The notes under the pieces were generated by a model that was given only the letters and a program-made list of their open reading frames with translations, did no database searches and was not told the DNA's origin. The position numbers and the translations under genes were made by a program. A DNA stretch of 38,045 nucleotides from Gammaproteobacteria bacterium (GTDB lineage Bacteria; Pseudomonadota; Gammaproteobacteria; Thiohalospirales; Thiohalospiraceae), in assembly GCA_015491735.1 (NCBI GenBank), contig WFVH01000074.1:1-38045 (forward strand). The letters are read 5' to 3'. Below, in pieces: positions 1-38,045 of the stretch. Each line of letters begins with the position of its first letter. Position 1 is the stretch's first letter.

Positions 1-28
1 CGCTTCCTGACCGGCCCGAAGGGAGCGC

Positions 29-112
29 CCCAAACCGGCCAATGCTGCGTTGCACTCCTTGGAAAGGGCATGCCATTCCCGGCGGACTGCGCCTTGCCTT
101 GGCCGGTTTGGG
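29..112. repeat. Long inverted repeat (14-bp perfect arms) upstream of the first gene
   Basis: Positions 29-42 (CCCAAACCGGCCAA) are the exact reverse complement of 99-112. The 56-base interior holds a smaller imperfect palindrome centred near 70/71 (GGCATGCC-like). The whole can fold into a branched GC-rich stem-loop. There is no T-tract on either side, so it does not look like a simple intrinsic terminator. It could be a dispersed REP/MITE-like element or the tail of a structured region that begins outside the window. Confidence 0.6.
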
Positions 113-193
113 AAGCTCTGCATCCCAGGTTATCACCTTGACGGAGTACTAGGGAGATTATGCCTTGCCGGGCAAACAGGATAAACTTCCGGC

Positions 194-1105
194 ATGGCAA
201 AACGCGGCACAATCAAAAAGCCCTTGCGCGCTCTGTTTGCGCGGGGTTCGCTACGGCTGCTTGCGCTGGTACCGCTGCCGGTGGCTCACCGGGCCGGTGC
301 CGCCGCCGGTTGGCTGGCCTGGCGACTACCGACGCGGATGAAACAGGTCACCCTGCGCAACCTGGAGCGCTGTTTCCCGGAATACTCTGCCGATGAGCGC
401 AACAGGCTGGCGCGTATCAGTCTGGCCGAAACCGGGAAAACCGCCACCGAAATGGGACCGCTGTGGTCGTGGCCGGCGCAACGCATCCAGCAGCTGATTT
501 GCCGGGTGAGCGGTGAACAGCATCTGCGCGATGCGTTGGAGCGGGGGAACGGGGTGATTCTGGCCATCCCCCATCTTGGCGCCTGGGAGATGGTGGGGTT
601 GTACTGCTCGCTGAACCACACCGTTACTGCCCTGTACCGTCCACCCCGGCTGGCGGGGTTGGATAGCGTGGTGCGCCGGGGGCGGGAGCGATTCGGGGCT
701 GAACTGGTTCCTACCAATGCCGGGGGGGTACGCGCGCTTTACAAGAAGCTGGGGGAGGGTGGCATCGTCTGTATTCTTCCTGATCAGGTTCCCTCCGCCG
801 GGCAAGGGGTGTTTGCCCCCTTTTTTGGCATTGGCGCAAGCACCATGACGCTGCTCTCCCGCCTGGGCCGCAGATTCGGCAGTGAGATAATCTTCTGCTA
901 TGCCGAGCGTCTGCCCCGCGGGCGCGGATTTCATATTCACTTCTCACCCGCCCCGGAAGGAGTTCACGATGCCGATCCGCTGTTGTCAGCAACGGCGCTA
1001 AACCAGGGTGTGGAGCAGTGCATTCGCGCCCTGCCGGAGCAATACCAGTGGAGTTACAAACGCTTTCGCTGCCGCCCGCAGGACGAGCGGGGGTTCTATG
1101 AATAG
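194..1105 (+). CDS. Lipid A late acyltransferase family protein (LpxL/HtrB-like), HX4E type
   Basis: A 303-residue member of the lysophospholipid/lipid A acyltransferase family. These enzymes move an acyl chain from acyl-ACP to a lipid A precursor at the inner membrane. The family signature is present: a basic, hydrophobic N-terminus, the catalytic HX4E motif (H127-L-G-A-W-E132), a conserved FAPFFG-type segment after the LPDQVP stretch, and a C-terminal PEQYQWSYKRF block. The start at 194 follows an in-frame stop just upstream and has no clear ribosome binding site. A strong AGGGAG lies before an ATG at 160, which is in another frame, so a short leader is possible. The gene converges on another acyltransferase gene and the two overlap by 10 bases. 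The exact acyl acceptor cannot be told from sequence. Confidence 0.88.
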   Translation: MAKRGTIKKPLRALFARGSLRLLALVPLPVAHRAGAAAGWLAWRLPTRMKQVTLRNLERCFPEYSADERNRLARISLAETGKTATEMGPLWSWPAQRIQQLICRVSGEQHLRDALERGNGVILAIPHLGAWEMVGLYCSLNHTVTALYRPPRLAGLDSVVRRGRERFGAELVPTNAGGVRALYKKLGEGGIVCILPDQVPSAGQGVFAPFFGIGASTMTLLSRLGRRFGSEIIFCYAERLPRGRGFHIHFSPAPEGVHDADPLLSATALNQGVEQCIRALPEQYQWSYKRFRCRPQDERGFYE

Positions 1106-2037
1106 GGCGAAGGCGCATTACCGGGGCGGGTTTTGAACAGACGCAAAGACCACATATACTGCTCGGGGTGCCGGCGGACCATGCGTTCGATCTCCGCATT
1201 CATGCGTGCGGTATCGGCCTCAACATCTCCGGATGGAAACATCTTCAGCGGAGCAGACAACGAAACGCGGTAACGCCCCTCCTCCGGCAGGTACCAGGTC
1301 ATACACGGTATCACTGCAGCGCCGGAGAGACGCGCCAGTTTGCCCAGCGCGGTAATCGTTGCTGCCGGCACACCGAAAAAGGGGGCAAAAATCCAGTCGC
1401 TGCCCTTCACATGAGTCAAATCCTCATCGGGAAGATAGTAAAACGCCTGCCCCTGGCGCAAGGCGCGGATTACCGGCCTCAAGCCATCTTGTCGCAGATA
1501 GAGCCTGCCCTTGAAGCGGATCCGCCCCCGGCTCATCAGCCACTCGATAACCGGATTCCGCAGCGGCTTTATCAGGCCAACGGTAGCAAACCGCCGGGTG
1601 ATCGCGGCGGCGCCAAAGTCAAGGGCGACGCTGTGGCCGGTCAGCAGAATGGCCGGCCTCCCCGCCGCCTGGCACTGTTGCAGGTGTTCCAGTCCTTCGA
1701 TGGATACCATCCGGTCCAGCCGTGCACCACTTCTCCACCAGAGCACGCCGTAATCCATCGAGCTTTGCGCCAGGCGACGGAAATAGCGGCGCGCTATCTG
1801 CTCCCGCTGCGCTTTGTCAAGCTCCGGAAAGCAGAGTTCGAGATTGACCGCCACGATATGGCGGCGGCGTGCGTTGAGACGATAAACCAAATCACCGGCC
1901 CAGTGGCCCAAACGGGTCCGTACCTGCCAGGGTGAGTGACTCAACAGCCAGTACAGGCCGATTCCCAGCCAGGTGAGGCCATGGCGGGGGGCTAGCAACG
2001 ATCGGGTAAAACGCGGGCGGTAGCTGCCGTCACTCAA
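1096..2037 (-). CDS. Lipid A acyltransferase (LpxL/HtrB family), HX4D type
   Basis: A 313-residue lipid A biosynthesis acyltransferase of usual length for the family. The catalytic motif is HX4D (H135-S-V-A-L-D140), followed by YYLPDEDL, a FAPFFGVPA block and a C-terminal PEQYMWSLRLFKTRP block. An N-terminal hydrophobic stretch near residues 22-34 should anchor it to the inner membrane. Its start overlaps the stop of the kinase-like gene by 4 bases (ATGA), which in turn overlaps pelG, so it appears to be the last gene of the pel operon. It is only distantly similar to the convergent acyltransferase at 194-1105. Coupling to Pel genes suggests that envelope lipid A is altered when Pel is made; this is inference. 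Confidence 0.9.
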   Translation of the reverse strand: MSDGSYRPRFTRSLLAPRHGLTWLGIGLYWLLSHSPWQVRTRLGHWAGDLVYRLNARRRHIVAVNLELCFPELDKAQREQIARRYFRRLAQSSMDYGVLWWRSGARLDRMVSIEGLEHLQQCQAAGRPAILLTGHSVALDFGAAAITRRFATVGLIKPLRNPVIEWLMSRGRIRFKGRLYLRQDGLRPVIRALRQGQAFYYLPDEDLTHVKGSDWIFAPFFGVPAATITALGKLARLSGAAVIPCMTWYLPEEGRYRVSLSAPLKMFPSGDVEADTARMNAEIERMVRRHPEQYMWSLRLFKTRPGNAPSPYS

Positions 2038-2915
2038 CGCAGTTCGCTCAGAAGCCGATCCATCATCTCCTCCGACTGGCGCAAATACCCCGCGCCGAAC
2101 AGGTGCAGATGATTGAGAACATGATAGAGATTGTATAGATCACGCCGTACGGCATACCCGCTGTCCAGTGGCCATGCTTCATTATAGGCGGAATAAAAAC
2201 TGGCGGGAAATCCGCCGAACAGCTCGGTCATGGCGATATCGGTCTCTCTGTCTCCATAGTAAACAGCCGGATCGAAGACTACCGGCCTGCCCGTCCGGGT
2301 GACCGCCTGGTTCCCGGACCAGAGATCGCCGTGCAACAGGGAGGCGGGCGGGGTGTAGGCTGCAAACAGCGCCGTGAAAGACTCCAAAAGCAGCTCGCCC
2401 TTCCGCTGCAGCCTCTCCCCGTGGCCATCCTCCCGCGCCAGCCGCAACTGATAACCCAGCCGCTGTTCCCGCCAGAAGGCCGGCCAGTCGGTGAATACAG
2501 GTGTGTTTATCTGGGGCGTGGAGCCGATGGCGCCATCCATCGACCAGCCATAGCCGGCGCGAAGGCAGCGATGCATCGCTGCCAGTTGCCGGCCCAGATG
2601 ATGAAAAACATCCCCTTTCCCGAATGAAAGATACTCCAGCGCCAGAAAAGCGCGGTTATCCGCCGTTCCCCGGCAGATGGGGGCGGGAACGGCCACTGTA
2701 TTGGTATCCATTATCTGCCGCAGCCCCGCGGATTCGGCGGCAAACATCGAGACAGCACCGGCATGATTCAACTTGACGAAAAAAAGCCGTCCATCCCTGC
2801 CCTTCAACCGCCATGCCTCATTGATACAGCCTCCGCTTACCACCGTACGCTCAGCGATGACATAGGGCGCCTCCGTCGCCATGCCGATTTTCCTTGCAAT
2901 CTCCTGCCAGATCAT
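2034..2915 (-). CDS. Fructosamine/ketosamine-3-kinase family protein
   Basis: A 293-residue protein of the fructosamine-3-kinase fold (aminoglycoside-phosphotransferase-like). It has an N-terminal SGGCINEAW segment, a lysine in FFVKLN (K48) for ATP binding, the catalytic loop HGDLWSGN (residues 195-202, D197 as base) and a metal-binding DPAVYYGDRE (215-224). Known members phosphorylate ketoamine adducts on glycated proteins; bacterial orthologues include E. coli YniA. The start codon overlaps the pelG stop by 4 bases and its own stop overlaps the acyltransferase start by 4 bases, so translation is likely coupled with the Pel genes. A role on an amino-sugar substrate tied to Pel, which contains GalNAc, is possible but not shown. 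Confidence 0.9.
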   Translation of the reverse strand: MIWQEIARKIGMATEAPYVIAERTVVSGGCINEAWRLKGRDGRLFFVKLNHAGAVSMFAAESAGLRQIMDTNTVAVPAPICRGTADNRAFLALEYLSFGKGDVFHHLGRQLAAMHRCLRAGYGWSMDGAIGSTPQINTPVFTDWPAFWREQRLGYQLRLAREDGHGERLQRKGELLLESFTALFAAYTPPASLLHGDLWSGNQAVTRTGRPVVFDPAVYYGDRETDIAMTELFGGFPASFYSAYNEAWPLDSGYAVRRDLYNLYHVLNHLHLFGAGYLRQSEEMMDRLLSELR

Positions 2916-4369
2916 CCGGCCCTTCCTCCCTTGTCTGCCGCCGTTTCCGCAGCGGGAACTGGCCGCCTGACCGACAAATTGTTGAGTACGAATGTTTGAT
3001 AAGGCAGATCGTTTACATAGCGAACCATCGCCAGATAGGTAATGACAAACGTCAGCAGCGTACTGGCAAAATAGCCGGAGCCATAGAAAGGGAATCCCAT
3101 ATGCAGGCTGACAGACGTGAATAGTGCATTGCTCACGAGGAAAAACCCCTGCAGCACGAGAACCAGACGGCGAAAGTCGAAATAGGTCAGAATAATCAGC
3201 TGCATGATCAGCAGCACATGAAAAAAAGCGCCCAGTACGCCATAGCGGAACATACCGATCTGCGTATAACTGAAACCAATCGCTTCATACAGCCGCGGTG
3301 ACAACAGCAGGAGTACGATGGCAATGCCCCCCTGCAACACCATCAGACTGCGCAGGCCGCCGCTCAGGCTCGAGGTGATCCGGTCAAGATTCTTTTGAAT
3401 CCGATGAAAATTGACATGTTTCTGTATATCACGATAAAAACGCAAGTAGCGCAGGAAAAAACGGGTCTCCAGCGTCAGCACGAACATCGCCAGCCCCGGA
3501 ATGATGGAAAGACAGGCAAGAAACATCGCTGCATCATAGTCCGGATAGGATGGCATGCCGGGGATGATAACCACTCTTTCCGGTGCATATAGCCACATAA
3601 TCCATTTATCCACCCAGATAGCCAGATTATAGAACAGACCGGCCAGCGCCAGCTCCCAGTAGCGACGAAAATAACGGACAAAACCGAACAGATGCCGGGC
3701 ATCGGCGCGGTACTCGGCGAAGATGTAGGCGATCAAGCCGAACAGTATCAACGCCAACCCCGACGAGAACCCCGCCAGCATGCCTGCCAACGAGCCGCCA
3801 CCGGTAAAAAACCAGGTCAGGAACAACGAAAGAGCCAAACCGGCGAGAAAGGTCGTGGAAACGACATGATAGGCTTTCAATGCGGTGAGATATACAGCCA
3901 CCACCCACAATGCGGCAATAAGGAAATAGTTGACTGCGGCCGCCATCCGGACGAGGGGTTCAAGCGCTACATACCAGAAGTAAAACAGAGCCACAAGGGG
4001 AAACTGGGAGAGAAACACCAGCGCCACCGATCCCAGCAGCATTCCTGGCACCCTGTCCAGCGGGCTTTCCCCCTGCGATGTTTTTTCGCCCGTGCTGAAC
4101 ACCAGATCGGCCAGGTAGCGGGTCACCACCATGAAGACAGGCGCGGTCAACGCGAGAGAAAACGCAAAATTATAGATAATGATGAGCCGAAATTCGGCTA
4201 CCGTCCGGTACCTGGCGATGTCACTTATCCAGACAATCAGGAACAGTGAAACAATGGTCATCACCCAGGGGCCGGCAGTTACCCAGGTCGAATAAAAGAA
4301 CCCTGAAACGATGCCAAGCAGATCGTCCCGTTGCACCAGCTTGCGTAGATGAAACCCGACGCCCGCCAT
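2912..4369 (-). CDS. pelG: Pel exopolysaccharide inner-membrane protein PelG
   Basis: A 485-residue polytopic membrane protein that starts MAGVGFHLRKLVQRDD, as PelG does. It has about twelve hydrophobic segments over nearly its whole length and a short charged C-terminus. PelG belongs to the MATE/Wzx-like polysaccharide transporter superfamily. With PelD, PelE and PelF it forms the inner-membrane complex that makes the GalNAc-rich Pel polymer and moves it to the periplasm. Its ATG overlaps the pelF stop by one base (TGATG). It is slightly longer than the Pseudomonas protein, mostly from a C-terminal tail rich in charged and small residues. Confidence 0.95.
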   Translation of the reverse strand: MAGVGFHLRKLVQRDDLLGIVSGFFYSTWVTAGPWVMTIVSLFLIVWISDIARYRTVAEFRLIIIYNFAFSLALTAPVFMVVTRYLADLVFSTGEKTSQGESPLDRVPGMLLGSVALVFLSQFPLVALFYFWYVALEPLVRMAAAVNYFLIAALWVVAVYLTALKAYHVVSTTFLAGLALSLFLTWFFTGGGSLAGMLAGFSSGLALILFGLIAYIFAEYRADARHLFGFVRYFRRYWELALAGLFYNLAIWVDKWIMWLYAPERVVIIPGMPSYPDYDAAMFLACLSIIPGLAMFVLTLETRFFLRYLRFYRDIQKHVNFHRIQKNLDRITSSLSGGLRSLMVLQGGIAIVLLLLSPRLYEAIGFSYTQIGMFRYGVLGAFFHVLLIMQLIILTYFDFRRLVLVLQGFFLVSNALFTSVSLHMGFPFYGSGYFASTLLTFVITYLAMVRYVNDLPYQTFVLNNLSVRRPVPAAETAADKGGRAG

Positions 4370-5922
4370 CAGACGACTCTCCCGGCGGCTGCGTCACTCC
4401 CGGGATGATGGCGGTAATACTCATACAGATCCCGGTAGGTCCGGTTGAAACAGCTCTTGTTGTAATACCGCCGTATGCGCATCCGGATACCTTCGCTGCA
4501 ACGCTGGTACCACTCCCGGTCAACAAGCAAACGCTCCACCGCCTGGGCCGTAGACGCAGGATTGGACAAGGGGGTAACAACGCCTCCTTGATGGGGAGGG
4601 TCGCCATCATGATGGTCAGACAGCAAAATTTCCCGGCAAGCACCGGCATCGGTTGCCACAACCGGAATGCCCGCTGCCCCCGCCTCCAGGATAATCAGCG
4701 GCTGGCCCTCGCTGATGCTTGTCAGCACAACGACATCTATCTTTCCCAGGTATTCGTCCACCGATACCTGGCCGGTAAAGGTAATGATATTCTCCAGCCC
4801 CATATGTTCTACCATCTGCTTGCACTCCGCATAATAGTGCGCCTCTTCCGTGGTGGAACCCATAATCAGGGCCTGGAGTTCCGGGATGCTCTCCTGCAGC
4901 ATGGCGCACGCCCTGATGAAGCTCTTCACATCCTTGATCTGCACCACCCGGCCGATGAGTGCAACGGTCGGTGGCCGGGGGGGGTGCTCCCGCGGTATCG
5001 CGGTATAGTGATCGATGTCAACCCCGTTGGGAATGACCATCATTTTGTTACGCTGCGCGCCATCCATGAGCTGGAAGAGCTGATTGCCCTCAAACAGGGT
5101 GATGATTTTGTCGGCTGCCTTATAACAGCAGCGGGAGCAGGCAGTGAAGGCCTTGACCCACATGTCGCTCAGTTGATGGGGGAGACGATGCACACTCAGG
5201 CCATCCTCTTCCATCTCGTGAAACCAGTCCGCCATTGCAATCTCGATGCGCCGCTCGTTGGTGTATATACCATGCTCGGTCAACAAAACCGGGCGTCCTG
5301 TCTCCAGCGCGGCCCGGGCGGCAAACAGCCCGGCATAGCCGGTCGAGGCCGAATGGTAGATCCGGGCCTGCGGCATCTCCGCCAGTAACACGGAGTAGAT
5401 ACCACCGAAGAGCACGCGCCAGGACCAAAAGTAGTCGAGAAACGACGCTTCCGGATAGGTGGCGTTGTACATTCTCACCAACATCTGCCAGGCATGAGAG
5501 GAGTCGAGCAGCACATTCGAACCAACCTCCGTCTTGCGGCCAGCCAGTATCGCCTGCACCTCCACCAAATCAGCCAGATCGCCTTCGGACAGCAGCCGCA
5601 GCATCGGCCCCTCGAGACGGTTCATCAGTTTTTTTTCTCCGGAGATGCGCCGTCTGCCTGCCGGAATCTGTTGTAACACAATCCGGGTGGTGCCCGATAC
5701 ATTGGCGGGAAGTTCATAACGGCAGGCCGGGTCAGCGCCGGGCGCTACCAGAAAGACCAGGTGGAAAGAGAGATGAGACTGTGCCTTTATCAGCTCGTGT
5801 GTCCATGATGAGACCCCTCCGGTCACAAAAGGATAACTCCCTTCCAAAATGAGGCAGACATCGGCCTGTGCCTTTGGTTTGCCCCTGTTCCGTTGTGCCG
5901 ATATTCCGGGTGCGTGGCTCAT
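4369..5922 (-). CDS. pelF: Pel polysaccharide glycosyltransferase PelF
   Basis: A 517-residue cytosolic GT-B (GT4 family) glycosyltransferase that polymerises the Pel chain from UDP-sugars. The N-terminal PelF-type domain carries ILEGSYPFVTGGVSSW near residues 25-40. The C-terminal Rossmann half holds GRVVQIKD with R325 and K330, and the EX7E motif EGQPLIILE with E405 and E413. As I recall it, these are the same positions as the functionally tested residues of Pseudomonas PelF, which makes the assignment firm. It lies 23 bases after pelE and overlaps pelG by one base. Synthesis is expected to depend on c-di-GMP through PelD. Confidence 0.97.
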   Translation of the reverse strand: MSHAPGISAQRNRGKPKAQADVCLILEGSYPFVTGGVSSWTHELIKAQSHLSFHLVFLVAPGADPACRYELPANVSGTTRIVLQQIPAGRRRISGEKKLMNRLEGPMLRLLSEGDLADLVEVQAILAGRKTEVGSNVLLDSSHAWQMLVRMYNATYPEASFLDYFWSWRVLFGGIYSVLLAEMPQARIYHSASTGYAGLFAARAALETGRPVLLTEHGIYTNERRIEIAMADWFHEMEEDGLSVHRLPHQLSDMWVKAFTACSRCCYKAADKIITLFEGNQLFQLMDGAQRNKMMVIPNGVDIDHYTAIPREHPPRPPTVALIGRVVQIKDVKSFIRACAMLQESIPELQALIMGSTTEEAHYYAECKQMVEHMGLENIITFTGQVSVDEYLGKIDVVVLTSISEGQPLIILEAGAAGIPVVATDAGACREILLSDHHDGDPPHQGGVVTPLSNPASTAQAVERLLVDREWYQRCSEGIRMRIRRYYNKSCFNRTYRDLYEYYRHHPGSDAAAGRVV

Positions 5923-5945
5923 TTACCTCTCCTGTAACCGCCTGC

Positions 5946-7034
5946 TCAAAGCCAGGCCTGAAGCACGTCGGCCATTCGTTGATGCGCCCTCTCCGGTTCG
6001 CCGTCAAAGACCGGCCCGCAATCCTGCATCAGTTCACGCAACTCCCGATAACGATTCTGGCGGTACAGGCTCTCGGCGTACCAAAACAGAAGTTCCGGCT
6101 CTTTTGCCCCGGACTGTACTCTCTCTTTCAGCAGGGCCTCGGCCTCTTGCACGGCTCCCATCCGAATCAGCAGACGCCCCAGTCGCAGCGCGGCTGGACG
6201 GTTGCCCGGCTGCCGTTCGAGAATACGGCGATAGATCTGTCTGGCCTTCTGCCGGTTGAGCACTTCCCGATCCGGCTCCAACAGTCCGGTGAAGGCGTAG
6301 TCATCATGGAGTTTTGCCTGCCGTAACAGCAGTTCAACATCATCGGGTGCGCTGGCGGCTGCCCTGTCTGCCTGGATGACTTTTTTCAGAAACCCGTTTT
6401 CAATCCGCGCAATGGTCGAGGCGGCCATGACGCGAATGGAGCTGTCTTCATCCACCAGCGCGCGACGTAGCGGGCGGGAGAAATCGGGGCAAAAATGTTT
6501 GCTCATCAAGATAATGGCGTCCCTCTTCTGTTGCAGAGAACCGTTGGCAATAATATCGTGAAACGAATCCGGCGCCGCGGCTCCCTCCAGATGTTTGCGG
6601 GTATCGAGAAACTCGGCCAGCTCCTTGGCGCTACGCTGCTGCGGCTCTGGAAACAGGCCCGCATACCACTCTTCGAAACAGAGGGTAAAACGCCGGTACC
6701 CGGCGTGCAGAACAATGACCAGCAGCGTTCCCACCACCCCCAGCGGACCCAATACCGCGGTGGAAAACAGGAACAGATACAGGGTGCGGCGCATCACCCC
6801 CTGCGGGTGGTGGAACAGTTTATGCCACCAGAAGAACAGCGCTCCCAGCAGAAAAACATGCAGCAGGAGCGCCGTTCCCACGGACAGCGCTCCTTTCACC
6901 ATGGTGTACAAAAGCAGCAGCTCCATGGCCAGGGTAAGCAGTAGAACGGCTGCGAAATGGAGCCGGCAGTCCAATCTCTTGTCACCAGCGGCTGCGGGGA
7001 GCCGGGTGCCGGCTGTCGCCAAATCTGTCATCAT
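5946..7034 (-). CDS. pelE: Pel inner-membrane/TPR protein PelE
   Basis: About 362 residues from ATG 7034 (a second ATG follows at once). Two hydrophobic segments near residues 25-80 (LLLTLAMELLLLYTMV and a segment after it) are followed by another at about 100-130 and a soluble helical part with tetratricopeptide-like repeats (RQIYRRILERQPGNRPAALRLGRLL and similar). This matches PelE, which binds PelD and helps recruit PelF to the membrane. The frame stays open for 43 more codons upstream, but that part lies inside pelD, so I place the start 29 bases after the pelD stop. No strong ribosome binding site is visible there. Confidence 0.9.
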   Translation of the reverse strand: MMTDLATAGTRLPAAAGDKRLDCRLHFAAVLLLTLAMELLLLYTMVKGALSVGTALLLHVFLLGALFFWWHKLFHHPQGVMRRTLYLFLFSTAVLGPLGVVGTLLVIVLHAGYRRFTLCFEEWYAGLFPEPQQRSAKELAEFLDTRKHLEGAAAPDSFHDIIANGSLQQKRDAIILMSKHFCPDFSRPLRRALVDEDSSIRVMAASTIARIENGFLKKVIQADRAAASAPDDVELLLRQAKLHDDYAFTGLLEPDREVLNRQKARQIYRRILERQPGNRPAALRLGRLLIRMGAVQEAEALLKERVQSGAKEPELLFWYAESLYRQNRYRELRELMQDCGPVFDGEPERAHQRMADVLQAWL

Positions 7035-7062
7035 TCGAACCGGTTCACTCAACCCGATACCG

Positions 7063-8445
7063 CTACGGGGTATGCAGATCGTCAATCCGCACCACCCATG
7101 AAGCCTCGGGCACCCCGTTGCCGCCTCCGCCCGCCAGCGCCGCCAGCAGACGCTCTTCCACAATCCGGGCGTTTCGTGCCGGTGTGGCGGGCAGAATAAT
7201 GGTGAACTCCCGGCCGTTGCCCCGGCGATCGAAAGCCAGATCCGTCGTGCGCAAAACCTGTTTGACCGCTTTGCTCAGCACGACCGGAACCCGGGAACGG
7301 GCGGCTTCCGGCAACTCATCATGGTTCTGCAGTGCGATATCGATCTGCGCCAGGGCAAACCCGTGCCGCCGTGCAAGGGATGTCAAGAAAGCGATCTGGC
7401 GAACATAGTAGCTGGAAGAGAGAAACAGCCCGCTGTCATCGATGACGCAGTTTTTCTTCACCGCATGAAACCGTTTTGCATTGCCGTAAACGGTTCCAAC
7501 CCATTCGCAGATTACTTCAAAGTTTTTGATGTTCGTCCAGCCCAGCTCCATAAAATCCAGCGCTTCGATTTTCAGCATGCCCATAACTTCACCGGTTTCT
7601 GTATTGATCAAGGGGCCGGCCAGAACACCCTGCTGATCCAGCGCCCGCTCGCCATTTTCGTCAGTGACACTCAACAGGCGCCGCCGGGCAACGATTTCCC
7701 GGAACAGGGGATGATCTGCCCCGATGATACGCAAGTAGTTGTCCTCCCCGGACCAACCTGTATGCACCGCCGCCTCCAGTACATCCCGGTTCAACATGAA
7801 TACAGAGAACTTTTGCGGATTCATCACCGCACGGACCATGTCCATGATGCTGAACAGAACCTTTCCTGAATCGAGTTGCTCGAGCGACTTTACCGCCTGA
7901 TACATCGAGATAACGGTACGCATCTGGCCCGCAACCCTTACTTCGAGATCCGCCTTGACCTGCTGCTGACGCCGATAGGCATCGGCGATGGTTTTTTCGT
8001 TCGTATGCGCCTCCTCCAGCGCCAACCGCAGCCGATCCCGTTCTTTCAAATGGCGCATTAGCAACTCCCCCAACACGATGGCGGCCATAAACCACATCAA
8101 GGGGCGGTAAACGATACTGAACAGATAGTCATAGAGATCCTCGTCCAGCGCCTGTTCGGGCATACCACCCACCAGCAGCACGACGGTCGCCACCATCGCC
8201 GCAAAGACACCTTCCGCAGTGCCATATTGAACCGTTATCAGCAACACCGCCAGCCAGAACGGATGAGGGGCAGCGTTCCAGAACGCATTCCCATCGTATA
8301 CCAGCCTGTCGAGCAGAACGGCCAGCGCGAAAAACAGTGCGATCTCCAGAAGCGCCGAACATCTCATCCCCCACAGGCACTTCCCCCTGCCAGACAGCGG
8401 CTCACGGCTGCTTGCGCTCGAAGATAACAGCATCCCGCCTTTCAT
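7063..8445 (-). CDS. pelD: c-di-GMP receptor PelD
   Basis: A 460-residue inner-membrane protein. Transmembrane segments fill roughly residues 28-130, then come a coiled region, a GAF domain (about 165-310) and a degenerate GGDEF domain. The usual GGDEF signature is replaced (GNGREF near 409-414), so it should not make c-di-GMP. An inhibitory-site-type RxxD motif, R399-T-T-D402, is retained as expected for the c-di-GMP-binding PelD family. Binding of c-di-GMP by PelD activates Pel synthesis post-translationally. The ATG overlaps the upstream pelC stop by 4 bases. Length is close to the Pseudomonas protein (455 residues). Confidence 0.95.
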   Translation of the reverse strand: MKGGMLLSSSASSREPLSGRGKCLWGMRCSALLEIALFFALAVLLDRLVYDGNAFWNAAPHPFWLAVLLITVQYGTAEGVFAAMVATVVLLVGGMPEQALDEDLYDYLFSIVYRPLMWFMAAIVLGELLMRHLKERDRLRLALEEAHTNEKTIADAYRRQQQVKADLEVRVAGQMRTVISMYQAVKSLEQLDSGKVLFSIMDMVRAVMNPQKFSVFMLNRDVLEAAVHTGWSGEDNYLRIIGADHPLFREIVARRRLLSVTDENGERALDQQGVLAGPLINTETGEVMGMLKIEALDFMELGWTNIKNFEVICEWVGTVYGNAKRFHAVKKNCVIDDSGLFLSSSYYVRQIAFLTSLARRHGFALAQIDIALQNHDELPEAARSRVPVVLSKAVKQVLRTTDLAFDRRGNGREFTIILPATPARNARIVEERLLAALAGGGGNGVPEASWVVRIDDLHTP

Positions 8446-9068
8446 GGACTGCTTTCCCCCATTTGCCGCGAGAGACTCTGAACCGTAGACATGACGGCCT
8501 GCTGTGCAACCCGGCTCGCACTATCCCGGCCGAGATAAACACTGCCGGTACGCGAAGTGCTGACTGCCCACAGAACCGCTCCGTCGGTGCGAGTCAAACG
8601 CATCGTAATGCCAACGACCGCCTGTTTGCGCAGGCCATACCGATAGCCATACTCCATCACACTGCCACTCAAAACGGCATCAGCCCCTGCTGCCCGCGCC
8701 GCCGCCACCGGGTCGCCAATCCGGCGATTGCCACCTGACTGCGAAGCTCCTCCCGATGAAAGCTCCTGTATGACAAACAGCCTCTCTTTGTACAGCTCGG
8801 TTGCAGCCAGTCTGGCGATGTACCCCCCTGCCCCCGGGTGAGCGGTATAGTTTTGAAAAGGGACGATCAGGACACGCATATCCGGCTGCGGTGGCGGAGC
8901 ACTGCCAATGTACTGCCGCTGAAGATGAGACCCGGAAGAGCAGCCGGCAAGCAGAAGCACGGCCGCAACGATTAACCCGGCAACCCGACAGGTTGACCCC
9001 GGCGGCCATGTAAACAAAAGAACAGGCATCCTGTTTCCGGCCGGTTTGTCGCCCCGCTTGACCATCAC
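8442..9068 (-). CDS. pelC: Pel outer-membrane lipoprotein PelC
   Basis: A 208-residue predicted lipoprotein with lipobox LLAGC (C43), followed by a PelC/CsgG-like domain: MRVLIVPFQNYTAHPGAG, a GADAVLSGSVMEYGYRYG segment and MRLTRTDGAVLWAVS. Known PelC forms a ring on the periplasmic face of the outer membrane around the PelB channel and guides the cationic polymer. It starts at ATG 9068, overlapping the upstream paralogue by 4 bases; an internal ATG 13 codons later would give a more typical signal peptide. It lies next to pelD as in other pel operons, so it is the better candidate for the orthologous copy. Both halves of the expected fold are complete. Confidence 0.9.
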   Translation of the reverse strand: MMVKRGDKPAGNRMPVLLFTWPPGSTCRVAGLIVAAVLLLAGCSSGSHLQRQYIGSAPPPQPDMRVLIVPFQNYTAHPGAGGYIARLAATELYKERLFVIQELSSGGASQSGGNRRIGDPVAAARAAGADAVLSGSVMEYGYRYGLRKQAVVGITMRLTRTDGAVLWAVSTSRTGSVYLGRDSASRVAQQAVMSTVQSLSRQMGESSP

Positions 9069-9856
9069 GGTGCGGCCTCCTGCTTCCTGCTGTTAACAGG
9101 GGCGAATGGATGGCTCTTTCCCTCTGCAGAATCATCCGGTGAGAAGGGAGAGCAGCTCATCTCCTCCGCCTCCAACTGTTCGACGGCCCCGACCAGGGCA
9201 GCGACGATCCGTTGTCCAACCTGACTGAGGCTCTCACGGTTGAAAAAGCCGCGGCCAACAACTCCGCGATTTGCGGCCCAAACGACTTTTCCATCGCACG
9301 CTCGCACCAGACGCACACTCAACCCGACCACCGGCTCTTCCCGCAACCCGTGCTGATAACGATATTCGGTAACACTGCCCAACAGCACCCCGTCCACGTT
9401 GAGTGTGTGCGCAAGCTCCCGCACTTTCTGCGTTGGCAGGGTATCCGCCGCCATCCCGTACTGCAGCCGCTGTTCCCGATGCGGCGCCTCGCGAATGGAA
9501 AAGGTGTGCTGCCGATACAGCTCGGTGATCATCAACCGTGTCATAACCTTTCCAGCCTTGGGGTGATCGGTGAGGTTTTCAAACGGAAGAACCGCCACGT
9601 GGAAGGAGGCCGTACCCGCCCCCTGCCCCCGCTTTTCTGCCACAACCGGAACCTTGCCGGCAGATGCGCAAGCGGAAAGGATCGACAGAAAAACCAGCGC
9701 CGCCCCGAGTGGACGTATCCTTTTTTCGACACCGGTCGCTATTCGCCCGGCAACCCTGTATATCGTATTCAGCCGCCGTGTGCCGATCTGTTGCAAGGCG
9801 CCACAACGCAAAGCGGTGGCGGCCCACATGTTCAGTTGCCAGGTCAATAAAATCAT
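9065..9856 (-). CDS. Second PelC-like outer-membrane lipoprotein
   Basis: A 263-residue PelC paralogue. The conserved order is the same as in the next gene: HVAVLPFENLTDHPKAGKVM, then NVDGVLLGSVTEYRYQHGLREEPVVG, then VRLVRACDGKVVWAAN. The lipobox is LSAC at C63. Starting at ATG 9856, which has a good AAGGGGG site 5 bases upstream, leaves about 45 residues before the signal-peptide core, unusually long for a lipoprotein; no in-frame ATG or GTG lies nearer. It carries a longer C-terminal tail than its neighbour. Overlap with pelC means both are made together, and they may form a mixed ring. It could be a specialised partner for the split PelB barrel. Confidence 0.85.
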   Translation of the reverse strand: MILLTWQLNMWAATALRCGALQQIGTRRLNTIYRVAGRIATGVEKRIRPLGAALVFLSILSACASAGKVPVVAEKRGQGAGTASFHVAVLPFENLTDHPKAGKVMTRLMITELYRQHTFSIREAPHREQRLQYGMAADTLPTQKVRELAHTLNVDGVLLGSVTEYRYQHGLREEPVVGLSVRLVRACDGKVVWAANRGVVGRGFFNRESLSQVGQRIVAALVGAVEQLEAEEMSCSPFSPDDSAEGKSHPFAPVNSRKQEAAP

Positions 9857-9911
9857 ATTTCCCCCTTGTCAAAATACGGGTTTGGCGCCGGTTTATCACA
9901 TCCCGGCCAGT

Positions 9912-11522
9912 TCAGAAACGCCACAGCAAATAACCTCCCGCCCGTGTAGAACGTATGTATTCTCCTTGATAAGGCCCCGCGCTGTAGATGGTTTTCAAAC
10001 CGATCTCCACTCCCGAACGGTACTCGTAAACCAGGTTGACAACGACAAAAGGGCCACCTACATCATTGCGTACGTCATAACTTGCTCCGGCTCCAGTCTC
10101 ATAGCGCAGATAATCACTCAGCAGATCAAGCCACAGGGCATCAAGCGTATGAACCTGGCGGGAGACGATGGGCAACGGATGGAATTCAAGTTCAGCATAA
10201 CGCCGGGCATCCACGAAAGTCTGCTGTTCCAGATCCAACTGGTAACCCACGCTCAAGCGGGGCGAGGCTTCACTCAGCAACAAGCGGGCGCCGAGTTTTA
10301 TCACCTGGCTGCCAGCCACATTGGCATCATCCTCGATACCGTAGTTCCGCAGTGAAACGGAAATCCAGCTTGAAAGCATTCCATCTTCAGGCAAACGCCG
10401 GCCACTCCGGCCCGGCCGCTCCCACCCCACCGTCAGGCTATCGAGTGTCCCTCCGTTCACCACGCCCTCAACATAGTCCCAGGCTGGCACCCCGATGGCT
10501 GCATCGATCCATGCCCGCTGCCCGGCATTCAGTCGTTGTGAATAACCGGCGCGCATGCCGGGCGGATTTCCATTCCCGCCGAACAGCGACAGCCGCGCCC
10601 GGGCTGCCCATTCAAAATAGCGTTGCAGTTCCAGTTCGAAATAGTCCCTTTCCCCTTCGAAGAAACCCGGCGGGCCGCTGGCATGGCGAAACATGCCATC
10701 CCGTACGGAGCGCTTTTCATAGGCGACACCCAGCCGGGTTTTCTCACCCAGAAAGCCGTAGCCTGATAACCGGGAGATAGACTGCCAATCGGCATCATGA
10801 CGCTGTTGCCAATCCATATCGAGGCGGAAGCGGGAACCGTGGTCGGACAGCAGCCGGGATCTGGCCGCAATCACCGCCTGACGCTCTCCCGCCAGTTGCA
10901 ACGCCCGGCTGTAGTAACTGGCCGCTTTGGGCCACTGCCCAAGACGGGCTTCGATATCCGCAATCTCCACCAGCAGTTCGCTGTTGTCCGGATACTGGCC
11001 AAGGGATGCATCCAGTATCCTGCGGGCGGAAAACAGATCACCCCCGTCGGCCAGCCATGCCGCCCGCAACCGCTCCAGGCGAAACGCCGCCTTTTCCTGC
11101 TGTGACAACCGATCACCGCGAATCGCAGCAGAGGCCGTCGTGCCCCTGGCAGGGAGCAGCGCCACGGAAACCCGGTGCGCGTCCTCCTCACTTTCAACGG
11201 CAAAAACGACATCCCGTTTGGCGTGGAGCAGCAAGCGGTCATACCCGGTATTGCTCCACTCGATCCAGGCGTTTGCCCGGGCTGATATCTCCGCCGGCAA
11301 AGCGGGGGGAAGGGGGCGGGAAAACTGCAAGAGCAGCGCTCTTCCATCCGCTTCATGCCGCACTTCTACCGGCTCGTTCCAACTGAAAAGGAGGCGCAGG
11401 TGGCTATCACCCGATTCGATATGCAACCGTGCCGTCCGGTCACTGCAAAATACCGGTGAGGCTGAAAGCAGCGGCATCAGAGCCAGTACAGCCAGCGGAA
11501 CAATGGTGCCGTGCCAGCGCAT
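9912..11522 (-). CDS. PelB C-terminal half: secreted TPR/outer-membrane beta-barrel protein
   Basis: A 536-residue protein with its own Sec signal peptide (about residues 1-26: hydrophobic LAVLALMPLLSASPVF). A beta-rich, AMIN-like region follows (about 30-125), then a few tetratricopeptide-like helices (150-235, with LEQYPDNSELL-like spacing), then a region of alternating hydrophobic strands to the end. It closes with LLWRF, the terminal aromatic typical of outer-membrane barrels. In Pseudomonas this barrel is the C-terminal part of one PelB of about 1,190 residues. Here it is separate, starting 6 bases after the stop of the N-terminal half; GGAGGTGA lies over the last codons of that gene. 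It should form the Pel export pore. Confidence 0.85.
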   Translation of the reverse strand: MRWHGTIVPLAVLALMPLLSASPVFCSDRTARLHIESGDSHLRLLFSWNEPVEVRHEADGRALLLQFSRPLPPALPAEISARANAWIEWSNTGYDRLLLHAKRDVVFAVESEEDAHRVSVALLPARGTTASAAIRGDRLSQQEKAAFRLERLRAAWLADGGDLFSARRILDASLGQYPDNSELLVEIADIEARLGQWPKAASYYSRALQLAGERQAVIAARSRLLSDHGSRFRLDMDWQQRHDADWQSISRLSGYGFLGEKTRLGVAYEKRSVRDGMFRHASGPPGFFEGERDYFELELQRYFEWAARARLSLFGGNGNPPGMRAGYSQRLNAGQRAWIDAAIGVPAWDYVEGVVNGGTLDSLTVGWERPGRSGRRLPEDGMLSSWISVSLRNYGIEDDANVAGSQVIKLGARLLLSEASPRLSVGYQLDLEQQTFVDARRYAELEFHPLPIVSRQVHTLDALWLDLLSDYLRYETGAGASYDVRNDVGGPFVVVNLVYEYRSGVEIGLKTIYSAGPYQGEYIRSTRAGGYLLWRF

Positions 11523-11528
11523 AGCCTG

Positions 11529-13667
11529 CTATTCACCTCCGCCGGCTGTCAGGATGTCGGCCGCCAGCTCGGCATGACCCGTCTCGATCAGAATGGCGGC
11601 AAAATCCGCGCGCAGCTCCGGGTTGTCAGGCTCGGCCGACAACAGCTTCCGGTAGGCGAAGATCGCATTGTCATACTCGCCAAGACGATAGAGAGCCTGG
11701 GCGCGAATAACAGCCTTCGATACATCCAGCTTCTGCTCCGCCGCAAGCAGCTCGATTACTTGACGATAGTAGGGCTGCGCCTGCTGATGCTCGTTTCGTT
11801 TTGTCAGCAGCTCCGCGTAATAGAAATTGCTTTCGGCATCACCGCGATTACGTTCAAGGTAATAACCAAGAAGGAAAAAAGCCTCTTTTCCCAGACCGCT
11901 GCGGTAAGCGATCGAACCCAGCCTGCGTGGCAGTTCAGGATCATCGGGCGCCAGGGCGAGCAGACGGTCATTGGCTTCGAGAACCAAATCGGAAAAACCC
12001 GCCTGACCGGCAAAGCGCATGTAACTGAACAGCTGTGCTGGCTGCTGGCTCTCGTCAATCGCCCGGGCCAATACGGGGCGCAGCCGGGCATAGTCCCGCT
12101 TGCGCTGCAGCACCTCGATCTGAAAATCAACCGATCTGTCGTTGTACCCCGCCAGCACGAGGACTTGCTGGCTAAGCCTGAGCGCACGCTCGGGAGCTCC
12201 CGCATCGAGCAATCGCCGCAACCAGGCAAGACGCTGCTCTCCCCGGGCTTCGCGCGCCCGTTTCTCCAGCCACTGCAACTCGCGCGATCCGGGATGGGGA
12301 CCCCACAAATACAGCAGTTGGCTCACTTCGGCACTCTCGGCGGGAGCATCGGCGGCCAGTTGCAGAAATACCCGTTCAGCCAAAGGCTTGTCGCCAAGCT
12401 GCAGTGCGCGGAATGCCAACGCACGCCTCTCTTCCTGGCTCAGTTCAAGCTCTTTCAGTTGCAGCCGGAGCAGCGCCAGTTGTTCCCTGTAACGCCCTGT
12501 CCCTTGTAACGCGGCTGCATAGCGGTCACTCATCCCTTTTTTCTCTTCGCCGCTTAGATCGGTGCGCTTGAGCTGTTTTTCCCAAAAAGAGAAAAGCGCC
12601 TGCCGGCGGCCCGCTTCGTGCAGCAGGGACTCGTAGCGGTGAGTAACCGACTCCCGCTCCTCGACAGGGGTATCCACATTTTCTATTCTGCCCAGCAACC
12701 AGGCCAGCAATGTCTGCCAGCGACCGTTTTCATGCAGCGCGGTTTCGTAGCGCTGCATCAGCCTCCCGCGCTGCTGTGGGTCCAGATCGGAGCGTTGCAA
12801 CTGCCGTTGCAGAAAGGCCAGCCGCTCATCTTCCCGCCCAAGCTGGCGCAGCCTGTTTTCGTACCGGTAGCTGATGGCCTCTCTCTCTTCGTCGCTCAAA
12901 TCAGGACGGAGGAGCTGACGCTCCCAAAAAGCGATCAGTTGCTGATAACGGTTGGCGCCGGCCAGCGCCCGCTCGTAATAGATCGCCCATTTGCCACCGA
13001 GATCGCCGTATCCCTGCACATAGGCGATGGCGCTGTCATACCGTTCCAGATCGAGAAAGAGTGTTACCAGAAACTCCCTTGCCCGCAAATTGAAAGCGGC
13101 AGGATGCTCCCTGGCGAGCCGCCGCAACACCTCGGTCGCGGCGTTTCTGGCGCCCTCGGCCGCCAGCAGGTAGGCCAGGTCGAGATAGTCGTGAGGCTTG
13201 GCTTCATACTCCTCCACGATACGCTTCAGCACCTCCAGTTGCTGGTGATACCGGCCCCCTGTGTTATACAGCCGGGAGAGATTGCGCAGGGCTTGCTCTG
13301 AAGGTTGCAGCTCGGTCTGCTTTTCCAGACTGTCCATGTAGTCCTGGGGCCGCCGGGCCTGTCGATAGTATTCGCTCAACAGCAGCCGGGCTTCGATGTT
13401 GCCCGGATTTTCCTGAACGAAGTTCTCCATCAACACAAGCGCCTTGTCCATCTCTCCATAGACGAGATACAGCTCGGCAAGCGGCAGCACGACGTTGACG
13501 GACATCACTCCCTGTTGCAGCAGCGTTTCGTATCCCGCGCGCGCCGCCGTATACTGCTGGTTCTTGAAGCGTATCAGCGCCAGCTCGGTTGGCCGGGGGT
13601 AGGCCAGATAGCCGCCAATCAACCCCAGCATCGCCACCAGTACGACGGGTAGATGAGTGCTTTTCAC
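11529..13667 (-). CDS. PelB N-terminal half: membrane-anchored periplasmic repeat protein
   Basis: About 712 residues from GTG 13667. A TTG at 13691 is the alternative; the frame stays open to 13871, but that would overlap pelA by 110 bases. An N-terminal transmembrane helix (PVVLVAMLGLIGGYLAY, about residues 7-23) is followed by TPR-like helices throughout. Residues about 247-436 form five tandem 38-residue repeats (see separate entry), with more canonical TPR spacing on both sides. It matches the periplasmic helical part of PelB, which contacts PelA and PelC and passes the polymer to the barrel. It ends at TAG 11529-11531, just before the barrel gene. Start choice is uncertain; the split itself is clear. 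Confidence 0.85.
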   Translation of the reverse strand: MKSTHLPVVLVAMLGLIGGYLAYPRPTELALIRFKNQQYTAARAGYETLLQQGVMSVNVVLPLAELYLVYGEMDKALVLMENFVQENPGNIEARLLLSEYYRQARRPQDYMDSLEKQTELQPSEQALRNLSRLYNTGGRYHQQLEVLKRIVEEYEAKPHDYLDLAYLLAAEGARNAATEVLRRLAREHPAAFNLRAREFLVTLFLDLERYDSAIAYVQGYGDLGGKWAIYYERALAGANRYQQLIAFWERQLLRPDLSDEEREAISYRYENRLRQLGREDERLAFLQRQLQRSDLDPQQRGRLMQRYETALHENGRWQTLLAWLLGRIENVDTPVEERESVTHRYESLLHEAGRRQALFSFWEKQLKRTDLSGEEKKGMSDRYAAALQGTGRYREQLALLRLQLKELELSQEERRALAFRALQLGDKPLAERVFLQLAADAPAESAEVSQLLYLWGPHPGSRELQWLEKRAREARGEQRLAWLRRLLDAGAPERALRLSQQVLVLAGYNDRSVDFQIEVLQRKRDYARLRPVLARAIDESQQPAQLFSYMRFAGQAGFSDLVLEANDRLLALAPDDPELPRRLGSIAYRSGLGKEAFFLLGYYLERNRGDAESNFYYAELLTKRNEHQQAQPYYRQVIELLAAEQKLDVSKAVIRAQALYRLGEYDNAIFAYRKLLSAEPDNPELRADFAAILIETGHAELAADILTAGGGE
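12360..12929 (-). repeat. Five tandem 38-residue repeats inside the PelB N-terminal half
   Basis: Translated on the minus strand, five units of 38 residues follow without gaps. Their shared pattern is F-W-x-x-Q-L-x-R-x-D-L-S-x-E-E, then R-Y-E-x-x-L, then G-R. Units 1, 2 and 4 are closest to one another (starts FWERQLLRPDL, FLQRQLQRSDL, FWEKQLKRTDL). Unit 3 is more diverged (WLLGRIENVDT) and unit 5 is degenerate. The period is longer than the 34 residues of a normal TPR. Confidence 0.8.
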
Positions 13668-13761
13668 TGCAACATTGACCCGGCAATCCAATAGACATGC
13701 CCCGTGACAACGGGCATGGCATCGGTCAAGGTCAAGGTACGAAGCTGCAGAGAATCCTGGC

Positions 13762-14607
13762 TCACATTCGTGGTTCCGGAATGATGCGATCCAGGGTGAT
13801 GGTTGCCACATAGGGGACGAATCCGTTTGCACGCTGTATCCGGTAAATGGCAGCGATACCTTCCGGATCATCAGGATTCCAGTAATCCAGCGTCAGCACT
13901 TTCAACGCCGGATTTTTCCCGGCCGCCTGTTTCAACCACGCTACCTGCCGCCGGTAATCCGCTTGCGGCACCCGTTGATATATTTTTTTTTCGAAATCGT
14001 AACCGGTATATACCGACTCTCCCAATACGATATCGATATCGCTGGCGACTCGGGGCAGAATCTCATAGCCCCGGTTCAGCATGATCTTGATCTGCGGGTA
14101 GTTCCGGCGGATGGCGCGTACCAGGCGCACAGCTGCATCACTCATCCCGCGGTAACGCCGGGGGTACTGGCGCTCCAGATGCAACGGACTGTCCACCGTA
14201 TCAAGGAAGACACCATCGAACCCCCGGCGCAACAGTGCAGGAATCAGACGGGAGATGATCCGTTCCGTCCAACGGCGTTCACGAATATCTATCGTATAGC
14301 TGCCCCGCCAGTGCGGGTTCTCGCCCAACAGCAACCCTCCGTTCTTCACTTCGTCGAAATAGTCGCGGTGCCGTTCGGCTTCACCCAGGCTTAGATAGCC
14401 CAGCAGGATTTTTCCCTGTTGTGTCAGAGAGGAGATATCGGGGTGATAATCGCGGTCGAGAACCAGGAGAGTATAGGCATCGAAATCCGCTGGCGCCGCC
14501 TTGTCTGAATAGTAGACGACCCAGCGAACATCTGCCCTGATCGGCGGCTCCGCCGCGAGAAGACCGGAAAACAGCAGAAAACAGAAAAAGAGAAAACGCC
14601 TCAGCAC
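13762..14607 (-). CDS. pelA: PelA hydrolase domain only (GH166-type), short PelA
   Basis: About 281 residues from GTG 14607, giving signal peptide MLRRFLFFCFLLFSGLLAA. An ATG at 14673 and the frame to 14817 are alternatives. The whole mature protein matches the N-terminal glycoside-hydrolase domain of PelA: WVVYYSD, LGYLSLGEAE, GFDGVFLDTVD with D136, IKIMLNRGYE, and VLGESVY with E197, the likely acidic catalytic pair. It ends right after the TIM-barrel (PYVATITLDRII). Pseudomonas PelA is 948 residues and continues into a deacetylase domain, which is absent here. The hydrolase cuts Pel and sets free polymer levels. It is the first gene of the operon, 94 bases before the chosen pelB start. Deacetylation must be supplied elsewhere if Pel here is cationic. 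Confidence 0.88.
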   Translation of the reverse strand: MLRRFLFFCFLLFSGLLAAEPPIRADVRWVVYYSDKAAPADFDAYTLLVLDRDYHPDISSLTQQGKILLGYLSLGEAERHRDYFDEVKNGGLLLGENPHWRGSYTIDIRERRWTERIISRLIPALLRRGFDGVFLDTVDSPLHLERQYPRRYRGMSDAAVRLVRAIRRNYPQIKIMLNRGYEILPRVASDIDIVLGESVYTGYDFEKKIYQRVPQADYRRQVAWLKQAAGKNPALKVLTLDYWNPDDPEGIAAIYRIQRANGFVPYVATITLDRIIPEPRM

Positions 14608-14646
14608 CGTAACGGAAGTGCGCTGGCAACCCTCTGGAGTCCGGAA

Positions 14647-14909
14647 CAACAAGAAAAATATGATTGTCGCCATATTCGCATTAAGTTGTTTTCTTGTTGA
14701 TATTGCCCTCTTGTCGCTGTGCGGCAATATAAAAAAGCCGAAGCAGGGGGCGCTTCCAGTCGTGCCGGCAGGATTGTCAGTCCGCGGCAGAGATGGCTTC
14801 AACAGCTTCATATACACAAACGTTCAACAAGAAAAAGTCTTGCCTCCTTCGTTGCCCGATACCGTCAAAAACTTAACAACAAGCCGGACAACAACAACGT
14901 TTCTTGTTG
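14647..14909. repeat. Four copies of CAACAAGAA in alternating orientation
   Basis: CAACAAGAA occurs on the plus strand at 14647-14655 and 14825-14833, and as its complement TTCTTGTTG at 14691-14699 and 14901-14909. The last copy is part of a perfect 8-bp inverted repeat (AACAACAA 14890-14897, TTGTTGTT 14904-14911). All four lie in the pelA upstream region, so an operator cluster for a pel regulator is a reasonable reading. Confidence 0.55.
14700..14730. repeat. 8-bp perfect inverted repeat upstream of pelA
   Basis: ATATTGCC (14700-14707) pairs with GGCAATAT (14723-14730) across a 15-base loop. It is followed by six A residues on the plus strand. It may be a hairpin or an operator. No T-tract follows on either strand in the reading direction, so it is not a clear terminator. 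Confidence 0.5.
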
Positions 14910-14925
14910 TTTTTAATGACATTTT

Positions 14926-14954
14926 CAAAATGCGGTCAATATTTGACCATTTTG
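14926..14954. promoter_or_regulatory. Palindrome GGTCAA-N3-TTGACC, possible operator
   Basis: GGTCAA (14934-14939) and TTGACC (14943-14948) form a perfect 15-base palindrome. Flanking CAAAAT (14926-14931) and ATTTTG (14949-14954) extend it with a 2-base bulge. This is the form of a binding site for a dimeric regulator. It lies about 390 bases before priA and 330 before pelA. Confidence 0.5.
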
Positions 14955-15008
14955 ACGAAAAGCTTGCCAACGCGCTGATGCAGACACTTCCCACCAAATT
15001 TCCCACAT

Positions 15009-15035
15009 AGTTATCCACAGTTATTGTGAATAACT
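15009..15035. promoter_or_regulatory. Paired inverted DnaA boxes
   Basis: TTATCCACA at 15011-15019 and the complement of TTATTCACA at 15025-15033 each match the DnaA-box consensus TTWTNCACA fully. They face each other across 5 bases inside a 27-base near-perfect palindrome (AGTTAT 15009-15014, ATAACT 15030-15035). A one-mismatch box, TTTCCCACA, lies at 14999-15007, and another, ATATACACA, at 14810-14818. They are about 300 bases upstream of priA. Confidence 0.7.
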
Positions 15036-15338
15036 CATTTCCGCCGGGAGCGCGTTTCACTCTGGATTGAATACATATCAGACAACCAGAGATTAACAAT
15101 ATTAACTCTAAATAATATGTTTTGATTTTACATTATTCGTCGCGGTTTGGCGACACTTGATTCGGGTAATTGTGCACTCCCTTTTGCTTGCATACAGCCG
15201 GATGCGGCGGCATATTGGAGGCAATCTGAACGGACAGGTATCGGATTCGATTCCAAGAGGCTATCATCTGCCAACTGGAGGAGGTGGCGTTATTTCTTCT
15301 TGAGTCGTTACGAGGCATTTTTATCTCTCCACGAAGGC

Positions 15339-17555
15339 ATGTCGAAGTCCCCTATCTTGCGTATCGCAATCCCCTCTCCCCTGAGGCGCAGCTTCGACTA
15401 TCTTTCTGCCGGAGAGCCTGTAGCCGCGCTGCGCCCGGGCATACGGGTAAAAGTTCCGTTTGGAAGACGAGTTGTGATTGGTCTCTTGCTGGAACTCGTT
15501 GCCGAAAGCTGTGTTCCCGCGCAGCGGCTAAAAAAGATCATCGCAGTGCTGGATGAGGAGCCTGTCCTGCCGGCCGATCTGTTGGAGCTGGTCAACTGGG
15601 GCAGCCGCTACTACCATCATCCCATTGGCGAAGTGGTTGCCAATGCCCTGCCATCTCAACTGCGGGAGGGTAAGCCGGCCCGGCTTCCCGGCAATACGGT
15701 GTGGCGGCTGACAGCGTCCGGCAAAGCAGCGGCAGCCAGATCTTTGTCCAATGCGCCCCGGCAACAGGCGTTGCTTTCGATACTGAACGGGCAATCCGGC
15801 GGTCTTCGGGCGCATCAGCTTCGCCAGCATCTGCAGAACTGGTGGCCGGTAATGAATCGATTGGATAGAAAAGGCTGGGTGGAGCGTGCCGAGGCTCCCG
15901 CTCGCCCATCCCCCGCCAGCAGCCATTCCATGGCGGAAGAGTTACGTCCGCAGCTCAATCCAGCCCAGGAGAAAGCGGTCGCCGCCATTCTGGGATCCAG
16001 AGGCGGGTTTTCCGTGTCTCTGCTGGAAGGCGTAACGGGTAGCGGTAAAACAGAGGTTTACCTGAGAGTTATCGAACAAATCATCCACTCGGGGCGGCAG
16101 GCGATGGTGCTGGTTCCCGAGATTGGTCTCACGCCGCAACTGCTGGAACGTTTCTCTCGGCGCCTTCCCGGCCCCATCGCGCTGCTACACTCCTCGCTCT
16201 CCGCCGGAGAGCGGTTAGCAGCCTGGCTGGCCAGCCGCTGTGGTGAGGCAACAGTGATCATCGGTACCCGTTCTGCACTGTTCACTCCGGCAAAGGATCT
16301 CGGCATCATCATCGTCGATGAAGAGCACGACATGTCATTCAAACAACAGGAAGGTTTCCGCTATTCAGCCCGGGATATGGCCATCGTTCGCGCCCGGAAT
16401 GCGGATATCCCCGTAGTGCTGGGCAGTGCGACCCCCTCGCTGGAAACAGTGTTCAACGCCCGGCTGCGCCGCTATCACCACCTCTCTCTGCCCAAACGCG
16501 CGGGGAAGGCCGTGCCGCCGCAGTTCCGGCTGCTGGATTTGCGCCGGCAACCGCTACAGGAGGGACTCTCTTCCGGACTGCTGGAACTCATGAAAGCGCA
16601 TCTGCAATCGGAAGGACAGATTCTGCTGTTCCTGAACCGGCGCGGTTACGCCCCTACGCTGCTCTGTCATGATTGTGGCTGGGTGGGGCGTTGCCAGCGC
16701 TGCAATGCCCACCTTACCTATCATCAGCGGGAAAGGCGGCTGCGTTGCCACCATTGCGGTTCGGAACGGCCAGTGAACCCCAACTGTCCCGACTGTGGCA
16801 GTATCGACCTGCGCGCACTGGGCAGCGGCACGGAGCGTATAGAACACGCATTGCAACACCACTTCCCCGCCATCGGCATCGCCCGGCTGGATCGGGATAC
16901 CACCCGCCGCAAGGGGAGCATGCAGGCGCAGCTGGACGCAATTTTGCAGGGGAAAAAGCGTATCCTCATCGGAACCCAGATGCTGGCCAAGGGACATCAC
17001 TTTCCCGGCGTTACGCTGGTGGGGATTCTCAATGCGGATCAAGGGCTGTTCAGCGCTGATTTCCGGGCCAGTGAAAGAATGAGCCAGATGATCCTGCAGG
17101 TGGCTGGCCGTGCCGGGCGGGCAGAGAAGCCGGGACTCGTAGTGATTCAAACCCACCATCCCGAGCACCCGTTGTTGCAACAACTAACGACCCGGGGTTA
17201 CCGGCAGTTTGCCGCCGGTGCGTTGAACGAACGGAGAGAGGCCGGGCTTCCACCCTACAGCGCGCTGGCCCTGCTGCGTGCGGAAGCCACGACTGCGGAA
17301 ACAGCACTCAATTTCCTCCATCAAGCCCGGAAAGCGGCTGACCTGCTCGGCTCTGAAGAGGTGATGCTGCTGGGGCCGGTGCCGGCACCAATGGAGAAGC
17401 GAGCCGGACGCTATCGGGCGCAACTGCTGCTGCAATCGGCCAAGCGCCGGACGCTACACCACCTGCTGGACAAATGGGCAGTCCGGTTGGAGACCCTGAA
17501 AAGCAGCCGCAAGGTGCGCTGGTCACTGGATGTGGATCCGGCCGACCTGTTCTGA
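15339..17555 (+). CDS. priA: Primosomal replication restart helicase PriA
   Basis: 738 residues from ATG 15339, close to the 732 of E. coli; the frame is open upstream to a TTG at 15147, but PriA homology begins at IAIPSPLRRSFDYL. It is the 3'-to-5' helicase that reloads the replisome at collapsed forks. The DNA-binding domain (1-105) has YYHHPIGEV. A winged helix precedes the helicase core, which has Walker A GVTGSGKT (231-238), DEEH (327-330) and GSATPS (362-367). A zinc-binding insert with paired cysteines lies at 443-486. LNRRGYAP and the QMLAKGHHFPGVTLV and QVAGRAGR helicase motifs follow. It is divergent from pelA, and DnaA boxes lie in the shared upstream region. Confidence 0.97.
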   Translation: MSKSPILRIAIPSPLRRSFDYLSAGEPVAALRPGIRVKVPFGRRVVIGLLLELVAESCVPAQRLKKIIAVLDEEPVLPADLLELVNWGSRYYHHPIGEVVANALPSQLREGKPARLPGNTVWRLTASGKAAAARSLSNAPRQQALLSILNGQSGGLRAHQLRQHLQNWWPVMNRLDRKGWVERAEAPARPSPASSHSMAEELRPQLNPAQEKAVAAILGSRGGFSVSLLEGVTGSGKTEVYLRVIEQIIHSGRQAMVLVPEIGLTPQLLERFSRRLPGPIALLHSSLSAGERLAAWLASRCGEATVIIGTRSALFTPAKDLGIIIVDEEHDMSFKQQEGFRYSARDMAIVRARNADIPVVLGSATPSLETVFNARLRRYHHLSLPKRAGKAVPPQFRLLDLRRQPLQEGLSSGLLELMKAHLQSEGQILLFLNRRGYAPTLLCHDCGWVGRCQRCNAHLTYHQRERRLRCHHCGSERPVNPNCPDCGSIDLRALGSGTERIEHALQHHFPAIGIARLDRDTTRRKGSMQAQLDAILQGKKRILIGTQMLAKGHHFPGVTLVGILNADQGLFSADFRASERMSQMILQVAGRAGRAEKPGLVVIQTHHPEHPLLQQLTTRGYRQFAAGALNERREAGLPPYSALALLRAEATTAETALNFLHQARKAADLLGSEEVMLLGPVPAPMEKRAGRYRAQLLLQSAKRRTLHHLLDKWAVRLETLKSSRKVRWSLDVDPADLF

Positions 17556-18178
17556 CGGCGTTCGATCAAACAGATAGCAGCTCGGCACGGGGCTGGCATT
17601 CGCGTCCCGTTGGAAGGTGCGTAAATCTCTGGATGTCGCGTTAACTGCAGAACCGGGTGTCGTTTTATACGCAGAGAAGCGCTGGTGCAGGATCCATGGA
17701 TTCGACTACCAGGCCAAGGTCATCAAAGGTATGAAAATTCAACGATGGAATCAAGATGAACAGCAAAGCCGGGAACAGCGGGGGAGCACCTGTTCAGACC
17801 GCACACCGGATTTGACTATGGCTCTCCGGAAAGGAGGGTGAATGTATACGTCCACGTAGACAAGAATCTCTTCCTGCGGTCGGTTCGCGAAGTTCTGTTG
17901 TCGTCATCTTAACTCCATGGCAAACAGTTGGTTTAGAAAGCGGAACCAATACGCACTATAGCGTATGCATCCTGGCTCTCGTGCCGGTGTCCGAATGTTT
18001 TACATGATCAGGGCTGGGCTTGCATTCGCCCGACATATCCTGCTGATATTACTATGCTTTTCTATAATGGCATCTTTTTTGCTTAGTTGCATGGCGTGCG
18101 ATATTGGGCAACATTTCAAATAGCGCACCAATGCGTTGTGTGTTTTCCCTGCTACAACCAGAACATGGAGCATAAGCC
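17556..18178 (+). other. Gene-poor, degraded-looking spacer
   Basis: No confident gene lies here. A 74-codon frame at 17617-17841 (containing EKRWCRIHGFDYQAKVIKG) matches nothing I can name and may be a decayed mobile-element fragment. A strong AAGGAGG site at about 17831-17837 is followed by ATG 17842 and a stop after five codons, also suggesting decay. Base composition becomes AT-rich from about 17.9 kb, leading into the deacetylase gene. The end of priA has only a weak ACGGG/CCCGT hairpin near 17587-17611. Confidence 0.4.
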
Positions 18179-19273
18179 TTGAAAATTCCGAAAATCACCT
18201 TTCTAAAAACATGTTGTATTGCTTTCTCTTTGTTTTCTGCAAACGTATCAGCAGCCCTTTTGACCTATACATTTGATGATGGCACAAAAAGTCAACTCAA
18301 CGCTGTAGATATATTAGGAAAGTTCAATCAACAAGGCGTCATTGGGCCGATTGCCAGAGTTTACGAAGGATTTATGAACGATAGACACAAACTCACTCTT
18401 GAAGATCTGCGCTACTTCAGTCAACAGGGATGGGAAGTAGCCTCCCACAGCTACTCGCATCGCAGTCTGACACGAATTCCCCTTACCTACAACGACGAAG
18501 TGGTTTCGGGTTGGGCGCCCCTTCAAGGTAGCTCCAATGTGTATACAGCAAGTTATAATTATGGTGAATTAACGGCCCTGTTGCAGAAAGACAGTTATCT
18601 GAAAAAGGTAAAATCCCTGGACGAAATAAACTCCAGGCCGGGCAGTTATTTCTTTGATAAGGATGGCGGTATTTTGTACGTCAACCCTGAAGAGGGGATT
18701 GATCCATTAACACATGAGATACGGGCCGGATCTGCTGAGCGTGAACTAGAATACTCAAAAGAGATTTTTGAAAACGAAGGTTTCGAGATAAACAGCTTTG
18801 TAGCTCCATTCAATCGCTGGAGTGATGATCTCGCCACATTGGCCGAGAAGTATTATGACACAGCAGTGATTGGAAAGGGACTGACTTGGCCCAACAAACT
18901 ACCGCTTGAAAGCAACTATTTTCTCAAGAGGATTGGGATTAATGGCAATATTAGCATGGAAGAGATAGAAGCGCGGGTAGAGGAAGCCATCCTAAATAAT
19001 GAGTGGCTTATTCTAACATTTCATAAAATCGAAGACTGCAAAGACAAGACCACTTGTTCGTCTGACTGGTCAGCCAAGGATTTGGAAAAGTTTGCTTCCT
19101 GGGTTTCGACTCAAGACATAGATGTCGTGACGTTGAAAGAGGGAGTGGCTATAGCCGCTGTGCCGATACCCGCTTCTGTACTGATGTTTCTTTCAGGGTT
19201 GGGGTTCATTGCCTTCTACTCGAAATATAACCGAACGTGGGTGGCATCTACGAGGTTGAAAAAAGTGGCATAG
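18179..19273 (+). CDS. Secreted polysaccharide deacetylase with VPxPA-type C-terminal sorting signal
   Basis: 364 residues from TTG 18179, supported by GGAG 8 bases upstream and a clear signal peptide (about 1-25, NVSA/A). It has NodB/CE4 motifs: TFDDG (31-35), HSYSH (90-94), APFNRW (209-214) and LTFHK (279-283). They hold the catalytic aspartate and the two metal-binding histidines. Residues about 100-185 are an insertion, unusual between motifs 2 and 3, with GSYFFDKDGGILYVNPEEG resembling a short motif of parallel beta-helix proteins. The C-terminus has VPIPASVLMFLSGLGF (328-343) plus a basic tail, as in PEP/VPLPA-CTERM proteins processed by exosortase systems. It removes acetyl groups from an extracellular or periplasmic glycan. 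AT-rich composition unlike its neighbours suggests transfer. No exosortase lies in the window. Confidence 0.85.
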   Translation: MKIPKITFLKTCCIAFSLFSANVSAALLTYTFDDGTKSQLNAVDILGKFNQQGVIGPIARVYEGFMNDRHKLTLEDLRYFSQQGWEVASHSYSHRSLTRIPLTYNDEVVSGWAPLQGSSNVYTASYNYGELTALLQKDSYLKKVKSLDEINSRPGSYFFDKDGGILYVNPEEGIDPLTHEIRAGSAERELEYSKEIFENEGFEINSFVAPFNRWSDDLATLAEKYYDTAVIGKGLTWPNKLPLESNYFLKRIGINGNISMEEIEARVEEAILNNEWLILTFHKIEDCKDKTTCSSDWSAKDLEKFASWVSTQDIDVVTLKEGVAIAAVPIPASVLMFLSGLGFIAFYSKYNRTWVASTRLKKVA

Positions 19274-19360
19274 CTGGTGTCAATGTGCAGCTGACTGAAC
19301 GCTTTTTCAGACACTGCCCGTAGCGGTCACAGAACCGCGAAGTGGCTGTAACAGCGGTTG

Positions 19361-19412
19361 GGGGATACTGCTGTGGGTGTACTCTTCCCACAGCAGTTGC
19401 CTGGTTATCCCC
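19361..19412. repeat. Strong hairpin between convergent genes
   Basis: ACTGCTGTGGG (19367-19377) and CCCACAGCAGT (19387-19397) form a perfect 11-bp stem with a 9-base loop. GGGGAT (19361-19366) and ATCCCC (19407-19412) add an outer stem with a 9-base bulge on one side. It lies between the deacetylase gene and the epimerase gene, which point at each other. It may stop transcription from both sides, but neither strand shows a T-tract. Confidence 0.6.
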
Positions 19413-19504
19413 TTGCATTTGGCCAAGTGTCTTGGTGTGTCTGCGAACTACTGGTTAATTTTACAAATCAAGTGCTCATTCCCCACCTCCCTTTTCGACC
19501 GCCC

Positions 19505-20404
19505 TTATTTCAATACTGCCTGACGCAGCGCCGGTTCCAGATCAGGATATTGAAACTGAAAGCCATTCTGCTGAAAACGCGCCGGCATTACCCGCTGGCT
19601 GCCGAGCAGTAAATCCGCCATCTCACCCAGCAACGGCCGCAACAACCAGGCCGGCACCGGCAGAAAGGCTGGACGCCGTAAAATACCCGCCAGGGTGCGG
19701 GTAAACTCCCGGTTGGTTACCGGGTTGGGCGCTGTTGCATTGAAAACACCGCTCAGAGAGGGGTTTTCGAGCAATGTACTGACCATTGCGATGTGATCAT
19801 CGATGTGAATCCAGGACATCCACTGCCGCCCGTCACCGAGAGGGCCACCCAGGCCCAATCGAAATGGCAGCAGCATGGGCCGGAGGAAACCACCATCCCT
19901 GCCAATCACCAGGCCGGTACGAAGAGTGGCCACCCGCACACCATACTGCCGGGCCTTGTCCGCCTCTGCCTCCCAGTCTTGGCAAAGCCGGTGACTGAAC
20001 TCCGGATGACCAGCAGAGGTTTCATCAAGTACGGCATCACCTTGATCACCATAGAAACCGATGGCTGAACCGCTGACCAGCACTTTCGGCTTTTGGTCGC
20101 TATTCTTTATAAAATCAATCAGTTTTGCGGTGGTCTGAATGCGGCTGTCGTAGATGAGGCGCTTGCGCTTCTCTGTCCAGCGCCCGCCGAAAATGGGGGC
20201 GCCCGCCAGGTTGACTATGGCATCGAAATGCTCGTCGGGGGTCAACGCATCAAGGTCATCAACGATTGCGATCCCGTCACCGACGATTTCTGCCGCAGCG
20301 GCAGGATTACGGCTCAATACCGTTATCGAATGGTTTCGAGCCGCCAGCAAGCGGCACAGATGCCGGCCGATGAATCCGCTACCACCTGTAACCAACAGCC
20401 TCAT
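19505..20404 (-). CDS. TIGR01777/YfcH-type NAD-dependent epimerase family protein
   Basis: 299 residues from ATG 20404 (frame open to 20533, but the Rossmann fold starts at MRLLVTGGSGFIG). It has the N-terminal dinucleotide-binding GGSGFIG (7-13), VNLAGAPIFGGRWTEKRK, a YGDQGD segment in place of the usual YxxxK site, GRDGGFLRPMLLPFRLGLGGPLGDGRQ, WIHIDDH, and a C-terminal DUF1731-like part (PAWLLRPLLGEMADLLLGSQRV) ending the protein. This is the E. coli YfcH family, whose substrate is unknown. It appears to be transcribed alone, facing the deacetylase gene. Confidence 0.93.
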   Translation of the reverse strand: MRLLVTGGSGFIGRHLCRLLAARNHSITVLSRNPAAAAEIVGDGIAIVDDLDALTPDEHFDAIVNLAGAPIFGGRWTEKRKRLIYDSRIQTTAKLIDFIKNSDQKPKVLVSGSAIGFYGDQGDAVLDETSAGHPEFSHRLCQDWEAEADKARQYGVRVATLRTGLVIGRDGGFLRPMLLPFRLGLGGPLGDGRQWMSWIHIDDHIAMVSTLLENPSLSGVFNATAPNPVTNREFTRTLAGILRRPAFLPVPAWLLRPLLGEMADLLLGSQRVMPARFQQNGFQFQYPDLEPALRQAVLK

Positions 20405-20786
20405 GGCACTACTGGACATGAGCGCAAAAGCGCCCGGCTCTCGAACAGACAACTGCTTTCCGCCCGCATTTGGTGCCCCTCTGTGCAATTCACCGCCACG
20501 CCAGCACGGCGTCCGCTCTACCAAGTATAGCATGGCGCGGCCAAAACACCGCGGCTGTCACTCTCCGCAAGAATACCCTTGCCAGCAGAAAAGAGGTAAC
20601 TATTCAGCCGCGGTGCGCCGGGTTTTTTTTCTGTCGTTTGACACTTGCCAAATGCTGTTGCAGGCCATTACCCTATGCCGGCTGATATGATAAGCTTCTC
20701 TGCCCGAACTCAATGCGTTGAAGCAAAGGCCCGGCAGCGCTCAAACACCCGACAAAAGCTGAAAACCGTTCTTGTAACAGTAAATC
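20405..20786. promoter_or_regulatory. Spacer with divergent promoters of the epimerase gene and the mrp operon
   Basis: This 382-base spacer holds GAGGTAACTATTCAG at 20593-20607, which differs by one base from a sequence between mrpF and mrpG. A run of eight T at about 20623-20630 follows a GC-rich stretch. An extended -10-like TGATATGAT lies at 20683-20691, about 95 bases before mrpA, with no good -35. Nothing looks protein-coding. Confidence 0.45.
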
Positions 20787-23618
20787 ATGACACTTTTAAG
20801 TTTTAATATTCCTGTGGTCGTCCTGTTGCCTTTTGTTGGCGCCATCGCCGCCGCCTGGGTCTCCCGGTATAGCCGTCTTGCATCAGCGTGGGCCGCAACA
20901 ATCATCACCCTTCTGGCCATGGCGTTTTTGGCTCCTGCGGCCGGGTTGCCGTTTCAGGGTGAGACCCTGATTCAAAGCTGGTCATGGATCCCGGGTATCG
21001 GACTGACCTTTTCCTTTCGCCTGGACGGCCTGGCGCTGCTGTTTGCGCTGCTCATTCTCGCTATCGGCCTGCTCGTCATCGGCTATGCGCGTTACTACCT
21101 CTCTCCAAAAGACTGCATGGGCCGCTTTTTTGCCTATCTGTTGATGTTCATGGGTTCCATGCTGGGGGTCGTGTTGTCTGAAAACCTGATTCAACTGGTG
21201 GTTTTCTGGGAGCTGACCTCGCTGACATCATTCCTGCTGATCAGTTACTGGCGACATCGGCAAGATGCCCGCCTGGGAGCACGCATGGCCCTGGCGATTA
21301 CCGGCGCCGGCGGATTGGCGCTGCTTGCAGGGGTCATGCTGCTCGGTCATGTGGTAGGCAGCTACAACCTGACGGATGTGCTGGCCGCAGGCGATCGCGT
21401 GCGCGCCAGCGAGCTGTATCTGCCCGTTCTGGTTCTGATCCTGATTGGTGTATTCACCAAGTCGGCACAGTTTCCGTTCCACTTTTGGCTTCCCCATGCG
21501 ATGGCAGCGCCGACACCTGTTTCTGCCTACCTGCACTCTGCAACCATGGTCAAGGCGGGGATTTTCCTGCTGGCACGCTTTTTCCCGGTCCTGTCGGGTA
21601 CGCCGGAATGGAGCTGGATAGTAAGCAGTGCCGGGTTGATTACCCTGGTAATCGGCGCCTACATCGCGCTGTTCCAGCACGATCTCAAAGGGTTGCTGGC
21701 CTATTCGACCATCAGCCACCTGGGGCTGATTACGCTGTTGTTCGGATTCGGCACCCAACTGGCGGCCGTTGCAGCGATTTTCCATATCATCAATCACGCA
21801 ACCTTCAAGGCCTCGCTGTTCATGGTGGCCGGAATTATCGATCATGAAACGGGCACACGGGACATGCGCAGAATCAACGGCCTGTTCAGTTACATGCCAC
21901 ATACGGCCGTGCTGGCAATGATCGCAGCCGCGGCGATGGCCGGTGTTCCCCTGCTGAACGGATTTTTGAGCAAGGAGATGTTTTTCCAGCAGACGATAAC
22001 CGCATCGCAGGTTTCTGGATGGGCGTGGGCGATCCCCGCATTGGTATTGATTGCGGCGATCTTTTCGGTTGCTTATTCGTTACGTTTTATCCATGATGTT
22101 TTTTTCAACGGGAAGCCGGTCGACCTGCCAAAAACGCCTCATGAACCCCCGCGTTTCATGAAGATCCCTGTCGATCTGCTGGTGATTATCTGCCTGGCGG
22201 TGGGAATCATCCCCATGTTTACCGTCGCCCCGGTATTGCACGTTGCCGTTGCCGGGACACTGCAGGCCAGTCCGCCGGAATACAGCTTGGCCATTTGGCA
22301 CGGGATCAATCTGCCCCTGATAATGAGCATCCTGGCATTGGCGGGGGGGGCGTTGGTCTACACGGCCCGCAAACGGCTGTTCGCCTGGCATGACGCGAGC
22401 GTGGCCCGCTGGGACGCCCGCATCGTCTTCAATGCCATTTTGGGCAGTCTCGATCGCTTTGCCGTCGGCGTGACACGTGTTTTCGACAAGGGTTCGCTGC
22501 AGAATGCCGCTGTCTGGGTCATTGTCACGGCGCTGACCGCCGGTTTCATCGGCTGGATGGGCATTTCTGCTCCCCTGCTTGGCGCCCGGGAGCTGCTCCC
22601 GGTGGACGGCGTCAGTCTGGCCGTCCTGGCGGTAATGATGGCGGCGAGCCTGATGACCGCCGTTTTGCACCGGAGACGGCTGGTTTCCCTGCTCATGCTC
22701 GGCGTGGTGGGATTGGTGGTTTCACTGGTTTTCGTCAAATTTTCCGCTCCTGATCTTGCCCTGACCCAGCTGTCCGTCGAGGTGGTCACCGTGGTTCTGC
22801 TGCTTTTGGCGCTCTATTTCCTGCCGCAGTCCACCCCCAGGGAGCGGGACAAGGTGCGTATCGGGCGGGATATCGCCATCTCCGTTCTGGCAGGCGCCGG
22901 AGTGGCCGTTCTCACGATGGGGGTGCTGACGAGGGAGTTGACCCCCATTTCCGACTATTTTCTGCTCAATGCCGTCCCCGGCGGTGGGGGAACCAACGTG
23001 GTCAATGTCATTCTGGTCGATTTCCGGGGTACGGACACCCTGGGCGAAATCGTCGTGTTGGCTCTGGCAGGCCTGGGAATCTACGCCATGCTGCGGGGAA
23101 TGAAACTCCCGGCGCCCGACCGCGACAGCCAGGGGCGTCTGTGGAGCAGCGACAATCATCCCGAAATCATGCGAACGCATACACGCCTGCTGTTTCCACT
23201 GATGCTGATGATCGCCGTCTACATTTTTCTAAGGGGGCACAATCTGCCCGGCGGCGGTTTTATTGCCGGGCTGATTGCTGCGGTAGCGCTGATTGTCCAG
23301 TATCTCGCCAACGGCATCGCCTGGACCAGCAAACGCCTCAGATTCGATATGCACTGGGTGATCGGACTCGGGTTGCTGGCGGCAACGGCGACCGGCCTGG
23401 TGGCAATGGGGCTGGGATACCCTTTCCTGACCTCCACGTTTACCTATCTGGACTGGCCGGTGGTGGGCAAGTTCGAGGTGGCCAGCGCAATCGCCTTTGA
23501 TCTGGGTGTGTTCCTGGTCGTGGTAGGCGCCACTGTTTTGAGTCTGGTAGAGCTGGGCAAGCTGAGTGACTCATCCCACAAGGCGGAGCAACAAAAACGG
23601 CGGACGGAGGTCCGATAA
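20787..23618 (+). CDS. mrpA: Mrp Na+/H+ antiporter subunit A fused to subunit B
   Basis: 943 residues, nearly all membrane-spanning. Residues 1 to about 500 are a NuoL/ND5-like proton-pumping module with FPFHFWLPHAMAAPTPVSAYLHSATMVKAG-type helices. A DUF4040-like part follows at about 600-690 (LVFVKFSAPDLALTQLSVEVVT). The last 140 residues are a MrpB/MnhB domain (RTHTRLLFPLMLMIAVYIFLRGHNLPGGGF). The A-B fusion is typical of group 2 Mrp/Pha systems of proteobacteria. The complex exchanges cytoplasmic Na+ (or K+) for protons and supports pH and salt homeostasis. It is the first gene of a seven-subunit operon; its stop overlaps the mrpC start (TAATG). Confidence 0.95.
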   Translation: MTLLSFNIPVVVLLPFVGAIAAAWVSRYSRLASAWAATIITLLAMAFLAPAAGLPFQGETLIQSWSWIPGIGLTFSFRLDGLALLFALLILAIGLLVIGYARYYLSPKDCMGRFFAYLLMFMGSMLGVVLSENLIQLVVFWELTSLTSFLLISYWRHRQDARLGARMALAITGAGGLALLAGVMLLGHVVGSYNLTDVLAAGDRVRASELYLPVLVLILIGVFTKSAQFPFHFWLPHAMAAPTPVSAYLHSATMVKAGIFLLARFFPVLSGTPEWSWIVSSAGLITLVIGAYIALFQHDLKGLLAYSTISHLGLITLLFGFGTQLAAVAAIFHIINHATFKASLFMVAGIIDHETGTRDMRRINGLFSYMPHTAVLAMIAAAAMAGVPLLNGFLSKEMFFQQTITASQVSGWAWAIPALVLIAAIFSVAYSLRFIHDVFFNGKPVDLPKTPHEPPRFMKIPVDLLVIICLAVGIIPMFTVAPVLHVAVAGTLQASPPEYSLAIWHGINLPLIMSILALAGGALVYTARKRLFAWHDASVARWDARIVFNAILGSLDRFAVGVTRVFDKGSLQNAAVWVIVTALTAGFIGWMGISAPLLGARELLPVDGVSLAVLAVMMAASLMTAVLHRRRLVSLLMLGVVGLVVSLVFVKFSAPDLALTQLSVEVVTVVLLLLALYFLPQSTPRERDKVRIGRDIAISVLAGAGVAVLTMGVLTRELTPISDYFLLNAVPGGGGTNVVNVILVDFRGTDTLGEIVVLALAGLGIYAMLRGMKLPAPDRDSQGRLWSSDNHPEIMRTHTRLLFPLMLMIAVYIFLRGHNLPGGGFIAGLIAAVALIVQYLANGIAWTSKRLRFDMHWVIGLGLLAATATGLVAMGLGYPFLTSTFTYLDWPVVGKFEVASAIAFDLGVFLVVVGATVLSLVELGKLSDSSHKAEQQKRRTEVR

Positions 23619-24016
23619 TGGAGTACATGATTTCCCTGTCCATCGGCATACTGACAGCAACGGGGGTCTTTTTGACACTGCGCGCGCGAACCTTTCCGGT
23701 GGTATTGGGATTGACCCTGCTCGCTTACGCGGTGAACCTTTTCCTGTTCTCCATGGGCCGCCTGACCATCGGGCTTCCCGCCATTATCGACAAAACGGCC
23801 AAAGCGGCGCAATACAGCGATCCGTTGCCCCAGGCGCTGGTTTTGACGGCTATTGTCATTGCGTTTGGAATGACGGCCTTCCTGATCGTGCTGGCGCTCA
23901 AGGCGCGCGGGGAGCTGGATTCAGACCATGTGGACGGGCTTGCTGACAACCAACAGACACCCGACCAACGAGATATTGGCAAGAACATCGATCCCGACAG
24001 GGGGACGGTGCAGTGA
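23618..24016 (+). CDS. mrpC: Mrp antiporter subunit C
   Basis: 132 residues, NuoK-like, with three hydrophobic helices (LSIGILTATGVFLTLRA, VVLGLTLLAYAVNLFLFSMG, ALVLTAIVIAFGMTAFLIVLAL) and a charged C-terminal tail. The order, size and the DPLPQALVLTAIVI motif match MrpC/MnhC. It is needed for assembly and activity of the membrane complex. The start overlaps the mrpA stop by one base, and its stop overlaps the mrpD start by 4 bases. Confidence 0.95.
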   Translation: MEYMISLSIGILTATGVFLTLRARTFPVVLGLTLLAYAVNLFLFSMGRLTIGLPAIIDKTAKAAQYSDPLPQALVLTAIVIAFGMTAFLIVLALKARGELDSDHVDGLADNQQTPDQRDIGKNIDPDRGTVQ

Positions 24017-25551
24017 GCCACTTGACTGCCTGGCCTGTTTTCCTGCCCCTCATCACAGGATTCCTCCTTATCCTGCTTCGAGGGAAGGGCATTTATTATC
24101 AACGTATCGTCAGCCTGTCGGCGGTTGCGGGGCTGGTTGCCCTCGCCGTCGCCTTGATAGTTGTCTCCTTGCCGGGGCAGTATCAGGTATATTTGCTGGG
24201 TAACTGGACCGCACCGTTTGGCATCGTGCTCGTCGCAGACAGGGCATCGGCGCTGATGGTATCGATTACCGCTGTTCTGGCGCTGGCGGCATTATGGTAT
24301 GCCGTTGCTTCGAATACGGACGAAAAAGGACCCCATTTCCACGTATTGTACCAACTGCAACTGTTTGGCCTGAACGGCGCTTTTCTGACCGGAGATCTCT
24401 TCAACCTGTTTGTTTTCTTCGAGGTGCTGCTGCTGGCCTCCTACGGGCTGCTGCTTCACGGTGGCGGCCGCCTGCGGACCAGGGCGGGGTTACACTATGT
24501 GGTCATCAACCTGATCGGTTCCACCCTGTTTCTGTTTGCGGTCGGAACACTGTACGGTCTGCTGGGAACACTCAATATTGCAGATATGGCCGCCAGGATA
24601 GCCACGGCGCCGGGGGACAGCCTGGGTTTGATTGCCGCTGCCGGTCTGTTGCTGCTGGTCGTATTCGGCGTGAAAGCCGCCATGTTTCCCCTCTATCTGT
24701 GGATGCCCGGTGCCTACGCCAACACCTCGGCGCCGGTGGCTGCGCTGTTCGCCATCATGACCAAGGTGGGGATCTATGCCATCATCCGGGTGCATGGGAC
24801 CATTTTCGGATCCGAGGCGGGTGAACTGGCCTACTATTATATGCCCTGGGTGCTGGGCCTCGGCCTGGTGACGCTGACATTCGCTGCCTTGGGGGTTATG
24901 GCGGCACGCAACCTGCGGGAGCAGATTGCCTATCTGGTTCTGGCCTCTGTTGCCACGCTGCTGATCGGCGTTGGCCTGAATGGTTCATCGGCCTTGAGCG
25001 CTACGCTTTACTACCTGATTCACTCCACGCTGATCGCGGGCGCAATGTTTTTGCTGGCGGATGTTATATTAAAAGGGCGCGGCGCATTTGAAGACCGTTT
25101 CGAAAGCGCGCCCCAGTTGCCAAATGCTGTTGTCACTGGATCTGTTTTTATGTTTGGGGCCATTGCCATCACCGGAATGCCCCCACTGTCCGGTTTTTTT
25201 GGCAAGGTACTCATCCTGAACGCCGCCCTGCATCACGAATGGGTTGCGTGGGTTTTTACCATTCTGCTGGCGGCAAGTCTGCTTACTATCATTACCATGG
25301 CGCGCACCGGCTCATCCATCTTCTACCGCACACTGCCGCCCCCCCCCTCACCGGCAGCCGGGGAGCCGCTGAACCGCAACGCCTTCATGGCGGTAATCGG
25401 GCTGTTTCTGGTCAGTCCGGTACTGGTGATCTGCGCACAGCCTGTCACGGCATTTACGGCATCGGCCGCCGAACAGCTTCTCGACAGCACAGCTTACATT
25501 GAAGCGGTGCTGTCCGCACCCGCAGTCAACAACCCGTCGATTGAAGAGTGA
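24013..25551 (+). CDS. mrpD: Mrp antiporter subunit D
   Basis: 512 residues from a GTG at 24013 that overlaps the mrpC stop. It is a polytopic NuoN/NuoM-like proton-translocating subunit: FLTGDLFNLFVFFEVLLLASYGLL, GVKAAMFPLYLWMPGAYANTSAPVAALFAIMTKVG with the conserved lysines and prolines, and HSTLIAGAMFLLADVI. With MrpA it is thought to carry the ion pathways of the antiporter. Length is usual for the family. The last codons overlap the mrpE start (GTGA). Confidence 0.96.
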   Translation: MSHLTAWPVFLPLITGFLLILLRGKGIYYQRIVSLSAVAGLVALAVALIVVSLPGQYQVYLLGNWTAPFGIVLVADRASALMVSITAVLALAALWYAVASNTDEKGPHFHVLYQLQLFGLNGAFLTGDLFNLFVFFEVLLLASYGLLLHGGGRLRTRAGLHYVVINLIGSTLFLFAVGTLYGLLGTLNIADMAARIATAPGDSLGLIAAAGLLLLVVFGVKAAMFPLYLWMPGAYANTSAPVAALFAIMTKVGIYAIIRVHGTIFGSEAGELAYYYMPWVLGLGLVTLTFAALGVMAARNLREQIAYLVLASVATLLIGVGLNGSSALSATLYYLIHSTLIAGAMFLLADVILKGRGAFEDRFESAPQLPNAVVTGSVFMFGAIAITGMPPLSGFFGKVLILNAALHHEWVAWVFTILLAASLLTIITMARTGSSIFYRTLPPPPSPAAGEPLNRNAFMAVIGLFLVSPVLVICAQPVTAFTASAAEQLLDSTAYIEAVLSAPAVNNPSIEE

Positions 25552-26051
25552 AAACGCCAGTGAAAAAGCTTTTCCCCCACCCTGTACTCACCCTGGCCCT
25601 CTGGGGTATCTGGTTGTTACTGAACAATACCATGGCGCCAGGGCATCTCGTGCTGGGCTTCATTCTGGCCTTCTCAATCTCCTTGCTGACATCCGGTTTC
25701 TGGGAGGAGAAGGTTTATATAAGGGCGCCGCTGATGCTGCTCAGGTTTTTGCGGATCGTGTTGTGGGACATTCTGATCGCCAATATAACCGTAGCAAAAC
25801 TCATATTGGGAAGAAACAGAAAACTGAAGCCCGGTTTTTTCTACGTGGAACTGGATATTCGGACCCCGTTGGGAATCAGCTTACTGGCAAACACGATCTC
25901 ACTTACGCCGGGAACCGTCTCTTGTGATCTGACGGAAGACAGAACCCGTCTGCTGGTGCATGCGCTTCATATCGAAGACATACCGGCTACGGTCAAACAG
26001 ATCAAGGAGCGTTATGAAACCCCGCTAAAGGAGGTATTCACAGAGTGTTAG
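25548..26051 (+). CDS. mrpE: Mrp antiporter subunit E
   Basis: 167 residues from GTG 25548. Two or three N-terminal helices (LALWGIWLLLNN, HLVLGFILAFSISLLTSGFW) and a soluble C-terminal part with PGTVSCDLTEDRTRLLVHALH, the standard MrpE/MnhE pattern (SLTPGT followed by LHAL-like). It is a structural subunit of the antiporter. Overlaps of 4 bases with mrpD and 7 with mrpF indicate coupled translation. Confidence 0.94.
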   Translation: MKTPVKKLFPHPVLTLALWGIWLLLNNTMAPGHLVLGFILAFSISLLTSGFWEEKVYIRAPLMLLRFLRIVLWDILIANITVAKLILGRNRKLKPGFFYVELDIRTPLGISLLANTISLTPGTVSCDLTEDRTRLLVHALHIEDIPATVKQIKERYETPLKEVFTEC

Positions 26052-26314
26052 CAACCGCCCTACTGATAGCTTTTTCTCTGGTCACCCTGGCGTTACTGTT
26101 GAGCTTTATACGTTTGGTCAAAGGACCAGATATACCTGATCGCATATTGGCGCTCGATACGCTCTACATAAATGCAATCGCGCTGTTGATACTGGCAGGA
26201 CTCCATTTTGGAAGCAGTCTGTACTTTGAAGCCGCGCTGTTGATCGCGGTAATGGGCTTCGTAGGCACTGTTGCCTTTAGCAAATACCTGCTTCGCGGCG
26301 ACATTATGGAGTGA
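26045..26314 (+). CDS. mrpF: Mrp antiporter subunit F
   Basis: 89 residues from GTG 26045, with AAAGGAGG about 8 bases upstream, inside mrpE. Three hydrophobic helices with FIRLVKGPDIPDRILALDTLYINAIALL between the first two. The GPDIPDRILALD motif is diagnostic of MrpF/MnhF. It is a small membrane subunit of the antiporter. The next subunit gene does not overlap but lies 116 bases further on, across a hairpin element. Confidence 0.95.
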   Translation: MLATALLIAFSLVTLALLLSFIRLVKGPDIPDRILALDTLYINAIALLILAGLHFGSSLYFEAALLIAVMGFVGTVAFSKYLLRGDIME

Positions 26315-26343
26315 TCCCGCAACGGCCTTTACCCGATGAGGGA

Positions 26344-26376
26344 GGTAACTGTTCAGGGACAAGCTGAGCAGTTACC
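26344..26376. repeat. 12/13-bp hairpin element inside the mrp operon
   Basis: GGTAACTGTTCAG (26344-26356) and CTGAGCAGTTACC (26364-26376) are inverted copies with one mismatch and a 7-base loop. The left arm, read with one flanking base more on the 5' side, matches 20593-20607 with one difference. The ends start GTAA and finish TTAC as do terminal repeats of some insertion-sequence families such as IS66. It fills the only spacer of the otherwise overlapping mrp genes. Confidence 0.6.
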
Positions 26377-26430
26377 CTAAAACGTTACAACTCACTGAGT
26401 AGTTGCAGTTTCAAAAGGAAAAACAGACCG

Positions 26431-26751
26431 ATGCTTGAATGGATCCTGTCCGCCTTGATCGTTATTGGCGCTTTTTTTACCCTGGTGGGCTCTATAGGTC
26501 TATATAAATTGCCCGATTTTTTCATGCGGCTGCACGGCCCGACCAAAGCAACCACCCTGGGTGTGGGAGCCATTCTGACCGCTTCGGTGCTTTATTTCAG
26601 CTTCAAAACAGATGATATCAGTTTGCATGAGGTGTTGATAACGGTGTTTTTGTTCATTACCGCCCCCATCAGTGCACATCTGATGGCCAAGGCGGCGCTT
26701 CATATCAAGCTGAAACGTGTCGGGCGTACTCGCGAACCGGCCGATCACTAA
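26431..26751 (+). CDS. mrpG: Mrp antiporter subunit G
   Basis: 106 residues, three helices (ILSALIVIGAFFTLVGSIGLYKLPDFFMRLHGPTKATTLG, then ILTASVLYF, then ITVFLFITAPISAHLMAKAAL). The segment GLYKLPDFFMRLHGPTKATTLG and the APISAHLMAKAA motif are hallmarks of MrpG/MnhG. It completes the antiporter. Translation is probably independent, since AAAAGGAAAAA lies only as a loose purine stretch 13-20 bases before the ATG and the mrpF stop is 116 bases away. Confidence 0.95.
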   Translation: MLEWILSALIVIGAFFTLVGSIGLYKLPDFFMRLHGPTKATTLGVGAILTASVLYFSFKTDDISLHEVLITVFLFITAPISAHLMAKAALHIKLKRVGRTREPADH

Positions 26752-26993
26752 CCCGGCTACAAGCAGCGAGGTGAAAAAACCACTGTCATCCTAGTACTCT
26801 TTCAAGGTAATAACTTAGGATTCAGCGGGGGGTTCAGCGGTCAGTCGCAAGGTACAGCGGTGCTGCCACGGCACTCCTGTGGCCAAACCGCCGCAACGCT
26901 TCGAATGGCGGCCCGAACGCGCATACGGTCGCCGAGATCGATAGCTAAGGTTTACCGGTCAAGATATGCCAGGTGACCAGGCTGCCAGCGCTG

Positions 26994-27284
26994 TTATTGT
27001 GCAACGATTCTGCCCAAGGGGCGAACCTCCACCGGATAACCACTCAGCGATTCGGGAATGATTGAAAGGGTCTCTTTTCTCTCATCTTCCACACCCACGA
27101 CGATGACCGCCTCACCCTTTTCACCCTTGCCGATGCCTACCGATACCACGCCAGGAATGGCCATCAGCTCCGCCTCATGTTGCGCCTTTACCTGTTGAAT
27201 CAAGCTTTTCATTTCACACGCTCCAACCGCGCCACATACTGCCAGCATATATATCATCAACAGGGACCGGAAGATCTTTTTCAC
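26994..27284 (-). CDS. Small secreted protein resembling the N-terminal domain of the neighbouring protease
   Basis: 96 residues with a signal peptide and a lipobox-like AVGAC (C23). The mature part has a helix (KSLIQQVKAQHEAELMAIPG) and the pattern GVVSVGIGKGEKGEAVIVVGVE, ending in GYPVEVRPLGRIVA. The same order, VVATGVGYKV, MLCVVCSVE and GLPTDVVETGPVR, is found at residues 25-82 of the protease gene just upstream, so this looks like that domain on its own. Start ATG 27284 overlaps the protease stop (ATGA), so the two are made together. A role as inhibitor, chaperone or decoy pro-domain is inference. Confidence 0.8.
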   Translation of the reverse strand: MKKIFRSLLMIYMLAVCGAVGACEMKSLIQQVKAQHEAELMAIPGVVSVGIGKGEKGEAVIVVGVEDERKETLSIIPESLSGYPVEVRPLGRIVAQ

Positions 27285-28282
27285 AGGGAGAGATTCAAGG
27301 CCGAAAATACATTATCTATCCGGTTAATAAGGGTGCTGTTGTCGCTGCCGGCGAACAGAAGCCCCACCAACCGATTGGAGTCGTCGAGCACCGCGGAACC
27401 GCTGTCTCCTCCCTGACTCATCGCTCCCGCCATCAACTGATCAACGAAAAGCGCCACTCGGCCAGCCCCGAACTGGACTTTCACACTGACATCTATCTGC
27501 TGAATCTCTCCCCGGCTCAACCCCGTAGTTCGTCCGGATTTATTGACTGCCATTCCAAGTTCGCCCTGCCCTACCCCCGCTATTGACCCGATGTGCAGAA
27601 TCTCCTTGCTCAACTCCCCCTCACGGAGGGGGCGGGCGATTGCTGCATCCACCTTGTTCGCTTTCGCCTGTATACTCACTGCCTGCAGCCGAACGTCGCT
27701 GCCACTCCACCCGGCCAGTTTGTTCAGCGCCGCAACCACGTTGCCGGCGACACCGCAATCACTGGGCGTCGCTCCTTCAAACTCGATTGGCACGAAATCA
27801 GACAGTTCGGCGATGCGATCATCCGGGAGTTGCCCCCCATCATAGGGGCCGGGTTGCAGAATGGGATCACCCCTGCTGGCGGCATTACTGTTGGCAAGGA
27901 CATGGTTATTGGAAAGGATATGGGGCTGCCCGTCCCGGAGTACGACACAACCGAGAGTGCCCGCAGTGATGTCCCGATGGCCGATACTCACACCGCCGGG
28001 AGCCGGACGGAAACGGCCGGTGGGAGATTGCAACGTCCGGACAGGGCCCGTCTCTACCACGTCGGTGGGCAGTCCATCAACCTCTGCCGGAATCCGATCC
28101 GACTGTTCGAGCGCCGACAGCGGCAGCTTTTTTTCCACCGAACAGACCACGCAGAGCATGTCGGTTCTTGTCCCGGCGGTAACCTTGTAACCCACGCCGG
28201 TCGCAACCACGTTGGACTTCCCCAGCAGGGCGCGTCCATTTGCATGAGCAGTGGCGCGTACGCTTTCCAGTGAATGGGGCAT
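27281..28282 (-). CDS. Trypsin-like serine protease with N-terminal regulatory domain
   Basis: 333 residues from ATG 28282, chosen because AAAGGAG lies 6 bases upstream; the frame continues to 28330. After the N-terminal alpha/beta domain (1-85), a chymotrypsin-fold domain begins near 98 (GVSIGHRDITAGTLGCVV). The likely catalytic triad is H127 (SNNHVLAN), D212 (KVDAAIA) and S294 (GGDSGSA). No signal peptide or membrane segment is seen, so the protein may be cytosolic or leave by a non-Sec route. It is followed, with a 4-base overlap, by a secreted protein that resembles its N-terminal domain. The target is unknown. Confidence 0.88.
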   Translation of the reverse strand: MPHSLESVRATAHANGRALLGKSNVVATGVGYKVTAGTRTDMLCVVCSVEKKLPLSALEQSDRIPAEVDGLPTDVVETGPVRTLQSPTGRFRPAPGGVSIGHRDITAGTLGCVVLRDGQPHILSNNHVLANSNAASRGDPILQPGPYDGGQLPDDRIAELSDFVPIEFEGATPSDCGVAGNVVAALNKLAGWSGSDVRLQAVSIQAKANKVDAAIARPLREGELSKEILHIGSIAGVGQGELGMAVNKSGRTTGLSRGEIQQIDVSVKVQFGAGRVALFVDQLMAGAMSQGGDSGSAVLDDSNRLVGLLFAGSDNSTLINRIDNVFSALNLSL

Positions 28283-28609
28283 GGAGAACTCCTTTTGCTT
28301 CCCTGGCCTTCGCAAACCGCCCCGGGGCATGGCCCGAACCAGGCTTCAGACCACTCCAGAAAAGGCCATTTTACGCCATATTCAACTTGAGAGCCGGGAC
28401 ACTCATCACGTTTTGTGGCGGCTTCCCTTCGACTCCGGGAACCGTTTCATTACCCCATTATAGTCAATACCAACGGCCTGTGCCTGTCGCCTGAAACCCC
28501 ATGTATCCGCCGGATCGAAATGTGGCATGTTCCATTGGCCAGCACTGTGCCTTGACCCAACACATGCCTGCAGCGCTGAACACAATCGATGTTGTCGCCG
28601 GGTTGATAC
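28283..28609. promoter_or_regulatory. Spacer upstream of the protease gene with a possible -10 box
   Basis: A perfect TATAAT is read on the minus strand at 28462-28457, about 170 bases before the protease start, but the sequence at the -35 distance (AGGCAC) is poor. No gene is seen. The 3' end of the Bax-inhibitor-type gene borders the right side. Confidence 0.35.
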
Positions 28610-29281
28610 TTACTCTCCGTCTGAAGAAAAAGCCGTCAACAACTGCAGCAGGCTGAGGAACAGGTTGTATATCGAAACATAGAGCGTAACCGTAGCCATG
28701 ATGTAGTTGGTCTCGCCGCCATGAATGATATTGCTGGTCTCATAGAGGATTAGCCCGGACATCAGCAGCACAAACATGGCGGAGACCGCCAGCGACAACA
28801 GGGGCATTTCAAAAAAGAGGGCGCCCAGCCCCCCCAGGAAAGCGACGAGTATCCCTACCATCAGAAACCCACCCATAAAACTAAAATCCTTGCGAGTGGT
28901 TAAGGCATAGGCAGACAGGCCGAGGAATATCACGCCGGTTCCGCCCAGTGCGGTCATTACCGTGGTGGGGCCGTTCGTCATCGCCAGATACTGATTGAGT
29001 ATGGGACCGAGGCTATATCCCATGAAGCCGGTCAAGGCAAACACCGCGAGAATTCCCAGCCCGCTGTTACGGAGTTTGCTGGTCAGAAACAGCAACCCGA
29101 AATAACCGGCCAGCGAGATCAGCAGACCCGGGTGCGGAAGGTTGAGCATCATGGAAACGCCCGCCACGGCCGCGCTGAACAGCAGCGTCAAAGACAGCAG
29201 GGAATAGGTATTTCGCAGCACCTTGTTGGTGGCCAGCACGGAAGACCGCGGCTGAGCAACTGGAGATTTGGCTATATTCAT
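28610..29281 (-). CDS. Bax inhibitor-1/YccA family membrane protein
   Basis: 223 residues with seven hydrophobic helices, the pattern of the BI-1/YccA/YbhL family (UPF0005). An N-terminal cytosolic part (about 1-25) includes LATNKVLRNTYSLLSLTLLFSA, as in YccA. Then come FGLLFLTSKLRNSGLGI, GYSLGPILNQYL and a C-terminal FVLLMSGLILYETSNIIHGGETNYIMATVTLYVSIYNLFLSLLQLL with the conserved aspartate replaced by glutamate in LYETS. YccA is a substrate and modulator of the membrane protease FtsH; that role here is inferred from family. Transcribed away from the nhaR-like gene. Confidence 0.92.
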   Translation of the reverse strand: MNIAKSPVAQPRSSVLATNKVLRNTYSLLSLTLLFSAAVAGVSMMLNLPHPGLLISLAGYFGLLFLTSKLRNSGLGILAVFALTGFMGYSLGPILNQYLAMTNGPTTVMTALGGTGVIFLGLSAYALTTRKDFSFMGGFLMVGILVAFLGGLGALFFEMPLLSLAVSAMFVLLMSGLILYETSNIIHGGETNYIMATVTLYVSIYNLFLSLLQLLTAFSSDGE

Positions 29282-29563
29282 CTTCGATACCTCGGTATTT
29301 CAGTAGTACGCTTCATCAAAGCATGGGAGCACCGCGGCGCTCAACACGGATCAGATGAAGTCTAGCGCCTTGCCTTAACAGATAAAACTCGAATATTATT
29401 TGCAATCAGTTCGTTATTTTCGAACTATTGCCGGTCAGCCGGCGGCGTCGGCAAAAGCTTGAAAGCTTGATGGAGGGCGACGCCAGCGGCGCTTTGACGC
29501 CTTGCTGCACAGCGGCGCATGGCGGCTGAATACAAGCTGTATTGGCGCCGGGTTAATAACAGT

Positions 29564-30520
29564 ATGGCCAGACTCAACTACAAACACCTTCACTACTTCT
29601 GGGTCGTTGCACGGGAGGGGAGCATCGCCCAGGCTGCCCAGCTCCTGCATGTCACCCCTCAAACCATCAGCGGCCAACTGGGCCAGTTTGAAAAATCACT
29701 GGGAACAAAACTGTTTACCCGTTCGGGACGGCATCTACTGCTGACCGAAGCCGGACGTACCGCAATGGAGTATGCCGGGGATATTTTTCTGCTTGGCGCC
29801 GAGCTGGAGGATCAGTTGAGCAGCCGTTCCTCCGGCCGGCCGCCATGCTTCAGGGTAGGGGTTGCCGACGTGGTTCCCAAATTGATTGCCCACCGCCTGC
29901 TGGCGCCTGCCCTTCAGCTGGCAGAGCCTGTCCGGATCATCTGCCGGGAAGGCAAGCTGGATAATCTGCTGGCCGACATCGCCCTGCACAGACTGGATAT
30001 GCTGTTGACAGATCGGCCCATCAACCCCGGGGGCAGCGTACGTGCATTCAATCATCTGCTGGGTGAATGCGGTACGGCCTTTTTCGCAACACCCGGGCTG
30101 GCTCAGCGCTATCGTGATAACTTTCCATACTCACTGAAAGATGCACCCCTGTTGCTGCCCACACATGAGACAGCCATCAGAGGCGGGCTTACCCAGTGGT
30201 TTGATGAGCTGCAGCTTCACCCGTCCATAACCGGTGAATTCGATGATAGCGCCCTGATGAAGGCGTTTGGCCAGGCGGGGGTGGGCATATTTACCGCACC
30301 GATGGCAATCGGGGATGAGGTGACGAGACAGTACAAGGTTGAAACCGTTGGCCAAACGAACAGCGTACGCGAACAGTTTTACGCCATATCCACCGAGCGG
30401 AAACTGAAGCACCCCGCGGTAATCGCGATCCGGGATACCGCCCGGCAAAAAATATTCCGCCGGGCGGGCACGCTTGCCGAACCGGAGATGCTATGGATTG
30501 ATGGCCGCGCTGAGAGCTGA
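29564..30520 (+). CDS. nhaR: LysR-family regulator, NhaR type
   Basis: 318 residues from ATG 29564 (LNYKHLHYFWVVAREGSI), matching the start of NhaR; the frame opens at 29519. The winged HTH spans about 5-60 (IAQAAQLLHVTPQTISGQLGQFEKSLGTKLFTR). The effector domain from about 95 has VGVADVVPKLIAHRLLAPAL and GIFTAPMAIGDEV. E. coli NhaR is Na+ responsive, activates nhaA, and also activates the pga biofilm genes. No nhaA lies next to it here; the sodium antiporter in the window is Mrp, about 3 kb upstream. Its 3' end overlaps the convergent DUF3108 gene by 30 bases. Regulation of Mrp or Pel is only a possibility. Confidence 0.9.
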   Translation: MARLNYKHLHYFWVVAREGSIAQAAQLLHVTPQTISGQLGQFEKSLGTKLFTRSGRHLLLTEAGRTAMEYAGDIFLLGAELEDQLSSRSSGRPPCFRVGVADVVPKLIAHRLLAPALQLAEPVRIICREGKLDNLLADIALHRLDMLLTDRPINPGGSVRAFNHLLGECGTAFFATPGLAQRYRDNFPYSLKDAPLLLPTHETAIRGGLTQWFDELQLHPSITGEFDDSALMKAFGQAGVGIFTAPMAIGDEVTRQYKVETVGQTNSVREQFYAISTERKLKHPAVIAIRDTARQKIFRRAGTLAEPEMLWIDGRAES

Positions 30521-31243
30521 GCGGGGCAAGTCGAACCCGGTTATTCTCTCGATTACTGTAACCAAGGTGGGTGTTCCCTTTTTATGTTGCTCGATACGCA
30601 CCGGCAGATATCCATACCGCCGGGCACACCAGAATACGGAGTAGCGCTTCCCCTCCGGTTTGACCTCCTGCACACCGATCACCTCCAGCTTCCCCAGCCG
30701 GGTATTCAACCACTTGCTTTCCGTCACTCTGTAATGGCGCTGTTTTATCCGCTTGCCATCCAGCATGGGGTAACGGAACTCCCGATCGCCCCTGCGCAGC
30801 CGTTCCATGATGGCAAACTGGATGCTGGTTTGATCCTGCGCATTCTCCGGGAGCGTCCACTGTTTACCCGATTGGTGTTCGACGACCCTCTTTTTCTCCC
30901 AGTCATACTCCAGTTCGATGTTTTTCTTGCGGTCGCCGCCGCGCTCCCGATAACGGTACCGCAACGGGAAAACCCGGCCGTTTCTTACTATCCATTGACT
31001 GCGCTCGCGAGTATCTCCATCGAGAATCCAGGCAGCCAGGCCACGCGGTTCGGCAACAGATTCGATGATGTAACTGCCGTCCTTGGCCAGCCACCCCCTG
31101 CGCTCGAGTTCAGCCAGGGTAATACCGGCCTGACTCAGTGTGTAGACAGCAGTAAAGTGTTCGGGAAGCAGCCCCTCATCCGCAGCCAAAAGCGGTGCCG
31201 GCAGCAAAAACAGCGACAGAAACAGCAGCCGGAACAACTTCAT
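30491..31243 (-). CDS. DUF3108 domain periplasmic protein
   Basis: 250 residues from ATG 31243, which overlaps the purN stop by 4 bases; a GTG three codons earlier is less likely. A signal peptide (LFRLLFLSLFLLPAPLLAA) precedes a DUF3108 beta-rich domain: FTAVYTLSQAGITLAELERR, RSQWIVRNGRVFPLRYRYRERGG, a DQTSIQFAI segment and RRYGYLPVRIEQHKKGTPT. The function of the family is unknown. The gene commonly sits after purN in gammaproteobacteria, which fits. The 3' end overlaps nhaR on the other strand. Confidence 0.9.
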   Translation of the reverse strand: MKLFRLLFLSLFLLPAPLLAADEGLLPEHFTAVYTLSQAGITLAELERRGWLAKDGSYIIESVAEPRGLAAWILDGDTRERSQWIVRNGRVFPLRYRYRERGGDRKKNIELEYDWEKKRVVEHQSGKQWTLPENAQDQTSIQFAIMERLRRGDREFRYPMLDGKRIKQRHYRVTESKWLNTRLGKLEVIGVQEVKPEGKRYSVFWCARRYGYLPVRIEQHKKGTPTLVTVIERITGFDLPRSALSAAINP

Positions 31244-31893
31244 TCGGAACACGCCTTCCAGAGAACGGGGTTTGTCAACAGTTCATCATCCAGGAAAACC
31301 TTGTCATCCACCATCCGCAACCGCCCTTCGGCAAACCAGCGAATGGCCAGCGGATATATCTTGTGTTCCTGCTTCAGTACCCGGGCAGCCAGGGTATCGG
31401 GGTCATCTCCGGGGAGTACCGGCACTTCGGCCTGAACGATTACCGGACCACCATCCAGATCCCGGGTGACGAAGTGGACACTGGCGCCATGGCGGACACC
31501 ACCCGCTTCCAGCACACGCCGGTGAGTGTGCAACCCGCGGTACGCCGGCAACAGCGATGGATGGATATTCATCAGACGCCCCTGGTAGCGGGCAACAAAT
31601 CCAGGAGTAAGGATACGCATGAAGCCGGCGAGCACCACCAGTTCGGGCGCATGTCTGTCGATAGCTCGCTGCAAGGCGCAGTCAAACGCTTCACGCCTGT
31701 CAAACCGGCGATGGTCAACAACCTCGGTTTCAATACGATTGGCAAGCGCGCGCTGCAACCCGTAGGCATCTGCACAGTTGCTAATCACCGCGCGAATCTC
31801 GACCGGCAGATTCTGCTCATCGACAGCATCAATAACGGCCTGCAGATTGCTGCCGCCACCCGAAATCAGCACCACGATGGGAAGCCGCTTCAT
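31240..31893 (-). CDS. purN: Phosphoribosylglycinamide formyltransferase
   Basis: 217 residues, the N10-formyl-THF-dependent GAR transformylase of purine synthesis. It has the N-terminal substrate loop SGGGSNLQA, the catalytic N109 and H111 in [12 protein letters not shown], and D147 in LDGGP, each three residues on from the E. coli positions. [12 protein letters not shown] and [14 protein letters not shown] are also family signatures. The start overlaps purM by 4 bases and the end overlaps the DUF3108 gene by 4 bases, so the three form one operon. Length is close to the E. coli enzyme (212). Confidence 0.98.
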
Positions 31894-32942
31894 CCCCGAA
31901 TCAGCACCTGGCTCTCATCTGCTGCCCGGGCATGAACCGTTCCTATGGGCCAGGCCGTCTCACCCGCCTGATGGAGGCTGGAGAGTACGGCAGCTGAATC
32001 CTCTCCGGCCACGCACAACACCATACCGATGCCGCAATTGAAGGTACGGTACATCTCTTCGGCCCCGAGGCCCCCCTTCTCCTGCAGCCAGCCGAATATC
32101 GGCGGCCGGGTCCAGGCGCTGGCGTCAATTTCAACCCGGCAGTTATCCGGCAGTACTCGCGGGATATTCTCCAGCAAGCCTCCCCCGGTAATATGGGCAA
32201 CTGCATGGATATCGAACTCCCGCAGCAGCGCCAGCAGCGGTTTGACATATATCCGGGTTGGTTCCAGCAACGTATCACCCAGCGTGCGTTGCTGGAACAT
32301 CCGGTGAAGATCGATACCGTTGACTTCGATAATCTTGCGAATCAGTGAGTATCCGTTAGAATGCGGCCCTGACGACGCCACTCCCAGCAAGATATCACCC
32401 ACCCTGACCTTGCGGCCGTCGATGATACGGGATTTTTCCACCACACCGACACAAAACCCGGCGAGGTCATAGTCGTCTTCGGCATACATCCCTGGCATCT
32501 CGGCCGTCTCACCACCAATCAGAGCGGCACCCGCCTGCTCACACCCGCGCCCGATTCCCTCGACCACCTCCGACGCCATCTCCACATCCAGCCGTGAAGT
32601 AGCGTAGTAATCCAGAAAAAAGAGCGGCTCAGCACCCTGCACGATCAGGTCATTGACACACATGGCAACCAGATCGATACCGATGGTGTCATGTCTGCCG
32701 GTGGCCATCGCCAGTTTAAGCTTCGTGCCCACACCGTCCGTTCCCGCTACCAGCACCGGCTCGCGGTAACGGTTCAGCGGCAGCTCGAACATCGCACCAA
32801 ACCCTCCCAGTCCCGCCAGCACACCCGGACGGCGGGTACGGGCAGCTATCGGCTTGATCTTCTCCACCAATCTGTTGCCGGCCTCGATATTGACACCGGC
32901 ATCGCGGTAGCTGAAGGAAGAGATTGAGGCTTTTTGCTTCAT
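31890..32942 (-). CDS. purM: Phosphoribosylformylglycinamidine cyclo-ligase
   Basis: 350 residues from ATG 32942, with GGAG 8 bases upstream; the frame is open to 32978. It closes the imidazole ring of AIR in purine synthesis. Motifs in order: [64 protein letters not shown], and [13 protein letters not shown]. First gene of the purM-purN-DUF3108 operon, divergent from the DUF2066 gene, an arrangement common in gammaproteobacteria. Confidence 0.98.
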
Positions 32943-33280
32943 ACAGGGTCTCCACAGAAATCTGATATCGCAAGGCAACCGCTGTTAACCCGGCGATGAA
33001 ATAGATGAGCCTCATCCGCCATGTGTACGCCCGCGGCAAGGCATTGAGGCACCGCTACAGTACTCCCTGCGAGCCGCGCTCCCCGGGAGGCGCCATGCTT
33101 GTTGCTCCGAGACCCATATCCTATTGTATCAACCCTGGAATTGACAGGGAAAGCATACTTTCTGTGTATACTGTTATTATCGACCCGGCATGGAAGGTTA
33201 GAGAGATGGCCTTGCAACCCGCTTTCGCTTATCCTGTTACGGGATCGCGAAAAGAGAACACCCGGAACCAAGGAGACTTT
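32943..33280. promoter_or_regulatory. Divergent promoter spacer, purM / DUF2066 operon
   Basis: 338 bases. TTGACA at 33141-33146 and TATACT at 33167-33172 would suit the rightward operon but are 20 bases apart, wider than usual; TATTAT at 33175-33180 is a second -10-like site. An ATG frame from 33005 runs into the DUF2066 gene but shows no conserved protein. The rest holds nothing recognisable. Confidence 0.4.
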
Positions 33281-33883
33281 ATGCTGCGCAGATCCGCTTT
33301 GTTCATCTTGATATTGCTGCTCCTGCCCATCTCCACGGGTTGGGCCGAGATGGCTGTGGGCCTCTACGAAGCAGAGATCCCGGTCGAAAACCAGAGCGCG
33401 GAAGTACGCAGGCAGGCCGTGCGCGATGCGCTTGAAGAGGTGCTGGACAAGGTAGCCAGGTCATCGCATGAAGCGGCGCCTGAGAACACCCTGCTGGACA
33501 GGGCGTTGAGGCAGGCGGAGCGCTATATACAACAGTACCGTTACACCGAACTGGGGTTGTGGGTACGCTTTGACAGCCAGGCTGTTGACGAGCTGTTGCA
33601 ACAAGGGCTGAGCAGTAGTGGAACCCTGTTACCGATCGAGGATTTTTTGCTGAAAGTAACCGGAATCGGCTCCCTGACAGACTATATAGGCGTGACCCGC
33701 TATCTGGGGTCGCTGGATTCACTGCAGAACATTCAGCCCCGTGTCGTGACACCGGACAGCACACTGTTCCAGATTCACGCACGGGGGGGTGAAACAACCA
33801 TCCTTCAACGGCTTGTCAACGATGGTGTTTTGCAGCGCATGGAGGAAGCGACCCTGCCATACTCCTTCCACTATACGCGCTGA
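33281..33883 (+). CDS. Shortened DUF2066 family periplasmic protein
   Basis: 200 residues from ATG 33281, chosen for AAGGAG 6 bases upstream, although the frame opens at 33005. The signal peptide (LFILILLLLPISTGWA) is followed by the DUF2066 N-terminal half: LYEAEIPVENQSAEVRRQAVRDALEEVLDKV, RYIQQYRY, LWVRFDSQAVDELLQQ. After residue about 110 it goes straight to the family's C-terminal part (FLLKVTGIGSLTDYIGVTRYLGSL to YSFHYTR). Usual members are about 350 residues, so a central domain of roughly 150 residues is missing with no frame break. Function of the family is unknown. Context (purM divergent, hda downstream) is the usual one. Confidence 0.85.
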   Translation: MLRRSALFILILLLLPISTGWAEMAVGLYEAEIPVENQSAEVRRQAVRDALEEVLDKVARSSHEAAPENTLLDRALRQAERYIQQYRYTELGLWVRFDSQAVDELLQQGLSSSGTLLPIEDFLLKVTGIGSLTDYIGVTRYLGSLDSLQNIQPRVVTPDSTLFQIHARGGETTILQRLVNDGVLQRMEEATLPYSFHYTR

Positions 33884-33916
33884 CAGAGCCGCCTGGGCAA
33901 CCACAAACGGTTAAAA

Positions 33917-34465
33917 ATGCAGGCAAGGGACATACCCAATCTGATCACGGCACTGCGTTTTTTGATGGTGCCACCGACACTGTTGTTGTTGCTGGACGAA
34001 AAGTACTCTCTGGCGCTGCTGGTTTTTGCCATTGCCGGAATATCGGATGGTATCGACGGTTTTCTTGCCAAACACTATGGCTGGACCAGCCGGCTGGGGG
34101 CCATTATGGATCCGCTGGCAGACAAACTGCTGCTTGGTTCAACATTCATCGTTCTCGCATGGCTGGGGGATCTGCCCGTCTGGCTGGTGGCAACAATCAT
34201 CATCCGTGATGCGGTCATCGTTTCCGGCGGGCTCGCCTATCATTTCTTGATCGGCCGCTATGAAATGGCTCCCTCCCTCATCAGCAAGCTGACCACCTTC
34301 GGCCAAATCATGTTGGTAGTCACGTTGCTGGCGGCGCATGGCCAACTCATCTCCCTGTCTCGACCACTGCTGGACGGGCTGGAAATCGCAGTACTGATTC
34401 TGACGCTGGGCAGTGGCGTCACCTATGTGTGGAACTGGGGGAAAAAGGCGCTGCAATCGCTATGA
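33917..34465 (+). CDS. CDP-alcohol phosphatidyltransferase
   Basis: 182 residues with several membrane helices. It contains the CDP-OH-P signature D44-x2-D47-G48-x2-A51-K52-x8-G61-x3-D65-x3-D69, with lysine in place of the usual arginine after alanine. Such enzymes transfer a phosphatidyl group from CDP-diacylglycerol to an alcohol, as in phosphatidylglycerol-phosphate synthase or cardiolipin synthesis. The gene lies between the DUF2066 gene and hda as in many gammaproteobacteria. Its stop overlaps the hda start (ATGA). The acceptor cannot be fixed from sequence; PgsA-like is the best guess. Confidence 0.9.
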   Translation: MQARDIPNLITALRFLMVPPTLLLLLDEKYSLALLVFAIAGISDGIDGFLAKHYGWTSRLGAIMDPLADKLLLGSTFIVLAWLGDLPVWLVATIIIRDAVIVSGGLAYHFLIGRYEMAPSLISKLTTFGQIMLVVTLLAAHGQLISLSRPLLDGLEIAVLILTLGSGVTYVWNWGKKALQSL

Positions 34466-35166
34466 GCCAGTTACCACTCGGAATCGGCCTGCGGGAGGGG
34501 ATAACCTTTGACAATTTCTGTTTCCACGGCAACCGGGAAGCACAGCATGCCCTGCTCGACGGCGGGCAACCCTTTGTCTATCTGTGGGGTCCTTCAGGGA
34601 GCGGCAAGAGCCATCTGCTGCAGGCGCTGGGCCACCGGGCTGCCAGACGCGGAGAGACCTCCGCTTATCTGCCTCTGGCAGAGGGGATGGAGATGTCTCC
34701 GGGCTATCTGCAAGGACTGGAAAACCTTTCGCTGGTTTGCATCGATGATATCGACAGGATAGCGCGACAACCGCAATGGGAAGAGGCTCTGTTTCATCTC
34801 TACAACCGGATAAAAGCCACCAATACCCGCCTGGTGCTCACTGCCAGCGACACTCCCGCCAATCTCCCGCTGGCGCTATCCGATCTGCGCTCCCGCCTCT
34901 CCTGGGGGCTGGTGTTGCGCCTGATCCCGCTGGATGACGACAGCAAACTCAGTGTCCTGCAGCAACGCGCACGGACACGCGGCATGGAGCTGCCGGCAGA
35001 GGTGGCCCGTTACCTGCTGGCCCGGGTATCACGCGACATGAAAACGCTTTTGGACTGGCTGGACAGACTGGATGAGCAATCCATGATTGCACACCGCAGG
35101 TTGACCATCCCCTTCGTCCGCAAACTGCTGCCAAACAACAGGGAAAAGCCGACCAGCTACTATTGA
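34462..35166 (+). CDS. hda: DnaA regulatory inactivator Hda
   Basis: 234 residues from ATG 34462, which overlaps the preceding stop. The N-terminal QLPLGI is the sliding-clamp-binding motif of Hda. The AAA+ core has Walker A GPSGSGKS (43-50), Walker B LVCIDDIDRI (91-100), and sensor LTASDTP with an arginine-finger region LSDLRSRLSWG. With the loaded clamp, Hda triggers hydrolysis of DnaA-ATP and stops re-initiation. It belongs to the DnaA-like fold but lacks domain IV (no DNA-binding helix). DnaA boxes lie elsewhere in the window upstream of priA. Confidence 0.95.
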   Translation: MSQLPLGIGLREGITFDNFCFHGNREAQHALLDGGQPFVYLWGPSGSGKSHLLQALGHRAARRGETSAYLPLAEGMEMSPGYLQGLENLSLVCIDDIDRIARQPQWEEALFHLYNRIKATNTRLVLTASDTPANLPLALSDLRSRLSWGLVLRLIPLDDDSKLSVLQQRARTRGMELPAEVARYLLARVSRDMKTLLDWLDRLDEQSMIAHRRLTIPFVRKLLPNNREKPTSYY

Positions 35167-35201
35167 CCCGGCCCACCCTTACTCTGGCAGAGGACGGCGG
35201 G

Positions 35202-35223
35202 AAAAGGGCTGGCTTCCCCTTTT
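35202..35223. terminator. Possible bidirectional terminator
   Basis: AAAAGGG (35202-35208) pairs with CCCTTTT (35217-35223) across an 8-base loop, between the convergent hda and chemoreceptor genes. The A/T ends of the stem give a short T-run on both strands. It is small but rightly placed. Confidence 0.5.
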
Positions 35224-35298
35224 GTATTGGCTGCTACTCAGCTTGCCAATGGATCAACCATTACCTGCGCGCTACGCCTTGACCCGGCACACGCCTGA

Positions 35299-37416
35299 TC
35301 AGATTTTAAACTGCCCGACCATTTCCCGCAGTTCGACCGCCAGCTTCGCCAGTTCACTGCTCGATGCCGAACAGAGCCGGGCATCTTTTTCTGTCTGCTC
35401 GCTAATCCCGGTCACGACTGAAACATTGGAGGTCACGTCCCGGGTCACCGATGACTGGGTCAGGGTGGCGCTGGCAATCTGCTGAATGCGGCTGGACAAT
35501 CCATCGACCATTCCAACGATTTGCTCCAGCGAGTCACCCGCCTGATTGGCCATCTCGACCCCTTGCTCAGCCTCTTTCCGCCCCGCCTCCATCGAAACGA
35601 CCGCTGCTTCGGTCCCTGATTGAATCACCTTGACCATGTCAGCAATCTCCTTGGTGGCATCCGTGGTCCGGTTGGCCAGACCTCTCACCTCGTCGGCAAC
35701 CACGGCAAACCCCCTGCCCTGTTCACCTGCCCGCGCCGCCTCGATTGCCGCATTCAGCGCCAGCAGATTGGTCTGATTGGCAATATCTTCGATAACCGAC
35801 ACGATCTGGTCAATCTGCTCGGAGTGACGTGCAAGCTGCTCCACCTTTTCCGCAGATTCCTGAACGGTAGCCGAAACCTGCACCATCCCGTTGATGCTGT
35901 GGCGCACAATCTCCCCACCCTTCACCGCCACTTCAGATGCCTGGCTGGCGGCACTGGTTGCCTCATCCGCATGTTGAGACATCTCTCGGGAGGTCACCTC
36001 CATCTGCTTCATGGAGCCGGCAACAGCGTGGGTCTGTTCCGCCTGTTCTCCTGCTCCTTGCTCCATCTGCCGGCTGACATCCACAATCCGGGCCGTCGAG
36101 TCGGATAACAGCCGCGCTGTGCTGTTGATCTTCGATACCATGGTATTGAGATTACCACTCACGGTATTCAGCGCCTTGGCCAGCATCCCCACTTCATCCT
36201 TGCCGCCGCCTGGCACAACCAGCTTCTGGGTCAGGTCCCCCTCGGCAATCCTGTTGGCCACCGCAACCAGACCGATGACAGGATTGATGACAGCCCGGTT
36301 GAACAGGAGATAGATGATTCCGAACCCGGCAAGCGTAAACAGCAGCATGGCGATAACAGACCACAAGATCCACTGTTGGCTACTGTGCGCGCGCTCGTTG
36401 TACAACCAGGTCAGCTCATTGCTTACCTGGCGCAACAGATTGGAACCACTCATCACCTCTTGATAGGCCCGCCAGTAGGCATCACTGCCGGGTGTGGCCT
36501 GAAGCAGCTTCTGGACCTCCTGCTCGAACTTATGCCATACCGATTCAACCCTGGACAGGGCCGCTTCGATGGCTTCGGTATTGGTGCCGGTATAGGTCCT
36601 GAACCGGGTCATTTCCAGATCCAGTGGATACTCCCCTCCCGTTCTGAACGCCTCCAGCGTCTGCACGAACACTTTTCTGGCGGACTCATACTCTGCCAGG
36701 CTCGGCTCGAGGCGCTGCCTTCCCAGCGCAACATCTTCTGCATATGCCATGTCATAACGCCGTACACCCAACATATCCCCCACCTTGAACGGCTTGCCCT
36801 TCATGCTGGTATGGCAGGAGGCGCAGGCCTGGACAGTGGCCTTGTCGGCGGTGTAGAAACGCATGCGCATCTTGCCACCCACCTCCACCGGCTTGGAGAA
36901 AATTCGCGTTGAGTCGGCGCGCAGGGCGGCATAGGCCTCCCGATCAATGGCATCTTGCAACCCCATTTTCAGATTGATGGGATCTTCGGCCAGTATGGTC
37001 ACCGACATCCCCCCCTCTGCGGCAAACGCTTCCCCCACCTTGCGTGCAAACGTGGCCGGGAAGGGAACGGCCGGGTGCGGCTCCTGCTCCGGCTTCATGG
37101 AGATCCGGACTCCTTCCTCCTTGGCGGCCCCGATGACCAGACGGGTATAGGCGCCACGCATCTTGGTGATGTAGCTGTCGAACTGGGCCACTTTGAACTT
37201 GAGACTTGCCAGCTCGTTACGGGAGAGCGCATAACCCATGATGGACTTGCTCATCGCCTGGCTCAACATACGCTGCCGGCCGGCCGCATCCACGGTATCA
37301 GCATCAGATTTGGCGCCCGCCAATACGGTAAACACGACAACGCTGCACAGCGCCACCAACAGGGATCCGGATACGAGTATTATTCCGGTTTTTGCCTTGA
37401 TGCTCAGAGTCTTCAT
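35299..37416 (-). CDS. Methyl-accepting chemotaxis protein with heme-c periplasmic sensor
   Basis: 705 residues. The first helix (12-33) is followed by [17 protein letters not shown] (43-57), the motif of PilJ/NarX-type sensor domains. A DUF3365/Tll0287-like domain spans about 100-220 with a heme-c site C198-A-S-C201-H202. A second helical segment leads to TM2 (about 350-372), a HAMP domain (375-427) and the signalling domain (about 440-700) with the hairpin [38 protein letters not shown]. It should pass a redox or gas/ligand signal to CheA. No che genes are in the window and there is no C-terminal receptor-methylation pentapeptide. A lone gene, convergent with hda. Confidence 0.93.
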
Positions 37417-37585
37417 TAAACGGCCTCACAGTCCAGTCCGATTTTTCCCGCTGCCTTTATGCGGCAATACACACGAAGAGTATCGTCGAATACCTGGAAA
37501 GCTTTAGCCGTTCAGAAGCGGATAAGAGAATGGAGAGTCCGGAAGAATTTTGTTCGAACCGCGCCAGCCCCGCAGCAGGGCCGGC

Positions 37586-38045
37586 CTAGAAACCGTGCTG
37601 CTCTGCCGGAAAGGAACCCGACTTGACCGCATCGACGTAACGGCGAACGGCAGCGGCGATGCCGCCCGAACCACCACCAACGTCACCGGTAAAATCATGA
37701 GAGAATCGGGGCCGCCTGCCGGGCGTGATACCCAGCATGTCATAGAGTACCAGCACCTGCGCGTCACAATCCGGCCCTGCGCCAATGCCAACGACAGGGA
37801 TGGATACGCTGCGGCTGATCCGTGCACCGAGAGCAGCGGGAACGCACTCCAGCAACAGCATATCGGCACCGGCCTCCTGCAGCGCCTGTGCGTCGTCATA
37901 AATCCGGCTGGCGCCTTGCTCGTCCCGCCCCTGTACTTTATACCCCCCCAGTTTGAACACCGACTGGGGCTGCAGCCCCAGATGGGCGCACACGGGTATA
38001 TGGTGGTCAACCAGGCAGCGGACGGCCTCCAACTGGCCGCCCCCC
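37586..38045 (-). CDS. panB: 3-methyl-2-oxobutanoate hydroxymethyltransferase, 3' part (cut by window edge)
   Basis: The last 150 or so residues of PanB, the first step of pantothenate synthesis from 2-oxoisovalerate. The frame runs off the window at 38045; in-frame GGQLE lies before VRCLVDHHIPVCAHLGLQPQSV. Then come GGYKVQGRD, LLLECVP, SVSIPVVGIGAGPDCDAQVLVLYDMLG and the C-terminal FPAEQHGF, all typical. Reading continues without a break in the part seen. The partner panC cannot be judged from here; the 169 bases after panB carry no gene. Confidence 0.95.
   Translation of the reverse strand, partial: GGGQLEAVRCLVDHHIPVCAHLGLQPQSVFKLGGYKVQGRDEQGASRIYDDAQALQEAGADMLLLECVPAALGARISRSVSIPVVGIGAGPDCDAQVLVLYDMLGITPGRRPRFSHDFTGDVGGGSGGIAAAVRRYVDAVKSGSFPAEQHGF

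Follow-up and report, generated by a model that had tools for sequence, protein, structure and literature searches.

The pel locus and its surroundings

The window, the whole stretch of 38,045 nucleotides analysed here (contig WFVH01000074.1 of a gammaproteobacterium of the family Thiohalospiraceae), carries a pel operon on the reverse strand, with the following features at and near the operon:

13762–14607, minus strand: pelAh, a stand-alone PelA hydrolase gene; 281 aa with an N-terminal hydrophobic leader; homology to 5tcb and GH114
13664–13765, minus strand: linker at the position of the deacetylase gene of congeners; 33-codon ORF with no significant deacetylase similarity in any frame
11529–13667, minus strand: PelB, TPR half, as a separate gene; 712 aa; TPR matches; 57–63 % identity to congener genes in the same place
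9912–11522, minus strand: PelB, beta-barrel half, as a separate gene; 536 aa; 29–31 % identity to an Azospirillum protein weakly matching the PelB C-terminal barrel (PF24604)
9065–9856, minus strand: PelC-like lipoprotein 1; homologous to the gene in the PelC position in Azospirillum and Caballeronia
8442–9068, minus strand: PelC-like lipoprotein 2, tandem copy
7063–8445, minus strand: PelD, GAF domain (GAF_3), in the position of the c-di-GMP receptor; 43 % identity to the GAF protein at the equivalent place in the Azospirillum operon
5946–7163, minus strand: PelE, TPR protein between pelD and pelF; 34–39 % identity to the Azospirillum counterparts
4369–5922, minus strand: PelF glycosyltransferase; NF038011, 414 bits against a cut-off of 100
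2912–4369, minus strand: PelG transporter; PF16933, E 1.4e-120
18179–19273, plus strand: CE4-like deacetylase with leader and weak PEP-CTERM-like tail; PF01522, 24.3 bits; DUF2334, HfsH and weak VPLPA-CTERM matches

The identities of PelF and PelG are certain, and pelB, pelC, pelD, pelE, pelF and pelG are all present and adjacent, as in a Gram-negative pel operon, with PelB encoded by two genes. Each of the nine pel genes that remain is an open reading frame, free of stop codons and frameshifts, and together they span more than 10 kb. Separate genes for the TPR and barrel halves of PelB (9912–13667) are common to the window, its genus and Azospirillum. The two tandem PelC-like lipoproteins (8442–9856), from which a mixed PelC ring is possible, also occur in congeners with an intact locus, while one was seen in Azospirillum. 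Beside pelG (194–2915) lie genes for a fructosamine kinase and two acyltransferases of the LpxL/HtrB type, of which the kinase and one acyltransferase keep this position across the genus. The pel locus has the same neighbours in the window and the congeners, PriA at one end and the fructosamine kinase and acyltransferase at the other, and the loci are thus orthologous.

A stand-alone PelA hydrolase

The pelAh ORF extends from a GTG start at 14607 to a TGA stop at 13764–13762. The PelA hydrolase domain structure 5tcb matches residues 31–274 of its product (E 2e-23; runner-up structure TM1410, 8e-11), and the GH114 match is of similar strength (2.1e-23). A glutamate is found in the window protein at the position that is glutamate in 5tcb and alanine in the otherwise identical chain 5tsy, and this catalytic residue is invariant in the alignment of stand-alone hydrolases (profile A2). 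Homology across the barrel and the catalytic glutamate place the protein among the GH166 PelA hydrolases, as a predicted endo-alpha-1,4-N-acetylgalactosaminidase. No CE21 domain lies C-terminal to the hydrolase, and the next gene, the TPR half of PelB, begins with a GTG at 13667.

In the window genus, Azospirillum and the Magnetococcales, PelA is split into a hydrolase gene and a stand-alone gene of approximately 740 codons directly downstream. A profile built from eight such stand-alone deacetylase-type proteins (A1) aligns with residues 254–874 of the solved PelA 9CGY (E 3.6e-122), which comprise the three domains other than the hydrolase. For example, Azospirillum thermophilum encodes a 293-aa hydrolase, followed immediately by a 755-aa protein annotated as hypothetical, the split PelB, PelC and PelD-G. 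The 755-aa protein can be aligned with the C-terminal region of the full-length Caballeronia PelA and contains the motifs HIDGDGW and SHTWTHP. These matches to the C-terminal domains of PelA indicate that PelA is a product of two genes in this clade. Among the 33 public-genome loci with a pelAh relative, which in part represent the congeners of the window again, a deacetylase gene lies near the hydrolase in 31/31 that could be checked, directly after it in all except L047, where it precedes the hydrolase by a few kb; the best match in L068 extends over roughly half of the profile. The remaining two loci are uncheckable, as L073 ends within the hydrolase gene and a run of N follows the hydrolase in L071 (Azospirillum sp. 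TSH64), which was for that reason rejected as a second case without a deacetylase.

The window hydrolase shares 51–68 % identity over its full length with those of the congeners and Azospirillum. Its C-terminus (...PEPR) falls at the same residue as in the congeners, and at most one or two residues from that of the Azospirillum proteins. On the basis of this shared end point, pelAh encodes a complete member of a split PelA rather than a shortened PelA, the missing part being a separate gene. The preliminary description, in which PelA was reduced to its hydrolase domain, was thus correct in that only the hydrolase is present and no deacetylase domain accompanies it. The protein is, however, not truncated, and the history implied is the wrong one, since PelA consists of two genes in this clade and one of these was lost.

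Absence of the deacetylase gene

Profile A1 yielded no match to a PelA-type (CE21) deacetylase at E ≤ 10 in the genome of the window species (2.43 Mb in 101 contigs, rated 100 % complete), while the same search returned full-length matches in five congeners. With single-sequence queries against this genome, the best match of the Azospirillum deacetylase had an E-value of 0.08 and the Caballeronia PelA retrieved only pelAh. A full PelA, with hydrolase and CE21 domains in the same protein or operon, was thus not found by either approach. The preliminary description had considered the deacetylase domain to be missing and had named a PelA deacetylase elsewhere in the genome as the finding that would overturn it; the search bore out the absence in the protein, the operon and the genome.

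The pelAh stop and the pelB start are separated by 94 bp. The GTG of the linker ORF overlaps the pelAh stop (ATGTGA) and its TGA overlaps the GTG of pelB. Putative deacetylase remnants in the linker and nearby intergenic DNA were rejected, as the best ungapped score equalled the 95 % level of shuffled sequences and the best tblastn match (E 0.028) had inconsistent positions.

The deacetylase gene is present in 5/7 congeners. It lies between pelAh and pelB in G001, G003, G004 and G007, while G002 has a full-length copy in the same position (in locus L045, assigned to G002 by matching sequences). Only a C-terminal deacetylase fragment was found in G005. Among the window species and its congeners, the window species alone appears to have lost the gene from an otherwise intact operon, and this comparison makes a lineage-specific loss well supported and highly probable.

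The sister species, G006, has also lost its pel deacetylase, but differs from the window species in that pelAh, pelB and pelC are lost or broken as well, with visible remnants. Trees of rpoB and the flanking genes unite the two species with a support of about 0.8; the rpoB sequences of G001 and G002 are partial and their branches unreliable. The stretch between PriA and pelD in G006 (G006:C82; L022, 10240–11110) is only about 0.9 kb long and retains remnants of pelAh (E 5e-6) and the deacetylase (E 2.8e-6), each with an internal stop codon, and of PelC (E 0.001), with an intact pelDEFG downstream. G006 thus represents a pel operon caught in the loss of its periplasmic half. Since a deacetylase remnant is retained, the G006 lineage still possessed the gene, and the window species probably lost it in a separate event.

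Constraint on the remaining pel genes

Between the window species and G003, the first and second codon positions of the pel genes change at 0.29–0.70 of the rate of the third, and constraint has thus acted on these genes. Compared with other congener pairs, these ratios are higher in every case but one (PelG with G007), while in the same comparison two of the three flanking genes have lower ratios and the third a similar one. All pel genes of the window species have a somewhat raised non-synonymous share in comparison with the flanking genes, which is compatible with weakening constraint.

At sites invariant in all other species, Azospirillum included, the window species has changed at 21/162 positions in PelB-TPR, where other species have at most four changes. 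The corresponding counts are 10/115 for PelAh, 10/94 for the PelB barrel and 11/150 for PelD, while those for PelF (8/205) and PelG (3/170) are ordinary. Tajima counts for PelB-TPR against G003 are 59:29 (chi2 10.2) with A. thermophilum as outgroup, and balanced for PelF and PelG. With A. lipoferum the PelB-TPR excess is smaller (47:25, chi2 6.7), and against this second outgroup it is marginal overall (chi2 3.5–6.9) and derives from a single lineage. Only Azospirillum outgroups were used, G007 having been rejected since it inflates the window-species count for every pel gene. With nine proteins tested, the rate excess of PelB-TPR, the P. aeruginosa counterpart of which binds the deacetylase (PMC12022489), is suggestive. 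In PelC, 11/11 acidic positions conserved with Azospirillum are kept, which does not suggest that the export path has been re-tuned for a neutral polymer. The net charge of PelC, considered as a possible sign of a neutral polymer, is higher in the window species (+8/+9), as it also is in PelF and the fructosamine kinase.

Fate of the operon

Comparison of the loci shows an ancestral order of pelAh, a stand-alone CE21-type deacetylase, pelB-TPR, pelB-barrel, pelC and pelDEFG, from which the deacetylase gene was lost in the window species, leaving a short linker that may maintain translational coupling between pelAh and pelB. As the nine other genes are intact and constrained, the operon would most likely still work in an altered form. 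PelDEFG would make an alpha-1,4-GalNAc polymer, which PelAh would cut and PelB and PelC would export, with no PelA-type deacetylation. Unless the missing activity is supplied by an unrelated deacetylase, the polymer would either carry more acetyl groups and less positive charge than the Pel of Pseudomonas or be shorter, since the hydrolase prefers acetylated Pel.

A remodelled pel operon that still works without a PelA-type deacetylase is given about an even chance of being correct. It is favoured because nine genes have remained open over more than 10 kb, whereas the appearance of decay can be seen in G006, and the changes in PelB-TPR, the counterpart of the deacetylase-binding protein, alongside ordinary PelF and PelG lend it support. 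It is weakened by the raised non-synonymous share of all pel genes and by the marginal, single-lineage nature of the PelB-TPR excess. It is also unexpected, because P. aeruginosa and B. cereus no longer produce detectable Pel once the deacetylase is lost (PMC13254593). A more specific form, in which a Gram-negative pel operon would secrete a fully acetylated, neutral GalNAc polymer through PelB and PelC, with PelB-TPR re-adapted after the loss of its partner, is considered unlikely.

The preliminary description had envisaged two outcomes, an acetylated Pel or a separate enzyme. Both are retained as readings, but a third, decay of the pathway, had been omitted and is realistic given G006. The deacetylase would then have been an early loss in this branch of the genus, with Pel no longer made and the other genes persisting as unbroken relics. 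This is a serious, if rather doubtful, alternative. It draws on the sister species, where pelAh, the deacetylase and pelC survive only as remnants ahead of the intact pelDEFG, on the requirement for deacetylation in two model species (PMC13254593) and on the raised non-synonymous share. However, other pel genes should not have survived a long neutral period unbroken, and nine persist with no stop codon or frameshift, while a very recent simple deletion is unsupported, as the linker resembles neither end of the deacetylase gene.

Another deacetylase may instead have taken over, most plausibly the species-specific protein encoded at 18179–19273, although this is improbable. The gene is found only in the species without the CE21 gene, and its product has a leader and exceeds the PF01522 cut-off (24.3 against 23.1 bits), with the metal motifs TFDDG and SHSYSH (HxxxH). 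Furthermore, unrelated deacetylases serve Pel in Gram-positive bacteria (CE26 PelADA; PMC13254593). However, although only 3.6 kb from pelAh, it is transcribed in the opposite direction outside the operon, with PriA intervening. There is no sequence relation to CE21, profile A1 finding nothing in this genome, and among solved structures it matches other deacetylases of the NodB type best (E 0.003 or worse). The PEP-CTERM-like tail, a sub-threshold VPLPA-CTERM match (TIGR03370, 14.6 bits against a cut-off of 25.35), together with an exosortase encoded in the genome, points to another envelope system. The gene is also compositionally foreign (GC 0.43–0.46, surroundings 0.56–0.62), and homologues were found in 0/13 relatives and 0/368 other genomes of the class; it is a recent acquisition coinciding with the CE21 loss, and no more. 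An AlphaFold2 model from the single sequence reached a pLDDT of 37, too low to be of use. The designation of the protein as the nearest candidate in the preliminary description holds for a CE4-like deacetylase with a leader close to the operon, but nothing ties it to Pel. Six other PF01522 proteins are encoded in the genome, including PgaB (857 bits) and an XrtA-type deacetylase. Orthologues in the genus exist for 5/6, which are therefore not new replacements, and the loci searched yielded no orthologue for the sixth (C31, 369 aa).

Beside pel, this genome encodes at least two more exopolysaccharide systems, represented by PgaB (PNAG; L003, G000:C23) and a large TPR protein that includes an internal deacetylase domain and weakly matches the PgaA barrel (L006/L007, G000:C31).

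It is very improbable that the deacetylase gene exists and was skipped during contig building, for while the result is known from a draft assembly of 101 contigs and not from reads, no copy or fragment occurs anywhere in it, the 94-bp junction matches neither gene end and contains no Ns, and the linker ORF overlaps both of its neighbours.

Comparison with known pel systems

In Pseudomonas and Bacillus, the synthesis and export of Pel are considered to depend on deacetylation. An operon lacking only the deacetylase, alongside relatives that keep it and a sister that has lost half of the operon, amounts to a natural deletion experiment, through which the need for deacetylation in Pel export becomes testable outside laboratory mutants. 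If true, secretion of a neutral polymer would contradict the rule that Pel production needs deacetylation. The split arrangement further shows that hydrolase and deacetylase can go missing independently. Rearrangement of pelA and fission of pelB have been described (PMC7112194), while the literature, as far as this was covered, yielded no account of a split PelA in Gram-negative bacteria or of a pel operon without a deacetylase.

In Gram-negative bacteria, PelA has been described as a single protein whose active sites are conserved and whose full-length homologues occur in many phyla (PMC12022489). The window hydrolase is homologous over its length to that of PelA in P. aeruginosa and P. thermotolerans (GH166 and CE21; PDB 5TCB, 9CGY), and the same PelB-G functions are encoded. 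However, PelA is one four-domain protein in those species, while it is encoded by separate genes in the window clade and is present as the hydrolase only in the window genome. The split-PelA operons of Azospirillum, the Magnetococcales and the window genus share the gene order, equal-length hydrolase and split PelB of the window, but all of those that could be checked keep a deacetylase between pelAh and pelB. Similarly, hydrolase and deacetylase are separate genes in Gram-positive bacteria (PMC7112168, PMC13254593), as in the pelDEADAFG operons of Bacillus cereus and Streptococcus. There, the CE26 deacetylase belongs to the operon core and the hydrolase is accessory, whereas the reverse is seen in the window.
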